Position numbers and translations under genes: made by a program
Part shown: positions 1 to 64,000 of the stretch, piece by piece
Layout of the letters: each line of letters begins with the position of its first letter
How positions within the stretch are numbered: position 1 is the stretch's first letter
Notes under the pieces: generated by a model
What the model was told of the DNA's origin: nothing
Seen by the model: only the letters and a program-made list of their open reading frames with translations
Database searches by the model: none
DNA from: Methanobacteriales archaeon HGW-Methanobacteriales-1
Lineage (GTDB): Archaea > Methanobacteriota > Methanobacteria > Methanobacteriales > Methanobacteriaceae
Direction: 5' to 3'
Assembly (NCBI GenBank): GCA_002839705.1
Contig: PGYO01000003.1
Location: 124,001 to 188,000 of the forward strand
DNA: 64,000 nucleotides

Positions 1-134
1 TCTGCTGCTTGAAAACTGCTAGTAACTATTACAAATATCAATATAGTAAAAAGAATGTCAATGAAAGGCACCATATTGAAGCGAGGATTATTTCCTTTAA
101 GCTTTTTTCGGTACTTATCAACGTCTATTGCCAT
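1..134 (-). CDS. exbD: ExbD/TolR-family biopolymer transport protein (partial, N-terminus only)
   Basis: The visible 44 residues are a short basic N-terminus followed by one hydrophobic helix that begins with the family signature VPFIDILFTILIFV. This is the hallmark of ExbD/TolR, where the Asp inside the single membrane helix takes part in proton-driven conformational change. The ATG is at 132-134, and the gene runs off the left edge of the window. It lies 112 bp downstream of the ExbB homologue on the same strand, so the two probably form one transcription unit and an ion-conducting motor complex. What the motor drives in an archaeon without an outer membrane is unknown; a role at the cell wall is a guess. 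Confidence 0.85.
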   Translation of the reverse strand, partial: MAIDVDKYRKKLKGNNPRFNMVPFIDILFTILIFVIVTSSFQAA

Positions 135-246
135 TTGAACCCCTTTTAATGATTATAAAATACATTAGTTTTTTGAATATTTAATTAAGTTATTAATTAA
201 CTTTTATTCATCAAAATTTATTTTTGTAGTTCACTTTTTTATTATA

Positions 247-1086
247 CTATTGTTTTAATTTACTTTCCACGATTTCAGCACTAGCATTGCATTTTTCTAA
301 AATGATATTGTTGATACTTTTCTCCAGCATACTTGGTTTAAAAGCAAGCCATATATTAGATTCAGGTTCATTTATTTCCTTGACATTTACAATACCTTCA
401 GAATCCCGGAGAGCATCCACTGCACAAGGAATATCAGTATCTACCATTAATCTCACAGTAGCATATCCCCAATTAGTCATTTTCTTTGCCAATTCAATTT
501 TATCCATCTCTTTTTCAATTAGGCCAGTTATATAAGAATAAAGAGGCAATAATGTTATGGCTACGGCTAAACCAGCAATAGTTGTAATTAATGATATGTA
601 AATTCCTTCAGCCATGCCTGAAGAGTTTCCACCAATACCCATAGCTTTAAAAGTGTACCATATACCAATTACCGTACCAATAAGGCCTAAAAGAGGAGCA
701 ATCTCGATCATGGTCCTCAGCATGCTTAAACCCTTAGTCATTACACTCATTTCAACGATGAAAACCCTTTCCATCGCATCTTCAACTTCAGATTTATTTC
801 TATATCCTATTTTTAGAGCTTCAGAAATTATTCTAGAAACTGGATTTTGATAGTGGCCAATAGATTTTAGAGCTTCCAGTGATCCGCCGCGCTCCATCGC
901 ATCATTGACCGTGTTAATAATCTGAGGTGTACTTGCTTTAGAAATTTTTCTTAAATAGTGAATCTTTTCAAGAGATGTAATAAGACCATAAATTCCAATT
1001 ATAGCAATAATATAAGTTATTATTCCCCCATTTTTGAACATTTCTAAAATGGTGCCAAAAGTACTGGTAAAGAAGTCGAATATCAT
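247..1086 (-). CDS. exbB: ExbB/TolQ/MotA-family proton channel
   Basis: This 279-residue protein has the three membrane helices of the ExbB/TolQ/MotA family: one near residues 20-42, and two in the conserved C-terminal half near 125-150 (IAPLLGLIGTVIGI) and 160-188 (ISLITTIAGLAVAI). The GLxGTVxG and TTxAGL motifs line the proton path in characterised members. An ATG at 1084-1086 follows a GGAG ribosome binding site. ExbD lies immediately downstream, which supports a two-subunit motor. In bacteria such motors energise TonB- or Tol-type systems; here neither TonB nor an outer membrane is expected. Family assignment is secure, but the physiological partner is unknown. Confidence 0.9.
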   Translation of the reverse strand: MIFDFFTSTFGTILEMFKNGGIITYIIAIIGIYGLITSLEKIHYLRKISKASTPQIINTVNDAMERGGSLEALKSIGHYQNPVSRIISEALKIGYRNKSEVEDAMERVFIVEMSVMTKGLSMLRTMIEIAPLLGLIGTVIGIWYTFKAMGIGGNSSGMAEGIYISLITTIAGLAVAITLLPLYSYITGLIEKEMDKIELAKKMTNWGYATVRLMVDTDIPCAVDALRDSEGIVNVKEINEPESNIWLAFKPSMLEKSINNIILEKCNASAEIVESKLKQ

Positions 1087-1417
1087 GATATCTCCGCAAT
1101 TAGGTTTGATTTGTCCAATTATATTACTTTATTGAGTTATTAAATAAGGAGTATAATCCATTTTTTAATATTTTTTTTTAAAGGAATATTAAAAAATAAT
1201 TTTCCATGAGTTTAGATAAGTTAATTCTTGATATTTTAATTTGATATTTTTAATGATAGATGATGCTATAATAAATTAGTATTTAAAAATAGTGTTTTTA
1301 TAGATGATTTAAAAAGTTTTATAAATCTTTATTTTTGGTTTTTAAGATCTAAGAATACATTAAAATACCTTTAAAAATCAAATTTTTAATTATTTGGGAT
1401 TGGAAGATTTATATCAA
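1087..1417. other. AT-rich intergenic stretch
   Basis: No gene is seen. The stretch lies upstream of exbB and downstream of rnhB, both on the minus strand. TATA-like minus-strand tracts occur near 1275-1330 and could be the exbB promoter, but none is distinctive. Confidence 0.5.
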
Positions 1418-2047
1418 CTATTTTTTGTTTTTAAGTTTTTCTACAGTTGCCCATGATTTTCTAACAAAATCAGGAAGCTCATCATAGTCAAATTTCTGTA
1501 AAAAAGCCTTTGTTCTTGGATCACTAGGATATCCAGAGCCCATACCTCCAATTTTTTTGTATTGACGGTTTAATTTTTCAATTTCTATGTCTCTTTCAAC
1601 TTTAGCCACAATAGATGCCGCTGCCACGGGAATATATTTATCATCTGCCCCGTGCTCGGATATAACATCCATTTCCTCACCTACCACTTCCTTAATTTGA
1701 CGGGTAAGTCTGGCTGGATCAACATCTACCGAATCAATAATAACAGAATCTACCTGAGCCATTTTAATGATTTTAATCATGGCAATTTTTTCAATCTCAT
1801 TTAAATTAACATCCTTGGCCCGTAAATTATCTATATCCTGGGCAGTTATTTTAACAACATGGCAATCAGCCATTTTCCGGATTTTACGGGCTAAAACATT
1901 TCTTCGGGAGGGTGTTAGTTTTTTAGAATCTTTTATTCCCATTCTCTCCAAAATAACTATTTTTTCTTGAGGTATGGCTGCACCACATACAACTAAAGGG
2001 CCTAGGACCGGGCCCCTTCCCGCTTCATCGATTCCTAAAATCTTCAT
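1418..2047 (-). CDS. rnhB: Ribonuclease HII
   Basis: This enzyme cleaves the RNA strand of RNA-DNA hybrids and removes primers and misincorporated ribonucleotides. The protein opens with the family signature GIDEAGRGPVLGPL, whose Asp-Glu pair binds catalytic metal. It continues with DSKKLTPSRR, the acidic IIDSVDVDP strand, SIVAKVERD, and GSGYPSDPRT near the C-terminus. Its length of about 210 residues is normal for archaeal RNase HII. I prefer the ATG at 2047 because the protein then begins MKILGIDEAGRG and a GGAT box is suitably spaced. An in-frame ATG three codons upstream (2056) is also possible. It is a single gene with no close neighbours. Confidence 0.95.
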   Translation of the reverse strand: MKILGIDEAGRGPVLGPLVVCGAAIPQEKIVILERMGIKDSKKLTPSRRNVLARKIRKMADCHVVKITAQDIDNLRAKDVNLNEIEKIAMIKIIKMAQVDSVIIDSVDVDPARLTRQIKEVVGEEMDVISEHGADDKYIPVAAASIVAKVERDIEIEKLNRQYKKIGGMGSGYPSDPRTKAFLQKFDYDELPDFVRKSWATVEKLKNKK

Positions 2048-2056
2048 TTTTTTCAT

Positions 2057-2508
2057 CCGCTTTTTTAAATTAAGTTTTAAATAATTATTATATAATATCC
2101 AAAATACATTAAATTACTATTAAGTTGTTCTTTAAGCTATATTAAATTAATAAGTCTATATATTAAACAGGTGCAATATTAGGCCCCATATAATGATTTT
2201 CTAAAAGTTTTAGAAAAAATAATTAAATTTTAAGAAAATTATTAAGAATATATTTTATGATATCTTGAAAAATGAAATACTTAATTTTTACAATTAGCAC
2301 TGATTAAAAATTTCTAAAAACATATTAATTAATCATCATTTTTAATTCCATTACAGAATTGCTAATAGAAAACTCAAATTGCCTACAAAAAATTTTATAA
2401 GTTATTAATAAAGGGACAGTGCGTTAAAAAAAAATATTTTAAAAATATTATATTTTTGAAATAATATTTTCTACTAAAAATTAAAAAAAAGTTAAAAATA
2501 GATTAAAT
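2057..2508. other. AT-rich intergenic stretch
   Basis: About 450 bp between the 3' end of the mreB-like gene and the start of rnhB. I see no open reading frame with a ribosome binding site and no convincing RNA structure. It presumably holds the rnhB promoter and the mreB terminator. Confidence 0.5.
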
Positions 2509-3582
2509 CTATTTCATTGCTTTTAATCTGACTTCAGGCTCTAGAGCACGAGGTTCAGCAGCCACAATAGCCGCTCCTTTGGCCACTACAGTCATAGGAT
2601 CATTGGAAATTTCTACTGGAATTCCCACTTCTTCAAATATTCGTTCTTTAAGGCCTTTTAATTGAGATGTTCCTCCAACAACAACTGTTTTATTGTATAC
2701 TCCCGAAATTAACTCCGGAGATAACCTTTCCAGAACAGCAGCCAATGCTTCCACAATTTTTACTACAATTGGCTCCGCAGCATTAGCAACCATAGTTGAA
2801 TCAACTTCTATCTCTTTAGGCTTGTTAGTCTTCATGCACTTACCAATTAAGCTGGTTGTTTCTATTTCTAAATCTGCGTTTGAATGAACCATTCCAACCT
2901 TAATTTTAGCTTTTTCAGCTTCATGAATGCCTATTTCAACTTCATATTTCTGTTTAACTTGGTCTACGATGTTATCATCCACATCATCCCCACCCCAGCG
3001 AATGGTTTCTATATCAGTTATTCCACCCAAAGATATGACAACCAAATCACTGGATCCGGCACCAATATCAATTACCATGGTTCCTGCAGCTTCAGCAATA
3101 GGCAAACCAGCACCAATTGCTGCAGAAAGGCCTTCACTAATTACAAGAACATAGCTGGCCCCGGCTTTTCGTCCAATTTCTTCAACAGCATTGCGTTCCA
3201 CTTCAGAAGCGTCACCAGGAATACCAATAACAATCCTATCAATACTGGTCGTATCTTCTTCAGAACCCATTTCCATAGCAAAAACTAAAAGTGCTTCGGC
3301 TTGTGCAACACTCTCAATAACACCTTTTCTTAAAGGTCTTACTGCTACAATGTCTTCAGGAGTTCTTCCCAGCATAGACTTTGCTTCTTCACCCACAGCT
3401 AACACATAAGAAGGATCATCCTTTTTAACTGCTACGACTGAAGGAATTTTATATAAGTCAAATTTATCACCAGATGGTTTTGCTACCACAGTGTTAAGAG
3501 TACCCAAATCAATACCTAAAGTACTGGTAAGGGCTTTCTTTCTATCTTCTTGCTCTACCTTCTTTTTCCCAAATGAAAACAT
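2509..3582 (-). CDS. mreB: MreB-like actin-fold ATPase
   Basis: This 357-residue protein has the actin/Hsp70 ATPase motifs in order: phosphate-1 GIDLGTLNT (residues about 23-31), the connect region around IGIPGDASEVER, phosphate-2 VIDIGAGSSDL, and the adenosine motif VVVGGTSQLKGL. Length and motif spacing match bacterial MreB rather than DnaK, which has a long substrate-binding tail. In rod-shaped bacteria MreB guides wall synthesis; pseudomurein-walled methanogens carry this homologue. The ATG at 3582 follows GGAGGAATAAT, a strong ribosome binding site that sits inside the end of the upstream gene, so the two genes are translationally close. Its role in archaeal shape or wall growth is inferred. 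Confidence 0.9.
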   Translation of the reverse strand: MFSFGKKKVEQEDRKKALTSTLGIDLGTLNTVVAKPSGDKFDLYKIPSVVAVKKDDPSYVLAVGEEAKSMLGRTPEDIVAVRPLRKGVIESVAQAEALLVFAMEMGSEEDTTSIDRIVIGIPGDASEVERNAVEEIGRKAGASYVLVISEGLSAAIGAGLPIAEAAGTMVIDIGAGSSDLVVISLGGITDIETIRWGGDDVDDNIVDQVKQKYEVEIGIHEAEKAKIKVGMVHSNADLEIETTSLIGKCMKTNKPKEIEVDSTMVANAAEPIVVKIVEALAAVLERLSPELISGVYNKTVVVGGTSQLKGLKERIFEEVGIPVEISNDPMTVVAKGAAIVAAEPRALEPEVRLKAMK

Positions 3583-3583
3583 A

Positions 3584-4213
3584 TTATTCCTCCTCTAAGA
3601 TCTTATTAAATTCTACAACGAATACCTTGTTAGATTTGGCCACTTCATTGATTTTTTCAATATTTTTTTCCTCTACAGATATAAGAATCGTAGATAAACC
3701 CACGTCAGTCATTTTAAATAGTGGATCTACAACATCCCTAATAATTTGAGGTAAATGGTCAGTTAAATAAACATCAGTTTCAATAAATCCAGTAGTGGTA
3801 TCTTCTAAAATAAAAGAGAATTCAATTTGGCCTTTTTCAGCATCACCTGCAAATTTCTTAATGGCATTATCCGGCCCAGCTAATAAAAGGAGATTTGGCT
3901 CATTTTTTACATAATAAGGGGCAATTTTAAGATATGCTCCGCCATTTTCTTTACAAATTAAACTTAATTCCCTTATTTTATCAGTATCACCATATACCAT
4001 GATAAAATCAAATTTTTTTCTTACAAATGACTCTTTTAAATCAACATGTTCTCGGAACAAAATTTTAACCCTTTCTTTAGAAGAAATAGCAGAATATGCT
4101 ACATTATTAACCATTTCTTCATTTCCAGCAATTACGCACCAAATGTTGTCAGAGCTTTGGGTGGTGGAAACCTGTGCTGCTTTTCGGAGAACTTTTATTT
4201 TACTTTCTATCAT
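3584..4213 (-). CDS. Conserved hypothetical protein in operon with the MreB-like gene
   Basis: I do not recognise this protein. It has about 209 residues, is soluble, has no signal peptide or membrane helix, and ends in an acidic tail. Its stop codon is one base from the start of the mreB-like gene, so the two are almost certainly co-transcribed and may work together. Two short segments (IWCVIAGNEE, and later DFIMVYGDTDKI) suggest an alternating alpha/beta fold in which strands carry small residues; I cannot name a family. The ATG at 4213 is chosen as start; an in-frame GTG at 4222 is an alternative with no better ribosome binding site. Confidence 0.8.
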   Translation of the reverse strand: MIESKIKVLRKAAQVSTTQSSDNIWCVIAGNEEMVNNVAYSAISSKERVKILFREHVDLKESFVRKKFDFIMVYGDTDKIRELSLICKENGGAYLKIAPYYVKNEPNLLLLAGPDNAIKKFAGDAEKGQIEFSFILEDTTTGFIETDVYLTDHLPQIIRDVVDPLFKMTDVGLSTILISVEEKNIEKINEVAKSNKVFVVEFNKILEEE

Positions 4214-4222
4214 TAATACCAC

Positions 4223-5028
4223 GTCTTTTGTTCATGGTAATCAATAAATATTTTATCGGTTATCACAAATATTTACAATTCAAAATATGTGTCCAAAATA
4301 TATATCATTTTCATAATTGCATATAATAAAATTAAATAAAACCATTGAATTTATGTTGTTTTACCCACATTAATAAAGTTGATTCAATTTCATTAATGAT
4401 AATTAATTTATTAATTGAATCCAGTCTGAGATTTAATTCATTTAAATAAATCTAATTATTTAAATTTATTCCCAATATTTATCCATATTCTTATTATAGC
4501 TAATAATATTTGGAATATACTGATTTTTATTATGCTAAATTAATATTCAGCATATAAATTATATATACTTTGATGTGATAAAATATTTGGCAGATTACCG
4601 ATAAAAAGATGATAAAAAGATATTATCCGGTGAAAATAGAATTATAAAGACTATTTTGATTCAAATATCTTAAAAATAGCATATTCTAGATAATTAATTA
4701 TAAATTATTTGATGGGAAAATAATATATAAAATATAATTTGAATAAATTCATTAAATCTAAAATAAACTTTGAATTTACCTATCCTAATTTTTATATTTA
4801 ATTTATATTAATTTATTAATTTCCAGTCAATTCATGAGCAAATTAGATAAGTTAAAATATTTAATACCCCGGTAGATGGCCTCAAATATAATAGCATTCA
4901 ATTAAACTTAATCTTCTTAATAATAGTTTAAAAATATTATATTGCTTAAACAAATTAATTATTAATATGATTTTTATTCATAGTGTGGATTTTATTATAT
5001 TATTCACACAATTTTTTGGTGATAAATA
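4223..5028. other. Long AT-rich divergent intergenic region
   Basis: About 800 bp between divergently transcribed genes. I found no protein-coding potential. TATA-like tracts are frequent (for example near 4555-4570). Close to the plus-strand gene, GTGTG at 4983-4987 pairs with CACAC at 5005-5009 around an AT-rich core. The length is unusual for a compact archaeal genome. Confidence 0.5.
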
Positions 5029-5697
5029 ATGTTCGTTGAAGGAACTCTCAAAAAGGCAAGTATTCTCCTTACAATTTCCGTTTTACCATTCTTATTTGGT
5101 TATTTTTTAATTACATTCTTCTTATTCTCCATAATTGCATTTTTCATGCAGTTTTTCAGAGACCCTAAAAGAAAAACACCTAGTGGTGAAGACATTGTTG
5201 TAGCGCCAGCTGATGGGAAAATTTTAACTGGAAAAATAGACCGTATTGAGACTTTATCATATGAAGACCCACTTATGGACTTATTACTTGAAAAAAACGA
5301 AAAAGGCGTTCTTATTAGTACATTCATGTCTCCATTTGATGTTCATGTGAATCGAGTTCCGATTTCAGGTAGAGTAATTAATTCCAAATATTGTCCTGGG
5401 AAATTTAAGATAGCTAGAAAAAGTGTTCTTGCTGAAAACGAAAAAAATTTAATTGTAATAGAAACTGAGTATGGTAAAGTCGGTGTTATTCAAATTGCAG
5501 GATTTGTAGCTAGGCGAATTGTACAATATGTCAATATAGGTGATTATGTAGAAATAGGAAGTAAAATAGGAATGATTAAATTTGGATCACGTGTTGATTT
5601 AATTGTCCCTGAAAAAAACTTTGAAATTATGGTTAAAGTTGGTGAAAGGCCAAAAGCTGGTGAAACAGTAATGGGTCGATTTATAAAAAAAGATTAA
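5029..5697 (+). CDS. asd: Archaetidylserine decarboxylase proenzyme
   Basis: It converts archaetidylserine to archaetidylethanolamine in the membrane and uses a pyruvoyl group made by self-cleavage. The 222-residue protein has two closely spaced hydrophobic N-terminal helices (residues about 10-42), then the soluble decarboxylase domain with FMSPFDVHVNR (about 99-109) and the cleavage motif FGSRVD, with cleavage expected between Gly186 and Ser187. This is the short archaeal/PSD-II-like form. The ATG follows GGTGAT. The synthase that makes its substrate lies 315 bp downstream on the same strand, so the pair covers two successive steps of polar lipid synthesis. Confidence 0.92.
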   Translation: MFVEGTLKKASILLTISVLPFLFGYFLITFFLFSIIAFFMQFFRDPKRKTPSGEDIVVAPADGKILTGKIDRIETLSYEDPLMDLLLEKNEKGVLISTFMSPFDVHVNRVPISGRVINSKYCPGKFKIARKSVLAENEKNLIVIETEYGKVGVIQIAGFVARRIVQYVNIGDYVEIGSKIGMIKFGSRVDLIVPEKNFEIMVKVGERPKAGETVMGRFIKKD

Positions 5698-6012
5698 TCT
5701 AAATCCTGTTTTTGATAATGTTTTTAAATTAATTAATAAATAGGAATTAAATCAAATACCATTTTTCAAAATATAAATATGTTATGCAAATCTAGTTATG
5801 TGATTTTTATAAAATTTAATAAAATCATAATAATAAAATTGCTTTAATCTTTTTTTAATACATAAATTTAGTAATATTAAATATAAATGGAATTATATCA
5901 AATATTAAGCAAGTATTAATTAAAATAATGAAAATTTGTTAATTGATGAAGTACTAACTGTTGATATTGAAATGAATATAATATTTATAAATAAAAAGGC
6001 GAGGCAAGAAAA
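5698..6012. other. AT-rich intergenic stretch between asd and pssA
   Basis: About 315 bp without a gene. TATA-like tracts close to pssA (around 5970-5990) suggest that pssA has its own promoter. Confidence 0.45.
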
Positions 6013-6741
6013 ATGAGTTTAGATACTACTCGAATGAAAGATTATGTATCTCTTCCAGATATTTTCTCCATCATAAATGCCTCTTTTGGTTTTTTATCGA
6101 TAATTATGGCCATGAATGGCGAATTAGTAATTGCAGCACAGTTTATACTACTTGCAGTTATTTTCGATTCCCTCGATGGTTGGGTAGCACGAAAAACAAA
6201 TAGAGATGATGAGTGTGGATTTGGAAAAAATATGGATTCATTATGTGATGTAATATCCTTTGGTGTTGCGCCGGGAATATTTTTGTATTCGGCCACTTTA
6301 ACCGCGGATATACGATACATTAATATAATAGTAAGTCTCTTAATAGTTATATGTGGTATTTTGAGGCTCTCTAGGTTCAACGTGATTTCAAATATTGGAA
6401 CCACCAGAGATAAATTTGTGGGACTTCCCATACCAGCAACTGCATTGGTGCTGTCATCATTTTATCTCAGCGGCCTTTTTACAACTGATGTTGCTCTAAT
6501 AATAATGACATTATCATCTTTATTAATGATAAGTACCATTGAATATTTTAAGCCAACGAGTGTAAAAACCGCAGGAATAATCTTGATTCTAATACTATCA
6601 GTTTGCATGCCTCAAAACATTCAAATTTATCTTATGAATATCCCCGCGAAGGCGTTATTCATCTTAAGTTTGATTTACATCATATTTATGCCGTTTATGG
6701 CCTTATTCACAAATCTAAAAAGTGGTCCACATGTTAGATAA
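6013..6741 (+). CDS. pssA: Archaetidylserine synthase (CDP-alcohol phosphatidyltransferase family)
   Basis: It transfers L-serine onto CDP-archaeol at the membrane. The diagnostic CDP-alcohol phosphotransferase motif is complete: DSLDGWVAR, then a Gly, then DSLCD (pattern D-x2-D-G-x2-A-R-x(n)-G-x3-D-x3-D), near residues 56-84. About eight hydrophobic segments span the rest of the 242 residues. The start ATG follows an AGGCGAGGC-type box. The 3' end overlaps the next gene by 11 bases, which implies co-translation with the CpaB-like protein. Substrate specificity for archaeol is inferred from lineage and from the decarboxylase upstream. Confidence 0.92.
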   Translation: MSLDTTRMKDYVSLPDIFSIINASFGFLSIIMAMNGELVIAAQFILLAVIFDSLDGWVARKTNRDDECGFGKNMDSLCDVISFGVAPGIFLYSATLTADIRYINIIVSLLIVICGILRLSRFNVISNIGTTRDKFVGLPIPATALVLSSFYLSGLFTTDVALIIMTLSSLLMISTIEYFKPTSVKTAGIILILILSVCMPQNIQIYLMNIPAKALFILSLIYIIFMPFMALFTNLKSGPHVR

Positions 6742-8140
6742 GTTGAAAGGTAACAAAAAAAATAGTAAGGATACACCACCAGATCTGAGGAAACCCGACG
6801 AAACAGAGTCGGCTGACGTGGGAGGCAAAATCAAAGATCTGGTCGGTAAAATGTCTGGAAAAAATGGTGAGAAAAAGGGAGCGGCAGCACCTAGCGGAGG
6901 CCCCAAGAAAATGCCCCGTCCTATGCCCAAGCCCAAAATAAAACCAAAACCTGTGAATAAACCTAATGCTCCTAAGTTAAAGGTTAAAGGAGATCCTAAA
7001 AGGCCCCCTAAAAGATCTGGTGGTGCCGCAGGAATTAGTACAGGTGGTTTTGGACGTCGAATACCTGATGACGATCAAAAAACTTTGATAGGTGCTGTTG
7101 TTTTTGCAGTTATTTTAATTGTTTTAATAGCTTCGCTCTATTATTTCTTAGTTTATTCACCATATCAACAAACACTGCAAGGTGCTAAAGATGTCAAAAT
7201 AGGTGAAATTGATGCTTATTTCAAAGGTCCTCTAGCTACTGATCCTCAGAAAACAAATCTTTTGAATCAGATCAATGCTGGAACAACAGCCGAAGAAGTT
7301 TTAGCGGTTGATGTGCTTGGCCCAGCCACAAAGTCGTGGAGAGCCTATCAGACACAACAGATAAAGACTAAAAAAGATCCTTTTGGAAGAGTTATGGTAG
7401 TTTATTCTACTGATTCTAGTCAATCGGTAACTGCTACAAATCAAACAGCCGCACCTGATTCTCAAAAAGATGTTATAATGAAAATAGCCGATGCTCAAAC
7501 ATTTGTTAATCAGGCAGATGCTACAGTGCTGGCAAATATGGAAATTCAAACACCAGATACTGTTGCAGTACCAATAATGATTTCCAGACTACAAGCCGCC
7601 GGTGGTTTGATAAGTGTTGGAAATATGGTTGACGTTTATGTGAAAACAACTGCTGAAGCTGCTCCTGCAGCAACAAATAATAGTACAAATAATACAACAC
7701 CAGCCACAACAACTACCAGTTCAGATACTCCTAAGATAAGTGGGGCAACAGTCTTAGCAATCTTAAGAGCAAAAGACAGTGGTACGATTGATGCTAGCCT
7801 GTTAAATAGTCAGACATTAACTATGAACGATATTAGTTCCACTAGTTCAAATCAACAAACATCATCCACTGATGTAGAACAATTGCTCAGAGCAGCTGCT
7901 TCAGGTGGATTTAATTCTGCACAAACAGCAGCATTGCTACAAAATTACGGAATTAAACTCTCAGACTATGAACGTTCATCTAATTTAGGAGATTTAGATA
8001 CAACATACCTCGTTCTTCTAGAAGTTCCAAGAGAAGATGTATCTTTATTAATACAAAGTTCAGATAGTTTGATTCTGACACTTCCAACACAACAAGCGCC
8101 TAGTTGGATGACTAAAGAGTTGCTAAGCATATATGGTTAA
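6731..8140 (+). CDS. Single-pass membrane protein resembling CpaB/RcpC (SAF-like); DUF515-type
   Basis: About 469 residues. A cytoplasmic N-terminal 110 residues is very rich in Lys, Pro and Gly. One membrane helix (about residues 118-142, LIGAVVFAVILIVLIASLYYF) follows, then a large external domain with a Thr/Ser/Asn-rich linker near residue 310-335. Two stretches resemble CpaB/RcpC pilus assembly proteins: VPIMISRLQAAGGLISVG followed by VDVY, like the CpaB 'GGLIRPGDRVDV' segment, and near the end VLLEVPREDVSLLIQSS, like CpaB's 'TLEVTPEDAEKL'. I believe this is the archaeal DUF515 family, from memory. ATG 6731 is preferred over GTG 6722 because the latter lacks a ribosome binding site. It overlaps pssA, and a strong terminator follows. 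Confidence 0.75.
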   Translation: MLDKLKGNKKNSKDTPPDLRKPDETESADVGGKIKDLVGKMSGKNGEKKGAAAPSGGPKKMPRPMPKPKIKPKPVNKPNAPKLKVKGDPKRPPKRSGGAAGISTGGFGRRIPDDDQKTLIGAVVFAVILIVLIASLYYFLVYSPYQQTLQGAKDVKIGEIDAYFKGPLATDPQKTNLLNQINAGTTAEEVLAVDVLGPATKSWRAYQTQQIKTKKDPFGRVMVVYSTDSSQSVTATNQTAAPDSQKDVIMKIADAQTFVNQADATVLANMEIQTPDTVAVPIMISRLQAAGGLISVGNMVDVYVKTTAEAAPAATNNSTNNTTPATTTTSSDTPKISGATVLAILRAKDSGTIDASLLNSQTLTMNDISSTSSNQQTSSTDVEQLLRAAASGGFNSAQTAALLQNYGIKLSDYERSSNLGDLDTTYLVLLEVPREDVSLLIQSSDSLILTLPTQQAPSWMTKELLSIYG

Positions 8141-8149
8141 TAAGTGGAA

Positions 8150-8196
8150 TTTGGTTGAATTCATAAGACAAATTCAACCAAAACTTTTTTATTTTT
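8150..8196 (+). terminator. Intrinsic-type terminator after the CpaB-like gene
   Basis: A perfect 12-bp inverted repeat (arms 8150-8161 and 8171-8182, nine-base loop) is followed at once by the T-rich run CTTTTTTATTTTT. It sits 10 bp after the stop codon. The structure closes the pssA/CpaB-like transcript and insulates the secreted-protein/sortase pair. Confidence 0.75.
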
Positions 8197-8241
8197 AATA
8201 AATTATATTATTAATACTAAAAGAGTATTAACTAAGGGGTC

Positions 8242-9160
8242 ATGAAAATGAATATCAATAAAATTTGCATAATGTTAATAATATCAATTGTTGCTTTTTC
8301 AGGAATAATTTCATTAGGAATGTCTTCAGCAGAAACTTGGGTTAGTGAAAGTCCAAATGCTACCAGTTACAGAATTTCTCATTTAACTGCCACCATTACG
8401 GTAACAGTTAAGAACACCAATGATCATGTTCAATATTTTAAGATGAGTCAAGTTTATCAGGGAAGTTTAACAGATAACAGCACTATTAAATGGCTTATTG
8501 ATTGGACGGATCCAACAGCTGTTAAAATGGTTAAATCAAGATCTCCAGAGTTAGGGGGAGATTATGGTTGGCCAATAAAAGCAGGGGAAACAAAAACTGT
8601 CAGTTTCAAGCTGCGTGCCACAGGCCTGATGGGCGGCATACCAACATATATTAATGCACGCAGATTCCTCTGTCACAAACTACTGGCCACTGATAAACGA
8701 ACCTGGATTAGAAGGCTCATGGTTCCAGCCTAATGAACTAGAAATATTAAATCCAACTCTGGACATTAGAAAATGGACTGGGCATTTCACATTCCGTTTA
8801 ACCAATTATGATGATCAGAAAGTTTATGGAATCGTGAGAGCACCAGTAGCACCTACCAGTTCAAAATTAACATCAAGTAGTCCAGATGCATTTATTGATG
8901 ATTCAAGCTTAGCAAGTGGTATCGCTGCATGGAACGTTGTAATGAATCCAGACACATATAAAGACTTTTCATACACATACACCTGGCCTAAAACCAGTAG
9001 CAGTTCTTCAACCGCAAAGGCTTCATCTGCATCACTTACTAGTGGATCCAGTGGAGATTCCACAGTACCCAGTAAAACAACTGGTGTCCCCTATGGACTA
9101 TTCGTAGTTGGAGCCCTGGTTACGGTAGCTGGAGTTGCATACGCTAAATTTATGAGATAG
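8242..9160 (+). pseudogene. Secreted, C-terminally anchored surface protein, interrupted by a frameshift
   Basis: Two overlapping reading frames form one protein. The first (8242-8733) has a signal peptide (residues about 8-30, cleavage near SSAETW) and a beta-rich domain. It loses sense after about 8660, where the second frame (ending 9160) continues with SSVTNYWPLINEPGLEG and so on. The second frame ends in a Ser/Thr-rich linker, then KTTGVPYG, a hydrophobic helix and a basic tail (KFMR). That is a sorting-signal-like end, and the next gene is a sortase. One extra base near 8650-8662 would explain the break; sequencing error or a real lesion cannot be told apart here. The intact protein would have about 305 residues. 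I do not recognise the ectodomain. Confidence 0.75.
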
Positions 9161-9163
9161 AAT

Positions 9164-9215
9164 AGCAAATAATTCTTTTATTTGCTTTTAATTAATTTTT
9201 TTATTTTTTATTTTA
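9164..9215 (+). terminator. Terminator between surface protein and sortase
   Basis: Perfect 9-bp stem (arms 9164-9172 and 9178-9186, loop TTCTT) starting four bases after the stop codon, followed by TTTTAATTAATTTTTTTATTTTTT. It would stop or attenuate transcription from the surface protein gene into the sortase. Confidence 0.7.
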
Positions 9216-9394
9216 TTAATTATTTTAAGAATAATTTAATATCTGAAAATAATAACTTTGGATATTTTATATTCTTTATTTATTTCTTGAATTAGTTGAA
9301 ATTACAAAATTCTGCTGATTTGTTAAATTTTTATAATAGAAAGACTAAAGAGAGTAAGATAATAAAAATTTTGTTACATTAATTGGGAAATAAA

Positions 9395-10117
9395 ATGAAA
9401 CTATCAACTATTTTTATCATAGCCGGGATGTTTATCATCTCTCTTTATTGTTTAATTGATGTGAGTTACTATGCCTCTCAAATTGAGGTTGAAAATAATC
9501 TAACTAATGTCCCCATGGTTTCTATTCCATCAATTGATGTCCAGCAAAAAATAAATAATAAATCCGTATCGTATGGTGTTTACCACGAACCAGAATCATC
9601 TGACCCCGGGGATGGTACAGCAATTATATTTGGTCATAGAACACTTTATGGTTCCCCTTTTTACAGTTTAGATAAGTTGAAAAATGGTAGCAGCGTATTT
9701 TTAGATTGGCCTGGAATAGGGAATGTAGAATATATTGTAAACCGATCTTTTGTGGTGTCTGCATCTTATCGAATTTCAGTAGAACAGGGTCAAAAATTAT
9801 TTTTAATAACTTGTACTCCTATTGGATCAGATGCACAGCGGTTAATTGTAGAAACTGATTTTAAAAAAATAAGCCCATTCCAAAAAACTAGCACCCAGGA
9901 TAATCCTAAAAGTTACTATGGATTACTAATAATCATAGGATTTTTAGTAGCTGGATTGACATTAACCTATTTTTATCCGGTCGAAGATGACAAAATAATT
10001 CTATTATTGATAACCATAGGGTTAACGTTATTTTTAACATTAGGATACATATTTCCAATTCCAGCAGAATTTATTTCATCCCAAATAACAAGTATAAATA
10101 ATATTTTTGGAATTTAA
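9395..10117 (+). CDS. Sortase-family transpeptidase
   Basis: It is predicted to cleave C-terminal sorting signals of secreted proteins and join them to an acceptor at the cell surface. The 240-residue protein has an N-terminal membrane anchor (about 4-26). The catalytic set is His81 in FGHRTLYGS, Cys140 in LITCTPIG, and Arg149. Two further membrane helices at the C-terminus (about 173-192 and 199-218) are unusual for classical SrtA. The ATG at 9395 is chosen because TTGGGAA precedes it at a good distance; an in-frame TTG at 9383 is possible. The upstream neighbour carries a TG-x-P plus helix plus basic tail, so it is a likely substrate. The acceptor in a pseudomurein wall is unknown. Confidence 0.88.
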   Translation: MKLSTIFIIAGMFIISLYCLIDVSYYASQIEVENNLTNVPMVSIPSIDVQQKINNKSVSYGVYHEPESSDPGDGTAIIFGHRTLYGSPFYSLDKLKNGSSVFLDWPGIGNVEYIVNRSFVVSASYRISVEQGQKLFLITCTPIGSDAQRLIVETDFKKISPFQKTSTQDNPKSYYGLLIIIGFLVAGLTLTYFYPVEDDKIILLLITIGLTLFLTLGYIFPIPAEFISSQITSINNIFGI

Positions 10118-10234
10118 TAAATTAACTTACTCAATAAACTCAATTAAATGAGATATAATAAATTTTTCAATTCTTTGAACCAATATTTAATTTATATTTA
10201 ATATTTAAAATGTAAACAATTAGAGGTGAACATA

Positions 10235-10621
10235 ATGGAACCCACAAAAGCCATTGATGTCGATGCAAAATACTTTAGCAATATTTCACACCGAGAACGG
10301 GCCATATTTGAAGGTGGTATAAGCATGGGTGCGCTTTTTCATCAGTTTATTGGAACTCCCGTGAGTATTAAAAGTGCTGAAATACTGGAAAAGTCCATGG
10401 AAAAATCTCTTGAATTGCAACCCTGCATAAATAGGGTCACCGTCAAAATAAATAGAGAAAAATTAGAAGAACTGAACACCCAGTTTGATTATGTTTCACT
10501 AAGTGGAGATATGCTAGATGTGAAGATTGTATCGGAATTTAAAGGAATCCTAGCACAAGTAAGAATGAAATATCAAGAAGATCTAAAATATCCACTCATG
10601 TATATAGAGCAAATTAGCTGA
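10235..10621 (+). CDS. mptD: 7,8-dihydroneopterin aldolase (MptD-like)
   Basis: A 128-residue protein resembling the archaeal MptD (DUF372) aldolase that converts 7,8-dihydroneopterin to 6-hydroxymethyl-7,8-dihydropterin in methanopterin synthesis. The N-terminal part with FSNISHRERAIFEGGISMGALFHQF matches my memory of the family (for example the Methanocaldococcus enzyme); length agrees. The ATG at 10235 is preferred because AGAGGTGA lies five bases upstream; an in-frame GTG at 10226 overlaps that box. It stands alone between the sortase and the kor operon. The substrate is inferred from the family. Confidence 0.75.
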   Translation: MEPTKAIDVDAKYFSNISHRERAIFEGGISMGALFHQFIGTPVSIKSAEILEKSMEKSLELQPCINRVTVKINREKLEELNTQFDYVSLSGDMLDVKIVSEFKGILAQVRMKYQEDLKYPLMYIEQIS

Positions 10622-10634
10622 TTAAAGCTAATTT
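10611..10634 (+). terminator. Hairpin overlapping the mptD stop codon
   Basis: Perfect 8-bp stem (10611-10618 with 10627-10634, eight-base loop) spanning the stop codon. The downstream sequence is AT-rich but has no uninterrupted T-run, so termination function is uncertain. Confidence 0.4.
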
Positions 10635-10876
10635 AATTAGTAATTAATCAAAAACCGGGAATAATTATATTTAACAAATTAAATCATTTCATGTGTTTAT
10701 TTTATAATTTTAATTCCTCTTCAAATAAAATTTTTTTAATTATTTTTATTAATTATAATATTCAATAGAATATTATTAGCTATAAAAAAAATTCATAGAA
10801 TATTATATAATATTAATCCTATTTTGAAAAAGTTATTTAAATTTAAAAAATCTAATCTAAATTAGTAATTGAAAAA

Positions 10877-11098
10877 ATGAGAAAGATTGGTATGATTAAA
10901 TTAGACCCAAACTTATGCAAGGGATGCAGTATATGCACAGAGTTTTGTCCAAAAAACGTTTATGAAGATTCTAAAACGCCAGACAAACGAGGAGTACGCA
11001 TTCCTGTCCCTAAAAACCAAGACAAATGTACACAATGTAATTTATGTGCATTAATGTGTCCAGACCAAGCTATAAAGGTGGATGAAAAAGATGAGTGA
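10877..11098 (+). CDS. korD: 2-oxoglutarate synthase, delta subunit (ferredoxin-type)
   Basis: A 73-residue protein with two [4Fe-4S] ferredoxin motifs: CKGCSICTEFCP (from residue about 15) and CTQCNLCALMCP (about 52-63). In the KorDABC complex this subunit passes electrons between external ferredoxin and the TPP-containing catalytic subunits that carboxylate succinyl-CoA to 2-oxoglutarate. Its 3' end overlaps korA by 8 bases, so the two are translationally coupled. 2-oxoglutarate rather than pyruvate specificity is inferred from the gene order D-A-B-C and the adjoining sucC. Confidence 0.88.
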   Translation: MRKIGMIKLDPNLCKGCSICTEFCPKNVYEDSKTPDKRGVRIPVPKNQDKCTQCNLCALMCPDQAIKVDEKDE

Positions 11099-12218
11099 AG
11101 AATATTTCATTCAGGGAAATGAGGCCTGCGCCCGAGGAGCTATAAAAGCAGGTTGTAAGTTTTTTGCAGGGTATCCCATAACACCCTCAACAGAAATAGC
11201 GGAAGACTTGGCATTATTCTTGCCTAAAGAAGGTGGGGCTTTTATTCAGATGGAAGATGAAATAGGTGCTCTTGGAGCAGTTATTGGGGCCATTTGGAGT
11301 GGAGTTAAAGGAATGACCGCCACGTCGGGCCCTGGATTCTCCCTAATGCAAGAACATATAGGATATGCTGCCATGACCGAAACGCCATTAGTAATAGTAA
11401 ACGTTCAAAGAGGTTCTCCATCTACGGGACAGCCTACCATGGCATCTCAAAGTGATATGATGCAGGCTCGCTGGGGTTCCCATGGAGACTACGAAATTAT
11501 TGCCCTATCCCCTTCATCAGTTCAAGAATGCTTTGATTTTACTGTAGAAGCATTCAATTTAGCAGAAAAGTATAGAGTTCCCGTTTTTGTAATGGGAGAT
11601 GAAACTGTAGGTCATATGCGGGAAAAAATAAGCATACCGGATACCGTTGAAATAGTTCCTCGTGAAATGCCCGAAGAACCAAAAGAAGAATTTTTACCCT
11701 ACAAAGCAAAAGAGACTGGAACATCTAAAATGCCACCATTTGGTGAAGGTTATAATCTACATATTACGGGTCTTACTCATAACGAACAAGGTTATCCGGA
11801 TACATCAAGCCCTATAGATCATTCAAAGCTCGTAAAAAGGCTTTGTAACAAAATATTAAAAAATAGAAACGATATTGTTCGGGTGCGAGAAGAATTCTGT
11901 GAGGATGCAGATGTTATATTAATTTCTTATGGTGGCCCATCACGTTCTGTGGCTACTGCAGTAAAAAAAGCACGTGCTGAAGGAATTAAAGCAGGTTATA
12001 TGAAAATAGATACTCCTTGGCCATTTCCCGAAGACCATATCAAAAAAGCAGCTAAAACCGCGAAAAAATTAATAGTAATTGAAATGAATCTAGGTCAAAT
12101 GTTTTATGAAGTCCAAAGAGTGGCTTCCGGAAACGCTGAAGTTGAATTAATGGGTAAAATAGGTGGGGAAATACACAAACCTCTAGAAATTTTAGAGAAG
12201 ATAGAAAAGAGTGTTTGA
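11091..12218 (+). CDS. korA: 2-oxoglutarate synthase, alpha subunit
   Basis: This 375-residue protein is the alpha subunit of a 2-oxoacid:ferredoxin oxidoreductase. The N-terminal domain contains the conserved YPITPSTEIAE and the segment SGPGFSLMQEHIGYA, and the C-terminal part carries the domain-II strand SYGGPSRSVATAVKKAR. ATG 11091 is preferred because AGGTGG lies upstream at a workable distance; ATG 11082 would sit directly on that box. It works with KorB, KorC and KorD in the anaerobic reductive synthesis of 2-oxoglutarate, the glutamate precursor in methanogens with an incomplete reductive TCA cycle. Confidence 0.93.
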   Translation: MSEEYFIQGNEACARGAIKAGCKFFAGYPITPSTEIAEDLALFLPKEGGAFIQMEDEIGALGAVIGAIWSGVKGMTATSGPGFSLMQEHIGYAAMTETPLVIVNVQRGSPSTGQPTMASQSDMMQARWGSHGDYEIIALSPSSVQECFDFTVEAFNLAEKYRVPVFVMGDETVGHMREKISIPDTVEIVPREMPEEPKEEFLPYKAKETGTSKMPPFGEGYNLHITGLTHNEQGYPDTSSPIDHSKLVKRLCNKILKNRNDIVRVREEFCEDADVILISYGGPSRSVATAVKKARAEGIKAGYMKIDTPWPFPEDHIKKAAKTAKKLIVIEMNLGQMFYEVQRVASGNAEVELMGKIGGEIHKPLEILEKIEKSV

Positions 12219-12326
12219 ATTATTAAATAAATTATATTGAAATCAGTATTATAATCAATGAATTAACAAATTTACAATAATAATGAACCTGAATTAAATT
12301 AATAAGCTCAATTAGGAGTTGCTTAA

Positions 12327-13190
12327 ATGGAAGAAAAAAATGAAAGTCCTTTTATGAAGTATATGAGAAAGGATAGACTTCCACACATTTTTTGTGCCGG
12401 ATGTGGTAATGGTATAGTTCTAAATACCTTTTTTAAGGGCATGGAAATGGCAGAAGTTGACTTTGACACCATAGCTCTGGTTTCAGGAATAGGATGTTCC
12501 TCCAGAATACCAGGATATGTGAAATGTGATTCCCTCCATACAACCCATGGAAGGCCAATATCATTTGCTACTGGATTAAAACTTGGAAATCCAGACCTTA
12601 ATGTAGTTTTATTTACTGGTGATGGTGATGCAGCATCTATTGGTGGAAATCATCTTATTCACGGAGCTAGGAGAAATATAAATCTCACAGTAATCTGCAT
12701 AAATAACAGCATTTATGGGATGACTGGTGGACAAATAAGTCCTACATCCCCCCAAGGTAGTTATGGTAGTACTGCACCTTATGGTGCATTTGAAAGACCA
12801 TTTAAGCTTTCTGAGTTAGTTTCAACTGCAGGAGCTACTTATGTGGCACGATGGACAACTGCTCATGCCTTACAGTTAGCAAACGCCATTAAAAAAGGCT
12901 TGGCCAATGATGGATTCTCATTTATAGAAGTAATTTCTCAGTGTCCTACTTATTTTGGTCGGAAAAACAAATTAAAAACACCATTGGATATGATGCGCTG
13001 GATGAATGATAGCAGCATAAACAAAAGAAAAGCTGATCAAATGAGTGTGGAAGAACTGGAAGGGAAAATAATTGTTGGTGAATTTGTCAATGAACCACAA
13101 CCAGAATTCTCCAATGAACTATATCATTTAATTGAAGAAAAATATGGGCAAAAATCTCAAGCCGCAAAATCAGCTTACCGAGAGGATTAA
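12327..13190 (+). CDS. korB: 2-oxoglutarate synthase, beta subunit
   Basis: This 287-residue TPP-binding beta subunit shows HIFCAGCGNGIV at the N-terminus and the thiamine pyrophosphate motif GDGDAASIGGNHL followed by NNSIYGMTGGQ. These residues bind TPP and Mg2+. It begins 108 bp after korA with the box TTAGGAG. Its stop codon is one base before the korC start. The protein lacks its own iron-sulfur motif, consistent with the separate ferredoxin subunit KorD. Confidence 0.93.
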   Translation: MEEKNESPFMKYMRKDRLPHIFCAGCGNGIVLNTFFKGMEMAEVDFDTIALVSGIGCSSRIPGYVKCDSLHTTHGRPISFATGLKLGNPDLNVVLFTGDGDAASIGGNHLIHGARRNINLTVICINNSIYGMTGGQISPTSPQGSYGSTAPYGAFERPFKLSELVSTAGATYVARWTTAHALQLANAIKKGLANDGFSFIEVISQCPTYFGRKNKLKTPLDMMRWMNDSSINKRKADQMSVEELEGKIIVGEFVNEPQPEFSNELYHLIEEKYGQKSQAAKSAYRED

Positions 13191-13191
13191 A

Positions 13192-13740
13192 TTGAGAAAA
13201 GAAATAAGAATTGCTGGATTTGGAGGTCAAGGAATAATATTGGCCGGAATAGTTATTGGTAAAGCTGCAGCACTACACGATAATATACATGCCGTTCAAA
13301 CCCAATCCTACGGGCCTGAAGCTAGGGGTGGTGCCTCCAGAACAGAAGTGGTTATCAGTGATGAGGAAATTGACTATCCTAAAGTACAAAGTCCAGATAT
13401 TATGGTAGCTATGTCCCATCAAGCATTAATGGCATATTTACATGATTTAAAAGATGGTGGAACCCTCATTGTTGATCCAGATATGATAATTGAAGAAGAA
13501 GTTCTTCCTTTTGTTAAAGAACATAATATCAATTATTATAGGGCACCAGTGACTCGAACCGCTGAAAAGGAAATCGGGCTCAGCATAGTGGCCAATATTG
13601 TAATGATTGGAGCTATAACTCAAATTACTAAAGTAATTTCAGTAGAATCTGCTGAAAAAGCCATAGCTGAAAGTGTGCCTCCTGGAACTGAGGCTAAGAA
13701 TCTAGCTGCTTTTGAAGCTGGGATGGCCATTGCAAAATAA
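13192..13740 (+). CDS. korC: 2-oxoglutarate synthase, gamma subunit
   Basis: A 182-residue gamma subunit with the family opening IRIAGFGGQGIILAG and the segment TQSYGPEARGGASR. I choose the TTG at 13192, one base after the korB stop, because GAGAGG lies six to seven bases upstream and the protein then begins at the expected place. A longer in-frame reading from 13132 would overlap korB by about 60 bases and add an unrelated basic leader. Translation is probably coupled to korB. Confidence 0.9.
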   Translation: MRKEIRIAGFGGQGIILAGIVIGKAAALHDNIHAVQTQSYGPEARGGASRTEVVISDEEIDYPKVQSPDIMVAMSHQALMAYLHDLKDGGTLIVDPDMIIEEEVLPFVKEHNINYYRAPVTRTAEKEIGLSIVANIVMIGAITQITKVISVESAEKAIAESVPPGTEAKNLAAFEAGMAIAK

Positions 13741-13890
13741 ATTATTCAAAACATTATCAATTCTTTATTTTTTATTAAATGAAAAGGAATATGTATCTAC
13801 ATTAAATTTATCAAATTATAAAGTGATAATCCATGTTCTAATTAATTACAATTAATAAAATATAGTCATAACATAAATAGAGGTTTAAAA

Positions 13891-14994
13891 ATGAAACTTT
13901 ATGAATATAATGCCAAAGCTGTGTTTAAAAATGAGGGAATACTTGTACCTGAAGGATATATGGCCAAAACCAGTGCAGAAGCCCAAAAAATCGCTGAAGA
14001 TATGAACCGGCCAGTGGCCATAAAGTCTCAAGTCCTGGTAGGTGGACGTGGTAAAGCCGGTGGAATAAAATTCGCAGATACCCCACAAGAAACATTTGAA
14101 TCTGCTGAAATATTATTATCTGGCCACATTAAAGGTGAAAAAGTCAAATATGTTCTTATAGAAGAGAAAGCAGATATTAAAAAGGAATTTTATATTAGTG
14201 TTGCTGTAGATCGTGCCCATAAAAAACCACTTATTATGGCCAGTGCTGAAGGCGGAGTGGATATTGAAGAATTGGCTGAAAAAAACCCTGCAAAAATCAT
14301 TAAATATCATGTGAATCCACAGGATGACTTTTTACCCTATGAAGGGCGAGAAATAGCTCGGAAAATGGGAGTAGAAAGCTCACTAATATCCTCTGTTGGG
14401 GGAATCATCTGGAAATTATTTCAAGTATTTAAAAAATATGATGCTAACCTGGCCGAAATTAATCCACTTATTGTTACCCCTGCAGGAGTTATAGCTGCGG
14501 ATGCTAAACTCGATTTGGATGATGATTCTATTTTCCGTCACCAGGAAATGATGGAGATGGATGAATATGAAGCCGAAGAATTTGCTTTTGTAAAACTTGA
14601 TGGAGATATTGCCGTGATTGGAAATGGAGCAGGTTTGACACTTACGGGGATGGATATGATAAAATTAAATGGTGGAGAACCAGCTACATTCTTGGATATT
14701 GGTGGTGGTGCATCCGCAGATGTTATAAAAAAAGCACTGGATTTAGTAATAGATTATTCTCCAGTAAAAGTTATATTTCTCAATGTGCTAGGTGGAATCA
14801 CCCGAGCTGATGATGTAGCTCGAGGAATTATAAAAGCTTTAGAAGAAGCTGAGAGGAAAATTCCATTGGTTATTCGACTTACTGGGACAAATGAAGAAGA
14901 AGGACAAAGATTACTCACTGATGCTGGAGTATCTTTTGAAACATCCATGGAAGATGCCGCTAAAAAGGCAGTAGCACTTCGAAATTCTTTTTAA
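13891..14994 (+). CDS. sucC: Succinyl-CoA synthetase (ADP-forming), beta subunit
   Basis: This 367-residue ATP-grasp protein forms succinyl-CoA from succinate with the alpha subunit SucD, which is not in this window. Visible features are the N-terminal YNAKAVFKNEGI, the ATP-grasp loop VLVGGRGKAGG, the metal-binding AEINPLIV region near residue 187, and the C-terminal CoA-ligase domain with NGAGLTLTGMD and FLDIGGGA. It lies 150 bp downstream of korC, and the succinyl-CoA it makes is the substrate of KorDABC, so the cluster is a pathway unit. The start follows AGAGGTTTAAA. Confidence 0.93.
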   Translation: MKLYEYNAKAVFKNEGILVPEGYMAKTSAEAQKIAEDMNRPVAIKSQVLVGGRGKAGGIKFADTPQETFESAEILLSGHIKGEKVKYVLIEEKADIKKEFYISVAVDRAHKKPLIMASAEGGVDIEELAEKNPAKIIKYHVNPQDDFLPYEGREIARKMGVESSLISSVGGIIWKLFQVFKKYDANLAEINPLIVTPAGVIAADAKLDLDDDSIFRHQEMMEMDEYEAEEFAFVKLDGDIAVIGNGAGLTLTGMDMIKLNGGEPATFLDIGGGASADVIKKALDLVIDYSPVKVIFLNVLGGITRADDVARGIIKALEEAERKIPLVIRLTGTNEEEGQRLLTDAGVSFETSMEDAAKKAVALRNSF

Positions 14995-15174
14995 TCTAAT
15001 TATTTTTATTTAAAAATTAAATTATAATTTATTTTGAATTTATAGTTAAAATAATTCTTATTTCATTACTTATGGAATTTTAAAATTTTAAAATTTTAAA
15101 TCAATTATAGTTAAAAAAATACTAAAAAATTAAAATAATCCTGATATTACTGTTTATTTATTCTTGATTTCAGA

Positions 15175-16257
15175 TTAGATACTTCTTTTTAATGTTACTG
15201 AATGGGCCATTACTAATGCTGAAAGGACAATATAAGTCAACAAAGCGGATTCATTGAATGACCTATTAAATATAAACAGTCCTACAATACTTTGAGATAA
15301 GAAAGCAGCTAATGCTCCAATTAGAAGTGCTTCTCTTCCTAAAAATATCCGACTGCCATCTTTCCTTTTAGAGCGATACTTACGCAATATAACAAATCCA
15401 GTTATAGTAACTAACATTATCCATGACATTAAAAATAATAGTCCCAAATATCCGGCGTCAAATGCTACAGCAAATAAGCCAGGGAGCATATAATCTATAT
15501 AATCCTTTTTTGCAACAAGTACACCATAAAAAAGATGGTATGGTAATCCTAAACCTTGTATAAATGTCATTGGAAGAGTCATATAACCATCTGCCCCACC
15601 TAAGCATGCTGCTTTCCAGTAACAGGATCCTTGTACATGACCAAGTAAGTTAGTGTTTGTTAAAACTGTTTTCAAACTAGGAATAGAGTACTGTTCCAAT
15701 CTAGAAACCCTTAACATGGGACTTAAGACGGCTTTATTAAGTACTTGTGACATGATTTCTAGCATGGCAAATCCACCCGCACCTGCAATAATAAAACCTA
15801 TGACTGATTTACGAGTTATTTTAGTACTCCTTTTAAAACTCTTGGACATTATTAAATATCCAAAGGCCCATCCCAAAAACCATAATATGAGGAAAGACCT
15901 ATGCATTATTCCTCCGGCCACCGCAATAACAAAGAAAAGAATAATACTTAATGTTTTTATAGATGTTGATTTAATCCCTACTTCACTGAGTAAGCTAGCA
16001 GCAGCAGCCACAGTAACCCAGCCAAAAACAGCTAAAGGGCCAAAAGGGTGAGTAAATTCATGGTGAGACAGAAAAGGAAGCAATAATATTATAGCATCTA
16101 CACTAAACATGGCAGCGATAAGAGAAGTGAGTACAATCCCTAAAAACAAGACCATACTTAAAGGTAAAGCCACCACATTAAAAAGGAGTAAAATTCCTAG
16201 ATGTATTATGACTGCTACTTCTATTATTAGTTGCAGATTATTTTGAGCAATGAACAT
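15175..16257 (-). CDS. Polytopic membrane protein of unknown function
   Basis: I do not recognise this 360-residue protein. It has at least nine hydrophobic segments, with a longer extracytoplasmic stretch between about residues 185 and 235 that contains two Cys (SCYWKAACLGG). The overall pattern of many helices with one large loop in the second half recalls O-antigen/oligosaccharide polymerases or other wall-precursor membrane enzymes, but I see no diagnostic motif. It is a lone minus-strand gene, convergent with sucC. A role in wall or glycan assembly is only a guess. Confidence 0.75.
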   Translation of the reverse strand: MFIAQNNLQLIIEVAVIIHLGILLLFNVVALPLSMVLFLGIVLTSLIAAMFSVDAIILLLPFLSHHEFTHPFGPLAVFGWVTVAAAASLLSEVGIKSTSIKTLSIILFFVIAVAGGIMHRSFLILWFLGWAFGYLIMSKSFKRSTKITRKSVIGFIIAGAGGFAMLEIMSQVLNKAVLSPMLRVSRLEQYSIPSLKTVLTNTNLLGHVQGSCYWKAACLGGADGYMTLPMTFIQGLGLPYHLFYGVLVAKKDYIDYMLPGLFAVAFDAGYLGLLFLMSWIMLVTITGFVILRKYRSKRKDGSRIFLGREALLIGALAAFLSQSIVGLFIFNRSFNESALLTYIVLSALVMAHSVTLKRSI

Positions 16258-16639
16258 GATATCAAATTAGTTTTAATAATCAGTATAATATAAATATATG
16301 GGCTAAATTAGTTTTAAAATCAAATGAAAGAAATTTTTTGTTCATTTTTGTTTCTCTAAGTTATCTATGGACCCTGAAAATTTAAAAGAATTTTACAAAC
16401 TATTTTAAAACAGTAGCATAGTTAGCATATCATATTTAATTAATTATAAACTTTCCAAACCCACTCAATCTCCAAAAAAATAAATCGGCTGAAAATTCAA
16501 ATTTTCTATATTTTATATTTCTCAATTTAAAAAAAATATGGTTAAAAATTTCATTAAAATCTAAAAATTAAGAATATTGAATTAATATTAACTGAAGTTA
16601 TAACCCAATATTTCTCAATTCCAGTGAAATACACTTTAT
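16258..16639. other. AT-rich intergenic stretch
   Basis: About 380 bp between two minus-strand genes. I see no coding potential. It must contain the promoter of the membrane protein gene and the end of the DUF1002 transcript. Confidence 0.45.
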
Positions 16640-17503
16640 TTATTGTCCAGAAACTAATCCCTGCACATAATTCAATATTTCTTGCAAGAAGTTGGTTATT
16701 TGATCTACAAACCCGGGATTAGAAACTTGTTGACTTATACCTTGAAGTTTATCCTGGAAATTAGTCAAATTGGATCGAACTTTCTGAGAATTAGCCACAG
16801 AATCCGCTATTTGTTGAGTCTGGTTGTTGCTAAGATTAATATTCATTTGATTTGCAACATTTACCACAATAACTTTTATCTCATCAGGATTCTGTAAATT
16901 CTGACTTTGAGTCTGATTTTTTACATCAGAAAAAAGTTGGGCCACCTTGTCCCCATTTTGACCAGTTTGATTTACCAGTTGAGTTTCCAGATATAGCTCC
17001 TCAGTAGATGCTTTTTTAGCTTCTTCTGGAATAGGAGTGCCTACAGCAATCTCATAAGATTTTAAAACTCCGGCTAAAGCAGCTTCACCAGTAGCAGGAA
17101 CTGGAGAAGAAACAACCACATATCCCCGATCTATTCCTGAAGATTGTAGGGCATTAGCATACATTTGCGGCGTTACTACAGTTACTTTACTTTTATCTAC
17201 AATGACCTTAATTCCGTTTTGATAGCTTAAATCAACCATGGCACATGAAAATATCTTACTTGAAGGATAAACCAATCCAGTGATATTTTTAGATACACTA
17301 TTAACTTCTGAAGCAGTTATAACCTTAGTAGTTGCATCAGTTATATTTTTATCAGTTTTAGACTGAAAATAGCTCAACATTGAATTTTTATATGCTGCAT
17401 TATTATTGGTTGCTTCCCCGAGGGTAATTGAAAAACCAGAAACAGCATATATGGGAGCAATTAGTACTAAAACTAAAAGAAAACCTGCCATATACTTCTT
17501 CAT
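16640..17503 (-). CDS. Secreted DUF1002-type protein
   Basis: A 287-residue exported protein. It has a clear signal peptide (residues about 3-22, MAGFLLVLVLIAPIYAVSG). The middle portion fits the DUF1002 pattern: a beta-alpha domain with FSCAMVDLSYQNGIKVIVDK and GIDRGYVVVSSPVPATGEAALAG split over residues about 85-150, followed by a helical, Asn/Gln-rich C-terminal region (LNQTQ-like repeats). No membrane anchor is present at the C-terminus, so it may be released or wall-bound. The ribosome binding site is AGGTGAT. DUF1002 proteins occur in Firmicutes and Methanobacteria; their function is unknown. Confidence 0.78.
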   Translation of the reverse strand: MKKYMAGFLLVLVLIAPIYAVSGFSITLGEATNNNAAYKNSMLSYFQSKTDKNITDATTKVITASEVNSVSKNITGLVYPSSKIFSCAMVDLSYQNGIKVIVDKSKVTVVTPQMYANALQSSGIDRGYVVVSSPVPATGEAALAGVLKSYEIAVGTPIPEEAKKASTEELYLETQLVNQTGQNGDKVAQLFSDVKNQTQSQNLQNPDEIKVIVVNVANQMNINLSNNQTQQIADSVANSQKVRSNLTNFQDKLQGISQQVSNPGFVDQITNFLQEILNYVQGLVSGQ

Positions 17504-17683
17504 AGCATCACCTCTTTACTATAATTGAACAGCCATTATTAAATACTTTTTTATAGTAATAAGTATTTTTATGCCCAAAAAAACAACGCAAAATATGTTT
17601 TTCACAAATTAGAATTAAAATATTAAAAAAAATAGAATTTAATGGTATTAAAACCATGCAGCTACAGAATAATCCATCTATAT

Positions 17684-18598
17684 CTAAGCTAAAAGAACAA
17701 CTCTGCTTTCAGTAGATTCATTTACTACTTCCATGCCACATAAATTCCCAATATCCCTAGCAAAATCTTTTACTTCTGAAAACATAGGCATATTATCTAA
17801 AGCCATTCTTTGACGAGAATATCCTACAAACATGTATGCTTTAACTTCTACAAAATCAGGCTGGGCTTTTTTGATTAAATCAGCATATCCTTGCGGATCA
17901 AACATATTTTTTTCCCTAACCGCGGTTATTCTAAGAACCTTACGGCAGTCAAAAGTGGAAAGTAATTCCAGAGAATCATTAAGATTTTCCCAGGCCCCCT
18001 CGATTTGTGGCCGACAAAGTTTTTGATAAGTATCCTTTTCCGGAGCATCCAGGGAAATATAAAGTTGAGTTGGATCCTGGGGAAGTTCTTTTAATTTAGA
18101 TGGTGTTAGACCATTGCTGACCAAGAATGTAGTGAAGTCCCGGCGATTAAATTCAGAAATTAACTCTCCAATTTCTGGATAAAGCATAGGTTCTCCTGCC
18201 AGGGAAATAGCTGCATTTTTAGGATCACCAGATTCCATGGCCTTCTTTTTATTGGCTTTTTCATTCCCAAAAAAACCACATAACAACTTTTTTTGGGCCT
18301 GAATACAGTCTTCAATTATTTCTTTTGGTTCATCATAAGGCCCTTCCCATTTAATATCCGTGCTGGAAAGATCTCTCCAGCAGAAAAAACATTTTTGTTG
18401 GCAAAAAGGAATACTGGGGGACATTTGAAGACACCTATGGCTTTCAATCCCATAAAATTTTTCTTTATAGCATACTCCCTCATCAAGAATGCTTTTTTTG
18501 GTCCAGTGACATATTTTTGCGGCGGCATGGTAATTCTCGCCTGCAAAACGATAACCCATTTTTTCAAGCTTTTGCCGTTGTTCAATTGTTAATATCAT
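17684..18598 (-). CDS. taw1: tRNA 4-demethylwyosine synthase (radical SAM)
   Basis: Taw1 forms the tricyclic wyosine base at G37 of tRNA-Phe, joining pyruvate carbons to N1-methylguanosine. The 304-residue protein has the radical SAM motif C66-x3-C70-x2-C73 (PFCQQKCFFCWRD) and three further Cys at 30, 43 and 56 for the second [4Fe-4S] cluster. The spacings 13, 13, 10, 4, 3 equal those I recall for the Methanocaldococcus enzyme. The SLAGEPMLYPE segment is also typical. No operon partner is adjacent. Confidence 0.93.
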   Translation of the reverse strand: MILTIEQRQKLEKMGYRFAGENYHAAAKICHWTKKSILDEGVCYKEKFYGIESHRCLQMSPSIPFCQQKCFFCWRDLSSTDIKWEGPYDEPKEIIEDCIQAQKKLLCGFFGNEKANKKKAMESGDPKNAAISLAGEPMLYPEIGELISEFNRRDFTTFLVSNGLTPSKLKELPQDPTQLYISLDAPEKDTYQKLCRPQIEGAWENLNDSLELLSTFDCRKVLRITAVREKNMFDPQGYADLIKKAQPDFVEVKAYMFVGYSRQRMALDNMPMFSEVKDFARDIGNLCGMEVVNESTESRVVLLA

Positions 18599-19559
18599 TT
18601 AAATCATTGTTTCTTAACATTTTAGTCAGTTTGCTTAATAATAAAATTAAAAAGTATATTCAAAAATATTTTATAAAAAATACTTTTTGTATTTGTTTTG
18701 TATTTGTAAGGATACTTAAGAATAGTTGTTTTGCATTCATAAATAATTTAATAAAAATGAATTATAACTAAAAATTTGAATTTCATCTTTTATATTTTTA
18801 TTATGATAATATTTATCATTATAAATACATTTACACCACCAAAACATGTTCTATGAAAAATATAAAAAAACTAAGTTAAAAAATAGTTGCAAATTCAACA
18901 AATCAAATTCACATTTAAATTATATTAATATTTATTAAATCTTAAAAAAATTAAAAAAATAAAAGATTTTCCTAAATTAAATCCTTTAAAACTTTATTTT
19001 CACTAAAGTAAAAAATTGACTCATTAAACTATCTTTTTATTGGAAATTAGGCTTATTAAAAACCATGTTTTAAATTTTTAAAGTAAAATAAAAGCCGCTA
19101 TAATGCAGATAATTGAAAGTATCGCACCAAAACCAAAATGTGAATCAGAATATATTGACCAATCAGACCATAACACATAAAATAGTAAGTAATTGCAATT
19201 TCAAGACAATGCATCCCTTAGTAAATAATATTAAATTCGATATTATTAATCAAAATATTATCCAAAAACTCATCTACAAAGCATAGATTTTAAAAAATTT
19301 TTTAAGAAAAATATTTAATGTAGTTAAATCTATTATTTTTTATTTATAGCAATATTAAAAGTTATTTCTAGATATAAGTACCATAAAATCTTTTTATTTT
19401 TCATAAGACTAGAAAGGCCAATTAAAGGACATTTTTACAGCCAAGGTCATTTATAAAGACGCTTTCAAGAGAAGAGGTACTATTAAAAGAGTTTTAAAGA
19501 CCTCAGTAAATCCCGTCTAAAATGCCTTAAATCAAAAAAAAGGACCACATATAAGCTTT
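18599..19559. other. Gene-poor stretch with one possible gene remnant
   Basis: Nearly 1 kb without an intact gene. Apart from the 40-codon minus-strand fragment at 19078-19197 (listed separately) I see only AT-rich sequence. Open frames on the plus strand here lack ribosome binding sites and protein-like composition. Confidence 0.5.
19078..19197 (-). pseudogene. Possible C-terminal remnant of a small membrane protein
   Basis: The minus strand reads 40 codons without a stop, ending TAA at 19078. It encodes an aromatic stretch (YVLWSDWSIYSDSHFG) followed by one membrane helix (FGAILSIICIIAAFILL). There is no start codon, and a TGA lies immediately upstream. The composition is protein-like, unlike the surrounding AT-rich DNA, so I read it as the surviving tail of a decayed membrane protein gene. 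Confidence 0.35.
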
Positions 19560-19592
19560 TTTGTCCATTTTGACAAAGAAACATTTATATAG
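19560..19592 (+). promoter_or_regulatory. Promoter with adjacent palindrome for the transglutaminase-like gene
   Basis: An archaeal TATA-like box (TTTATATAG, 19584-19592) lies about 80 bases before the proposed start codon, giving an expected transcript start near 19612. A perfect inverted repeat, TTTGTC/GACAAA (19560-19565 and 19572-19577), sits directly upstream of the TATA box where an archaeal regulator could bind. Its function as an operator is inferred. Confidence 0.45.
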
Positions 19593-19625
19593 CATTATAA
19601 TATGAATAATAGTGTTGTTACCAAA

Positions 19626-19667
19626 GTCTAATTTATAGCCATTTTAGGCTTTTAGACATGGAGGCGG
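19626..19667 (+). promoter_or_regulatory. 5' leader hairpin and strong ribosome binding site
   Basis: GTCTAA (19626-19631) pairs with TTAGAC (19652-19657), and inside it AGCC (19637-19640) pairs with GGCT (19647-19650) around the loop ATTTTA. The stem ends two bases before GGAGGCGG (19660-19667), the ribosome binding site. This position allows RNA folding or a protein to influence translation. Confidence 0.45.
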
Positions 19668-19671
19668 TACA

Positions 19672-20214
19672 ATTAAGCGACATTCGCGATATTCGCTACT
19701 AATTGCATTATGCATGGTAGTGAGCATTTTGCCCTTTTCACAAGGGGCTTTATTAGGAGACATCCAAAACTCTAAAACTACTTTAAAAATCGATGGAACA
19801 GTTTCACAAGTAAGCGCTGCTAGTATTACTAAAGCTACGGCAGCAGAGAATGCACAATTAACTCATTTGCAAGGAAAAGCTGGATTAAGCACTTTGCGAA
19901 AATACATTAACAAACACTTAAATCACAGATCCGGAGCAGCTCACAGCGCTGCAGGTGTTAATAAAACCGGATACGGGGACTGCTGGGGACTCTCAGATTG
20001 GACTGCAAAGATACTCAAAAAAAATGGATACACTGTCAGAGTGGTGCAAGGTGCAACATCAGCATCATCCAGACACCGCTGGACACAGGTAAAAATTAAT
20101 GGAAAATGGATCACCTTTGAACCTTCACTGGTGACCAAAAAATACGGAAGTAAACCTTACACATCTACATGTGCTAAAGCAAGCAAGGTCATAGTAACCT
20201 ACAATGCTAAATAG
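19672..20214 (+). CDS. Secreted transglutaminase-like cysteine protease (PeiW/PeiP-like catalytic domain)
   Basis: About 180 residues: a signal peptide with a basic start (KRHSRYS) and hydrophobic core ending near FSQG, a short linker, then a compact transglutaminase-like domain. The catalytic Cys lies in YGDCWGLSDW, the His in SSRHRWTQV, and an acidic residue in TFEPS. The pattern GDCW..SD, SSRHR and NGKW resembles, from memory, the catalytic domain of pseudomurein endoisopeptidases PeiW and PeiP, but no pseudomurein-binding repeats are present. It may trim the cell's own wall peptides. The first ATG (19714) would cut off the basic half of the signal peptide. GGAGGCGG points instead at ATT 19672, so I place the start there. 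Confidence 0.75.
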   Translation: MKRHSRYSLLIALCMVVSILPFSQGALLGDIQNSKTTLKIDGTVSQVSAASITKATAAENAQLTHLQGKAGLSTLRKYINKHLNHRSGAAHSAAGVNKTGYGDCWGLSDWTAKILKKNGYTVRVVQGATSASSRHRWTQVKINGKWITFEPSLVTKKYGSKPYTSTCAKASKVIVTYNAK

Positions 20215-21244
<1,030 letters not shown>

Positions 21245-21255
21245 GTTAATATTCC

Positions 21256-21280
21256 TAGGAATTTCATTATTAAATTCCTA
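21256..21280 (+). terminator. Hairpin between tpiA and pgk
   Basis: Perfect 9-bp stem (21256-21264 with 21272-21280, loop CATTATT) starting 11 bases after the tpiA stop codon and followed by ATGTTTTAATATTTT. It could end the tpiA transcript or lower read-through into pgk. Confidence 0.5.
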
Positions 21281-21334
21281 ATGTTTTAATATTTTATAAC
21301 AGCTACTGAGTTCGGCAGCTTAAGGAGAATATGA

Positions 21335-22558
21335 ATGTCACTCAAATTCAATACCATAGATGATTTTCAGTTTAACAACAAGACAGTTCTAGTCAGAGTA
21401 GATATAAATTCCCCGGTGGATCCTAATACCGGAATTATATTAGACGACACACGAATGAAACTTCATGCAGAAACTATAAGTGAACTATCTGATAAAGGAG
21501 CTAAAACTATCCTTTTAGCTCATCAAAGTCGTCCAGGCAAAAAGGATTTTACCACCTTAGAACAACACGCCCATGCGTTATCCAAAATAATCGGTCGACC
21601 TGTGATTTATGTAGAAGATATATTTGGTTGTGCAGCCATGGAAACAATTGCCCGGCTTAAGCCTGGTGACGTGTTACTCCTTGAAAATGTCCGTTTTTAC
21701 TCAGAAGAAGTTTTGAAAAGAGAAGCTCGTCTGCAAGCTGACACCCATATGGTGAGAAAACTTTCTACCATTGCCGATTACTTTATTAATGATGCTTTTG
21801 CAACTGCTCATCGATCGCAGCCTTCATTAGTTGGTTTTGCCTTTAAATTACCATCCGCGGCAGGAAGATTGATGGAAAAAGAGCTTAAAATTCTTTATGG
21901 TGCATTAGATAATGTTCAGCGCCCTTGCGTGTATGTATTAGGTGGGGTGAAAGTTGATGATTCTATTAGGGTAATAGAAAATGTGCTGGAAAATGGAAGT
22001 GCTGATTTTATTCTCACCACGGGATTAGTGGCCAATATATTCCTTCTAGCATCTAAAGTAAAAATTGGTAAATGTAATAAAGAATTTATTGAGAAAAAAG
22101 GATATTTTGATTTTGTAAAGGTTGCTGAGAGGCTAATAAATAAATTTAAGGATAAAATCTTAATACCTATCGATGTAGCTATTTGTAAAGATGATAAACG
22201 GATGGATGTTCCAGTTAATGAGATTCCGGATCTTCCAATATATGACATTGGGACAGAAACTATCAAATTATATGCTCAAAAAATACGTCAGGCCAAAACC
22301 ATATTTGCCAATGGCCCGGCAGGAGTTTTTGAAAATCCAGAATTCAGTATTGGGACCGACGACATACTCAATGCCATAGCTTCTTCAGAAGGATTTTCTA
22401 TTATTGGAGGAGGTCATCTTGCAGCAGCTGCAGTTCAAATGGGATTTGAAGGTGAAATTGACCACATCAGTAGTGGTGGTGGGGCCAGTATAAGTCTCCT
22501 AGCAGGTGAAGAACTTCCAGTAGTAACAGTTTTAGAAGAAGTAGCCGTTAAAAAATAA
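21335..22558 (+). CDS. pgk: Phosphoglycerate kinase
   Basis: It transfers phosphate between 1,3-bisphosphoglycerate and ADP. The 407-residue protein has TVLVRVDINSPVD near the N-terminus, the 3-phosphoglycerate-binding LLENVRFYSEE and NDAFATAHR, the hinge region VLGGVKVDDSI, and the nucleotide-binding C-terminal IGGGHLAAA followed by SSGGGASISLLAG. The methanogen-type insert and length fit. It starts 90 bp after tpiA, behind TTAAGGAG. Confidence 0.95.
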   Translation: MSLKFNTIDDFQFNNKTVLVRVDINSPVDPNTGIILDDTRMKLHAETISELSDKGAKTILLAHQSRPGKKDFTTLEQHAHALSKIIGRPVIYVEDIFGCAAMETIARLKPGDVLLLENVRFYSEEVLKREARLQADTHMVRKLSTIADYFINDAFATAHRSQPSLVGFAFKLPSAAGRLMEKELKILYGALDNVQRPCVYVLGGVKVDDSIRVIENVLENGSADFILTTGLVANIFLLASKVKIGKCNKEFIEKKGYFDFVKVAERLINKFKDKILIPIDVAICKDDKRMDVPVNEIPDLPIYDIGTETIKLYAQKIRQAKTIFANGPAGVFENPEFSIGTDDILNAIASSEGFSIIGGGHLAAAAVQMGFEGEIDHISSGGGASISLLAGEELPVVTVLEEVAVKK

Positions 22559-22899
22559 GCTGTTATAATTTAATAATAATGATTATTGAAAGGCAATATT
22601 ATTTTTTAAAATCATGAATTTTTAACCACATATTAATATTTGAAGATTATGAATGCTTAATTTAAGATTTAAACCTTTTTTAATAGCATGAAATTTAATA
22701 ATAAATATAAATTCGAATATTAATTAATAATAATCTCCAAATAGCAAACTATAAAAGCAATAACATCTAACTGATTTGTTACCTCGTTAAATTAAATATT
22801 AGATTAAAAATGAATCAAATAAAAATTATTTAATATAAATAAAGGTCTTTATCATACTATAGATACCGTTTAAGGCAATGTGGAAAATAAATAACCACA
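22559..22899. other. AT-rich intergenic stretch before the tRNA cluster
   Basis: About 340 bp without a recognised gene or structure. The tRNA-Thr promoter element follows at its right end. Confidence 0.45.
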
Positions 22900-22919
22900 A
22901 AGTATTTAAGTAAATACTT
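22900..22919 (+). promoter_or_regulatory. Palindromic TATA region upstream of tRNA-Thr
   Basis: AAGTATTTA-AG-TAAATACTT is a 9-bp inverted repeat with a two-base centre. The TATA-like core (TATTTAAG) lies about 25-30 bases before the mature tRNA-Thr 5' end, the normal archaeal promoter distance. Confidence 0.55.
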
Positions 22920-22928
22920 CCTAAAATC

Positions 22929-23010
<82 letters not shown>

Positions 23011-23056
23011 AGTACGAGAAATAAACTTAGATTTATATAACTTAATTAAAGCAATG

Positions 23057-23133
<77 letters not shown>

Positions 23134-23204
23134 CTTAAAATTCATAGATTATTTTCATGTATTAATTATTGCATGAAAAACTTAAACAATACTATAATCA
23201 ATCA

Positions 23205-23677
<473 letters not shown>

Positions 23678-23681
23678 CATT

Positions 23682-23756
<75 letters not shown>

Positions 23757-23800
23757 TTTTCTGATTTTTTATTGGGATTATTTTAACTGGAGGATATATT

Positions 23801-24034
23801 GTGAAGAAAGATATCTTAAAGCACGAACTAGTTCCCGATCATGTTATTTTGTCTGAATCTGAAGTTTCTAAAGTACTTAAAAAAATTGAAGCACATCCTG
23901 AACAGCTCCCTAAAATAAAAACTGATGACCCTGTGGTCAAATCTATTGGAGCCAAAGAAGGAGACATACTTGAAATAACTCGTAAAAGCGCCACAGCAGG
24001 AAAATTTGTTACTTATAGGCGGGTGCATGATTAA
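23801..24034 (+). CDS. rpoH: DNA-directed RNA polymerase subunit H (Rpb5-like)
   Basis: The 77-residue subunit H equals the C-terminal domain of eukaryotic Rpb5 and sits in the lower jaw of the enzyme. It opens with the typical KHELVPDHVILSE and contains LPKIKTDDPVVK, GAKEGDILEI and the C-terminal YRRVHD motif. The GTG start is chosen because GGAGGATATATT precedes it. It heads the RNA polymerase cluster as in most archaea, here 44 bp after tRNA-Lys. Confidence 0.96.
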   Translation: MKKDILKHELVPDHVILSESEVSKVLKKIEAHPEQLPKIKTDDPVVKSIGAKEGDILEITRKSATAGKFVTYRRVHD

Positions 24035-24275
24035 TCGAGTGGTTCAATTTAATTAATTCTTATTTAACATTTTTTTACTCTAATAACTCAAAAAATCGAA
24101 CTCATAATCTAAAACATTTCAACAAGTATTATATAAAACTCATATTTGCTTAAATTGAATTTATGATTAATAGTTTGAATATAATGAGTATTAAAACTTA
24201 GAAAAGTAGACTAGTATTTATTAAACTAATATTTTAGCTAAAAATTTTGTAGTATTTATTTTTTGGAGGAAGTCC

Positions 24276-25820
24276 ATGAAAAAGAGTGCATGGGGATTGG
24301 TAGACGCATTTTTTGATGAACACAACCTGGTAGATCACCACGTTAAATCCTATAACGACTTTGTAAATCATCGAATACAGGACATAATTGACATAACTGA
24401 ACCTATTGAGTTAGAACAAGGAGAATACTCCGTAGAAACAGGACAGTTGGAAATAAAAAAGCCATTTACTAAAGAGGCTGATGGTTCCAAGAGCCTTATA
24501 TTTCCAACAGAAGCTAGACTTCGAAACTTAACTTATTCCGCTCATATGTATCTGGAAATGCGTCTTTTAAAAAAAGATGAAAGCGAGCCAGATTTTGAAA
24601 AAGTTTACATTGGAGAATTACCTCTAATGCTTAAATCAGACATATGTCATTTAAGTGGTTTGAATAAAGAAGAGTTAGTGGTCAAAGGCGAGGATCCTCA
24701 AGATCCAGGTGGTTATTTCATAGTAAATGGTTCTGAAAGAGCCATAGTTACCATGGAAGAAATCGCCCCTAACAAAATCATTCTAGAACGAATTGGTGAA
24801 ATTCAAGATAGACGTGCTAGGGCCATTGTTACATCTATAAAAAGTGGTTTCCGAGCAAGAATTTCTTTAGAATACAGAAAACCGCGAAAAACTGGAGTTT
24901 TCTTAAGAATTTCATTCCCTTACGTTCCCGGAGAAATACCACTAGTTGTTTTATTACGGGCATTAGGATTATCCACTGATGAAGAAATTATCACCCATAT
25001 TTCTGATGATTTTAATTATCAAATGATTATAGCCGACGATATACAAGTTTCTGATCAGGGCCTTAAGTTAGAGCCAAAAGAAATGGAAGAACTCTCCCAA
25101 GAAGAGAGAAGGCAATACTTACAAACCAGTGCCATCAAATACATAGGAAACCGTGTCGCTAAAGGTATGACTGAGGAATACCGTATTAGAAGAGCAGAAG
25201 ACGTCATTGATAGATATCTATTACCACACATGGGTGTAGAATCAGAAACACGTGCTGAAAAAGCCACATATCTGGCTGAAATGACCGAAATGTTACTTCA
25301 AGTTATTTCTGAAACACGTGAACCGCATGACAAGGACCATTACACTAACAAAAGACTCCGTGTATCTGGAGATTTAATGGAAGATTTATTCCGTGTTGCA
25401 TTCACCAGTTTAACCAGAGATATGAGTTATCAGCTAGAGAGAAGTTTAGCTAGAGGTAAAGAACCCTCTGTAAAACAAGCTGTACGTTCTGATGTGCTAA
25501 CAGAAAACATTAAACACGCTATAGCCACAGGAAACTGGGTAGGTGGACGAGCAGGTGTAAGTCAACTTCTAGATAGAACCAGTTACATGGGTACTTTATC
25601 ACACATGAGAAGAGTTGTTTCTCCATTAAGTAGAAGTCAACCTCACTTTGAAGCAAGAGATTTGCACCCAACCCAATTTGGTAAAATCTGTCCTAATGAA
25701 ACCCCAGAAGGTCCAAATTGTGGTCTGGTGAAAAACCTGGCACTTATGGCCAAAATATCTGAAGGCTCAGATCCTGCAGAAATTGAAAATATCATCAAAA
25801 AGATGGGTATTCTGGAGTAG
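24276..25820 (+). CDS. rpoB2: DNA-directed RNA polymerase subunit B''
   Basis: The 514-residue B'' is the N-terminal half of the split archaeal beta-type subunit (protrusion, lobe and fork). Visible features include YFIVNGSERAIVTMEE, and at the end the fork-loop segment SQPHFEARDLHPTQFG with CPNETPEGPNCGLVKNL. The chain ends exactly where methanogen B'' proteins end, and B' begins 47 bp later. The start follows GGAGGAAGTCC. Confidence 0.97.
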   Translation: MKKSAWGLVDAFFDEHNLVDHHVKSYNDFVNHRIQDIIDITEPIELEQGEYSVETGQLEIKKPFTKEADGSKSLIFPTEARLRNLTYSAHMYLEMRLLKKDESEPDFEKVYIGELPLMLKSDICHLSGLNKEELVVKGEDPQDPGGYFIVNGSERAIVTMEEIAPNKIILERIGEIQDRRARAIVTSIKSGFRARISLEYRKPRKTGVFLRISFPYVPGEIPLVVLLRALGLSTDEEIITHISDDFNYQMIIADDIQVSDQGLKLEPKEMEELSQEERRQYLQTSAIKYIGNRVAKGMTEEYRIRRAEDVIDRYLLPHMGVESETRAEKATYLAEMTEMLLQVISETREPHDKDHYTNKRLRVSGDLMEDLFRVAFTSLTRDMSYQLERSLARGKEPSVKQAVRSDVLTENIKHAIATGNWVGGRAGVSQLLDRTSYMGTLSHMRRVVSPLSRSQPHFEARDLHPTQFGKICPNETPEGPNCGLVKNLALMAKISEGSDPAEIENIIKKMGILE

Positions 25821-25867
25821 ACCATTTTTTATTATAATTCTTTGATTTTTAATCGGGAGGCAATTTC

Positions 25868-27679
<1,812 letters not shown>

Positions 27680-27795
27680 TCAAACATCCTTAATATTTTT
27701 TCAATTTATGGATATTAATTACACTAATTGAAATTTAAAAAAAATAAGGTAAAAAATAAGGGATTAATAATAGCAAAATTAAAGGAGAGAAAACT

Positions 27796-30453
27796 TTGAC
27801 CGGAATTTTAAAGAAGATTTCCCAGATCAACTTCGGATTAATGTCTCCAGAAGACATAAGAAGTATGTCTGTTACCAAAATCGTAACACCAGACACCTAT
27901 GACGAAGATGGATACCCTATTGAAAATGGGCTAATGGATCCACGTTTAGGAGTTATAGATCCAAGTTTAAAATGTAGAACCTGTGGTACTAAAGGTGGAG
28001 AATGTCAGGGTCACTTTGGAAATATAAATCTGGCCAGACCCGTAATTCACGTAGGATTCGCAGATACTATTCATAAAATACTGAGATCCACTTGTAACAC
28101 CTGTGGGCGGATTCTGTTAACGGATAGTGAAATATTTGATTATCAGAACAAATTCAAGACACTAATCAAAAACGAGGAAAGTTTAACCAAAATAATTAAA
28201 GATGTTTATACCGTTGCTCGAAGGGATAAATGTCCTCACTGTGAAGAAGAACAGGAAGACGTTAAAATTGATAAACCAGTGAGCATTGTAGAAGGTAACT
28301 ACAAACTTACTCCTAGTGAAGTAAGAGAAAGGCTGGAAATAATAACCGATTCTGATTCTGTGATTTTAGGAGTCAATGCTGAGAAAGCAAAGGATGGTAC
28401 TCAAGTAGCCCGACCAGAATGGATGATTCTAACAGTATTACCAGTCCCACCAGTTACAGTAAGACCATCTATAACCCTAGAAACTGGTGAACGTTCCGAG
28501 GATGATTTAACTCACAAATTAGTGGATATCCTGCGGATTAATCAGCGTTTAAAGGAAAATATGGAAGCTGGTGCTCCACAACTTATTGTAGAGGATTTAT
28601 GGGAACTATTACAGTACCACGTAACCACCTACTTTGATAACGAAGCATCAGGAGTACCACCAGCCAGACACAGGTCCGGTAGACCATTGAAAACTCTTGC
28701 TCAGAGATTAAAAGGAAAAGAAGGTCGTTTCAGAAGCAACCTTTCTGGTAAGCGTGTGAACTTCTCTGCCCGTACAGTTATCTCACCAGATCCAAACATC
28801 AGTATCAATGAAGTAGGAGTTCCAGAGATAATAGCCACTGAAGTTACGGTACCCATAAAAGTAACTGAATGGAACCTGGAAGAACTTAAAGGATACATTA
28901 TGAATGGTTCTAATGTACACCCTGGAGCAAACTACGTCATAAGACCCGACGGTCGGAAAATCAGAATTTATGACGAAATAAAAGAAACTGTAGCTGAAAA
29001 TCTGGAAAAGAATTATCTGGAAAAAGGTGAACAGGGCTATGTGGTAGAGAGACATTTAAAAGATGGAGATGTGGTTCTCTTCAACAGGCAACCTTCACTT
29101 CACAGAATGTCCATGATGGCCCACGAAGTACGGGTTTTACCATATAAAACATTCCGTTTAAATCTCTGTGTATGTCCACCATACAATGCAGATTTTGATG
29201 GGGACGAAATGAACATGCACGTCTTCCAAACTGAAGAATCACGTGCCGAAGCAAAGTCACTCATGAGAGTACAGGAACACATTCTCTCCCCACGGTTCGG
29301 AGGACCTATTATTGGAGGAATACACGATCACATTTCTGGAGCATATCTGCTAACCCGAAAAAGTGCCATATTCAATGAAGATCAAGTATTCCAAGTTTTA
29401 AGGAAAGCAAAATTACCTCTGCCAGATCGAACTGGTGAAACTTGGACTGGAAAACAAATTTTCAGTAAAGTACTGCCCAAGGATATGAACATGGTTTATC
29501 GAGCAGAAGTCTGCAGAAAATGTGACGAATGTACACAAAGGTCATGTAAAAACGACGCTTATGTTGTTATCGAAGACGGTGAGCTATTAAGTGGAGTTAT
29601 AGATGAAAAAGCTTATGGTGCTTTCTCTGGAAAAATCCTGGATCACATTGTTAAAGAATACGGAACTGACCGGGCCCGGGAATTCCTGGATGCCTCCACT
29701 AAACTGGCAGTTTCTGGTATTATGAAAGCAGGATTCACCACCAGTACCAATGACGAAGAAATTCCTCAAGAAGCCAAAGAAGATATCGAAGCTTATCTGT
29801 ATGAAGCTGAAGAGAGAGTAGATAAACTGGTCGCTGCTTATGATAACAATGAACTGGAACCACTACCTGGTAGAAGCCTGGAAGAGACTCTGGAAATGAA
29901 AATCATGCAAGTTCTAGGGGAAGCCCGGGACAAGTCAGGGGAAATTGCAGAAAGTTACTTTGACATTAACGAAAACAACGCAGTAATAATGGCCTTAACT
30001 GGTGCTAGAGGTTCCATGCTGAACCTTACTCAGATTACAGCTTGTGTAGGACAACAATCAGTTCGGGGTGGCCGAATCGACCGGGGTTACAGTGAAAGAA
30101 CACTACCTCACTTCCAAAAACGTGAATTAGGAGCAAAAGCACGAGGATTTGTGCACTCCAGTTACAAAGAAGGTCTTGACCCTATTGAATTCTTTTTCCA
30201 CGCTATGGGGGGAAGAGAAGGTCTGGTAGATACAGCTATCCGTACTGCTCAGAGTGGTTACATGCAAAGAAGACTGGTTAATGCTCTGCAGGATTTGAGT
30301 GTAAATGCAGAAGGTAAGGTTACTGACAACCGGGGCGTTATTATCCAGACCCTTTATGGAGAAGATGGAGTAGATCCAGCCAAGAGTGACTACGGTAAAG
30401 TAGTTGACCTGGACAAACTCGTAGACGAAATGAGAATAAAATCAGGTAAGTGA
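27796..30453 (+). CDS. rpoA1: DNA-directed RNA polymerase subunit A'
   Basis: The 885-residue A' is the N-terminal part of the largest subunit and holds the catalytic site NADFDGDEMN, whose three Asp bind Mg2+. Zinc-binding clusters are seen at CRTCGTKGGECQGHFG (clamp), CNTCG/CPHC, and a Cys-rich insert CRKCDECTQRSC near residue 575. The TTG start at 27796 follows AAAGGAGAGAAAAC. No intein interrupts it. The frame ends where methanogen A' ends; A'' follows after 81 bp. Confidence 0.97.
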   Translation: MTGILKKISQINFGLMSPEDIRSMSVTKIVTPDTYDEDGYPIENGLMDPRLGVIDPSLKCRTCGTKGGECQGHFGNINLARPVIHVGFADTIHKILRSTCNTCGRILLTDSEIFDYQNKFKTLIKNEESLTKIIKDVYTVARRDKCPHCEEEQEDVKIDKPVSIVEGNYKLTPSEVRERLEIITDSDSVILGVNAEKAKDGTQVARPEWMILTVLPVPPVTVRPSITLETGERSEDDLTHKLVDILRINQRLKENMEAGAPQLIVEDLWELLQYHVTTYFDNEASGVPPARHRSGRPLKTLAQRLKGKEGRFRSNLSGKRVNFSARTVISPDPNISINEVGVPEIIATEVTVPIKVTEWNLEELKGYIMNGSNVHPGANYVIRPDGRKIRIYDEIKETVAENLEKNYLEKGEQGYVVERHLKDGDVVLFNRQPSLHRMSMMAHEVRVLPYKTFRLNLCVCPPYNADFDGDEMNMHVFQTEESRAEAKSLMRVQEHILSPRFGGPIIGGIHDHISGAYLLTRKSAIFNEDQVFQVLRKAKLPLPDRTGETWTGKQIFSKVLPKDMNMVYRAEVCRKCDECTQRSCKNDAYVVIEDGELLSGVIDEKAYGAFSGKILDHIVKEYGTDRAREFLDASTKLAVSGIMKAGFTTSTNDEEIPQEAKEDIEAYLYEAEERVDKLVAAYDNNELEPLPGRSLEETLEMKIMQVLGEARDKSGEIAESYFDINENNAVIMALTGARGSMLNLTQITACVGQQSVRGGRIDRGYSERTLPHFQKRELGAKARGFVHSSYKEGLDPIEFFFHAMGGREGLVDTAIRTAQSGYMQRRLVNALQDLSVNAEGKVTDNRGVIIQTLYGEDGVDPAKSDYGKVVDLDKLVDEMRIKSGK

Positions 30454-30513
30454 TTAATCTGGAATTATTTAATTAAGATAATAAATTTTTAAGATAATGA
30501 ATTATCTTTTTAA

Positions 30514-31689
<1,176 letters not shown>

Positions 31690-31700
31690 GGAGGCAGTAG

Positions 31701-31997
31701 ATGGACGTAGATAGAGGAATACGAGTAGCTGTAGACACAGGTGTTGTCACTTTAGGATCAGAAAAATCAATTCAGGCCTTAAAATTAGGTAAAGGAAAAC
31801 TAGTAGTAGTTGCTGAAAACAGCCCAGAGAACATCAAAGAAGATGTCGCTTACTATGCTAAACTTTCTGAAATTCCTGTTTACACCTTTAATGGAACCAG
31901 TGTTGATTTAGGTTCTGTTTGTGGTAAGCCATTTACCGTGGCCACTCTGGTCATCAAAGAACCTGGAGATTCTACAATATTAGAAGCAATGGGGTAG
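31701..31997 (+). CDS. rpl30e: Ribosomal protein L30e
   Basis: A 98-residue eL30-family protein with the conserved opening DVDRGIRVAVDTGVVTLG, KLVVVAENSPEN and VDLGSVCGKPF. It belongs to the large ribosomal subunit. The start follows AAGGAGGCAGTAG, and the stop is 7 bp before the nusA-like gene. Its place between rpoA2 and nusA is the standard archaeal order. Confidence 0.95.
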   Translation: MDVDRGIRVAVDTGVVTLGSEKSIQALKLGKGKLVVVAENSPENIKEDVAYYAKLSEIPVYTFNGTSVDLGSVCGKPFTVATLVIKEPGDSTILEAMG

Positions 31998-32004
31998 TGT
32001 TCAA

Positions 32005-32436
32005 GTGACTATAAAATTCAGCACTAATGAAATAAGATATATTGCACTGTTTGAAAGCATGACTGGTGCAATGGTAAAAGATTGTATCGTGGACGATGAA
32101 AACGGAAAAATTACTTTTCTGGTGAAAAAGGGAGACATGGGTCTCGCCATCGGTAAAGGAGGAAGTACCGTAACCAAAGTCCAGAAAACAGTGGATAAAG
32201 GTGTTGAAGTTATAGAACACTCTGAAGATCCCGTTGAATTCATATCCAATTTAATGGCCCCAGCTAAACTTCGCAGTATCAGAATTCTGCAAAGGGAGAA
32301 CGGGGAAAAAGTTGCCACTGTAGACACAGATGGTAAAAATAAGAGGACTGCCATCGGTAAAGGCGGTCAAAATATTGAAAGAGCCAGATTACTGGCCAAA
32401 CGACAGCACAGCATTAGTAATATCGTTATAAAATAA
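32005..32436 (+). CDS. nusA: NusA-like KH-domain transcription factor
   Basis: The 143-residue protein consists only of the two KH domains of NusA and lacks the bacterial N-terminal and S1 domains, as is normal in archaea. KH loops are seen as KGDMGLAIGKGGSTV (residues about 47-61) and KNKRTAIGKGGQNIE (about 110-124). The GTG start (32005) lies just after the rpl30e stop. It presumably binds RNA and affects elongation or termination by RNA polymerase. Confidence 0.93.
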   Translation: MTIKFSTNEIRYIALFESMTGAMVKDCIVDDENGKITFLVKKGDMGLAIGKGGSTVTKVQKTVDKGVEVIEHSEDPVEFISNLMAPAKLRSIRILQRENGEKVATVDTDGKNKRTAIGKGGQNIERARLLAKRQHSISNIVIK

Positions 32437-32650
32437 ATTAACTAGAATACTAGTAATTAGCAGAAACTATTCATATTAATATAATTGTAACACTAGTAAA
32501 CTAGAAAAATTAAATGACTTAATATATTTCAATTACTCTCATTAAATTTTTAGCTAAATTTATATGGTTTAATATATATTGGTTTATATTGATTACGCTA
32601 ATAACCGAAAGCGGGATTATTAACTCAAATTTATAAGGAGGAATATTAAC

Positions 32651-33076
<426 letters not shown>

Positions 33077-33080
33077 TTTC

Positions 33081-33641
33081 ATGAGTCAAGTTTTTGATAA
33101 GTGGGATCTGGAAGAAGTAAAAGTAGAAGACATGGGTCTGGTTAATTACCTATGTTTGGATGAAATAATGGTTCCCCACACTATGGGCCGGCACGTCAAA
33201 AGACAATTCGCCAAATCAAAAGTCTCTATTGTGGAAAGGTTAATGAATAAAATTATGAGAACCCACATAAACGCTGGAAAGAAAAATAAAGCTTTCAGTA
33301 TCGTTGAAGGTTCTTTTGATATTATAAACAAACGATCCAAACAAAACCCCGTGCAAATTCTAGTCAAAGCTGTGGAAAACACTTCTCCTCGGGAAGAAAC
33401 CACCCGTATTAAATACGGTGGAATCGGGTACCAGGTAGCAGTAGATATTGCACCTCAGCGAAGAGTAGACCTCTCTCTCGGTTTCTTAACCAGAGGAGCT
33501 ATGCAATCTGCTTTCAAGAGTAAAAGATCTATGGCAGAAAGTTTAGCTGACGAACTTCTTCTAGCAGCAGAATACGATACTAGAAGTTTCGCTATTCAGA
33601 AAAAAGAAGAAAAAGAGAGAATTGCTAGATCTGCCCACTAA
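33081..33641 (+). CDS. rps7: Ribosomal protein S7 (uS7)
   Basis: A 186-residue archaeal uS7, a primary 16S rRNA binder of the small-subunit head. It shows the conserved KQNPVQILVKAVENTSPREETTRI-type region (split here at about residues 93-116), the YQVAVDIAPQRRVD strand and the C-terminal SFAIQKKEEKERIARSAH. It starts 4 bp after rps12, and the ribosome binding site GAGGT lies within the rps12 end. Confidence 0.96.
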   Translation: MSQVFDKWDLEEVKVEDMGLVNYLCLDEIMVPHTMGRHVKRQFAKSKVSIVERLMNKIMRTHINAGKKNKAFSIVEGSFDIINKRSKQNPVQILVKAVENTSPREETTRIKYGGIGYQVAVDIAPQRRVDLSLGFLTRGAMQSAFKSKRSMAESLADELLLAAEYDTRSFAIQKKEEKERIARSAH

Positions 33642-33719
33642 TTACCATTTTCATATTTTTTTTTAAATGATTTCATGGAAATTATTATTTTCATTAACTT
33701 TTTAAAAAAATGGAATTGG

Positions 33720-33740
33720 TGCATGCTATTTTAGCATGTA
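33720..33740 (+). promoter_or_regulatory. Hairpin in the rps7-fusA spacer
   Basis: CATGCTA (33722-33728) pairs with TAGCATG (33732-33738) around a TTT loop, extended by G-T and T-A pairs to nine pairs. It lies about 75 bases upstream of the fusA start. It could be a terminator, a processing site or an RNA regulatory element; no T-run follows. Confidence 0.4.
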
Positions 33741-33813
33741 TAGGGTATTTCAAAAGATAATAGAATGATTAAATGTAAATTATGAGATTTGTCATATTTA
33801 CCAGGTGATTTTA

Positions 33814-36006
33814 GTGAGTAGACGAGACAAAATGATTAATAGAATAAAAGAGCTGATGTACCAGCCGAAATACATTCGGAACATCGGTATCGTGGCCCAC
33901 ATCGACCACGGAAAGACAACTTTGTCTGACAACCTGTTGGCCGGTGCTGGTATGATATCCTCTGAGTTAGCTGGAGACCAGCGTTTCCTGGATTTCGATG
34001 AGCAGGAACAAGCTAGAGGAATCACCATTGACGCAGCAAACGTGTCCATGGTTCACAAGTATGACGATAACGAATATCTGATTAACCTTATTGATACACC
34101 AGGTCACGTGGACTTTGGTGGGGATGTAACCCGGGCCATGAGAGCTGTAGACGGTGCAGTAGTAGTAGTATGCGCTGTGGAAGGTATCATGCCCCAAACA
34201 GAAACTGTGCTAAGGCAAGCTCTAAAAGAGAATGTAAGGCCAGTTTTATTTATTAACAAGGTTGACCGGTTAATTAACGAATTAAAACTTGATCCGACCG
34301 AACTACAAAATCGGTTCATCAAGACCATTGCCAGCGCTAACAAGCTCATTAAAAACATGGCTCCTAAAGAGCTAAAAGACAAATGGCAAGTTAGAGTAGA
34401 AGATGGAAGTGTCGCTTTCGGATCTGCATATCACAACTGGGCGCTCAATGTGCCAGTCATGCAGGAAACTGGTATCAATTTCAATGATATCATCAACTAC
34501 TGTAAAGACGAAAAACAGAAAGAACTAGCTGATAAAGTACCTCTAGCTGACGTATTACTCGGAATGGTAGTAGAACACTTACCAAGCCCAGATGAATCTC
34601 AAGCTTACCGGGTACCTACCATCTGGCCAGGAGACTTAGACAGTGAAGAAGGCCAAGCCATGCTCAACACTGACCCTGACGGGCCACTAGCAGTAATGAT
34701 TACTGATGTGAGTATTGACAAGCACGCCGGTGAAATCGCTACTGGACGGGTTTACGGTGGAACCATTGAAAAAGGAACTGAAATCTTTTTCGTGGGATCT
34801 CACGGTAAAAACCGGATCCAACAAGTAGGAGTTTACTTCGGACCAGAAAGAGTAAACACTGATAAAGTGCCTGCCGGAAACATTGTAGCTATTACTGGTG
34901 CCAGAAACGCTGTTGCTGGGGAAACTGTCTGTAATGAAGGCCGTAAAATTGAGGCTTTCGAAGGATTAGAACACATCTCCGAACCAGTAGTTACTGTAGC
35001 AGTAGAAGCTAAAAACACCAAGGACCTGCCTAAACTAATTGAAGTTTTAAGGCAAGTAGGTAAAGAAGATCCAACCGTTAAGGTAGAGATCAACGAAGAA
35101 ACTGGAGAGCACCTCATATCAGGTATGGGTGAACTTCACTTGGAAATTATCGCTTACCGTATCAATGAAAAAGGTGTAGAAATTGAAACCTCAGAACCAA
35201 TCGTAGTATACCGGGAAACCATTGCCGGAACTGCAGGACCTGTGGAAGGAAAATCACCTAACAAGCACAACAAGTTCTACATTGAAATTGAACCCTTAGA
35301 AGACGAAATATTCCAGGCCATCCAAAGTGGAGACATTAAGGAAGGCCGTGTTAAAGGTAAAGACCTGAACGCTAAACTCATGGAACTAGGTCTGGAAAAA
35401 GACCAAGCCCGGAAAGTTTGGGATGTTTACAGTAGATCACTATTAATTAACATGACCAGAGGTATCCAGTACCTGGACGAAATCAAGGAACTTTTAATGG
35501 AAGGTTTCGAGAGCGCCATGGACGATGGACCTATTGCTAAAGAAAAGGTCATGGGAATCAAAATCAAACTCATGGATGCAAAAATACACGAAGATGCGGT
35601 ACACCGAGGACCTGCCCAAGTATTGCCTGCTATCAGGAAAGCAGTATACGGATCCTTAATGCTGGCTGAGCCAACATTACTGGAACCTATCCAAAAGGTA
35701 TTCATCAACGTGCCTCAAGATTACATGGGATCATCTACCAGAGAAGTTCAGAACAGAAGAGGCCAAATTGTGGATATGTCCCAGGAAGGAGACATGGCCA
35801 CCGTAGAATCCAAGGTTCCTGTAGCGGAAATGTTTGGATTTGCAGGTGACATTCGTTCTGCAGCTGAAGGAAGATGTTTGTGGTCCACCGAGAACTCAGG
35901 ATTTGAAAGACTGCCTCGGGAACTGCAAAAACAAATAATAAGAGAAATTAGGGACAGAAAAGGCCTATCTCCAGAACCATATGGTCCTGAACACTACATA
36001 GGTTAA
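33814..36006 (+). CDS. fusA: Elongation factor 2 (aEF-2)
   Basis: The 730-residue GTPase that drives ribosomal translocation. G motifs: [19 protein letters not shown] and FINKVDR. The diphthamide loop [15 protein letters not shown] near the C-terminus holds the His that archaea modify to diphthamide. The GTG at 33814 gives the family start [14 protein letters not shown] and follows GGTGATTTTA; an in-frame GTG at 33805 lies on that box. Confidence 0.97.
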
Positions 36007-36101
36007 ATCTAACCTTATTTTTCAATTTAAATCTTTTAAATTAAAAAAACTGAATGATGACAATGTTCCCAGTGGACAACAACATCATTAGCTATTTAAA
36101 G

Positions 36102-36121
36102 GGTTAAGTCTAAACTTAACC
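36102..36121 (+). promoter_or_regulatory. Inverted repeat just downstream of a TATA box, before tuf
   Basis: GGTTAAG (36102-36108) and CTTAACC (36115-36121) form a perfect 7-bp inverted repeat with a six-base centre. It lies about ten bases after a TATA-like TATTTAAAG (about 36093) and 50 bases before tuf. That is near the expected transcription start, so it may be an operator or a 5' RNA hairpin. Confidence 0.4.
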
Positions 36122-36171
36122 TAAGCTCAAATTAACTGATTGCTTAACGCAAATAAATGGAGGTATTGTTA

Positions 36172-37413
36172 ATGGCTAAAACAAAAGAACACATGAACTT
36201 GGCGTTTATTGGACACGTAGACCACGGAAAATCAACCCTTGTGGGACACTTATTACTCCAATCCGGAGCTATCGCTGAACAACAGCTAGCAGAAGGGGAA
36301 AACAAGTTCAGATTTGTAATGGATAAATTAGGTGAAGAAAGAGAAAGAGGAGTAACCATCGATTTAGCTCACGCTAAGTTTGAAACTCCAAAGTACGAAT
36401 TTACTATTGTGGACTGTCCTGGTCACCGTGATTTCGTTAAAAATATGATTACTGGTGCTTCCCAGGCTGACGCCGCAGTATTAGTAGTCTCTATTGACGA
36501 CGGTATCATGCCACAAACTAAAGAACACGCATTTTTGGCTAGAACCCTCGGTATCAACCAGATAATCATCGGTATCAATAAAATGGACCTGGTTAACTAC
36601 GATGAAGAGAAGTTCAACGCCTTAAAAGGCGAAGTTTCTGACTTGATTAAGACTGTAGCTTACAAGCCAGCAGACATCAACTTCATACCACTCTCTGCTT
36701 TCGAAGGAGACAACATAACCACCAAGAGTGAAAACACTCCATGGTACAAAGGACCTTCTCTCGTAGAAGCTCTACAACTCTTCACTGCTCCTGAGAAACC
36801 AACCAAATTACCACTACGAGTACCTATCCAGGATGTTTATTCCATCACTGGTGTGGGAACCGTTCCAGTGGGAAGAATCGAAACCGGAATCATGAAGAAA
36901 GCTGAAAGTGTAATCTTTGAACCGGCCGGAGTTATCGGAGAAGTTAAATCCATCGAGATGCACCACGAAATGCTCGATTCAGCAGAACCTGGTGACAACG
37001 TAGGATTCAACGTACGTGGTGTAGGTAAAAACGATGTGCGAAGAGGAGACGTTGCAGGACACCCTGACAGCGCCCCAAGTGTAGCTAAAGAGTTCACCGC
37101 ACAGATCGTTGTATTACAACACCCTGGTGTTATCACCGTAGGATACACACCTGTATTCCACTGTCACACCGCTCAGGTCGCCTGTACTTTCTTAGAATTA
37201 GTTAACAAGATGAACCCAGCAACTGGTCAAGTGGATGAAGAAAACCCTGACTTCCTCAAAACCGGTAACGCTGCAATAGTGAAAGTTAAACCAACCAAAC
37301 CTATGGTTATCGAAAAGATCAAGGACATTCCACACATGGGTAGATTTGCTATCCGGGACATGGGTCAAACCGTGGCCGCTGGTATGTGTATTGACATCGT
37401 CAAAGCCAAATAG
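36172..37413 (+). CDS. tuf: Elongation factor 1-alpha (aEF1A)
   Basis: The 413-residue GTPase that brings aminoacyl-tRNA to the ribosome. Motifs: [26 protein letters not shown] and GINKMD; domains 2 and 3 follow with [13 protein letters not shown] and the C-terminal [18 protein letters not shown] 36172 lies seven bases after GGAGGT; an in-frame ATG at 36157 lies before that box and is less likely. rps10 begins 44 bp downstream. Confidence 0.97.
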
Positions 37414-37457
37414 GTTTAATTAACCTTTTACTCTTTTATTTTTTGGAGACTAAAAAA

Positions 37458-37766
37458 ATGCACAACGCAAGAATTAAACTCACAGGGACTGACCCTGAAA
37501 AATTGGCCTATGTCTGCGAACAGCTAAGAAAAATAGCTGAACGAACTGGCGTAGATCTCTCTGGCCCTATCCCATTACCAACTAAAAAGCTGGTAGTGCC
37601 TACCCGTAAATCACCAGATGGTGAAGGGAAAGCAACCTGGGAAAAATGGGAACTAAGAATCCACAAAAGATTAGTGGGTATCGAAGCCGACGAGCGAGCC
37701 ATGAGACAGGTCATGAAGGTAAATGTACCTGACAACGTGAGTATCGAGATTGAATTAAAGAGCTAA
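37458..37766 (+). CDS. rps10: Ribosomal protein S10 (uS10)
   Basis: A 102-residue archaeal uS10 with the opening [16 protein letters not shown], the loop [23 protein letters not shown] and the C-terminal [14 protein letters not shown] 37458 is nine bases after TTGGAG; the in-frame TTG at 37443 overlaps that box. It is the last gene of the translation block, and its stop codon lies within a terminator stem. Confidence 0.96.
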
Positions 37767-37813
37767 ATTGCAATTTGCAATATAGCAAACCCCTATTTTT
37801 TATTATATTAGGG
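37762..37813 (+). terminator. Terminator of the translation-gene block
   Basis: Nested stems GCTA/TAGC and ATTGC/GCAAT (37762-37786, one A-A mismatch, loop AATTT) overlap the rps10 stop codon. They are followed by CCCCTATTTTTTATT. A second weak stem, CCCTA/TAGGG (37791-37813), surrounds the T-run. Confidence 0.6.
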
Positions 37814-37845
37814 CCTACTGTTTATTTTTGAATATTATTCTCATT

Positions 37846-37930
37846 GCCGGAATAGTCTAGCTTGGTAAGGCGCGGGACTTGAAATCCCGTGGAGACTCTC
37901 TCCGCCTGGGTTCAAATCCCAGTTCCGGCG
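37846..37930 (+). tRNA. tRNA-Ser (anticodon TGA)
   Basis: An 85-base class II tRNA. The acceptor GCCGGAA pairs with TTCCGGC. The anticodon stem CGGGA/TCCCG encloses CTTGAAA, giving anticodon TGA. A long variable arm (GGAGACTCTCTCC) and the T-arm GGGTTCAAATCCC follow. It marks the border between core translation genes and the accessory region. Confidence 0.95.
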
Positions 37931-38136
37931 TTTTTGTTTTTATTTATTATAACATTATTACAAAAATTTAAAATAGGTTTTTAATGATTAAATAAAATTT
38001 TACTTTTTGAATAATAATCTGTTAAAATAAAATTATACAATAATAGACTCACATCAAAAAAAAGTTTAAATAATTAGTGAATACACTAATTTTAATCATG
38101 AAAAAATAGATATAAGATTAATTCATGTTTATTAAA

Positions 38137-39252
38137 TTATATTAATTGTAATATATCCAGATCAAGAAATCTAGGTATATCACTAAACTGATTTCTTAAA
38201 TCATCATGATATCTGGTTGGAGCAAATACTACAAAAACTTCATTATATTCAAATTCTAAGTCATCAGGAACTCTCCATTCTCGCTCATGATGAAAATCAA
38301 ATCGACTAATGTTTATCTTATTAGTATAAGGTTTTATATCATCCTTTACCGCATCGGTACTTAACAAATTATCCCGGATATATAATGCGGGGGCTCCATT
38401 TTTTTTAAAAATTAATCCCTTTAAAAAGCCTACACCAAACTTACTATAATTATCAGAATGTCTTTTTAGTCCACGAATCGTTAAATCCGCGAAGCAAACC
38501 GATTTAGTTTTATGTGTATGTCCATAGTAACCTGTTTCAGACGCTATGAGTTTCTTTTCTCCTAATATTTTAGTTAAAGTCTCAAATGGGTTTTCATTTT
38601 TTATTAAGTGTGTTACCATTATAGTTAAATCAAAATTTTCCATAGCTTCACCAATATAAAAATTACGATTTTCATCTATCGAATTTATCGCATCTTTATA
38701 TTTTTCTAAAGGTCTTTTTATTTCGTTTATTATGTCTTCATCATAAAAACATCTGTTACAAACGTATTCTGTTTTTTCAAAAGAACTAGTACCACCTATT
38801 TCATTAATACAATTATCTTTATGGAGAATTCCACAGCTATCACATTTTATATAATTTTTATAATGATCATCGCAAGCCCAAACTCTACATATATTGCAAA
38901 TATTTTGTTCAACACATGTTTTATGGACTTTTTGATTACAATCGTCATGACTACAAAAAATATAATTATTCTTATCCTCATCTTGATACTTTATCAATTG
39001 ATCACAAATACTACAAATATTTTCATGACTTGAGTCAATAGATATATGATTTTCTAATTTATTACAATCCCAACAAACGGAAATAATAATATTATCGTCG
39101 TATTTACTTTGATAAACAGTAGTTTCTTTTCCACATCCGGGACATTTATCATTATACGACTCTTCAAGTGAATATTTTTCTACATATCCTTGAATTTCTT
39201 TTTCCAGCTCTTTTCTAGCTTTTTGAATCATTTCTTTAATGTCATTATCCAT
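38137..39252 (-). CDS. Multi-zinc-finger protein with AbiGi-like C-terminal domain
   Basis: A 371-residue protein in two parts. Residues about 37-168 contain at least seven Cys pairs and several His in treble-clef/PHD-like order (C37/C40, C60/C63, C80/C83, C100/C105, C119/C122, C137/C140, C165/C168). Residues about 215-371 resemble, from memory, the abortive-infection AbiGi 'antitoxin' family: SVCFADLTIRGLKRHSDNY, YSKFGVGFLKG, and a late EREWRVPDD followed by VFVVFAPTRYHDDL. It has no membrane helix. The ribosome binding site AAGAGGTGCTCAT precedes the ATG. It is divergent from three unknown genes. A role in phage defence is inferred from the C-terminal resemblance only. Confidence 0.65.
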   Translation of the reverse strand: MDNDIKEMIQKARKELEKEIQGYVEKYSLEESYNDKCPGCGKETTVYQSKYDDNIIISVCWDCNKLENHISIDSSHENICSICDQLIKYQDEDKNNYIFCSHDDCNQKVHKTCVEQNICNICRVWACDDHYKNYIKCDSCGILHKDNCINEIGGTSSFEKTEYVCNRCFYDEDIINEIKRPLEKYKDAINSIDENRNFYIGEAMENFDLTIMVTHLIKNENPFETLTKILGEKKLIASETGYYGHTHKTKSVCFADLTIRGLKRHSDNYSKFGVGFLKGLIFKKNGAPALYIRDNLLSTDAVKDDIKPYTNKINISRFDFHHEREWRVPDDLEFEYNEVFVVFAPTRYHDDLRNQFSDIPRFLDLDILQLI

Positions 39253-39535
39253 ATGAGCACCTCTTAAAATGTTAATCTAAACCATGAAAAAAAATCAAAC
39301 CTGACAAAAAGATTTAAAACAAATCAAAAATGAATTAGTTTAAAACATCTCAATTAACCTTAATTAAAAAATTTTGGTAAAATTCAGACAGATTAAGGTC
39401 ATATTTTATATTTTAATAATTTTAGAAAAACTAAGTTTAGATTGAACCGTTTTTCTATCTTTTTCAACTATTATTCATACCCTCAACAAATTTTATATAT
39501 AATATATATTTATTCATATTAAATAAAATAATAAT

Positions 39536-40519
39536 ATGAAATATGAGTTTGAAGTCTTAAAATCCCAAGATATCCACATGATAGCTAAAAAAATAGCTGA
39601 ATCAAGCAACTATTCTGTAATTATAACCCTAATTAGTGGTGACATATTGGTGGGGGATCTTCATCTTGATGAAAAATTTTTTAAAAAACCTCCCCAAGAA
39701 GACGGATGGTTAGTTGTGGAAAAAAATTCTGGGGGCTATTTATCTGTGAATCTTAATCCAGAGTCAATACTGTTTAATACAGAAGAAGGTAAAACTGGAG
39801 ATTCTCACGAAATATATCTAAGAAATGATATAATTGCAGATATTAGGTATCTTAACTGGGATAATTTAGAACCTGTGAAAAATATACCCAATCCATTTGC
39901 ACAAATGGTTTGCACAAATAATTTTAAGATAGCTAAAAAATTTGGGTTAAAGATTGGTGGATTAAGTGAATTTTCTCTTTCAGTAGAAAATATTCCTCAA
40001 GAGGGTATTAAATTTAACAAAGACACTCTTCTTTTTGTAGATTGGGAATTCATGTCTAAATTATCAGATGGAGCCAGTATATCCCTATCTTTATATGGAT
40101 TAAGCATTAAATTAGGAAAAAATTCCATGCAGTTTGCATTATCTAAAATTAAAGCAGGTAAAATAGAAAAAATTCTTAGTTTTCTCCTTGAACCTTTCCC
40201 TTTTGAAGATGCTAGAATATCAGGATATTTGGTTTTTCCTCATGAAGAAATTAATACTGAAATTGAAGGTGAAGATTGTATAATTGCATTATGTTGTAAA
40301 ACAGAATCATTTGATCCGGAAGCTCCATATATACCCATAATATTGAAAAAAAAGTATATTAAGTATCCTATAGAATATCTTTCTTGTATACGATCAGAGA
40401 TTGTTTTTTATGGTGAATTTATGGAGATACCTATTATTGAAAAAGGAATTTCTTCTACAGCAAGTCTGGTAGTAAAAGGATTTGCATATTTAGAAAAAAA
40501 TGATTACATAGAAATTTAA
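39536..40519 (+). CDS. Hypothetical protein, possibly leaderless
   Basis: I do not recognise this 327-residue protein. It is soluble and beta-rich and has no signal peptide, membrane helix or catalytic motif that I can name. The N-terminal third contains SVIITLISGDILVGDLHLDE, which recalls a small beta-barrel (Sm/SH3-like) strand pattern. No ribosome binding site precedes the ATG, but TATA-like TTTTATATATAATATATATTT lies about 30-45 bases upstream, so the transcript may start at or near the ATG. It is the first of three same-strand unknown genes facing away from the zinc-finger gene. Confidence 0.7.
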   Translation: MKYEFEVLKSQDIHMIAKKIAESSNYSVIITLISGDILVGDLHLDEKFFKKPPQEDGWLVVEKNSGGYLSVNLNPESILFNTEEGKTGDSHEIYLRNDIIADIRYLNWDNLEPVKNIPNPFAQMVCTNNFKIAKKFGLKIGGLSEFSLSVENIPQEGIKFNKDTLLFVDWEFMSKLSDGASISLSLYGLSIKLGKNSMQFALSKIKAGKIEKILSFLLEPFPFEDARISGYLVFPHEEINTEIEGEDCIIALCCKTESFDPEAPYIPIILKKKYIKYPIEYLSCIRSEIVFYGEFMEIPIIEKGISSTASLVVKGFAYLEKNDYIEI

Positions 40520-40575
40520 TCTAAAAAAGCATTATAATACATAGTAGTAAAGAAATTATTAAAGGGGGAACTTTT

Positions 40576-41586
40576 TTGGATAGAGATATTATTGATTATA
40601 TTTTGATAGGAATCCAGATCTTTACATTAATTTTTTTGGTTATTTATGTGATTAAAACCTGGGAAATGGCTACTGCGACTAAAGATGCTGCAAAAGTTTC
40701 TGAAAGGACTTTGGATGAACTGAAAAGTAACCGTGATCAAGAAACAGCACCATATGTAATAATTTATATTGATATACCTAAATCTGATAAGTTAATGTAT
40801 TTAGTTATCAAGAATATTGGGAAGAGCATAGCAAAAAATGTTAAATTTCAGTTTAGTCCACAACTTACCAGTAGTAAAGAGTTATTTGAGAATAGTAGTT
40901 TTTTAAATGAAGGTATAGCTTCCATGCCTCCAGGATATGAGTTAAAAACGTTTTTTGATATTTCCCATAATTACTTTGAAAACGAGCTCCCATTTATATA
41001 TGATGTTAAAATTGAGTATCAAGGTGGAATCTCTAATAAAAAAAGAGTATCTGAGCAGAAAATAGATCTAATGGCTTTTTATGATTTACTTTATGTTTCA
41101 GAAAAAAATATGGATCATTTAGTAGGAGAACTTGAAAAAATTAGTGATAGTCATAAAAAAACATCAGATAATATCTATGAAATCCGGAAGATAATTAAAC
41201 ATGGTATTTGGCTTAAAAATTCTCAAGAATCTAATATTTTCAAATCACAAGAAAATAATTGGTTAGATGATTCCATCTTCAAACTTAATGAATTCTTAAT
41301 TTTTTATAGTGTTTATAAAAATGAAGAATTTAAAATAGATCCCTTCCTTTCAGACATTAAAAATCGATTTAATAGCCTAGGAGCAGAAATATTGATAATA
41401 TCTTCTAATTCTACCATTCCTGAAGAGATTAATGAAAATTTAATGGATATTGGAATTAAAATATTTAAATTAGGCAGATTTATTGAGAGTTTGGGGAATA
41501 AAACAAGTTTTGAAGAATTTGCTGAGGATATAGCGGTTTTAGTTAAAGATTGTATTATTAAGATTGAATCATTCTCTAAAAAATAG
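40576..41586 (+). CDS. Hypothetical single-pass membrane protein
   Basis: This 336-residue protein has one N-terminal membrane helix (residues about 5-27, IIDYILIGIQIFTLIFLVIY), then a short charged helical segment. A beta domain with the segment YLVIKNIGKSIAKNVKF looks immunoglobulin-like, and a long helical C-terminal part follows. The TTG start at 40576 follows GGGGGAACTTTT. It begins 56 bp after the preceding unknown gene and may be co-transcribed. Similar helix-plus-'KNIGKSIAKNV' proteins are common as single hypothetical genes; their function is not known to me. Confidence 0.65.
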   Translation: MDRDIIDYILIGIQIFTLIFLVIYVIKTWEMATATKDAAKVSERTLDELKSNRDQETAPYVIIYIDIPKSDKLMYLVIKNIGKSIAKNVKFQFSPQLTSSKELFENSSFLNEGIASMPPGYELKTFFDISHNYFENELPFIYDVKIEYQGGISNKKRVSEQKIDLMAFYDLLYVSEKNMDHLVGELEKISDSHKKTSDNIYEIRKIIKHGIWLKNSQESNIFKSQENNWLDDSIFKLNEFLIFYSVYKNEEFKIDPFLSDIKNRFNSLGAEILIISSNSTIPEEINENLMDIGIKIFKLGRFIESLGNKTSFEEFAEDIAVLVKDCIIKIESFSKK

Positions 41587-41906
41587 TTTAACTAGATATT
41601 TTTTCATTTATTCTATTTTTTTATTGAATTTTTAATATGGAAACTAACAAGAACATTTTGTACATTTTCGAAAAACAAATTACCCACATAAGCATCTAAA
41701 TAAAGATTATATGTTTATGTTATTATGCAATAACCACTGACCGGGACATGGAATTTCAACCCATATCATTGAATATAGAGATAAGAAACATTGGCCTTTG
41801 GTTAAAGGCATAGATGTAGGATTGTGGATTAGGCCTCTACATATATAAAATTAAAAAAAGAAAATCAAAAGAAATTTTCAAAGTTAAATAAAAAATAAGG
41901 GATTAT
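41587..41906. other. Intergenic stretch with a short duplicated gene fragment
   Basis: About 320 bp without an intact gene. Bases 41751-41774 (GGAATTTCAACCCATATCAT...) match 42989-43012 of the hydrolase remnant in 23 of 24 positions, and the frame there (GISTHIIE) is the same. The following codons (to a stop near 41850) do not match the hydrolase. Confidence 0.5.
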
Positions 41907-42770
41907 ATGAAACCTAATGAACCAATTTTCAAAAGAATAGATTTGTCAGAATATTCTGAACAAGAAAGATTAGAAGCATTTGAATATACAGCAGAATATT
42001 TTATCAAAAATTCAAAATATAGAAATACTCAGCCAAAAGATTTACTTTTTAATGAAAACGAAGAAATAAATATAGATTTATGGCCATCTAATAAATCGAC
42101 TCGAGAAGAGTTAGATTCATTTAAAAATATCTTTAGAGAATTTGGAGATACCTCTGGCCAAATTTCAAATGAACCTCGCGGTATTAGTGTAGAAACTGCG
42201 ATTTATTTTATTAGTGGGGCTATTGCTGCAGGATTTTTTGGTAAATGTGGTTCGGATGCATATGATTTACTTAAAGGTAAACTTAAAGACCTTTTATTAA
42301 AACGTGGTGAAAATGCAAAATTAGATGATCATGAAATAGATGGTTATCTGAACCTGAAATATGACGATACAAATACAACGTTTTATTATGCATGTTTTTA
42401 CTCATCAGAAAAGGAAATAAATAATTTTCTTTCTAACATACATACAATTGATTCTTTTATGAATAAAGCCCGAGAATTGAACTTTTTTCCATTTAATAAA
42501 GGTACAGGATTTGATATTCACGTTGAATTTGGTCAAAAGACTAATTATGATTGGGATATTCGAATAAGAAGATATATTCAAGAAGGACGATCAATTGTCT
42601 TTAATGAATTTCAAAAGAGCCTATTAAAAACTAAAAAACTTGATGAATTACAATGGGAAGATATTAAATGGGAAAAAGTTGAAATCATGACCCCTGAAGA
42701 CATAGAGGAACTCGCTATTAAAAAACTGAAAGAGATTAAAGAAAAAAGAAATACAAAGATTATTCTCTAA
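41907..42770 (+). CDS. Hypothetical protein with a central hydrophobic helix
   Basis: I do not recognise this 287-residue protein. An acidic N-terminal 95 residues leads into a hydrophobic segment (residues about 97-120, ETAIYFISGAIAAGFFG) followed by KCGSDAYDLLKGKLKDLL. The remainder is mixed alpha/beta with many Lys and Glu. The short central helix could be a membrane or oligomerisation segment of the sort seen in defence effectors, but no named motif is present. The start follows AAGGGATTAT. It lies 320 bp after the previous gene, so its own promoter is likely. Confidence 0.65.
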   Translation: MKPNEPIFKRIDLSEYSEQERLEAFEYTAEYFIKNSKYRNTQPKDLLFNENEEINIDLWPSNKSTREELDSFKNIFREFGDTSGQISNEPRGISVETAIYFISGAIAAGFFGKCGSDAYDLLKGKLKDLLLKRGENAKLDDHEIDGYLNLKYDDTNTTFYYACFYSSEKEINNFLSNIHTIDSFMNKARELNFFPFNKGTGFDIHVEFGQKTNYDWDIRIRRYIQEGRSIVFNEFQKSLLKTKKLDELQWEDIKWEKVEIMTPEDIEELAIKKLKEIKEKRNTKIIL

Positions 42771-42947
42771 CTTTGAGCATATATTACATAGGCCTGAACA
42801 GGGCCCTTAACAGTTATTTTAATTCTTTCTTCTAATTTACAGTGAATTTATATGTTACAAATTCAATTATTTTAAATAAAATCTTTAAATTATGCCATCA
42901 CTCCAATTTAAAAAAACATATCACAAACCTAATCACAATAAAATATC

Positions 42948-43330
42948 ATGGCCATAGAAAACACATTCCAGCATCAGCAAATTGACATCAATGGAATTTC
43001 AACTCATATCATTGAAGCTGGAAACAATAAAAGGCCAACTATTCTATTTCTTTATGGTTATCTTGAAAACTGATGTGGCCTACTCAAGTGTAATGGCCCT
43101 ATTAAAAGAAAATTATCATATTTTATCTCTGGATATGCCAGGAGTTGGGAAATCCAGTCAATTGTTCCAGTGATAAATTTACCATAGCCAGTTTCATTCA
43201 GGGCCTGATTCATCACTTTAATCTAAATAATGTAACTTATACAAGGCCATGAATTAGGCGGTATGGTCACCTATTCTTTTTTAAGAAATTTTCCAAGTAA
43301 TTTTACGGTTAAATTAGATAATTATTTATA
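42948..43330 (+). pseudogene. Decayed alpha/beta hydrolase gene
   Basis: The sequence reads as an alpha/beta hydrolase broken by stops and frameshifts. The first frame gives IDINGISTHIIEAG...RPTILFLYGYLEN and then a TGA. A second frame continues SVMALLKENYHILSLDMPGVGKS. A third gives FTIASFIQGLIHHFNLNNVT and HELGGMVTYSFLRNFPSNF, which contains the nucleophile-elbow region. The order matches a normal hydrolase N-terminal half, and the rest is missing. It is clearly not functional as read here. Confidence 0.75.
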
Positions 43331-43376
43331 AAAAGTATAAAAAATTATTATTAATTATTGTAAAGGTGTTTAGAAC

Positions 43377-43691
43377 ATGAATAGTGTTATTTTTGGAATA
43401 ATAATAGGAATAATATTTGGAATTGTGTCGGTATTGATTATGATACCCTTGAAGTTTGAAAATTCAGGCAAAAGAAGAGATGCAATGGCCGGAGCATTTA
43501 TAGATCGTTTCATGATAGGTTTCATAATTCCAAATGTTGTCCTTGGAATTAATCCCATCATTGCTGGAGCTTTACTTGGTATTGGTCTTTCCCTTCCCTC
43601 AGCAATCATAAGTAGAACTTATGCCCCCATTTTAATTATTGGTACAGTAGGTGGGGCAGTTATAGGATATTTAACCGGAGTATTTGTATGA
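43377..43691 (+). CDS. Small membrane protein of unknown function
   Basis: A 104-residue protein with about three to four hydrophobic helices rich in Gly and Ile (IIIGIIFGIVSVLIM at the start, IIPNVVLGINPIIAGALLGIGL in the middle, and a C-terminal Gly-rich helix). The loop SGKRRDAMAGAFIDRFM between helices is charged. The start follows AAAGGTG. It overlaps the next gene by four bases (ATGA), so the two are translationally coupled. I do not know the family. Confidence 0.72.
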   Translation: MNSVIFGIIIGIIFGIVSVLIMIPLKFENSGKRRDAMAGAFIDRFMIGFIIPNVVLGINPIIAGALLGIGLSLPSAIISRTYAPILIIGTVGGAVIGYLTGVFV

Positions 43692-44056
43692 ATACTGATA
43701 AAGAAGATTCATTTGTTGAAATTTGTTTATATGAAGTTAAACCAGATAAAACTGAAGAATTTGAGGCATTAATTAAAAAGGTTCTTAATCATCACAGTGA
43801 ATTCCCTGGAGTTAAAGATGTTAGATATATGAGACGAACCCACCGGCCAGGAAGTTTTAGTGATGCAAAAAATGGAAAGCCACCTATTAAATTAACTCAA
43901 AAGCCTAAATTTTATACTTATGTGTTATACTGGGAATTAAACAATGCGATAACTCATGGAAAGGCCACTAAATCTGGCCTTGAGAATTTCTTTAAAGAAT
44001 TTAATAGGTGTCTGGTTAAAGCTCCAAAAATAATTCTTGGTGAGAGAATTCAATAA
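43688..44056 (+). CDS. Antibiotic biosynthesis monooxygenase (ABM)-like dimeric alpha-beta protein
   Basis: A 122-residue protein whose first half fits the ABM/dimeric alpha-beta barrel pattern: a beta strand EICLYEVKPDKTEEFEALI, then helix, then FPGVKDVRYMRR. The later YTYVLYWELNNAITHGKATKS is the typical second half. These small proteins act as heme, quinone or oxygen-handling enzymes or as modules without known activity. The specific reaction here cannot be told. It is coupled to the upstream membrane protein by a four-base overlap. Confidence 0.65.
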   Translation: MNTDKEDSFVEICLYEVKPDKTEEFEALIKKVLNHHSEFPGVKDVRYMRRTHRPGSFSDAKNGKPPIKLTQKPKFYTYVLYWELNNAITHGKATKSGLENFFKEFNRCLVKAPKIILGERIQ

Positions 44057-44109
44057 ATAGGATCATTTCGATTAAATTGATTTTTTCCCTTGGAAATAAT
44101 TTTCATGAT

Positions 44110-45105
44110 TCAAAAATTGAATTCTTTTGTAATCGACACCAAAAACTTCCATTGCCGCATCATATAATCCAGTTCATGGCATAAGTTAGCTTTATAATCA
44201 TCCAGAACATCACCACCACCAATAACAGCCTCACCAGCACAGTAACCACTGGTCAGAGCAATTGAAATTCCCTCACCTAGGGGATTCAATAAATTGGCCG
44301 CCTCGCCTGCAAAGAGTACCCTGCCCTTTCCTAAATCCACATTAAATCCAGATCGAATATGTGGAATTAATCCTGTTTCTTCTCTCTCCACTGATTCTAT
44401 TTTTAAATTAAAATTAGATTCCAGATAGGAAACAAAACAGGAATGGTATTCTTTCATTTTAAATGCATCTTTGACTCCCACTCCTATAATGAGATAGTCA
44501 TCTTTCACATTGAACCAGGCATCGTACTGGGAGAGGGAAGTATCTAAAAAAGCATGGAAAAATGCACTGTCCAGATCTATCAAACCCCTGCAAAAGGTCT
44601 GGTAAGTGATGATATAATCTACATCTACATCCAGAATATTCCTTTTAATTCTACTACCTGCCCCATCACAGGCAATGACCCATCGGGCATTTTCTACATA
44701 ATCTTCCAGATGGACTCTCACGTGATCCTCTTTTTCTTCACAATGCATGGCCCTGGTGGATGTTCTAAGTTCAGCACCGGCCTTCTCCGCATTTAAGCAC
44801 AAAAACTCATCAAAGGTGTTTCTCCAGATATTGTAACCCTCACTCGGGTAAGGATAAGCCTGGCCCTCTTCATTGGTGATAATGATTCCCTGGTTAAGAA
44901 TGGGATGTGAGAAGATTCTTCCGGGTATTTTTCCGAATTCTTTTTCCACGATTTTAATTGATTTCTGAATCAGAATTCCGGAACAGGACTTTTCCCGAGG
45001 TAATGACTTCTTCTCCACTAAGAGAACTTTTAATCCTGATTCTGCTGTTTTTTTAGCAGCCATGCACCCTGCAGGCCCGGCACCAATTACTATGACATCA
45101 TACAA
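44110..45105 (-). CDS. Geranylgeranyl reductase-family FAD flavoprotein
   Basis: A 331-residue flavoprotein with the FAD-binding Rossmann motif DVIVIGAGPAGCMAA at the N-terminus, the segment VEKKSLPREKSCSG that follows it in this family, an AGxGS-type ACDGAGSRIKR motif, and the C-terminal FAD motif VLFAGEAANLLNPLGEGI. The family includes digeranylgeranylglycerophospholipid reductase, which saturates archaeal lipids, but also many relatives of unknown substrate. It is shorter than the canonical archaeal enzyme (about 390-400 residues), so I avoid a specific name. It stands alone, convergent with the ABM-like gene. Confidence 0.8.
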   Translation of the reverse strand: MYDVIVIGAGPAGCMAAKKTAESGLKVLLVEKKSLPREKSCSGILIQKSIKIVEKEFGKIPGRIFSHPILNQGIIITNEEGQAYPYPSEGYNIWRNTFDEFLCLNAEKAGAELRTSTRAMHCEEKEDHVRVHLEDYVENARWVIACDGAGSRIKRNILDVDVDYIITYQTFCRGLIDLDSAFFHAFLDTSLSQYDAWFNVKDDYLIIGVGVKDAFKMKEYHSCFVSYLESNFNLKIESVEREETGLIPHIRSGFNVDLGKGRVLFAGEAANLLNPLGEGISIALTSGYCAGEAVIGGGDVLDDYKANLCHELDYMMRQWKFLVSITKEFNF

Positions 45106-45279
45106 GTATAATTTCCTCCATAAATATCGATTATAAACACTTCATTCCATTTTATTTTAGTAATATTATTATATAAATTAATAACAAAGCAATATTAAAT
45201 GGTAATAGTGGTAACTTTTAAAAAGCAGCGCAATCTTTAAGAAAATAATAAGGACTTATAAAAAACAATTGGTGATTAA

Positions 45280-45447
45280 ATGGCGAATTTAATAGTTAAT
45301 ATATTATATGTGATTTTGGCAGTAGCTATTATAGTCTTTTTAGATTTTAAATATTTTAAATATGACTTTTGGAAACAGTTCCTCGTGAATATACTAATGG
45401 TTTTAGTGTTTGTAGCATTCTATTACTTGTTTTTAGTTAATTTGTAA
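45280..45447 (+). CDS. Small two-helix membrane protein
   Basis: A 55-residue open frame that begins ATG behind GGTGATTAA. It encodes two hydrophobic helices (residues about 4-21 and 34-53) joined by a short aromatic, charged loop (DFKYFKYDFWKQ). Good ribosome binding site, membrane-protein composition and a stop well placed before an inverted repeat make it a likely real gene. Function unknown. Confidence 0.6.
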   Translation: MANLIVNILYVILAVAIIVFLDFKYFKYDFWKQFLVNILMVLVFVAFYYLFLVNL

Positions 45448-45462
45448 AAAAGACAGATAAAA

Positions 45463-45486
45463 GGCCTCCCAGATGAAACAGAGGCC
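45463..45486. terminator. GC-rich inverted repeat between convergent genes
   Basis: GGCCTC (45463-45468) pairs with GAGGCC (45481-45486) across a 12-base loop. It sits 16 bases after the small membrane protein gene and between convergent genes, so it may serve as a terminator for either. No T-run directly follows. Confidence 0.35.
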
Positions 45487-45569
45487 CATCATCCTAAAAT
45501 TATTTAATTTGAGATAAAAAATAGAATAAAAATTAAAATAAATAAATAAAAAACTCTTTTTTAATTTAT

Positions 45570-46274
45570 TTAATCCGACCGGAATTCTTCAGGTATAACT
45601 ATATCAGCATCACCGGCCGAGCAATGTGGTATGGCGGCTATTAAATTATGTACACGTTCATAGGGTACTGATAAAAAGACCACATCTGGTTCAAATCCTT
45701 GATGGCTTCGGGCCGTCCAATCTCCCACAGTCATATTGGTATTTCCACTCATTATAGTATACACTATGGCCGAATGACATAATGCACCTATAATTTGCTG
45801 TTGTGGTGATAGGCCATCCCAATAGGTGTCCAAGGTTATAAGGCGACAGGCCACTTCAGCATTGCATAAAAATAAAATCATATCTGGCCTTATTTCGGCC
45901 TTTTCTAAGGGACACATTACTATCCTATCTGATAAATCCGTGGCTGGTGGTATGGTTAATTTTCTCATTCTCTCAAAACTAACAATGGATCCGGTAAGCT
46001 TTTCACCCTTAGTGAGGAATTTCTGCAACTTTCTTTTTTGTTTTCCAGCAAAAGGCTCGCTAAAACCGCAGTAGTGATTACCACCCGGGCAGGTCGAAAC
46101 ATCTTCGTCAATTACAAAGCTTTCTCCCTCAGCTGCAAGTTTCATTGCTTTACAAATGGATATTTTTTCATATCGACCCAATTCAATTTCATCATTAGTA
46201 AAAGAAATAGCCATAGGTTCATATTTTAATCCAAATATCTTTTTAAAAACATCTGCCTGTTCTTTATAGCTCAT
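45570..46274 (-). CDS. DUF169-family protein
   Basis: A 234-residue soluble protein matching the DUF169 pattern: an N-terminal EPMAISFTNDE, CKAMKLAAEGESFVIDED, the Cys-containing STCPGGNHYCGF, then a C-terminal MSGNTNMTVGDWTARSHQGF region with PDVVFLSVPYERV. Conserved Cys in the CPGG and NHYCG segments and a further Cys in MCPLEKA suggest a metal or cofactor site. DUF169 proteins are common in anaerobes and have no established function. The start follows GGGAGATGGG. Confidence 0.75.
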   Translation of the reverse strand: MSYKEQADVFKKIFGLKYEPMAISFTNDEIELGRYEKISICKAMKLAAEGESFVIDEDVSTCPGGNHYCGFSEPFAGKQKRKLQKFLTKGEKLTGSIVSFERMRKLTIPPATDLSDRIVMCPLEKAEIRPDMILFLCNAEVACRLITLDTYWDGLSPQQQIIGALCHSAIVYTIMSGNTNMTVGDWTARSHQGFEPDVVFLSVPYERVHNLIAAIPHCSAGDADIVIPEEFRSD

Positions 46275-46569
46275 TTAAACCCATCTCCCGCTTAAAAAAT
46301 AATTAATTAACTAATGTTTTATGGTATATACCTTTAAACTAATTAATTTATTCAAAAAAAGAATAGAATTTCTATCTCAAATCTTATTGTTTGAAAAAAC
46401 CAGGTAACAAACTTAGCGACCGGATTCATTTAAATTATCGCTTTTTAATATTTTTTTGGTAATATTAATTTCTAAAAATAATTAAAAAGGTTTTAAAAAC
46501 CATGATAAGCCAGAATTTAAACTAACCAAGGAGTAAAAACCTCTTAAACCATGGCCATTATCTATTAAT

Positions 46570-46929
46570 TCACCTTTTGATGGCAGAACCAATAGTACCA
46601 CCAAGGCCCCCCACAAGGGCATATAAAACTATAACCACAACAGCTTCTATTATTCCGGTAACTGGCCAGAGCTGTTTTGCAGTATCACCTAATCCTATAA
46701 GGTATAAAATAAGTATAATCAGTCCCCCGACGATACCTCCAACGATACCCACAAGTGCTCCGTGTGCGGCACCGTTCATATAACCTTCGTCAGCTTTGTA
46801 ACCGACATATACTGTTGCTGCCAGAAATCCAACGATACCTCCAATATCTCCTGCAAATTCTCGAAGAATAATCCACAGGATTAAGGATATCACCAATCCC
46901 TTTCTTACCGTAACCCAGTTTATTTCCAT
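46570..46929 (-). CDS. Small membrane protein, DUF5518-like
   Basis: A 119-residue protein with four Gly/Ile-rich hydrophobic helices and a charged loop (YVGYKADEGYMNGAAHGALVG) between the second and third. The pattern of helix pair, loop with Asp/Gly and an AAHGALVGIVGG-like start of helix three matches the membrane-protein family I know as DUF5518, which is frequent in Methanobacteria. A similar protein is encoded at 55509-55892. Function unknown. The start follows AGGGGGTTATAAT. Confidence 0.65.
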   Translation of the reverse strand: MEINWVTVRKGLVISLILWIILREFAGDIGGIVGFLAATVYVGYKADEGYMNGAAHGALVGIVGGIVGGLIILILYLIGLGDTAKQLWPVTGIIEAVVVIVLYALVGGLGGTIGSAIKR

Positions 46930-47026
46930 ATTATAACCCCCTTTAAACCATGATTATAATCTATTCGGGATTATTAAAGTTTTTTTTCATAATAACTAAA
47001 TACTCCTTTTAAACAAATAAAGACTT

Positions 47027-47707
47027 ATGAAAGATATAAGGCCCATACCAATAGAATCACCATTAAAGGGGGAGTGGATGGTCTTAAATAGTCCAGGCAC
47101 TAAAGTTCCCAGCCATGGTACGGATTATCTTGCGCAAACTTATGCATTCGACCTTTTACAGGTTGATTGGGCCCATAAACCAGTTAAATTCTATAGAAAG
47201 AGTACTTTAAGTTATATTCTGGGTAAAGTTCACTTAAGTGATTGTTACTGCTATGGAAAACCCATTTATGCCCCTATCTCCGGTGTGGTGGTGGAAGCCC
47301 AGGATGGATATCCTGAACGGGACCCGGTACAACCTATTCATGATATTTCAATTGCTTTAAAGAATGCCTGGTTTTTCAACCCGGAAAAACAGAACGTCCA
47401 GGATATTGCCGGCAATTATATCATTATTCAAGGAGATGAATCATGTACATTTCTGGGCCATATGCAAAAAGGTTCAATAAAAGTAAAAAATGGTGATAAA
47501 ATTAAATCAGGAGAGTTAATGGGAAATATTGGCCATTCAGGTAATTCAACTGCTCCTCACCTCCATTTTCAGCTTATGGATGGCCCTGATGCAACCACAG
47601 CTAAAGGCCTTCCTTGTTGTTTTAGAGAATATGAATTATATGATAATAATCGTTGGATTAAAGTAGAAAATGGAATACCAAAAAATAAAGACCGAGTTCG
47701 CTTTTAA
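47027..47707 (+). CDS. M23-family (LytM-type) metallopeptidase-like protein
   Basis: A 226-residue protein with the M23 fold signature. HGTDYLAQTYAFDLL (from residue 30) supplies His30 and Asp42, GHMQKG supplies His145, and APHLHFQL supplies His178 and His180; a DxK-type hairpin DKIKSGELMG lies before it. M23 enzymes cleave peptide bonds in peptidoglycan-type walls. No signal peptide is seen, so it may act in the cytoplasm or be exported another way; archaeal pseudomurein is not the usual substrate. No ribosome binding site is obvious, although AAATAAAGA precedes the ATG. Confidence 0.78.
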   Translation: MKDIRPIPIESPLKGEWMVLNSPGTKVPSHGTDYLAQTYAFDLLQVDWAHKPVKFYRKSTLSYILGKVHLSDCYCYGKPIYAPISGVVVEAQDGYPERDPVQPIHDISIALKNAWFFNPEKQNVQDIAGNYIIIQGDESCTFLGHMQKGSIKVKNGDKIKSGELMGNIGHSGNSTAPHLHFQLMDGPDATTAKGLPCCFREYELYDNNRWIKVENGIPKNKDRVRF

Positions 47708-47925
47708 CTTATTAAAACATTTTTAATCCATCATAATCATAAAAACAGCATATAATTCCAAGATATATCACAAAATTATCCCCCATAAATAATGGCCTTA
47801 TTGAAAAAATAAATATTATATTTTAACCACACTAGCAAATTCAAATATTGTAAAAACATCCTGGAATTAAATTATTTGATTAAAAATAAATACCAGTCAC
47901 AACACATTATTATTAGTTAGTTCTT

Positions 47926-49329
47926 ATGGAAGCTAAAATTTTACTGGTAGATGGAAACCTAGAGGCAAGAGATATTAAGCATACATTGGAATCTTTTGGT
48001 TATGCGGTTAGCTGTGCTTCCAGCGGCGAAGAAGCCATAGAAAAAGTATTTGATACCAGACCTGATCTTGTTTTGATGGATATTAATCTAACTGGAGAAA
48101 TGAATGGCATTGAAGTGGCTCAAAAGATCCAGGCGACGGACATACCGGTTGTATTTTCAACTGCTCATTCTAATCAACCCTTGATAAAAATGGTTATGGA
48201 AACCCAGCCCTACGGTTACCTGGTCAAGCCATATGAGGCAATTGAACTCAAATTAGCCGTAGAAAATGCTATTTATAAAAAAAATACGGAAAATAGGCTG
48301 ATATGGACTGAAAACCGTCTGCAAATCGGTATGGACATGGCCAAAATGGTTTACTGGGAATACAATACCGAAAATGATCTTTTCACCTTCGATGATCAGT
48401 TTTATGCACTCTATGGCACCAGTGCTCATGAGGAGGGTGGTAAGTTGATGTCCTCCCAGGAATATGTTGAGCGTTTCGTGGATCCAGGTGCCTATGAATT
48501 AATGGAAAGGGAACTCTCCAAGACTTATGATGTGGATGACCCTGATTTTATAAGTTCACCTCGCCACTGGATAATAAGGGGTGACGGGGAAAGAAGATTC
48601 GTAGTTGTCCGTTTTAGAATCATGTTTGATGAAAAAGGACAAAAAATAGGTACCCGTGGTGTTAATCAGGACATAACAGAACAAAAAATTGCTGAAGATG
48701 CTCTGGCCAAATCACTGGATGAAAAAGAGATGCTACTCAAGGAGATACACCACCGGGTGAAAAACAATCTAATGATTATATCCAGCTTATTAAATCTGCA
48801 ATCTCGTTATATAGAAGACAAAGACGCCCGTGATGTTTTTAAAGAAAGTCAAAACAGGGCTAAATCCATGGCAATGATTCATGAGCGGCTCTACCATTCC
48901 ACCGATCTTAAAAATATAGATTTTGGGGATTATATAATGAGCCTAACCACGGATCTCTACCATACCATGGTTTTGGATTCAGATCGGATTAAACTGGATA
49001 TCGATGTAGAGGATGTGAAGATTGATATTAACAATATGGTCCCTTTGGGCCTTATTGTGAATGAATTGATCACCAATAGTATGAAATACGCATTCCCTAA
49101 CCATAAGAGCGGATATATTAAGATACAGCTTTACCGTGAACATGAAAAAATTACTCTGGTAGTCAGTGATAATGGAATTGGATTACCAGAAGATGTGGAT
49201 TATAGAAAAACCAATTCCTTGGGATTGCAACTGGTTAAAAGCTTAACAGACCAAATTGACGGAGAAATAAGACTTGATAAAAGCCAGGGTACAACCTTTA
49301 CCATTATTTTTGAAGAACAAAATCCCTGA
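47926..49329 (+). CDS. Response regulator - PAS - histidine kinase hybrid
   Basis: A 467-residue cytoplasmic signalling protein. Residues 1-120 are a receiver domain with phospho-acceptor Asp52 (VLMDINL) and the conserved Lys in GYLVKPYE. Residues about 130-255 form a PAS-like domain ([21 protein letters not shown]...[13 protein letters not shown]). The kinase part has a HisKA_2-type [20 protein letters not shown] with the phosphorylated His near residue 275, followed by an ATPase domain with [13 protein letters not shown] (N box), DNGIGLP and [10 protein letters not shown]. No membrane helix is present. Such hybrids are common in Methanobacterium; the stimulus is unknown. Confidence 0.92.
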
Positions 49330-49838
49330 GACACTTAATGAACAATGTGTATTTTTTTATCTTTCCAGACATGAAAAAAGAAATGAGATAGTATTTCATT
49401 CCTTCTCAGGTGAAAATGTGTTTGAAAAAACTTTTTTTGGAGGCTAATTGGGGAGAGATTATTTTTCATCATCGCAACCACTGTTTCCTGCCACATAACT
49501 GTATAAACAACCTGCTACAGGTTATAACCTCCCCTGTAGGCCATATACCTCGATTATATCTCTGCAGGCAAAGTTTTAAAAATCTTCTGGTGATTCTCCC
49601 AGTTTTAACTGGTAAATTTCCCCACAGATTTGCATTTTAAAAACTCAATTACCCTTTTTTAAAAATATTCAAATTTTAATTAATAATAAATTAATTTAAG
49701 ATGTATTTTTAATAAAATATATATTAAAATCAATCTAAGAAGAATGGTAAACTGGTTTAATAAACTGAAAATCTATTTCTGGCCAATAAAGATAGTAAAA
49801 CTTATGGTTAGTGTTAAAATTAATTAAGGGGAATGGAT
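49330..49838. other. Intergenic stretch with a flavoprotein remnant
   Basis: About 510 bp. The middle (49478-49640, minus strand) is a decayed flavoprotein fragment, listed separately. The rest is AT-rich without a gene. Confidence 0.5.
49478..49640 (-). pseudogene. Remnant of an HI0933/BaiN-type flavoprotein C-terminus (copy 1)
   Basis: Read on the minus strand in three frames with stops, the fragment gives CRDIIEVYGLQG, RGGYNL and SYVAGNS in order. Together these match the C-terminal FAD-binding signature of HI0933/BaiN-like flavoproteins (AGD-x-D-x-x-G-x-x-GGYNL-Q-x-A-x-x-TGYVAG), from memory of the family. A second decayed copy lies at 55980-56110 and aligns to it at DNA level. Confidence 0.55.
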
Positions 49839-50618
49839 ATGGATGATATAGAGATAATAGACTTGAATCCAGATAATATATCCGAGTATGGTGTTTGCGG
49901 GTACAAAGATCTGAAAAAACACGTGGAGTTAAGGAAAAAGATTGAGTGGTTCCAGGAATATTACCCTAAAGGATTACGAATTAAGATAGTAATGTCTGAA
50001 AAGGGCGGTTATCAGGGAATGCTGGAATACATTCCTGGAGAATATGCTCACCGTCCGGTGAAGGCAGACGGATATCTATTTATCCATTGCATTTTTGTAG
50101 GCTTCCGGAAAGAATTTAAAGGTCAAGGAATGGCTTCCCAGTTACTGGATGAATGTATTAAAGAGGCACAGGATAAGGACATGCGGGGAGTGGCCATAGT
50201 CACCAGAAAAGGCCCCTTCATGGTAGGTAATGATATATTCCTGAATAAAGGTTTTCAGATAGTGGATAGTGTTAAACCTGATTTTGATTTGCTGGTAAAG
50301 AAGTTTGATGAAAAATCACCCAATCCCCAGTTCCGGGAAGTTATGGAAGAGTCTTTAAAAGAATACTCTAGGGGATTGACCATCCTCCGCTCAGTACAAT
50401 GCCCCTACACTGAAAAAAATGTTAATGCTATTATGGAATCGGCAAAAGATAAATTCAAACTGGAAACCAATCTGGTTGATTTAAAGGATGCCTCGGATGT
50501 TCAAAATTCACCCTGTGCTTTCGGATCATTCTGTCTTATCTATGATGGTGAAATATTAAGTTATCATCCCATTAGCAAGACCCGATTTGAGAATATAATG
50601 AAAAAGACACTCCCCTAA
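49839..50618 (+). CDS. GNAT-family N-acetyltransferase with YoaP-like C-terminal domain
   Basis: About 259 residues. The N-terminal half is a GNAT acetyltransferase with HCIFVGFRKEFKGQGMASQLL (acetyl-CoA-binding Q/R-x-x-G-x-G/A near residues 88-102) and a downstream MVGNDIFLNKGFQIVDSV. The C-terminal half (about 165-259) matches the YoaP-like extension seen in several anaerobes (FGSFCLIYDGEILSYHPISKTRF). The ATG at 49839 sits seven bases after GGGG; the earlier ATG at 49833 is only one base from that box, so I choose the later one. The acceptor substrate is unknown. The next gene begins 14 bp downstream. Confidence 0.8.
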   Translation: MDDIEIIDLNPDNISEYGVCGYKDLKKHVELRKKIEWFQEYYPKGLRIKIVMSEKGGYQGMLEYIPGEYAHRPVKADGYLFIHCIFVGFRKEFKGQGMASQLLDECIKEAQDKDMRGVAIVTRKGPFMVGNDIFLNKGFQIVDSVKPDFDLLVKKFDEKSPNPQFREVMEESLKEYSRGLTILRSVQCPYTEKNVNAIMESAKDKFKLETNLVDLKDASDVQNSPCAFGSFCLIYDGEILSYHPISKTRFENIMKKTLP

Positions 50619-50632
50619 AGATTTTTTATAAC

Positions 50633-51229
50633 ATGCAAACTGAAACTAAAATTGGTAAAAAACTTTATTCCGTGCAGGAATCTTACTGGATCTTTTACCA
50701 TGGAATACGGACCATGAAGTACATGTCTAAAGCCAAAAATAACCAGGAATTAGACACTAAATTCATAGAAAGGATCATGCTAGCGGTGACTGAAGTTAAT
50801 GACTGTGCCATCTGTTCTTACGCCCACACCAAAAGGGCCCTGGAAAGTGGAATGAGTAGCGAAGAAATCCATAATATGCTGGCCGGGATTATGGATGACA
50901 TACCTGATGATGAACTTGCCGCAGTCATGTTTGCCCAGCATTATGCCGATACCCGTGGCCACCCTACTGGGGAATCCTGGCAGCGTATTGTAAAAATCTA
51001 TGGGACATCACGGGCTCAAGGCATTCTTGGTTCTATTCGTACTATCATGATAGGAAATGCTTATGGTATTGCCTGGAGTTCTTTTTTTAACCGGCTGAGA
51101 GGCCGGCCTGATCCAAGAAGCCGTCTGATATATGAGGCCAGTATGATTTTAGGTACTGTTTTAATACCCATTTCTCTAATTCACGCTTTAATCTCGAATT
51201 TGTTTAAAAACCCCATCATTAACTTTTAA
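50633..51229 (+). CDS. Carboxymuconolactone decarboxylase (AhpD-like) family protein
   Basis: A 198-residue helical protein with the AhpD catalytic pattern: Glu54, Cys58-x2-Cys61 and His65 (EVNDCAICSYAH). The Cys pair and His support thiol-disulfide chemistry of the alkylhydroperoxidase type. The C-terminus carries a hydrophobic helix (about 172-192, ASMILGTVLIPISLIHAL) not needed for catalysis, which might attach it to the membrane. It starts 14 bp after the GNAT gene and is probably co-transcribed; a role in oxidative stress is inferred. Confidence 0.82.
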   Translation: MQTETKIGKKLYSVQESYWIFYHGIRTMKYMSKAKNNQELDTKFIERIMLAVTEVNDCAICSYAHTKRALESGMSSEEIHNMLAGIMDDIPDDELAAVMFAQHYADTRGHPTGESWQRIVKIYGTSRAQGILGSIRTIMIGNAYGIAWSSFFNRLRGRPDPRSRLIYEASMILGTVLIPISLIHALISNLFKNPIINF

Positions 51230-51554
51230 GATTTTTTTAATATGCTCACAATTATAAAGAAATCCCGATTCAATCAAATAGTTTTCTTAAAAATTTATTT
51301 CAATGAAATAAAAAAATATTCAGGAGTGGTTATTGGGTTATAATCACTTTATTACTTTGGCCCAATTATAGCATATATTTTAAATTTACAATCCAAATAC
51401 ATTTGTTCTGCCCTCCAAATCAATCCCATAGTCATTTAACAATGTTTAATAAGTAGTAAACAATATATATTATTATTACTGAAAAAAATGGGCTGAGGGG
51501 TTTATTATAGGGAAAAAGTCGTATGTATCAAGTATTCATTTTAATGGTGATTAA
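51230..51554. other. AT-rich intergenic stretch
   Basis: About 325 bp with no gene seen. TATA-like AACAATATATATTATT near 51459-51475 is a plausible promoter for the beta-helix surface protein, about 85 bases before its start. Confidence 0.45.
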
Positions 51555-53840
51555 ATGAAACCAACCACCATTAAATCAATTATAGTCTTTTTAATTATCT
51601 TAGTTTTATTTTTAGCTCCAGTATCAGCAGCCCAACTGGAAGTAGGTCCTAGTCAAACCTACAGCACCATTCAAGGGGCCATTGATGCTTCCACTGACTC
51701 AGACATTATAAATGTGCACCAGGCCACCTATGCGGAAGATGTGGTGGTAAATAAAAAACTAACCATACAATCCAATGCTGGCGATAATGTAACTCTGATG
51801 CCAGCAAATACTGGATTTAAAGTGATAAAAAATGGAACTGATGATGCCAGTGGAACCACCATAAAAGGATTTACCATTATTAATTCCCCCTCAGGTACCG
51901 GCATTAATGTTAGTGTTAACAACTGCATTATAAAAAATAACCATATAACTGGGGGAACCACCGGAATAGATATCCTGGGTAACGATACTCTGGTAGAAAA
52001 CAATTCCATATCCGGTGTATTGAATAGTAGTATCCAGGTGGGATACAGTTCTATTATAAATAACTCCAGCACAATCATCAGCACAGATAACTGCAAAATC
52101 CAAAATAACCAAATTAACGGTGGATTAAATGGAATAGCTGCAGTAAGTGACCATATAACAATTAAGGGGAATAATATATCAAAGGCCCAAGAACACGGGA
52201 TTTTTCTTTTTGGATGTTACCCCACTATAACCGATAACAGAATAATTGACATGATGGGATCAGGCCCTAAAACCGGGATTTCATTAGCCTCCATAAACCT
52301 CACCGGCACCACAGGCATTATTATAACCAGAAACAATATAAGCAATATTAATAGTAGCAATGACACGGCCCAGGCACTGGACACATTTATAATGAGCACC
52401 AATTCCAGTCTGGATAGTATCCTGGTTTCAAAGAACATAATCTCTGAAATCTATGGTATGGGAAAAATGACACTGGTCTCAGTGGTGGCCCTGGCCTTAA
52501 ATGGAAGCATTTCTACCATAAAATTAATGGAAAACACCATCACCCAGGTGGCCAATACCGGAGTAAACAGTACCAGTACCGGGCTTTCACTGGTGGCCAT
52601 GGGATTTGATAAAAACAACAATACCACCACCTCAAGCAACTTAACTATCTCTAAAAACAATATTAGTGACATTAATAGCTCCGGTGCAAACAGCACCATT
52701 AAAGGAATTTCATTTGTGCAATTATGTGGAGGAGATTCTTCTATTTTTGAAAATAATATATTTAACTTCAAATCAGATAAAATGGCAGTTGGTATTTCAT
52801 TTGCAGGTGTTGATTACACCAATTTACAATCCATCAGCAGTATAAATAAAAATAATATTTCTAACCTCACATCCAACAACATAAGTTCTGGTATTCAGTC
52901 AGTGAACCTGGGAAATACCTACCTTCAAAATAACATCATATCCCAGGTGACCAGCCCCCGGACCAAATACATCCTGGTGCAAAGTCCACTTAATGGAAAT
53001 GCCACTCTTACCGGGAACAATCTAGAAGGGACAGGAATTGGGGAAGGCATGGCCGTTAATGGAAATCACACCATTATCAATTATAACCGCATAGTTAATT
53101 TCCAACACTACATCCAGAACATAAATAGCAGTGAGGCCGGTACAATTAGTCAGGGCAATGCCCTTCCCAGTGACAGTGAAATTAGAGAATATCTACTTTC
53201 ACATTATGGAACCAATTTAACTGAGGAAGATGTGACTGCCATTATAGATGCGTATCATAAAGTAATTGATGCCCAAGATAATATACCAAGCAATACCAGT
53301 GCCCTTTTCAACTGGTATGGTATCAACAGCGACCCCGGGACTAATAAATTCTTAAAAGGTAATGGGTCACTAGATTATTCACCATGGCTGGTTTTAAATA
53401 TCACTGCCCAACCATCACATATCCAACTAGGGCAAAATTCATCTATCACCGCCCAGGTTTATCAGGATTCAGAAGGCTTTGATCACAGCAGCAACGCAAT
53501 CATGTTCTTCAGCGGGCCCCAAGTAACGTTTACCACTAATTTAGGTAATGTAGGAAGTAAATCTATTACTCTTCCCTGGACCAATGGCCAGGCCTCCGCT
53601 GTTTTAAGGGCAGATGAAGGTGAAGGTTTAGCTACCTTAACTGCCTCCGATTATCAAACCGTTCAGACCTTGGTGAGAATTGGAGACGTACCCTTGCCTG
53701 ATGATGGAAACTCAACTGGAAAAACCACAGCGAATGCAGCGAGCACCATTACTATGCAAAACACAGGAATGCCCATAAATTACTTGTTATTGGCCCTGGT
53801 ATTGGTTATTGGTGGATGCTTACTTCCAAAAAGAAAATAA
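51555..53840 (+). CDS. Surface-anchored right-handed beta-helix protein
   Basis: A 761-residue secreted protein: signal peptide (residues about 5-27, ending VSAAQ), then LEVGPSQTYSTIQGAIDAS typical of NosD/pectate-lyase-like proteins. Many NNxI-type parallel beta-helix repeats follow to about residue 545, then a beta-sandwich domain (about 610-715, STSAQV-like SITAQVYQDSEGF) and a Thr-rich linker. The C-terminus reads MQNTGMPINYLL, a hydrophobic helix and PKRK. This TG-x-P plus helix plus basic tail matches the protein next to the sortase and is probably a sorting signal. A role as adhesin or polysaccharide-binding protein is inferred. Confidence 0.85.
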   Translation: MKPTTIKSIIVFLIILVLFLAPVSAAQLEVGPSQTYSTIQGAIDASTDSDIINVHQATYAEDVVVNKKLTIQSNAGDNVTLMPANTGFKVIKNGTDDASGTTIKGFTIINSPSGTGINVSVNNCIIKNNHITGGTTGIDILGNDTLVENNSISGVLNSSIQVGYSSIINNSSTIISTDNCKIQNNQINGGLNGIAAVSDHITIKGNNISKAQEHGIFLFGCYPTITDNRIIDMMGSGPKTGISLASINLTGTTGIIITRNNISNINSSNDTAQALDTFIMSTNSSLDSILVSKNIISEIYGMGKMTLVSVVALALNGSISTIKLMENTITQVANTGVNSTSTGLSLVAMGFDKNNNTTTSSNLTISKNNISDINSSGANSTIKGISFVQLCGGDSSIFENNIFNFKSDKMAVGISFAGVDYTNLQSISSINKNNISNLTSNNISSGIQSVNLGNTYLQNNIISQVTSPRTKYILVQSPLNGNATLTGNNLEGTGIGEGMAVNGNHTIINYNRIVNFQHYIQNINSSEAGTISQGNALPSDSEIREYLLSHYGTNLTEEDVTAIIDAYHKVIDAQDNIPSNTSALFNWYGINSDPGTNKFLKGNGSLDYSPWLVLNITAQPSHIQLGQNSSITAQVYQDSEGFDHSSNAIMFFSGPQVTFTTNLGNVGSKSITLPWTNGQASAVLRADEGEGLATLTASDYQTVQTLVRIGDVPLPDDGNSTGKTTANAASTITMQNTGMPINYLLLALVLVIGGCLLPKRK

Positions 53841-53942
53841 AACCTTTATTTTTTATTCTAAATAGGATTATTAATTAAAAAAAAGTTCTAGTTTTAATTG
53901 AAAAAAATATTTATTTATCGGTTAAATACTTTTATAATAATC

Positions 53943-54530
53943 TTATTCCGCAAATAGAATCTTTTTAAATTCCTGCAGGTTAATGGTAATTAATTCCTCG
54001 GCCTCAGGCTCTGCAAGTATTTTAAATTGTTCCAGATTGGTTTCTTCATATAACATTCCCATTACCTTTTGAAGTCCCCCCACCGGCATTTCCAGGACTT
54101 TCCTTATTTTTAAAAGGTCTTCATCAGTAAGTTTAGTTTTATAATTTAGTATCTGGTCTTCAAACCATTCTACTCCATTTATATTGCCTGAAACATATTG
54201 ATTCACTGCAAAAGGAGGCATTTGTTCCACGGCACGCAATATTCTCCACATGTCCTTCTGTTTGACTTCTATCCCCATCATTTCGTCCACAACTTGGACT
54301 GCCCTTGCTGCCTTTTCAGTGCCACCCCGGCCATAAACAATGGATGCACAGGCCCCAGCTAGTAAAATTGCAGAGAAGAAATAGAGCTGATTCTGGCCAT
54401 CCCATAGGGCTGAGAGTGGTATTTTACCGATGAAAAGTATAATGCCTGTAAATATCACTGATGATGCTATAAATGTTAAAATTGCCGCGACAATGGCCAG
54501 TTTTTTATTTTTGATTAGCATGTTTATCAT
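53943..54530 (-). CDS. Hypothetical two-helix membrane protein
   Basis: I do not recognise this 195-residue protein. It has two N-terminal membrane helices (residues about 10-34 and 48-66), then a soluble helical domain of about 125 residues with QVVDEMMGIEVKQKDMWRIL and an acidic C-terminal end. It starts 32 bp after the hydrolase gene on the same strand and may be in an operon with it. The initial ATGATAAACATG offers two starts without a clear ribosome binding site. Confidence 0.65.
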   Translation of the reverse strand: MINMLIKNKKLAIVAAILTFIASSVIFTGIILFIGKIPLSALWDGQNQLYFFSAILLAGACASIVYGRGGTEKAARAVQVVDEMMGIEVKQKDMWRILRAVEQMPPFAVNQYVSGNINGVEWFEDQILNYKTKLTDEDLLKIRKVLEMPVGGLQKVMGMLYEETNLEQFKILAEPEAEELITINLQEFKKILFAE

Positions 54531-54562
54531 TCGTTATTATTTGCTATTTGTTAAATTATGGC

Positions 54563-55435
54563 CTATTTTATTTCTCTAAAAAAGTTCTTTATTTCCTGTG
54601 CAATAGGCTCTGGATTACCATAGTCCTGTGCCGATCCATGGTTTAATCCTTCCAACTCCACCAAATGAGAATGAGGGACTAGTTTATCCAGAGCATGGAG
54701 GGTTTCTTTTAACATGGGTTCCGTTTTGCTGCCACCCAGTAATAATACTTCTGCAGAAACATCTTTGTAGTTTTCCAATGTTCCTTCTGTGTTTTGAACG
54801 ATTTCCAGTTCGTCGTGTAGTGTAGGGAGAAGCTCCTGTAGAGATACATCATCGCCCTTGACTTTCCGGGCATCCAATTTTAGTGCGAGTTTGAAAATAG
54901 GAACCAGCATAAAATCAGCAGCTATATTAATCACCATGTATTTCTTAGAATCTTTGGTTAAACTTTCCATGGCCGCAGCCACATCACCCTCGGCCATATG
55001 CTCATCATAGTGCTGGATGATGGTTTTGAATTCTTCAATCCCTGGTTGGCCAAAGAAGATTAGGGGTTCATAGGCCACAACTTTATGGATATCTGAATTA
55101 TTTATTGCAGCATGCAGTGCAAATAGGGCACCGTCAGCCGTTCCAAATACATAATGTGAACCAGTTTTTTTAATGATGGCATCCAGATCTTCATCTTCCT
55201 TTTCTATAGTATAATTATCACCAATTGGCCCACTCATCCCACGACCTCTACGGTCAGGAATATATACTGTAAACTCATCTGATAGTAAAGTAGCGAGCTT
55301 CATAAGGTGTTGTGATGCATTTATTCCTCCGTGCAGAAGAATAATACCCGGACCACTGCCTATTTGACGATATCCAATTTTAGTGCCGTCATAAGATGTT
55401 ACAGAATCTTTAGTGTATAATTTTTTTTCATTCAT
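54563..55435 (-). CDS. Alpha/beta hydrolase-fold protein lacking the nucleophile serine
   Basis: A 290-residue alpha/beta hydrolase: oxyanion region LLHGGINASQ (about 34-42), DRRGRGMSGP (about 61-70), and the general-base His in LEGLNHGSAQD near the C-terminus. The nucleophile elbow reads VFGTADGALFAL (about 97-106), where the expected Ser of G-x-S-x-G is Ala100. Hydrolytic activity of the usual kind is therefore unlikely unless another residue serves. The start follows AAAGGGGCG. It is followed 32 bp later by a two-helix membrane protein gene. Confidence 0.82.
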   Translation of the reverse strand: MNEKKLYTKDSVTSYDGTKIGYRQIGSGPGIILLHGGINASQHLMKLATLLSDEFTVYIPDRRGRGMSGPIGDNYTIEKEDEDLDAIIKKTGSHYVFGTADGALFALHAAINNSDIHKVVAYEPLIFFGQPGIEEFKTIIQHYDEHMAEGDVAAAMESLTKDSKKYMVINIAADFMLVPIFKLALKLDARKVKGDDVSLQELLPTLHDELEIVQNTEGTLENYKDVSAEVLLLGGSKTEPMLKETLHALDKLVPHSHLVELEGLNHGSAQDYGNPEPIAQEIKNFFREIK

Positions 55436-55508
55436 AAATAACGCCCCTTTTATTTAAACTATGAACTCTTAATAAAATATCTTATCTAGTGCTTAATCAT
55501 GACATTTT

Positions 55509-55892
55509 TTACTTTTTAACCATAACGCCTATAACTCCACCTATTAATCCCAAAATTAAGCTTACAATAACTGATAATTGAATTATAATATATGCAGTTA
55601 CTATTAAACCTATTCCCGTAGATATAAGTCCGGTAATAGCCTCCATATTCCCCAGGCCCATGATTAATAACAAACCTATTAATATGCCCCCGATTATTCC
55701 AGACATGGTCCCTACCACGGCCCCGTCTTTTTCATCCATTTCATCATAGTCTTCAAATCCTTTACTGAGGTAAGATGTTATGAATCCTCCAGCAATTGGG
55801 CCTAAAAAGAATAATGGTAAAAATATCCAAGATAAAATAATAGTTAAAACTGCATTAACAATAGCGCCAATTCCAATAGTTTTCCAGTCCAT
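55509..55892 (-). CDS. Small membrane protein, DUF5518-like (second copy)
   Basis: A 127-residue protein with four hydrophobic helices. Helices one and two are separated by a short loop; a strongly acidic loop (SKGFEDYDEMDEKDGAVVG) precedes helix three. The layout and the loop-then-GAVVGTMSGIIGG transition match the protein at 46570-46929, although the two are clearly diverged. Both belong to the family I know as DUF5518. The gene lies 73 bp from the hydrolase on the same strand. Function unknown. Confidence 0.65.
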   Translation of the reverse strand: MDWKTIGIGAIVNAVLTIILSWIFLPLFFLGPIAGGFITSYLSKGFEDYDEMDEKDGAVVGTMSGIIGGILIGLLLIMGLGNMEAITGLISTGIGLIVTAYIIIQLSVIVSLILGLIGGVIGVMVKK

Positions 55893-55979
55893 GTAATCAA
55901 CTCCTATAAGTTCCTATATGTCTTTATTCTGTATTATGGTTTATAATAATTAATCTATAATCAATTACTCCTTTGGCCC

Positions 55980-56110
55980 CACCAACACTATTCCCAGGCA
56001 CATAACCAGTTGAAAATGCTTTTTGAAGATTATAACCTTCTCGACGGCCACATCAAGCAATTATATCCCCTGCAAATTACAATTTATTCCATGAGTTTTG
56101 ATTCCATGTT
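55980..56110 (-). pseudogene. Remnant of an HI0933/BaiN-type flavoprotein C-terminus (copy 2)
   Basis: On the minus strand, with one in-frame stop and a frame change, the fragment reads AGDIIA, LDVAV and then REGYNLQKAFSTGYVPGNSVGG. This is the C-terminal FAD-binding signature of HI0933/BaiN-like flavoproteins (GGYNLQ-x-A-x-x-TGYVAGNS), from memory. It aligns at DNA level with the remnant at 49478-49567 through GATATAAT, AGGTTATAA and TTATGTG blocks. Confidence 0.6.
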
Positions 56111-56133
56111 TGAGGATCTATTTGATCATATGA

Positions 56134-56256
56134 TACGCCGCCGCAACAAACAATATACAATACAGTGAGCATAAAACACACAAAATACCATTAGTAGCCC
56201 CAATATTAGCCCCATTCATCGTAATAAATGGAATATTAATACCAAAAAGAAAATAA
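56134..56256 (+). pseudogene. Remnant of a surface-protein C-terminus (anchor helix plus PKRK)
   Basis: A 40-codon frame without a start codon, preceded by a TGA and ending TAA at 56256. It ends KIPLVAPILAPFIVINGILIPKRK-like (shown here in parts: a hydrophobic helix LVAPILAPFIVINGIL, then IPKRK). The PKRK tail and helix resemble the anchor of the beta-helix protein at 53840. I read it as the residue of a deleted surface-protein gene. Confidence 0.45.
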
Positions 56257-56429
56257 ACTTTTTTTATTTTAAATTAATTAAATCAGCACTTTTTGAATAT
56301 GGGAACCCTACATATTTTTTATTACGTAAAATCTAGAAGGGAAATTCTGAAAAAATCAGATAATTATAATAACTTTGTAATAGAAATTTAATAATAATCA
56401 TAGATAAAATATTCTAGAAGGGGATAAAA

Positions 56430-56825
56430 GTGAAAAAACTTCAAATAGGTTTAATAGTTTTGGTTATTTGTTTTGTTGTGGCCTTATCGGGATGTACTTC
56501 AAATAATGATAATTCCACTACCAACGCATCTAGTTCTAATAAAACAAATGTTTCAGCTTCGGATAATGTTAATATTGTGGTAAATTATTCTGGTAGTTGG
56601 GCAGTTGATGTAAGTGGCCCATTCGGATATCGTTCACTAGCAGGTACTGGAAATGAAAAAACTAGTATAGGTAATGTAACTGGATCAGTAACTGCTTCTG
56701 CCCGTAAGACAGAGGGAGGTAATGAGGTTCTAACTGTTTCAATAACTAAAGGTGGGAAAAAACTCGCTTCACAAAGTACTTCTGCTCCATGGGGCGGTGC
56801 TACTGCAGTCTTCACAGATATTTAA
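56430..56825 (+). CDS. Small predicted lipoprotein
   Basis: A 131-residue exported protein. Residues about 4-20 form the hydrophobic part of a signal peptide, and LSGC at 18-21 is a lipobox, so Cys21 is the probable lipidated residue. A Ser/Thr/Asn-rich linker (about 22-48) leads to a beta-rich domain with NIVVNYSGSWAVDVSGPFG and VTGSVTASARKTEGG. The pattern resembles small immunoglobulin-like lipoproteins common in Methanobacteria. The GTG start follows AAGGGGATAAAA. Function unknown. Confidence 0.75.
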   Translation: MKKLQIGLIVLVICFVVALSGCTSNNDNSTTNASSSNKTNVSASDNVNIVVNYSGSWAVDVSGPFGYRSLAGTGNEKTSIGNVTGSVTASARKTEGGNEVLTVSITKGGKKLASQSTSAPWGGATAVFTDI

Positions 56826-57300
56826 TATCCATTTTCCATTTTTGCAATTAGATTGCTTCTGATTAAAATTTTTATAACTACTCTTCAAGTCTCATTTTTT
56901 TTTAATATAAAATGTATAAAAAGCTTGCATTATAAATTAAAGGCATTATCAACAAGATTTTCTTAGTTAGTTTCCTTCATTTCCAATCTTATTTTACAAC
57001 CTTTTATTTTACTAAAACTAATTAATTAAGAATATATTTCATTAATTTAATCTAATTTCTTTTATAATTGTGTAAATCCAATATTAAACGTTTTTAATCG
57101 TCCTATTTTGGCCATGATAGTCACTTTAAATTAAAAATCATTTAGTAAATAATTAATATTAGTTTTAACCAAGATAAAGCGTTAAAATAATATTTTGTTA
57201 TGAAATGTGGGGATTTCACTTTATTTGTTTTAAAAGTAATCTTTTCTACAACCTTATTATTAATACTTATTTTAACTATTCAAAATTAATCCAGCATAAA
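56826..57300. other. AT-rich intergenic stretch
   Basis: About 475 bp between the lipoprotein and the large adhesin. No gene with a ribosome binding site is seen. The frame of the adhesin stays open upstream to 57205, but this part is AT-rich, lacks protein-like composition, and precedes the ribosome binding site. Confidence 0.5.
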
Positions 57301-57315
57301 GGAGGTGAAAAGATA
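57301..57315 (+). promoter_or_regulatory. Ribosome binding site pointing at an ATA start codon
   Basis: GGAGGTG (57301-57307) is a near-perfect anti-16S match. At the normal distance of five bases lies ATA (57313-57315), in frame with the adhesin signal peptide. No ATG, GTG or TTG occurs in that frame between the box and the hydrophobic core, except far upstream. Confidence 0.5.
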
Positions 57316-60300
57316 CAAAAAAAAGAAAAAACAAACGATCAAAGAATTTTAGTCCTATTAATGCTTTTAACCTTGGCCTTTGTGTTTACTTTTTCCATTA
57401 GTGACGTTTCAGCCGCTCCTGGCGATACCATTTATGTAAACGCTTCAGGGGGAAATGACTCCTGGGACGGGCAATCTGCCACGTACACCGGAGCCAGTGG
57501 GCCAAAACTCACAATTAAAAACGCTGCAGGAACTGTAAACCCAAACGGAATAATAAACATTGCAAACGGGACATACAACGAGAACAACATAACCATTACC
57601 AAGAGTATGAAACTCATTGGGCAAAGTCAAACTGGCACCATCATAAATGGGATGCAAACTAATACCATATTTTTCATTGGATCTGGAATTAGTGTTACCA
57701 TGAGTAATTTGACCTTAACTAATGGAAAAACAACCAGTAATGGAGGAGCCATCTTTGATTGGACACATGACCCTTACTATTACTACTACAATGGTGGTGC
57801 AATTCACAATAGAGGCAATTTAACAATTATCAACTGTAATTTCACCAGTAACACTGCCTTTAATAATGGAGCTGGTGGGGCCATCTACAACGATGCCAAT
57901 TTAAATGTAACGGGCAGCAGTTTCATTAATAATGGGGCCAATAAAGGTGGTGCTATCTACAATTGTGCTAATGCCAATGTAACTTTCAGTAGATTATCTG
58001 GAAACTCAGCATATCAGGGAAATTCAATTTACAATTGGATAGGAACCACTGATGCACAACTTAACTGGTGGGGATCCAATGCCGGACCTTCTGGTACAGT
58101 AGGAACTGTAAATACCGGAGCATGGCTAATTTTGAAGATTACTGCAGATACTACTATTGAATACGGTGAAACTTCTGATATAACCGTCAGTATGTTAAAT
58201 GATTCCAATGGAATTTATCATAACCCATCTAATGGATGTTTATATAATATTCCAGTAGCATTAACCGGGACAAAGGGTACATTATCCCCTTCAAGTGCTA
58301 AAACAGTTAATGGAATCGTTCAATCAGTTTTCACAGCCACTAGTGGTGGTGATGCTGTTATAAACGCCATTGTTGATGGTCAAGCCGTTTCTATAGGAAT
58401 TGCCGTAAACCCTACTTACAGTACACTCACTTCTGTCAACAATTTTAAAGGTCAAAACGTAACCCTGATTGTTCAGGTGGTTGATAGTGATCACAATTCT
58501 GTAAATGAAGGCCAAGTCACTTTTAAAGTGAATGGAACCATCGTAAGAACTGTGAATGTCACATCCGGACAGGGCAAGTTAAACTGGACTATACCATTAA
58601 ACTGGAATGCTGGAACTTACAATATTACAGCTAATTACTCTGCAACTAACTATGCTAGTTCTAATAGTAGTGCCATGTTGACTGTGGATAAAACACCGAC
58701 AATATTAACCTTAAATAATGTAAGCAGTTTCCATAACCAGTACGTAAACATAATTGCTAATCTAACAGATTATTATGGTAATGCACTGGGTGGTAGGACT
58801 GTAAACTTTACTATTAATGGTGACCCTACAACATACACCGCAACTACACTAGCTAATGGATTAGCCACAATAAACTACCAAATAATTCAGGACACTAACA
58901 GCTACAGCATATCCTCCTCATTCAGTGGAGATAGCAATCATTTATCCTCAACATCTAACATTGGAAACCTTAATGTAAGTAAAACACCGACCAATACCAC
59001 CGTAAATTCATTAAACAACTTCTCAGGCCAAAATGTAACTTTAGCTGCCCAGGTACTTGATTACTACAATCAACCCGTACCAAACGGCCAAGTTAGATTT
59101 ACTATAGGAAACGCCACCCCAGTTACTGTAAATGTCGTATCCGGCATTGCAACAACCATCTGGACCATCCCATATTCCTGGACAGCTGGAAACTACAATA
59201 TTGTTGCTGAATACCTTGGAACAAATAATTTAACAGTTTCCAATGCAGTTGGAACATTAACTGCAGATAAGATACCTACCAACTTAACTCTAAGTAATGT
59301 ATCGAATTTTTGGCATCAATACGTGGACATAGTAGCAACTTTAACCGATTACTACGGTGCTCCATTAGCTGGGAAAAATATAACCATTACTCTAAATGGT
59401 GATTCAGTAACCTACAACTTAACTACAAATTCAAGCGGTTCAGCCACACTAAACTACCAAATAAACCAAGATAGTGGAAATTACTCAGTTTCGGGATTAT
59501 TTAATGGAGATAGTAATTACTTACCTACTAGCAATCTCGCAAATCTGAATGTGATTAAAACACCAACCAGCATTAGCATAGACACTGTAAACAACTTCTC
59601 AGGCCAAACTGTGACCCTGATTGCCCATATAGTGGATTACTACAATCAAACTGTGAAAAGCGGTCAAGTTAGATTTACAGTAGGAAACACCACACCAGTT
59701 ACAGTAAATGTCGTATCCGGCCTAGCCACACTCAATGGAACAATACCACTCAGTTGGGCGGTTGGAAACTACAATATCACTGCAGAATACTTAGGAACCA
59801 GTAATTTAACCGTTTCTAATGCAACTGGAACCTTAAATGTCGATAGAACTCCAGTTAATGTAACTGTAGAAGCTGGAAACAATTTCTATCACCAATACGT
59901 AGACATAATAGCCAATATCACAGATTACTATGGTAATCCATTGGTTAACAAGTTAGTGACCTTCCAAATTGATGGAGACTCCAGTAATTACACTGCAAAC
60001 ACAGATTCCAATGGTTTAGCCGCACTACAATACCAGATAGTTCAGAATGTAGGAAACTACAACATAAAAGCCATGTTCGGTGGAGATGTTGATTACTTGA
60101 ATTCTACAAATAACGGAACTCTTGCAGTAACTAAAACACCTGCTCAGTTAACTATGAATAATATAACCAGTTTCCCTGGTCAAAGTGTTAATCTGACAGC
60201 TAGTGTATTCGATTACTACAATAGCACCTTAGATGATGGTCTAGTTACTTTCAAAGTAAATGGAACCATTGCAGGTACTACTAATGTTTCATCTGGAGTG

Positions 60301-61893
60301 GCCATTTTGTCAAATTGGCAAATATCATCCTCTTGGGATGCTGGAAATTATGAAATAACCGCCGAGTACACTGAAAACAATGATTATCTAAGTAATTCAA
60401 CTAACAGCACACTGATTGCCAATTTAATACCAACTAGCATCACTATTGACCCATTAACTGGATATAAATCAGCTAATGTTACTTTGTCTGCAAAAATAGT
60501 GAACCTGGTGAATTATATTTCATTACAAGGCAAAAGTATTGATTTCTATGTAAATGGTACTAAAGTAGGGTCTGGATTAGTAAATGAAGATGGCATCGCT
60601 ACCTACAATTACCACATCCTAGAAAACATTGGAACATACGATATTACTGCGATTTTCAGTGAAGATAGCCAATTTACTGCTTCAAACAATACTAATACTC
60701 TGACCGTGGATCCAACACTTACCAACGTGACAATGAATCCGATAAGTGGTTATAGGGGAGATAATATCCCATTAAATGCCAAATTATGGGATTTAATCTT
60801 TGATATTCCAGTAAATGGAAGAACCATAGATTTTTTCATTAATGGAACTAATGTAGGTTCTAATACAACGGATATCAACGGAATAGCTACTTTCAGTTAC
60901 ACAATTGTAGAAAATATTGGTGATTATGTATTATCTACTGTTTTCAACGGCGATGAACAATTTGGAGCTTCAAATGGCACCACTATATTGTCAGTCAATG
61001 CAACACCAACAACCATTGTTATTGAAAACGTAACAACCAACAAAGGTCAAAATGTGGTTTTAAATGCCACATTATGGGATACATACCGCAATCAAACTAT
61101 AGCTGGTCAAAATATAACTTTCAAAGTTAATGGAGCAGTTATTGGTTCTGTAATCACTGATACTAATGGAACAGCCATTTTAAACTATACTGTAGATTTA
61201 ATAGGTGGAAAATACCCAATTGAAACAGAATTTGCAGGAGATACACAGTATGCTAACTCTTCAGCAATAGGAACACTCAAAGTACTATCCGCTAACCTGT
61301 ACATTCAGGTGAAAACCAGTAAAAACAATCCAAAACTAGGTAAAAAATTCACCCTAACCTATAAACTTGGAAATAAAGGCCCAGATTCAGCAAATAATGT
61401 CATAGTAACCATATTCATGCCAAAAGGATTCCAAATAACTGGAATTACTGGTGATGGTAACTGGACTTACAACCAATACAATAACACCATAACTTGGACA
61501 CTAAAAACTGTGGAAGTAGGTGACCCTTACCTCTACATTACCGGGAAAAACACCAACACTGGAAACCATATATTTGCTTCAAGTATATCCTCAGAAACCT
61601 ATAATTCCAACACAGAAGGCGTAACAAGCATTAAAATTGTTACCCCAACCAATAAAAACAATCACCACACAAATACCGTCACAGTAAAAGCTGCAACACA
61701 AATAAACACAGCTAATGCAACAACCGGAAATGCAACCGACAATCAGAATACAACAAACACAACCAGCGATTCCAATTCAACTACAGCTGAAAAAACTCCA
61801 GTAAACTGGTTATCCTATTGGTGGATACTAATACTGCTTATTTTAGTAGCCGGTGGATACTGGTACTTACTGGCAAACAATAAAGGAGAATAA
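57313..61893 (+). CDS. Large surface adhesin: beta-helix, ten Ig-like repeats, DUF11, membrane anchor
   Basis: About 1,526 residues from the proposed ATA start. A signal peptide (KEKTNDQR then a hydrophobic core ending ISDVSAA) is followed by a pectate-lyase-like beta-helix region with GDTIYVNASGGNDSWDG and GGAIYN repeats. Then come ten Ig-like domains of about 95 residues (roughly residues 370-1330), a DUF11-type domain (KLGKKFTLTYKLGNKGPDSANNV), a Thr/Asn linker and a C-terminal helix. The tail lacks TG-x-P. Domains 1-7 alternate between two types with a 192-residue period. An ATG at 57205 would add 36 residues before the ribosome binding site, so it is unlikely. Adhesion to surfaces or cells is the family role. 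Confidence 0.85.
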   Translation: MQKKEKTNDQRILVLLMLLTLAFVFTFSISDVSAAPGDTIYVNASGGNDSWDGQSATYTGASGPKLTIKNAAGTVNPNGIINIANGTYNENNITITKSMKLIGQSQTGTIINGMQTNTIFFIGSGISVTMSNLTLTNGKTTSNGGAIFDWTHDPYYYYYNGGAIHNRGNLTIINCNFTSNTAFNNGAGGAIYNDANLNVTGSSFINNGANKGGAIYNCANANVTFSRLSGNSAYQGNSIYNWIGTTDAQLNWWGSNAGPSGTVGTVNTGAWLILKITADTTIEYGETSDITVSMLNDSNGIYHNPSNGCLYNIPVALTGTKGTLSPSSAKTVNGIVQSVFTATSGGDAVINAIVDGQAVSIGIAVNPTYSTLTSVNNFKGQNVTLIVQVVDSDHNSVNEGQVTFKVNGTIVRTVNVTSGQGKLNWTIPLNWNAGTYNITANYSATNYASSNSSAMLTVDKTPTILTLNNVSSFHNQYVNIIANLTDYYGNALGGRTVNFTINGDPTTYTATTLANGLATINYQIIQDTNSYSISSSFSGDSNHLSSTSNIGNLNVSKTPTNTTVNSLNNFSGQNVTLAAQVLDYYNQPVPNGQVRFTIGNATPVTVNVVSGIATTIWTIPYSWTAGNYNIVAEYLGTNNLTVSNAVGTLTADKIPTNLTLSNVSNFWHQYVDIVATLTDYYGAPLAGKNITITLNGDSVTYNLTTNSSGSATLNYQINQDSGNYSVSGLFNGDSNYLPTSNLANLNVIKTPTSISIDTVNNFSGQTVTLIAHIVDYYNQTVKSGQVRFTVGNTTPVTVNVVSGLATLNGTIPLSWAVGNYNITAEYLGTSNLTVSNATGTLNVDRTPVNVTVEAGNNFYHQYVDIIANITDYYGNPLVNKLVTFQIDGDSSNYTANTDSNGLAALQYQIVQNVGNYNIKAMFGGDVDYLNSTNNGTLAVTKTPAQLTMNNITSFPGQSVNLTASVFDYYNSTLDDGLVTFKVNGTIAGTTNVSSGVAILSNWQISSSWDAGNYEITAEYTENNDYLSNSTNSTLIANLIPTSITIDPLTGYKSANVTLSAKIVNLVNYISLQGKSIDFYVNGTKVGSGLVNEDGIATYNYHILENIGTYDITAIFSEDSQFTASNNTNTLTVDPTLTNVTMNPISGYRGDNIPLNAKLWDLIFDIPVNGRTIDFFINGTNVGSNTTDINGIATFSYTIVENIGDYVLSTVFNGDEQFGASNGTTILSVNATPTTIVIENVTTNKGQNVVLNATLWDTYRNQTIAGQNITFKVNGAVIGSVITDTNGTAILNYTVDLIGGKYPIETEFAGDTQYANSSAIGTLKVLSANLYIQVKTSKNNPKLGKKFTLTYKLGNKGPDSANNVIVTIFMPKGFQITGITGDGNWTYNQYNNTITWTLKTVEVGDPYLYITGKNTNTGNHIFASSISSETYNSNTEGVTSIKIVTPTNKNNHHTNTVTVKAATQINTANATTGNATDNQNTTNTTSDSNSTTAEKTPVNWLSYWWILILLILVAGGYWYLLANNKGE

Positions 61894-62073
61894 TATTTCT
61901 CCATTTTTATTTTTTTTATTTTTCTAAAATTAATTAATTAAATCAGCTCATTTTACGAAAATAAGTCATTATACTATTTATTTTAAAATAATTTAGATAA
62001 TAATGAGAATTTTTATTATCAATCAAGTACAAAAATAAAATCATCTGAATTTAGATTAAGTGGAGTTATTAAC

Positions 62074-62622
62074 ATGGCAAATCTAATCTATATTGCTACC
62101 AGCCTTGATGGATTTATTGCCAGACAAAATGGAGATATATCCTGGCTAGAAAACGTTCCAAATGTCCACAATAGTGACTTTGGATATGGTGACTTCATTA
62201 ATCGAATTGATGGAGTTATACTGGGAAGAAATACCTATGAAGCCGTTTTAGGATTTGAATCCTGGCCATACAATCAACCAGTTTTTGTTTTAAGTAATAG
62301 TTTAAATAAAATTCCTCAAGAATTGGAAGGAAAAGTAGAGATAGTTAATGGAGAATTAAAATCCATATTAGACACTTTAAAGGCGAGAAAAATTCATAAT
62401 CTATACATTGATGGTGGAAAAACTATTCAATCATTTCTAAAAGAAGATCTCATAGATGAAATGATAATTACCACCGTCCCTATTTTATTAGGAGATTGAA
62501 TCCCATTATTTGGAGATATAAAAAGAGATTTGAAGTTTAAATGTGAAAAAGTTGAATATATAAGTCAATTCGTGGTAAAACATTATTATACAAGAGATAA
62601 AGAAAATTGGAGGATTAAATAA
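62074..62622 (+). pseudogene. Dihydrofolate reductase-like (RibD C-terminal) gene with in-frame TGA
   Basis: The frame opens behind GGAG with YIATSLDGFIARQNGDISWLE and VILGRNTYEAVLGFESWPY, typical of DHFR/RibD-C reductases. At 62497-62499 a TGA interrupts PILLGD-stop-IPLFGDIKRD. Family members have Gly here (LLGDGIPLF), so one base change GGA to TGA explains it. The frame then continues intact to TAA at 62622 with the normal C-terminal end (YTRDKENWRIK). The gene is either a recent pseudogene or the base is a sequence error. Confidence 0.8.
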
Positions 62623-62654
62623 TACCCAATTACGAAATATCTAACTAAATACCC

Positions 62655-63410
62655 TCAAAAATCTTCCTCATTAATCACTGCAGAAACAATTTCAGTCGGG
62701 GCCCCTTTTTTATACCGGAAATCGCACTTATCAGCACCCTCGGCCAGAGTCATTGTCCTTTTAAGTCCCAGACAACCATATTTACTCTCAGGTATGTCCA
62801 TTGCGCACATGTAGGGAACAAATTCATCGGCCCCTTTCTCTTGGAAAAATTTGCAGATGGCACATTCTTTAAAGTCCAGGCCAAAATCAAAGTCTTCCCC
62901 TTCCACAAATTCAAAAACAAAATCTCCATGATATATCCTATTTTCAGATTCACTGGCCATATATTTAAGAAATCCTATAACTTGAGGATTATCCATGGGC
63001 ATTATCTCATCAGAGTTATTTTTAAAAAAATCATCAGCATGCCGGTAGCAGATTTCGCCAATATCCTTCAAATCTTTTCCCCTTCTTTTCAAAACCAAGT
63101 AAACAGCCAAATATTGAGTGGTAGAAGTAATGGTGATAGTTAATGGATTATCAGAACCTCCAATATAGGGCATATCTTCTAGAAGAGAATTATATTCTTT
63201 TTTTATTTGAAAAGCAGCAGTTTTAGCAAAGTCATCACCAAACTTTTTTCCTATGAACTGTTTAATGCCCTTATTAAAGCTCTCAAATTCTATTAAGAGT
63301 TTAGATTTTTCTTCTGCAGAATAACCTGTCATAGTATTTAATTTGTAGTTAATATCATAAAGAACTTGCGAAATATTTCCATTAAACGGTAGTCTAATTA
63401 CAGTAAACAT
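62655..63410 (-). CDS. L-2-amino-thiazoline-4-carboxylic acid hydrolase-like protein
   Basis: A 251-residue soluble protein. Its C-terminal half fits the ATC hydrolase-like family: CAICKFFQEKGADEFVPYMCAMD, then LGLKRTMTLAEGADKCDFRY, with the R-T-x-T-L-A-x-G-x-x-x-C-D-F signature and several Cys. The N-terminal part contains helices and a TQYLAVYLVLKRRGKDL segment. The family name comes from a bacterial enzyme of cysteine synthesis from thiazolines; many archaeal members have no proven substrate. No ribosome binding site is seen; an AT-rich leader suggests a short or absent 5' UTR. It is convergent with the DHFR-like pseudogene. Confidence 0.75.
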   Translation of the reverse strand: MFTVIRLPFNGNISQVLYDINYKLNTMTGYSAEEKSKLLIEFESFNKGIKQFIGKKFGDDFAKTAAFQIKKEYNSLLEDMPYIGGSDNPLTITITSTTQYLAVYLVLKRRGKDLKDIGEICYRHADDFFKNNSDEIMPMDNPQVIGFLKYMASESENRIYHGDFVFEFVEGEDFDFGLDFKECAICKFFQEKGADEFVPYMCAMDIPESKYGCLGLKRTMTLAEGADKCDFRYKKGAPTEIVSAVINEEDF

Positions 63411-63537
63411 TATTATAATTAAAAATCATAGAAAATTAGGAATTAACATGCAGGTTATTAATATTCAAATAGAAGAATAAATTTATAAAATAAAATTAGG
63501 AGTATTTAGAATTATAATTAATTTATAGGGGATTATA

Positions 63538-64000
63538 ATGTTTAAGGAGAATTTTAAAACTTTCAACAAGCTTAGGTGGTCTTTAATATTCATATTTTTA
63601 ATGGTTAATATTCTTTTAATTTTCACCTATCAAAACTCTAACTTGCTAGCACTGGATTCTTTTCTGGTAACCGCACTTCTATTTATTCTAGCAGTATTGC
63701 ATGGAAGAGAACGATATGGTGGAAAAAACATTGCAATCTTTTTCCTGATCACCTGGGCAGTTAGTTTCTTTTTTGAAAATCTGAGCATAGCTACAGGTTT
63801 CCCATTTGGTTTTTATCATTATTCTCCCAGCCTGGGACTGTTAACCGTGCCACTGATTATAATATTCGCCTATTTTGCCATAGGATACTTGGCCTGGATG
63901 TTATCCCATGTATTAACTGGCCAGTACGCGAAAAAACTTCAAGGAAAACAAGTATTTATCGTTCCATTCATCGCGGCCTTTCTCATGGTCATGTGGGATT
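63538..64000 (+). CDS. DUF422/carotenoid-biosynthesis-type membrane protein (partial)
   Basis: The first 154 residues are visible, and the gene leaves the window at the right edge. It has four to five hydrophobic helices (from about 15, 40, 70, 105 and 140). The segment SFFFENLSIATGFPFGFYHYS matches the DUF422/CruF-like family, whose members hydrate carotenoids such as bisanhydrobacterioruberin. The start ATG at 63538 follows AGGGGATTATA. The substrate in a methanogen is uncertain. Confidence 0.72.
   Translation, partial: MFKENFKTFNKLRWSLIFIFLMVNILLIFTYQNSNLLALDSFLVTALLFILAVLHGRERYGGKNIAIFFLITWAVSFFFENLSIATGFPFGFYHYSPSLGLLTVPLIIIFAYFAIGYLAWMLSHVLTGQYAKKLQGKQVFIVPFIAAFLMVMWD

Follow-up and report, generated by a model that had tools for sequence, protein, structure and literature searches.

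Which proteins does the sortase of a pseudomurein methanogen act on, and by what signal would it recognize them? Sortases of these archaea have long been annotated, but only one or two LPxTG-like partners were recorded in each genome and no acceptor was known (PMC2812497, PMC11915815). The question is raised by the window, i.e., the whole analyzed stretch of 64,000 nucleotides from a Methanobacteriales genome of 2.57 Mb, in which a sortase gene directly follows the gene of a secreted protein that carries T-G-x-P ahead of its C-terminal helix. To judge from sequence comparisons across the order, it is very likely that T-G-x-P is the long-missing signal read by the sortase for the surface fixation of proteins. 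The features at the locus are as follows.

9383–10117, plus strand: membrane sortase with an N-terminal helix, a sortase barrel and extra C-terminal membrane helices (PF04203, alignment A5, AlphaFold, Foldseek)
9635–9637, 9812–9814 and 9839–9841, plus strand: catalytic codons of the sortase for His81, Cys140 and Arg149, respectively
8242–9160, plus strand: secreted protein of about 306 residues with a TG-x-P tail, directly 5' of the sortase, its frame split by a 1-base insertion (open reading frames and intact orthologues)
9059–9157, plus strand: predicted C-terminal sorting signal of that protein, VPSKTTGVPYG followed by a helix and a basic end (R), read directly and matching tail profiles A2 and A4, with the TGVP codons at 9080–9091

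The sortase frame comprises 244 codons, and its first ATG, at 9395, gives a protein of 240 residues. The product scores 63 bits with Pfam PF04203, whose cut-off is 26.6, and His81, Cys140 and Arg149 (numbered from that ATG) are invariant in alignments of 15 (A3) and 36 (A5) members. The AlphaFold model, with a mean pLDDT of 86, has a beta barrel between one N-terminal helix and three helices at the C-terminus; in Foldseek, solved sortases of classes A, C and E match it with a probability of 1.00 and E-values down to 3.7e-11. The sortase with these three residues that had been named in the initial annotation is borne out by the domain score, the invariant positions and the predicted fold. No sortase class is assigned, because none of the NCBIfam class cut-offs is reached (class C, 43.1 against 160; class E, 29.2 against 160). 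By its domain, its His-Cys-Arg set and its predicted fold, the protein is a sortase-superfamily enzyme, with transpeptidase activity as the predicted function.

The upstream gene had been taken for a single secreted protein ending in KTTGVPYG. The tail stands on direct reading; the single open frame does not, as the gene lies in two overlapping frames (8242–8733 and 8654–9160) with one extra base near 8660 (8655–8665) relative to the intact 311-residue gene of locus L079. The base reflects either a sequencing error or a genuine mutation. Intact orthologues of 299–359 residues (L079, L080, L082, L083, L085 and others) carry the same tail, one of them with TG-A-A, and orthologues lie directly 5' of the sortase in three families and several genera. 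In most Methanobrevibacter-type relatives the neighbor gene is missing, with the sortase and the DUF515 gene retained. AlphaFold modeled the protein of about 306 residues with a mean pLDDT of 56 (from a four-sequence alignment), and no solved relative was found.

Two further surface proteins of the window bear on the signal.

51555–53840, plus strand: beta-helix surface protein, predicted sortase substrate (PF13229, 28 bits; tail MQNTGMP read directly, TGMP codons at 53763–53774; tail-profile match 5.3e-16)
57205–61893, plus strand: 1,562-residue Big_3_5/DUF11 protein with a C-terminal helix that lacks TG-x-P (direct tail reading and domain matches)

Their C-termini read as first described: the beta-helix protein ends in QNTGMPINY, a helix and PKRK, and the large protein ending at 61893 has a C-terminal helix without the motif and is predicted to be a non-substrate of the sortase. 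A search of the genome with the beta-helix tail returned nine C-terminal tails including that of the query's own protein (MQNTGMP, MQNTGTP, MQHTGIP twice, MQDTGAP, MQNTGLP, MQSTGIP, MQHTGLP and MQHTGVP), and the SKTTGVP of the sortase neighbor brings the verified number to ten. Eight surface proteins beyond the pair noted initially thus end in M-Q-x-T-G-x-P, a helix and a basic tail, and the ten proteins are otherwise unrelated. The background frequency of TG.P is 51 in 213,697 sampled ORF positions of the genome (2.4e-4 per position), or about 0.003 by chance per 12-residue stretch preceding a helix. Even two such tails would be unlikely by chance, and ten were verified. Two more tail-profile matches (G000:C12:74601-74663 and G000:C13:53637-53699), which cover profile positions 1–21 only and lie in frames of 1347 and 1238 residues, are candidate tails.

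An unbiased scan of one third of the genome also found C-terminal-helix tails without TG-x-P, on very large proteins and on others; TG-x-P is therefore one tail class among several. Giant proteins of 975–2079 residues in the sample from this genome (L273–L312), some with AYEVSK... tails, have C-terminal helices without TG-x-P, and a similar large helix-tailed protein is found in the sortase-less genus described below, which suggests a separate anchoring class.

The motif had initially been given as T-G-hydrophobic-P and as different from LPXTG. T-G-x-P holds, but hydrophobic residues are not the only ones that follow G (Asn and Thr are also seen there), and the separation from LPXTG has to be withdrawn. 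Most adhesins share the longer motif V-x-M-[Q/K]-x-T-G-x-P. In other genera, the L-P positions of LPXTG are taken by M-K (MKNTGNP, MKPTGAP) or T-P (TPATGNP, TPKTGNP), and some relatives have a literal L-P (LPKTGLP, LPKTGNP, LPATGNP), the Methanobrevibacter-type tails being LPKTGNP, LPATGNP and TPATGNP. Of 102 distinct TG-plus-helix tails, 83% have a proline at the third position after T. The exported proteins end in a T-G core, a helix and a basic tail, which is the layout of LPXTG signals. Given the literal LPKTGNP and LPATGNP of some relatives, the tail is, judged by its sequence, a diverged form of the LPXTG signal that carries an additional proline, rather than a separate motif. None of the catalogue models claims ten representative tails as sortase signals; against the LPXTG models they stay below the cut-offs, the best scores being 15.4 against 15.9 for TIGR01167 and 12.9 against 20 for PF00746. 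MYXO-CTERM was rejected as the identity of the tail, since the single tail over its cut-off, by 0.3 bit, is read as a composition effect.

The pairing of enzyme and signal was surveyed in 151 Methanobacteriales genomes, in which the tail was scored with a broad profile. A sortase-family match is present in 119 genomes (118 over the Pfam cut-off), the long, window-type sortase in 117 and the T-G-x-P tail in 122. The initial annotation had proposed that enrichment of TG[VMIL]P ahead of the final helix should be confined to sortase-bearing genomes, and this was observed: the tail occurs in all 18 sortase-bearing genera, the tail-bearing genera all have the sortase, both enzyme and tail are absent from 20 of the 20 genomes of genus g13, and the sortase-less genome G011 has no tail. 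Among genomes at least 90% complete, 73 have both, 14 neither, one the sortase only and two the tail only (g13 contributes 13 to these counts, by subtraction from the tallies), which corresponds to a Fisher p of about 2e-13 with kinship ignored. Seven genomes have the sortase and no tail above threshold; six of these are less than 90% complete, the exception being G027 with 95%. Twelve assemblies are tail-only. Of these, the six that were inspected represent assembly gaps and are rejected as counterexamples: in G025 the contig breaks at the locus, and G044, G067, G018, G057 and G109 lack DUF515 as well, so that the locus is not assembled there. The other six are 63–84% complete.

The sortase-less genomes can be read at the locus itself, which includes two further conserved genes.

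6722–8140, plus strand: DUF515 / RcpC-CpaB-like membrane protein; its gene is a conserved partner on the 5' side of the sortase locus (PF04415, 82 bits)
2512–3582, minus strand: MreB homologue of the same conserved cluster (PF06723, 340 bits), equivalent to the gene that PMC11915815 places in cluster C as MreB/DnaK-like

DUF515 lies 5' of the sortase in most relatives and is retained in the sortase-less g13 and G011; it must therefore serve a function independent of the enzyme. The five g13 genomes inspected have the gene order pssA-DUF515-mptD with nothing between DUF515 and mptD (the deletion loci, including that of G011, are L231–L235 and L236). G011, whose genus is otherwise sortase-bearing, shows the same clean deletion, and no TG-x-P tail was found in it even at E = 3. 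These are two independent sortase losses, both without the tail. The original proposal of a candidate archaeal sortase recognition motif is supported by the co-occurrence of tail and sortase and by their co-loss in g13 and G011. As a side observation, the region 250–10117 groups an ExbB/MotA channel, MreB, two phospholipid-synthesis genes (phosphatidylserine-decarboxylase and CDP-alcohol-transferase families), DUF515 and the sortase. This group corresponds to cluster C of PMC11915815 (MreB, DUF515, then sortase), where the orthologue group of this sortase, labeled "Sortase E", and RcpC/CpaB-like, coiled-coil and MreB-like genes form a cluster conserved in pseudomurein archaea; that study set the cluster aside as probably outside wall synthesis.

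Beta-helix adhesins are plentiful in g13, with 30–78 domain matches per genome, and among the large ones that were read none has a hydrophobic C-terminal helix. In an 800 kb sample of the g13 genome G114, proteins with a C-terminal helix and no TG-x-P persist, among them a 426-residue protein with a tail very similar to the one on a 420-residue protein in the window's genome. Given the persistence of other C-terminal helices, it is therefore the TG-x-P class that vanishes with the sortase. We infer that g13 is Methanosphaera, for which PMC2812497 lists zero sortases. In Methanosphaera stadtmanae, 39 of 42 adhesins have a single N-terminal anchor, and 11 adhesins of Methanobrevibacter smithii are anchored at both ends (PMC11532034). 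The g13 adhesins without a C-terminal helix agree with the N-terminally anchored Methanosphaera adhesins of that study.

The predicted fold, the catalytic residues, the signal, the genomic pairing and the co-loss of enzyme and signal are the basis on which the gene at 9383–10117 is interpreted as the general Methanobacteriales sortase, with the C-terminal [L/M/T-P/Q/K-x]-T-G-x-P, helix and basic tail as its sorting signal, a reading that is held with good confidence. Substrates would be exported, as their signal peptides indicate, and their tail helix would then hold them in place. If the enzyme works like the sortases studied so far, the bond between T and G would be cleaved by Cys140 with formation of a thioester, and an amino group on the outside of the membrane would receive the new Thr carboxyl. 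As acceptor, a free amino group of the pseudomurein stem peptide (e.g., of lysine) or of its precursor would be most likely, so that the adhesins and the neighbor protein of about 306 residues would become fixed covalently to the wall. A pseudomurein acceptor is favored because the sortase is general, its putative clients are many and unrelated, and the cluster is conserved in pseudomurein archaea.

Other explanations differ in the enzyme, the acceptor or the fate of the tail. Processing of the tail by another enzyme is very improbable. The archaeosortase family PF09721 is absent from this genome and present in just 3 of the 151 genomes of the order, a near absence on which it is rejected as the tail processor. 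A second sortase of about 199 residues does exist in this genome, adjoining an MscS channel gene (L002, G000:C1:24128-27502, positions 1483–2082, minus strand). No TG-x-P gene was found at its locus, and the tail-bearing neighbor gene adjoins the long sortase only. This MscS-linked enzyme is confined to genera around g1 and two other families, a range narrower than that of the tail, and is rejected on this ground; it is absent from g4, g7 and g8 and from the tail-rich g11 genome G107. The richest genomes of g4, g7, g8 and g11 (e.g., G008, G014, G016, G107) have 8–36 tails and the long-type sortase only. The second sortase is therefore not needed.

A sortase-dependent polymerization, in which a class C pilin-sortase-like enzyme would couple TG-x-P proteins not to pseudomurein but to lysine residues in other subunits, the neighbor of about 306 residues perhaps being one, is unlikely, though less so. 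Class C pilin sortases are among the best profile and structure matches, but the scores of class A and class E are close behind. The conserved neighbor DUF515 resembles RcpC/CpaB of the Flp pilus; at the sortase locus, however, no repeated pilin-like gene was seen. A dedicated substrate gene does adjoin the sortase, yet it is missing in most Methanobrevibacter-type relatives that keep the enzyme, and the substrates would be many unrelated large adhesins. Between these two in probability, and still quite unlikely, is a tail that serves as a membrane anchor only, T-G-x-P being the structural start of the helix and remaining uncleaved. A helix with a basic end has the look of a simple stop-transfer anchor, and in PMC11532034 the helices at the C-terminus of methanogen adhesins are interpreted as anchors. 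The co-loss evidence consists of two independent deletion events, and the tail could still be a plain anchor. Such an anchor, however, would have no need for T-G and no reason to vanish when the sortase gene is deleted, C-terminal helices without TG-x-P persist in the sortase-less genus, and the proline at +3 recurs in most TG tails.

The proposed sortase system resembles several known ones. With the LPXTG signal (TIGR01167 / PF00746) and the Gram-positive class A sortase it shares the motif, C-terminal helix and basic tail, the T-G core, the His-Cys-Arg sortase fold and, in some members, a literal LPKTG or LPATG; it differs in that L-P is mostly M-Q, M-K or T-P, in the added proline, in scores under the LPXTG cut-offs and in the pseudomurein wall. 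Class E sortases (LAXTG), under whose label PMC11915815 places the orthologue group, have the same fold, the His-Cys-Arg set and the TC-x-P active-site segment. Unlike class E and class C, the latter being the best NCBIfam match, the present enzyme scores under both cut-offs and has extra C-terminal membrane helices, and its signal is not LAXTG. Archaeosortases ArtA/ArtC with PGF-CTERM/PEF-CTERM likewise read a tripartite C-terminal signal on archaeal surface proteins, but the enzyme family is unrelated and nearly absent in Methanobacteriales, and the motif is different. A further precedent is the sortase mru1832 of Methanobrevibacter ruminantium M1 with the LPxTG-like adhesin mru2147 (PMC2812497), from the same order and with at least one LPxTG-like partner; there, 1–2 LPxTG proteins per genome were recognized (one in M. 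ruminantium, two in M. smithii) and the T-G-x-P class was not described. No description of this class was found in the literature searched, which did not cover the 2005 LPxTG survey, and an earlier mention in Methanothermobacter or Methanopyrus is possible.

Taken more broadly, pseudomurein archaea may possess a general sortase system that fixes dozens of adhesins covalently to pseudomurein via [L/M]-x-x-T-G-x-P, and Methanosphaera-type lineages may have converted their adhesins to N-terminal anchoring once it was lost; this wider picture is about as likely as not. Once verified, the signal would provide as many as about 36 candidate substrates of the sortase in a single genome and would explain the helices at both ends of some methanogen adhesins. 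Protein attachment to an archaeal cell wall would thereby become directly testable by mass spectrometry. Since these adhesins are thought to mediate contact with partners in the gut and rumen, this would also offer a handle on methane-forming communities.
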